DNA from: Victivallales bacterium
Lineage (GTDB): Bacteria > Verrucomicrobiota > Lentisphaeria > Oligosphaerales > Oligosphaeraceae
Length of the DNA stretch: 6,531 nt
Direction of reading: 5' to 3'
Assembly (NCBI GenBank): GCA_017964325.1
Contig: JAGCSE010000032.1
Location: 1 to 6,531 of the forward strand
Part shown: positions 1 to 6,531 of the stretch, piece after piece
Numbering within the stretch: the first letter of the stretch is position 1
Layout of the letters: every line of letters begins with the position of its first letter
Translations under genes and position numbers: made by a program
Notes under the pieces: model-generated
Seen by the model: only the letters and a program-made list of their open reading frames with translations
Databases searched by the model: none
What the model was told of the DNA's origin: nothing

Positions 1-927
1 TCGCACTCCCGTCGCCCTTTCCAAAAGGCGCGTTAATGTTTTTTCCATGTTTATGTCCAACTGCCGCGCACGGCATCGCGAAGCCGTCCCACACAACGTA
101 ACATTCTGCAATTCAGGCAACGCGACAAGCGATGCAACTTCGTTATCGCCCCAATCAATCTCCACGTAGGAAATCGGATATTCCTTCAGCAACTCCACAA
201 GTCTCTCTTGACGTTCCTCTGGCGACGTCTGGTCAGCAGGCTGTGGCTTCGACAGGCCAACCGAAACTTCATCGTTTTGCGCATAACCCGTTGTTTCAAT
301 GGCTTGCCGCACGCAATCCAATATCTCCCGTTCGTCTCCGTCAAATATTTTTAATCCATACTCACCATTTCCATTGCGAAGGCTTCGGGCAGTGACTTCA
401 TCCGCAAACGCATGGGCGATTTCCGCGCAGCCGCGCAACCGTTCGCGGAAACGCACGCTTGAACGCCTCCATACCAGCAGGATTTCATTGAAAAGACCGC
501 CATTTTCCAATCGGCACAACGTCACGATCGGATTTGGCAAACGCTTGGCGTTCACGCCTCCAAGATACCGACACAACGGCAGTTCCACCGCCAAAGCCGC
601 CGCTTGCGCGACCGCCAGTGAAACCGCCAGGCTCGAATTCCCACCAATGCTCTCAAGATTCTCCAACGTGCGATCGACTCCTGCCTGATTCAACGCGTCC
701 ATGCCGCGCAACTGCGTGGCGACCAGATCCCGCACATTGGACAGCGCCATGCCGACGCCCTTCCCCCAGTAGCGCTTCGGATCGTCGTCCCGCTTGTCGT
801 TCGGAACATCGGCAACCGCCACGGCCCGCCCCAATGCTCCGCATTCCAGCATGACGTCGCATTCCAGCGTCGCATTACCTTGAGAATCAAGAAGTTCCCG
901 ACTATCTATGTTTTGTATCAACGTCAT
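1..927 (-). CDS. Enolase-like protein, probably non-catalytic (partial, runs off left edge)
   Basis: An unbroken frame of 309 codons begins at the ATG at 927-925 and is still open at base 1. An in-frame TGA lies eight codons upstream of this ATG, which is the first possible ATG; the ribosome site is weak (GGAA about 5 bases before it). Homology to enolase (2-phosphoglycerate dehydratase, glycolysis) is visible throughout: DSRELLDSQGNATLE near residues 8-22, RYWGKGV near 52-58, NSSLAVSLAVAQAAA near 97-111, RYLGGVNAK near 120-128, NPIV near 132, and KEYPISYVE near 248-256. Family-critical features are missing. The Ser-containing PSGASTG loop is replaced by a short Asp/Lys-rich stretch around 39-51. 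The GGEHADNN segment is deleted after residues 143-144. By my alignment the metal-binding Asp of the MDCA segment becomes Ser226 and that of VGDDL becomes Thr281. Glu148, Glu189 and Glu256 seem to be kept. The position of the catalytic Lys342 lies just off the window. It is last in the visible etfBA-oleA operon. Homology is secure; loss of enolase activity is inference; its new role is unknown. Confidence 0.8.
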   Translation of the reverse strand, partial: MTLIQNIDSRELLDSQGNATLECDVMLECGALGRAVAVADVPNDKRDDDPKRYWGKGVGMALSNVRDLVATQLRGMDALNQAGVDRTLENLESIGGNSSLAVSLAVAQAAALAVELPLCRYLGGVNAKRLPNPIVTLCRLENGGLFNEILLVWRRSSVRFRERLRGCAEIAHAFADEVTARSLRNGNGEYGLKIFDGDEREILDCVRQAIETTGYAQNDEVSVGLSKPQPADQTSPEERQERLVELLKEYPISYVEIDWGDNEVASLVALPELQNVTLCGTASRCRARQLDINMEKTLTRLLERATGVR

Positions 928-990
928 ATTCGTTCCAACTTTCCAAAGGTTTCATTCGTGTTTTAACACTCATTCCACCTGTTTTCGTAA

Positions 991-1015
991 GTTGTAAGTT
1001 ATTAATTGTTAATTC
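991..1015. repeat. Short copy of the AATTGTT repeat module at the 3' end of oleA
   Basis: The segment starts GTTGTAAGTT and continues into ATTAATTGTTAATTC, so it holds one full AATTGTT unit (1004-1010) and a partial AATTC unit that overlaps the oleA TGA (1014-1016 on the minus strand). The array after etfA has the same order: GTTGTAA, then AATTGTT units, ending AATTC inside the gene end. The match in sequence, orientation and position relative to a stop codon suggests one dispersed repeat family inserted at gene ends. Confidence 0.6.
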
Positions 1016-2048
1016 ACCATTCCACGCCTATTCCGCAGCAGTTAATACCGCTGCCAATACCAAGCAATGCGACCGTCTGGCCGACTGCCAAACGACCAAC
1101 CTCCTCCGCCAACCCCAACGTCGCTGGAAGCGACGCGGAGCCACAATTGCCAAGTCGCTCAAATGTCGAATAATCCAACTCCAATGGCAATTTGAGGCTT
1201 TCATAAAGCCGTTGTCTGTGCATCTTTCCGACTTGATGCGTCACGACCAATCCAGGCAGTCTCCCACTTTGCCAGCCGCACGCACCGCTCAGTTCCGACC
1301 ACATTTTCTCCGCCACTGCGACTCCGCGAACCAGCAGTTCTTCGGAATCCGTCTCCATCAACGGCTTGCTGCCATCCGTCATGCCGCCTTCCACCGCCCC
1401 CTGGCAGAGGCGGTTCTGCGACGTATCCGCACACCACGCGGCATGTGTCAACCGATGCCCCCTTCGTCCGATGACAACGCCCGCCGCGCAGGATCCAATC
1501 GTCAACGACGCAAAATGCCCCTTCATAGCCTTTCGATCAATCGTCGTGTCTTCGCACAGCGTCCGCACGGTGTTCTCCACCAGTGGCCCGCCGTTTTCAC
1601 CACAGACAGCCAGACCATATTCAATCTGCCCCATCTCCACGAGATTTGCCAACATCATGATGCCATTAACCATTCCTAGACAGGCATTTGAGATGTCAAA
1701 CGCCAATGCCGAAGATGGCAGTTCCAACAGATGGTGGACGAACGCCGCCGTAGCAGGCTCAACGCAATCTCTTGAAACAGAGCAATTTATCAAACAACCG
1801 ATTTCCGACGAAGCGACGCCTGCCTTTTCCAACGCCTTTCGTCCTGCCGCCGCAGCCGCCTGACTGGGCAGGGTCCCTTTGTCCCAAAAACGCCGTTCGC
1901 GGATTCCCGTCATCAGCTCCAACCGTCCGACACGCAGATGCAGCCGTTCATACAACGGCAGCAGACGCGTTTCAAGCTCCTCCGAACTGACAACGTTCGG
2001 AGGAAGCTCTACGCCGACGGATGTGATGCAAGCCTGACGATATTGCAT
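1014..2048 (-). CDS. oleA: OleA-like head-to-head acyl-CoA condensing enzyme (thiolase superfamily, KAS III-like)
   Basis: This 344-residue cytoplasmic protein resembles OleA, which condenses two fatty acyl-CoAs by a non-decarboxylative Claisen reaction to a beta-keto acid, the first step to long-chain olefins or ketones. Compared from memory with Xanthomonas OleA, shared blocks are GIRERRFWD (48-56), INCSVSRDCVEPATAA (87-102), FDISNACLGMVNG (117-129), THQVGKMH (270-277), RLGNCGSASLP (298-308) and ALLGIGSGINC (327-337). The catalytic set is complete: Cys123 (acylated nucleophile), Glu97 in the EPAT motif (the OleA-specific base, Glu117 in Xanthomonas), His271 and Asn301. Glu97 in this context favours OleA over FabH. 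Length matches the family (about 340). The start has a weak GAG site 4 bases upstream. It lies 118 bases after etfA, across a repeat-filled spacer. No oleB, oleC or oleD is visible, so the end product is uncertain. Confidence 0.85.
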   Translation of the reverse strand: MQYRQACITSVGVELPPNVVSSEELETRLLPLYERLHLRVGRLELMTGIRERRFWDKGTLPSQAAAAAGRKALEKAGVASSEIGCLINCSVSRDCVEPATAAFVHHLLELPSSALAFDISNACLGMVNGIMMLANLVEMGQIEYGLAVCGENGGPLVENTVRTLCEDTTIDRKAMKGHFASLTIGSCAAGVVIGRRGHRLTHAAWCADTSQNRLCQGAVEGGMTDGSKPLMETDSEELLVRGVAVAEKMWSELSGACGWQSGRLPGLVVTHQVGKMHRQRLYESLKLPLELDYSTFERLGNCGSASLPATLGLAEEVGRLAVGQTVALLGIGSGINCCGIGVEW

Positions 2049-2068
2049 TATCTCAATTAATTGTTTAT

Positions 2069-2137
2069 AATTAACAATTTACAATTATGATAACGGTTGG
2101 CGTTTGTTATTGTTGTTTTGGTTGTAAATTGTTAATT
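2069..2137. repeat. 16-bp perfect inverted repeat in the etfA-oleA spacer
   Basis: The arm AATTAACAATTTACAA (2069-2084) is the exact reverse complement of TTGTAAATTGTTAATT (2122-2137), with a 37-base loop. Two further U-G type pairs could extend the stem inward. The right arm is the start of the heptamer array, so the left arm looks like an inverted copy of the same element. In the minus-strand transcript this would form an all-A/U-rich hairpin just after etfA. There is no GC-rich stem with a U tract, so I do not call it a terminator; it could protect the etfBA message end or be a remnant of the repeat's spread. Confidence 0.6.
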
Positions 2138-2187
2138 GTTAATTGTTAATTCTTAATTGTTAATTCTTAATTCTTAATTGTTAATTC
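2127..2187. repeat. Heptanucleotide tandem array, unit AATTSTT, overlapping the etfA stop codon
   Basis: Eight full 7-base units run from 2127 to 2182, followed by a partial AATTC. The fifth base alternates between G and C (order G, G, G, C, G, C, C, G, then C); the other six bases are invariant. The last three units lie inside etfA, encoding its final residues (LTIKN) and stop. Read on the minus strand each unit contains TAA. Because 7 is not a multiple of 3, three units put a stop in all three frames. Heptamer short tandem repeats (STRR) are known from heterocystous cyanobacteria; I do not claim this is the same family. Confidence 0.85.
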
Positions 2188-3168
2188 CTTCTTCAGTCTT
2201 TCGGTCAGCATTGGCAGAAGCGTGAACAAGTCACCGCAGAGGCCAAGCTCCGCATACTGGAAGATCGGAGCCTCGGAATCGCTGTTGATGGCGATGATTG
2301 TCTCGCTCGTCTGCATGCCCGCCAGATGCTGTACGGCTCCCGAAATGCCGACTGCTATGTAAAGCTTTGGCGAAACGGTCTTTCCAGAAAGACCAATCTG
2401 TGCGGAATACGGCCTCCAGCCGCGATCCACCGCTTCACGGCTCGCGCCGACGGCGCCACCGAGTACATCCGCAAGCTGTTCGGCGAGAACGACATTCTCG
2501 CCTTTCTTGAAGCCGCGGCCAACGGACACCACGATGTCCGCGTCCTGTATCGCCATCGTCTGTTCGGCGGCTTCGTAACCGACGCGTTTTACGTGGCTTG
2601 CAAGCAGTTTTTCTTCTGGTTTCCAACGGACGATTTCGCCCTTCCGCCCTGCCTGCACAGGAGCGGGACGCTCCGAATGCGGCCTTACGGTCGCCATCTG
2701 CGGCCGCCTGTCCGGCGTCTTGATGGTCGCCATGATGTTGCCGCCTGCAGCAGGACGCGTCTGCAGCAGCAGCCCCGTGCCGTCTTCGATATCCAGATTC
2801 GTGCAGTCCGCCGTCAGCCCCGCCCGCAGACGTGCGGCCGTACATGGCATGACCGTCCGCCCCGTCGTCGTCGCGGCGGCCAGCATGATGTCCGGCTGTT
2901 CGCGTTTGATTAGATCGCATAGACAGGCCGTGTATGGTTCTGGCAGGAACGTCGCCAACTGTGGTGCCTCAGCGCAGATGACGCGGTCCGCCTCGCGTTC
3001 GATCAGCTTGTTGCATTCATCGTCTGAAACGGATTCGCCGAAAAGGACGGCGACCAGTTTCACGCCAAGCTTCTTGGCTAGTTTGATGCCACGTGTCAGC
3101 AATTCAAAACTCACGTCCAGGACTTTTCCATCCCGCTGCTCGGCAAGTATCCAAACGTCTTTGCTCAT
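2167..3168 (-). CDS. etfA: Electron transfer flavoprotein alpha subunit
   Basis: EtfA pairs with EtfB to form a soluble heterodimer that carries electrons on FAD between acyl-CoA dehydrogenase-type enzymes and other redox partners. The protein has 333 residues, the usual length. The N-terminal nucleotide-binding-like domain spans about 1-195, and the C-terminal FAD domain about 205-325. FAD-contact segments are visible: GRGF (217-220), SREAVDRGW (243-251), [11 protein letters not shown] (257-267) and GISGAVQH (274-281). The region 269-295 fits the published EtfA signature in full (LY-I-A-x-G-I-S-G-x-V-Q-H through to AIN). No N-terminal ferredoxin domain is present. GGAG with an 8-base spacer supports the start at 3168, 18 bases after the etfB stop. 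The last five residues and stop lie in an AT-rich heptamer repeat, so the C-terminus was probably remodelled by that repeat. Confidence 0.95.
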
Positions 3169-3186
3169 GGTTGTCGCTCCTTTCCG

Positions 3187-3987
3187 TCAGATGATTTTCT
3201 TGCTCTTCAAGAGTTCAACGACGCGTTCGACCGCTTTTTCGGCGCCTTCCGCATCCTGCGCGGGCAGTTTTTCGCAATCTTTGATGTGGATGGGACGGAA
3301 GATTTTCACGACACGCGTCGGCGACGCGTTCAAACCGACGTCCTCCTTCGACGCGCCGACGTCCTCCGCCGTCAATGTCTCAATCTCCATGCCGCGTGCA
3401 CGACGTTTGCCCTGCAACGTCGGAAGTCGCGGTATCGACGCTTCTTTCAGCACGCACAGCAGCGCTGGCCCATCGATTTCGACCGTCTCATAGCCTTCTT
3501 CGAGCATTCGGCGGACTCGCCAGCCATTGCCGCAGCGTTCCACGGCACTGACGAACGTGACGGCGGGCAGTTCCAAAAACGTCGCCATCGCAGGCCCTGT
3601 CTGCCCTGTTTCGCCGTCTGTGGCGCGTTCGCCGCAAATAATCAGGTCAAACGGCCCTATCTTCTTGGCGGCCAACGCTAAAGCATATCCTGTGCACCAT
3701 GTGTCTGAACCAGCGAATTCGCGCCCCGAAAGCAACACGCCGCGATCCGCGCCCATGCTCAGCGATTCGCGCAGCACGGCCGTTGCGGCGGCCGGCCCCA
3801 TACTCAGGCAGGTCACTTCCACATCTTCGCCCATCGTCTCTTTCAGCGTCAGTGCGCATTCCAAAGCATGCAAATCCAATGGATTGATGACGGAACTCGC
3901 CGCTTCGCGAATCAACGTTCCTGTCTTTTCGTCCATTCGAGTCGCCTGACTTTCGGGCACCTGCTTGGTCAGCACCAATATTTTCAT
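3187..3987 (-). CDS. etfB: Electron transfer flavoprotein beta subunit
   Basis: EtfB is the partner of EtfA and binds a nucleotide: AMP in housekeeping ETFs, a second FAD in bifurcating ETFs. From the chosen start it has 266 residues. It opens with MKILVLTKQVPES, the typical first strand, followed by INPLDLHALECALTLKE (34-50), GADRGVLLS (79-87) and CGERATDGETGQTGP (118-132). Residues 158-178 fit the published EtfB signature fully, from VRRMLEEGYETV through PALLC. The DGETGQTGP stretch is closer to the DGDTAQVGP form I recall from clostridial-type, bifurcation-capable EtfB than to the DDDCNQTGQ of mitochondrial EtfB. This hints at the former, but is not proof. An ATG four codons upstream (3999) has no ribosome site, whereas GAGGA (3997-3993) sits 5 bases before 3987. 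It is the first gene of the leftward operon. Confidence 0.95.
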   Translation of the reverse strand: MKILVLTKQVPESQATRMDEKTGTLIREAASSVINPLDLHALECALTLKETMGEDVEVTCLSMGPAAATAVLRESLSMGADRGVLLSGREFAGSDTWCTGYALALAAKKIGPFDLIICGERATDGETGQTGPAMATFLELPAVTFVSAVERCGNGWRVRRMLEEGYETVEIDGPALLCVLKEASIPRLPTLQGKRRARGMEIETLTAEDVGASKEDVGLNASPTRVVKIFRPIHIKDCEKLPAQDAEGAEKAVERVVELLKSKKII

Positions 3988-3992
3988 CCGTT

Positions 3993-3997
3993 TCCTC
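3993..3997 (-). promoter_or_regulatory. Ribosome binding site deciding the etfB start
   Basis: Read on the minus strand this is GAGGA, 5 bases from the ATG at 3987. It overlaps the alternative ATG at 3999, which itself is preceded only by A/T-rich sequence with no purine ribosome site. The shorter start is therefore preferred. Confidence 0.75.
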
Positions 3998-4124
3998 ATC
4001 GTCTTTTACGTTTTAGTAAAAAAAAGTCAAAATTAAAAACTAATCTGTTTAATTGAAATCGCAAATTTCCGCAGAAGATTTATCTTAAAAATATGTGAGC
4101 AATCTGACTTGCCGGCAAATCGTC

Positions 4125-4154
4125 TCTAAACAGACAGGGCTGCACGTATGTCAA
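4125..4154 (-). promoter_or_regulatory. Candidate promoter for the etfB operon
   Basis: On the minus strand a perfect TTGACA (4154-4149) is followed after 18 bases by TTTAGA (4130-4125), a 4-of-6 match to the -10 box. Transcription would start near 4118, inside the TTGCCGGCAA palindrome, leaving a leader of about 130 bases. A competing reading uses TTGCCG (4118-4113) with CATATT 17 bases on, nearer the gene. Both rest on generic sigma-70 consensus; the host's own consensus is unknown. Confidence 0.3.
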
Positions 4155-4203
4155 GAATCACAGAAAGCCCAAAAACACTATCATATATCAGCATTTATTT
4201 TTT

Positions 4204-4208
4204 AAGGA
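4204..4208 (+). promoter_or_regulatory. Ribosome binding site deciding the rlmB start
   Basis: AAGGA lies 5 bases before the ATG at 4214. The in-frame ATG at 4148 would add 22 residues (beginning MSRITESPK) with no resemblance to the RlmB N-terminus and with no ribosome site, so 4214 is chosen. Confidence 0.75.
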
Positions 4209-4213
4209 AAGCC

Positions 4214-4918
4214 ATGTTCTTATACGGAATCAATCCCACCTTCGAGGCTGTCCGCGCAGGACGGCGCACCATCCACCGCGCTTACATCAATCAGGAAGCC
4301 GAAAACAACCCGCGCCTCAAAAAAATCGTCCAGTTTTTGCATTCCAAACAGATTCCCATTGAATTTACCAACAAAGGACAGTTATTCGACCTTTGCCAGA
4401 CTCGAGAGCATCAGGGGGTTGTCTTGGAAACAGAAGCCTTTCCCCACACGCCATTTGCAGATATGATCGGTTCGCCGCGCATGATTCTTCTGGACTCCAT
4501 CGAAGACCCGCACAACGAAGGTGCCATCATGCGTTCGGCGGAAATCTTTGGCTGGAAAAACATTCTGCTGCCGCGTCGTGGTGTACCGCTGCTTCTGCCA
4601 TCCGTCATCAAAGCCTCCGCAGGAGCTTGCGAACATCTGGACATCGCCGTAAATTGCTCGGCCAACCAATATTGCAAAATCGCAAAGGAGGAAGGCTACA
4701 CGATTGTCGCATTGGACGGCGGCGGCAAGGCGTCGCTGGAAAACCTTCGAACGCAGTCGATTGAAAAACTGCTGTTGGTCGTAGGCGGCGAAAACGCGGG
4801 CGTCTCGCAATTCATTCTGAACATGGCGGATTATGTCGCCGCGATTCCGCAGAAAGGGAAAATCAATTCGTTGAACGCCTCCGTCGCGGCAGGACTCGCC
4901 CTCTACCTTCTTGCTTGA
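4214..4918 (+). CDS. rlmB: 23S rRNA 2'-O-ribose methyltransferase, RlmB/TrmH (SpoU) family
   Basis: SpoU-family enzymes move a methyl group from S-adenosylmethionine to a ribose 2'-OH; RlmB acts on a guanosine of the 23S rRNA peptidyl-transferase loop (G2251 in E. coli). The protein has 234 residues, close to E. coli RlmB (243). Residues 1-75 form the substrate-binding domain, beginning LYGINPTFEAVRAG and ending HQGVVLET. The knotted catalytic domain follows with all three motifs: motif 1 LDSIEDPHNEGAIMRSAE (93-110, with conserved Arg107), motif 2 VVGGENAGVS (189-198), and motif 3 IPQKGKINSLNASVAAG (211-227). PSVIKASAGACEHL (129-142) is the usual linker. It leads the rightward unit with the phosphodiesterase gene 15 bases downstream. 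Family is certain; the exact nucleotide is less so, since tRNA-directed TrmH relatives look similar, although the N-terminal domain favours RlmB. Confidence 0.9.
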   Translation: MFLYGINPTFEAVRAGRRTIHRAYINQEAENNPRLKKIVQFLHSKQIPIEFTNKGQLFDLCQTREHQGVVLETEAFPHTPFADMIGSPRMILLDSIEDPHNEGAIMRSAEIFGWKNILLPRRGVPLLLPSVIKASAGACEHLDIAVNCSANQYCKIAKEEGYTIVALDGGGKASLENLRTQSIEKLLLVVGGENAGVSQFILNMADYVAAIPQKGKINSLNASVAAGLALYLLA

Positions 4919-4933
4919 ACAAAAGGAGCCATC

Positions 4934-6400
4934 ATGCGTAAGATATTGTCAGTTCTTGCATTATTCTGTGTCATCCTGTGTGCGGAACCGATGGACATCA
5001 CCATCAACGGCATCCCCTTGAAAGATTTTGTCATCGTCGCACCCGCTGAAGGAGCAGTCGCCAAGACGGCCAAGTCCTTCGCTGACAGGCTGAAACAAAA
5101 AACGGAAATCGTTCTGCCAATCGCTACGGCAGACGCACAACCAACTGCACACGAATTCGTTTTCGGCGTTCCATCCCATGATTCAGCCGCTCCGCAGTTC
5201 GCATACGACGACATCGCCATCTATTGGAAGGAAGGCCGCCTTCATTTCGCGGGCGACAGCCGCTTTTCAATCGCCACCGCCGCCAACTGGTTCCTCAACG
5301 AAAAGCTTCCCCAACTGAATGAAAAGCCGTTGCAAATCGCCGAAAACGAACGGATTTTCTCATCCTCGGCTCCCGCCCGAGATGTCTATCTCGCTGATCC
5401 GACGAAACTTCCTGTCCATTGGCAATTCACTTGGAAGCCAGAGGACGCCATGCTCCAATGGCAGACGAAAATCGACTCGCTGTATCTCAAGAATCCCAAA
5501 CGACCGCTCGCCATCGCCCATCGCGGCGATGCGCGCAACTATCCTGAAAACAGTCTTGAAGGTGTCATCAGCGCATGGCGGATGGGCATGACAGGCGTGG
5601 AAATCGACGTACGCTTCACAAAGGACGGTATCGCAATCCTCCAGCATGACGAAACGCTCGTCCGAATGACCGATTTCAACGACCTGAAAGGAAAAGACGG
5701 CCTCCCCGAATCCGCCAAAGTGGAGGACTGGACGCTTGAACAGCTCCGCAAGCTCCATCTGCGCGAAGGCCGCGGCGGCGTGAAGGCCGCCCTCACGCCG
5801 TACGTCATCCCCACGCTGGAGGAAATCCTGACCGTCGCCAAAGAACGTTTGTTCATCATCTTGGACAAACATCCGAACTGGCGCTACGTCGATATCGACG
5901 GCATCCAGTCCAAGGCGAAACCGAATTACATTTTCCCAATTATGCAGAAGACAGGCAATTACACCTCCTGCCTCATCTCCTTCGGCCATCTTGGAAACGC
6001 TCCAGAAAAGCTTTTCACCGCCGAACAGGCCCTGCAGGTACAAAAGTACATTTTCGAGAAATCCGGCCAGAAGCCGTTTTTCCTGCTGCGCGGCTGGACG
6101 AACAAAGGCCAGATGGCCCGAAAATATACGGAAAAGCTTCGTGAATCGACGCTTACCAACACAGGCATCATCATCAACGGCTCCTATTACAGCGAACGCG
6201 CCTTCGCCATGTCCGAAACAAAAAAGCTGACCGCCGATTTTCCGGACGTCCTTTTCCTTTCATGGACCGTCAACAAGCATCCCAACGACAATCCCGCCGG
6301 CTGGCAGCGCATCTCCGACGACGGCATCCGAGGCTTCATCACGCACAATACACTCGGTCTGCTCCGTTTCATCGTCAACGATTTGAAAACCGCCGAGTAA
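4934..6400 (+). CDS. Secreted glycerophosphodiester phosphodiesterase-family protein with extra N-terminal domain
   Basis: GDPD enzymes hydrolyse glycerophosphodiesters, from phospholipid head groups or teichoic-type polymers, to glycerol-3-phosphate and an alcohol. The 488-residue protein starts with a signal peptide (MRKILSVLALFCVILCA, cleavage probably near 17-18; no lipobox), so it acts outside the cytoplasm. Residues 20-135 form an extra domain beginning ITINGIPLKDFVIV. It resembles the N-terminal domains of some secreted glycoside hydrolases, a weak recognition. The GDPD barrel covers about 190-485: AHRGDARNYPENS (195-207, with His196, Arg197, Glu205 and Asn206), GVEIDVRFTKDG (221-232, metal ligands Glu223 and Asp225), LQHDETLVRMTD (236-247, His238), PTLEEIL (293-299), LSWTVN (442-447) and GIRGFITHN (464-472). 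The usual Glu-x-Lys strand reads LDK (310-312), an unusual change. AGGAG 5 bases upstream supports the start. Substrate is unknown. Confidence 0.87.
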   Translation: MRKILSVLALFCVILCAEPMDITINGIPLKDFVIVAPAEGAVAKTAKSFADRLKQKTEIVLPIATADAQPTAHEFVFGVPSHDSAAPQFAYDDIAIYWKEGRLHFAGDSRFSIATAANWFLNEKLPQLNEKPLQIAENERIFSSSAPARDVYLADPTKLPVHWQFTWKPEDAMLQWQTKIDSLYLKNPKRPLAIAHRGDARNYPENSLEGVISAWRMGMTGVEIDVRFTKDGIAILQHDETLVRMTDFNDLKGKDGLPESAKVEDWTLEQLRKLHLREGRGGVKAALTPYVIPTLEEILTVAKERLFIILDKHPNWRYVDIDGIQSKAKPNYIFPIMQKTGNYTSCLISFGHLGNAPEKLFTAEQALQVQKYIFEKSGQKPFFLLRGWTNKGQMARKYTEKLRESTLTNTGIIINGSYYSERAFAMSETKKLTADFPDVLFLSWTVNKHPNDNPAGWQRISDDGIRGFITHNTLGLLRFIVNDLKTAE

Positions 6401-6401
6401 A

Positions 6402-6488
6402 TGGCGCGGCGCGTCCCGCCTGCGCCGTGTGGGTGGCGCGTGCGGGACGCCTGCGCCGTGTGGGTGGCGCGTGCGTCCCGCCTGCGCC
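6402..6488. repeat. GC-rich 31-bp tandem repeat with alternating inverted 9-mers
   Basis: Directly after the phosphodiesterase stop, a 28-base block (6417-6444) recurs exactly at 6448-6475. A partial third copy follows at 6479-6488, giving a 31-base period. A 3' half-unit begins at 6402 (TGGCGCG). The 9-mer between the cores alternates in orientation: GCGTCCCGC (6411-6419), GCGGGACGC (6442-6450), GCGTCCCGC (6473-6481). Each core also carries GCGCC and GGCGC arms around the loop GTGTGGGT. Two long GC-rich hairpins result, 6411-6450 and 6442-6481, and they share the middle 9-mer, so they exclude each other. There is no U tract, so it is not a textbook terminator, but it could slow RNA decay or end transcription. 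REP-like dispersed repeats are a reasonable comparison. Confidence 0.85.
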
Positions 6489-6531
6489 TATCGATTGACT
6501 CCCTAAAAAACCTTTCAATCCTTTCATCACA

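Follow-up and report, generated by a model that had tools for sequence, protein, structure and literature searches.

Enolase loss from host-associated bacteria has already been published. The cited portions of the respective papers describe it for rumen Butyrivibrio and Prevotella (PMC6118326), for Pseudobutyrivibrio (PMC7523725), and for Endomicrobia and other symbionts (PMC11257099, PMC12483993), with truncated enolases in some rumen Butyrivibrio (PMC6912079). Loss from some host-associated bacteria was termed 'rather perplexing' (PMC11257099). In Thermococci and Methanococci, fast-evolving archaeal enolase paralogues are found in place, and the part of the paper cited here considers an ancillary, not a glycolytic, role most likely for them (PMC4390880). 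No report of a dead enolase in Lentisphaerota was recognised among the papers listed from the open literature, judged mainly by titles and the beginnings of abstracts. New in the present case is that the sole enolase found is intact, selected and apparently dead; three further class genomes have similar degenerate enolases.

As far as the cited texts go, the gene described here resembles the archaeal paralogues in its retained ancestral gene context and its fast evolution. It differs from them in that the archaeal genomes have a second enolase (PMC4390880), whereas none was found in the genomes carrying the degenerate form. With rumen Butyrivibrio it shares the gut habitat and the loss of canonical enolase, with glycolysis otherwise retained. 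There, deletions or truncations are described and a methylglyoxal shunt is proposed, whereas here a long, selected protein is present (PMC6118326, PMC6912079). Our favored reading, to which we assign a probability of about 0.6, is that the protein is an in-place descendant of the lineage's glycolytic enolase, kept as a dimeric protein-protein scaffold that outlived the reaction.

The stretch of DNA analysed (the window) comprises the 6,531 nucleotides of positions 1 to 6,531 of contig JAGCSE010000032.1, from the Victivallales bacterium assembly GCA_017964325.1 (class Lentisphaeria, order Oligosphaerales, family Oligosphaeraceae). The enolase gene lies at its edge:

1..927, minus strand: degenerate enolase (pseudo-enolase), residues 1-309 of 367, recognised by frame, Pfam/PDB homology and predicted fold; the gene continues past the window edge.

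The frame starts with ATG and has 309 open codons up to the edge. A full-length version (P0001, 367 aa) lies on a 28,775-base contig and matches the part encoded in the window at 100% identity. P0001 is intact, so there is no frame break just beyond base 1, the place where the initial annotation had asked for a check, and the intact frame that it reported was confirmed in both versions. Homology to enolase is certain (Enolase_N, 3.2e-26 on the window protein), and the PDB sequence matches were enolases, down to 7.2e-33. Compared with Eno (EC 4.2.1.11; TIGR01060), the protein has the fold, N-domain and C-terminal helix in common, as well as the genomic slot in three relatives (G012-G014); it is ~60 residues shorter, and its catalytic and metal residues are gone. 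The 309-residue part scored 133.3 bits with TIGR01060, below the cut-off of 300. With PRK08350 / NF006223, a 341-position enolase-like 'hypothetical protein' that is likewise a short enolase relative, the same part scored 55.5 bits over residues 1-142, far under the cut-off of 624.

Water-buffalo forestomach MAGs of Victivallales (genomes G001 and G002) gave close relatives on contigs L001 (79%) and L002 (76%), which suggests that the window is from this group as well. An alignment search scored 7,996 candidates and gave 1,443 matches. Among the 120 best proteins, P0001-P0007 were divergent and seem to form a narrow family. The other 113 were ordinary enolases as judged by length (415-501 aa), a drop in score and 31-35% identity, not by active-site residues.

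Twelve active-site positions, in yeast enolase numbering, were mapped by motif on the canonical enolase P0049 and checked in 12 divergent rows, several of them near-copies, and 14 canonical enolases. Residues of the window protein at or near such positions include:

484..486, minus strand: Glu148 at catalytic position E168, by residue alignment (kept in 9/12 divergent rows).
250..252, minus strand: Ser226 at metal-ligand position D246, by residue alignment.
160..162, minus strand: Glu256 at metal-ligand position E295, by residue alignment (kept in 9/12 divergent rows).
85..87, minus strand: Thr281, at or adjoining metal-ligand position D320 (the GDD aspartate), placed by eye on P0001; alignment A2 has gaps here.

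All 12 residues were present in every canonical row. D246, K345, H373, R374, S375 and K396 were kept in none of the divergent rows. S39, H159 and D320 had the right letter in one divergent row each and E211 in two, all in regions of uncertain alignment. The three rows without E168 and E295 were the most distant ones (G023, G003 and P0007), and G023 and G003 have Glu in the D246 column. Only E168 and E295 are left in the window protein. Thus, E295 alone remains of the three carboxylate metal ligands (D246, E295, D320), and the catalytic set of K345, E211, the S39 loop, H159, H373, R374, S375 and K396 is gone. The C-terminal part beyond the window, as present in P0001, also lacks H373, R374, S375 and K396. 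The loss of residues is observed; from it, the protein is apparently catalytically dead, an enzyme fold without catalytic residues.

Several details of the initial annotation can be judged by this comparison. The missing Ser loop and His segment were borne out. Ser226 was placed at D246 by the alignment, and Thr281 at the GDD aspartate by eye only, alignment A2 being gapped. Two of the three glutamates described as preserved correspond to kept positions (Glu148, Glu256), while Glu189 varies even among the closest relatives. In a second, separate alignment the E168 column of P0001 was Ile, which makes the assignment of Glu148 insecure.

An AlphaFold2 model built from a 26-row alignment had a pLDDT of 90.9 and a pTM of 0.89. 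The predicted fold is that of an enolase, with N-domain and beta/alpha barrel. The best 50 of 577 Foldseek matches (E up to 0.001) were all enolase chains, with TM-scores over the query up to 0.93, and about 0.9 to PDB enolases. The window covers the two parts as follows:

556..927, minus strand: residues 1-124, which form the N-terminal enolase domain and are under the strongest constraint (residue retention 64%; dN/dS 0.04-0.06).
1..555, minus strand: residues 125-309, which belong to the barrel and have lost the active site (residue alignment and retention; dN/dS 0.11-0.15).

Retention was measured at 134 positions that are invariant (95%) in 37 canonical enolases, as the mean over five divergent representatives. 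It was 0.64 in the N-domain (n=49), 0.28 in the barrel (n=57), 0.34 in the last barrel part (n=18), and 0.58 in the C-terminal helix (n=10). A total of 31 positions were kept in all five representatives, 18 of them in the N-domain, and 39 in none. Outside the N-domain, the 13 positions common to all five were, in P0049 numbering, G136, P143, P145, R180, E184, A225, P280, D372, A381, G390, N402, L404 and R406. E22 and R361, which correspond to the residues of a salt bridge in yeast enolase (E20-R414), were invariant in all 11 rows of alignment A1.

The S. aureus enolase dimer is formed via beta 1-3, alpha 5 and alpha 12, according to the cited portion of PMC4667285; the passages considered from PMC8996150 contribute nothing further on the dimer. 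By element order, R180 and E184 would lie on alpha 5, and N402, L404 and R406 on alpha 12. This assigns five of the 13 positions to these helices; the other eight were not tied to the interface. Conservation and helix assignment together suggest that much of the best-kept sequence falls on the dimer-building elements. The N-domain might also be kept for folding alone.

The same data bear on the proposal that the protein is an enolase-superfamily enzyme with new chemistry, one of the functions considered in the initial annotation. In its favor, E148 and E256 are retained in the near clade, whose modelled barrel is complete, and Glu stands in the D246 column of G003 and G023. However, 12/12 rows have lost D246 as well as the base K345; the combination of barrel metal ligands with a conserved general base, which marks the superfamily, is lacking. 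Moreover, the three most distant rows (335-356 aa), besides lacking E168 and E295, have lost barrel segments, and the family-wide invariant columns show no new common polar set and do not point to a new active site. Changed chemistry is therefore unlikely.

Selection was assessed by pairwise codon likelihood with our own script; distant pairs were saturated and left out. For G001-G002, dN/dS was 0.100 (367 codons; 2dlnL 198 against a dN/dS of 1). The window gave 0.098 against G001 (309 codons, 2dlnL 180) and 0.123 against G002 (309 codons, 2dlnL 148). G024-G025 gave 0.019 (365 codons, of which 22 differ, with 1 amino acid changed; 2dlnL 44). The values thus ranged from 0.02 to 0.12, and a dN/dS of 1 was rejected in all four pairs. 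Neighboring genes had values of 0.03-0.11 in unsaturated pairs; compared with them, the degenerate enolase evolved faster in the first group, whereas in G024-G025 it evolved more slowly than any other of the eight genes. By the Nei-Gojobori method, dN/dS was 0.041-0.057 for residues 1-124 and 0.113-0.152 for the barrel (from residue 125 to 345, or to 309 in comparisons with the window).

These values make it hardly credible that the gene is a decaying pseudogene caught before its frame broke, even though the absence of enolase from other genomes of the family suggests that the gene can be deleted, and truncated enolases are described for some rumen Butyrivibrio in the cited part of PMC6912079. 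Frames are also intact at 35-53% identity in G003, G023, G024 and G025. The gene is kept by selection, as expected of a pseudoenzyme. With the intact frame, the residue loss and the predicted fold, the dN/dS comparison across homologues proposed earlier therefore upheld the view of a selected enolase homologue without a catalytic site.

The genomic position of the gene was compared among relatives. Its neighbors in the window were:

1014..2048, minus strand: KAS III (NCBIfam PRK09258, 3-oxoacyl-ACP synthase III; 390.1 bits, cut-off 285), the conserved upstream neighbor.
2167..3168, minus strand: electron transfer flavoprotein (ETF) alpha subunit, a neighbor in closer relatives only (domain match and comparison of loci).
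3187..3999, minus strand: electron transfer flavoprotein beta subunit, a neighbor in closer relatives only (domain match and comparison of loci).

The order of the slot is KAS III, enolase, aconitase, kinase, of which the window holds KAS III and enolase at its edge. The slot is filled by a canonical enolase in G012, G013 and, across two contigs, G014, and by a degenerate one in G023, G003, G024, G025 and G002. G001 has enolase, aconitase and kinase on a short contig that starts too late to judge ETF. KAS III adjoins aconitase with no enolase between them in ten genomes; enolase was found elsewhere in three of these (G006, G011, G017) and not found elsewhere in seven (G004, G007, G015, G016, G018, G027, G028). 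No aconitase was seen in the KAS III stretch examined in G008 and G019-G022. In G005, enolase and aconitase are adjacent on opposite strands. Outside the family, enolase adjoins aconitase in 7/17 loci, examined with flanks of up to ~1.5 kb each, so the pair looks old. Enolase remnants were searched for in the KAS III neighborhood of 13 of the 16 enolase-less family genomes, and none was convincing (best E 0.039); no such neighborhood was available for G009 and G029, and in G026 the scan covered a stretch whose KAS III is distant.

Among the loci examined, only those of the window, G002, G024 and G025 have the ETF genes alongside, and the 19.9-kb stretches inspected in G003, G023 and G012 showed none. 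The link to ETF made in the initial annotation holds for these four; the neighbors that persist are KAS III and aconitase. Because these two are found with the canonical enolase of G012 and G013 as well, they are weaker evidence of a partner. Two further genes lie divergently after the cluster in the window, and the same pair is found beside the cluster in L002:

4148-4918, plus strand: SpoU-type RNA 2'-O-methyltransferase (155.3 bits with TIGR00186, whose cut-off is 160.15).
4934-6400, plus strand: GDPD-domain protein.

Across the 29 genomes of the family, canonical enolase was found in seven (G005, G006, G011, G012, G013, G014, G017) and only the degenerate form in six (G001, G002, G003, G023, G024, G025; the carriers). 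The PF00113 and A1 searches found no enolase in the other 16. Two of these, G008 and G020, had PF00113 matches without an A1 match; their frames looked MR/MLE-type by eye, and both were counted as enolase-less. The same profile searches found no second enolase in any carrier, and a search of G001 and G002 with canonical P0049 gave the divergent gene and no other. The other 18 genomes of the order all had an enolase match, one of them partial. Searches for iPGM and PGK across the family served as controls for incompleteness. iPGM was found in 24/29 genomes (6/6 carriers, 13/16 enolase-less) and PGK in 26/29 (5/6 carriers, 14/16 enolase-less).

It is improbable that a canonical enolase was missed in incomplete assemblies and that the degenerate form is a dispensable diverged paralogue. 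G002 lacks a PGK match, and a single contig in the class (G083) carries canonical-by-score, degenerate and fragment enolases together, as this explanation would allow. Against it, no carrier had a canonical match, yet iPGM and PGK were recovered in nearly all of them, and the degenerate gene occupies the canonical slot of relatives. The earlier description of the gene as a paralogue is probably wrong for these reasons, as judged from relatives rather than from the window's own genome, and no second canonical eno was found in any of the six carriers.

A still-working enolase with a rebuilt active site would account for the only enolase-like gene in six genomes that keep iPGM. Such a protein would have to work with two of the 12 checked residues, and the 16 family genomes in which no enolase was found, 13 of them with iPGM, suggest that absence of the enzyme is tolerated, so that this explanation is very improbable.

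Under the favored reading, the lineage's own glycolytic enolase would have given rise to the degenerate form in the same slot. Its catalytic residues are lost, while purifying selection has preserved the fold, above all the N-terminal domain. We infer that selection maintains a protein-protein function exerted by the dimer, an ancillary one that the ancestral enzyme already had. By precedent, an RNA-degradation complex or neighboring enzymes would be candidate partners. The supposed role must be dispensable in the 16 family genomes in which no enolase was found. If the reading is true, the carriers are a natural experiment that parts a moonlighting role of enolase from its catalysis, and a selected, apparently dead enolase with no second copy found makes it testable which non-catalytic role is worth keeping alone.

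Glycolysis in the carriers would have to get past the enolase step by another route. If so, there is an unrecognised bypass of 2-phosphoglycerate to PEP in bacteria that keep PGK and iPGM, marking a bacterial family whose glycolysis must be completed otherwise. Methylglyoxal synthase had no match in any of the 47 genomes of the order, while the model matched in 7/14 control genomes; the shunt proposed for Butyrivibrio is therefore not supported here. The Fe-S serine dehydratase PF03313 was above the cut-off in 7/47 order genomes, including 3/16 enolase-less family genomes and 0/6 carriers. Pyruvate kinase (PF00224) matched in 4/47 order genomes (none in 43) and in 1/29 of the family. PPDK_N was found in 24/29 family genomes and 5/6 carriers (in G001 via a fragment). 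Given the scarcity of pyruvate kinase, pyruvate may be made by PPDK.

In the phylogeny, a branch with support of 97/100 separated the divergent and in-slot canonical enolases from 24 other canonical rows, in a tree that came with a long-branch warning. A second tree, of 133 canonical enolases, united those of the slot with those of G005 and G011 in a clade (SH-aLRT 97) within the enolases of the order (96). The canonical enolases of G006 (C161) and G017 (C31) were placed far from these and may, from their position in the tree, be transferred genes or binning contamination. G023 had a very long branch and stood apart; PGK and KAS III trees also separated it from the other carriers, so that one or two origins of the degenerate form are possible.

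At the class level, an A1 match was found in 124/197 genomes and none in 73, a count in which incomplete drafts are not controlled for. Enolase loss in the class may be wide. A Pfam match alone would label the carriers enolase-positive. Ten loci from nine class genomes were examined, and three of them encoded enolases without K345, H373, R374, S375 and K396 (residue alignment):

L157:3510-4289: degenerate enolase of G147 (255 aa).
L158:1770-2918: degenerate enolase of G162 (383-aa frame).
L159:383-1630: degenerate enolase of G163 (416-aa frame).

No other enolase was counted in these genomes (in G162, 10 of 16 candidates were scored). G163 retains Asp at D246, and G162 retains Glu at E295. In the 255-aa form, the N-domain and C-terminal helix are kept and the barrel is much reduced. 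Its model had a pLDDT of 93.9, and the 50 matches listed were enolase chains, with TM-scores over the query up to 0.89. These forms suggest, tentatively and at somewhat less than even odds, that the glycolytic enolase was repeatedly turned into a dead dimeric scaffold in gut Lentisphaeria, in cells without another enolase.

G138, G189 and G092 were canonical at all 12 positions, and a 42-aa match in G131 ends at a contig edge and is uninformative. Two further genomes had additional enolase genes:

L161:1954-2394 and L162:1074-2441: degenerate enolase and C-terminal fragment of G083.
L163:1326-2678: extra enolase-like protein of G039 (451-aa frame).

G083 is one 3.66-Mb contig; its degenerate enolase (456-aa frame) and the fragment accompany the enolase that is canonical by score. 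In G039, the extra protein occurs beside a canonical enolase. It keeps D246, E295, D320 and K345 but not H373-S375, and perhaps has a different activity.
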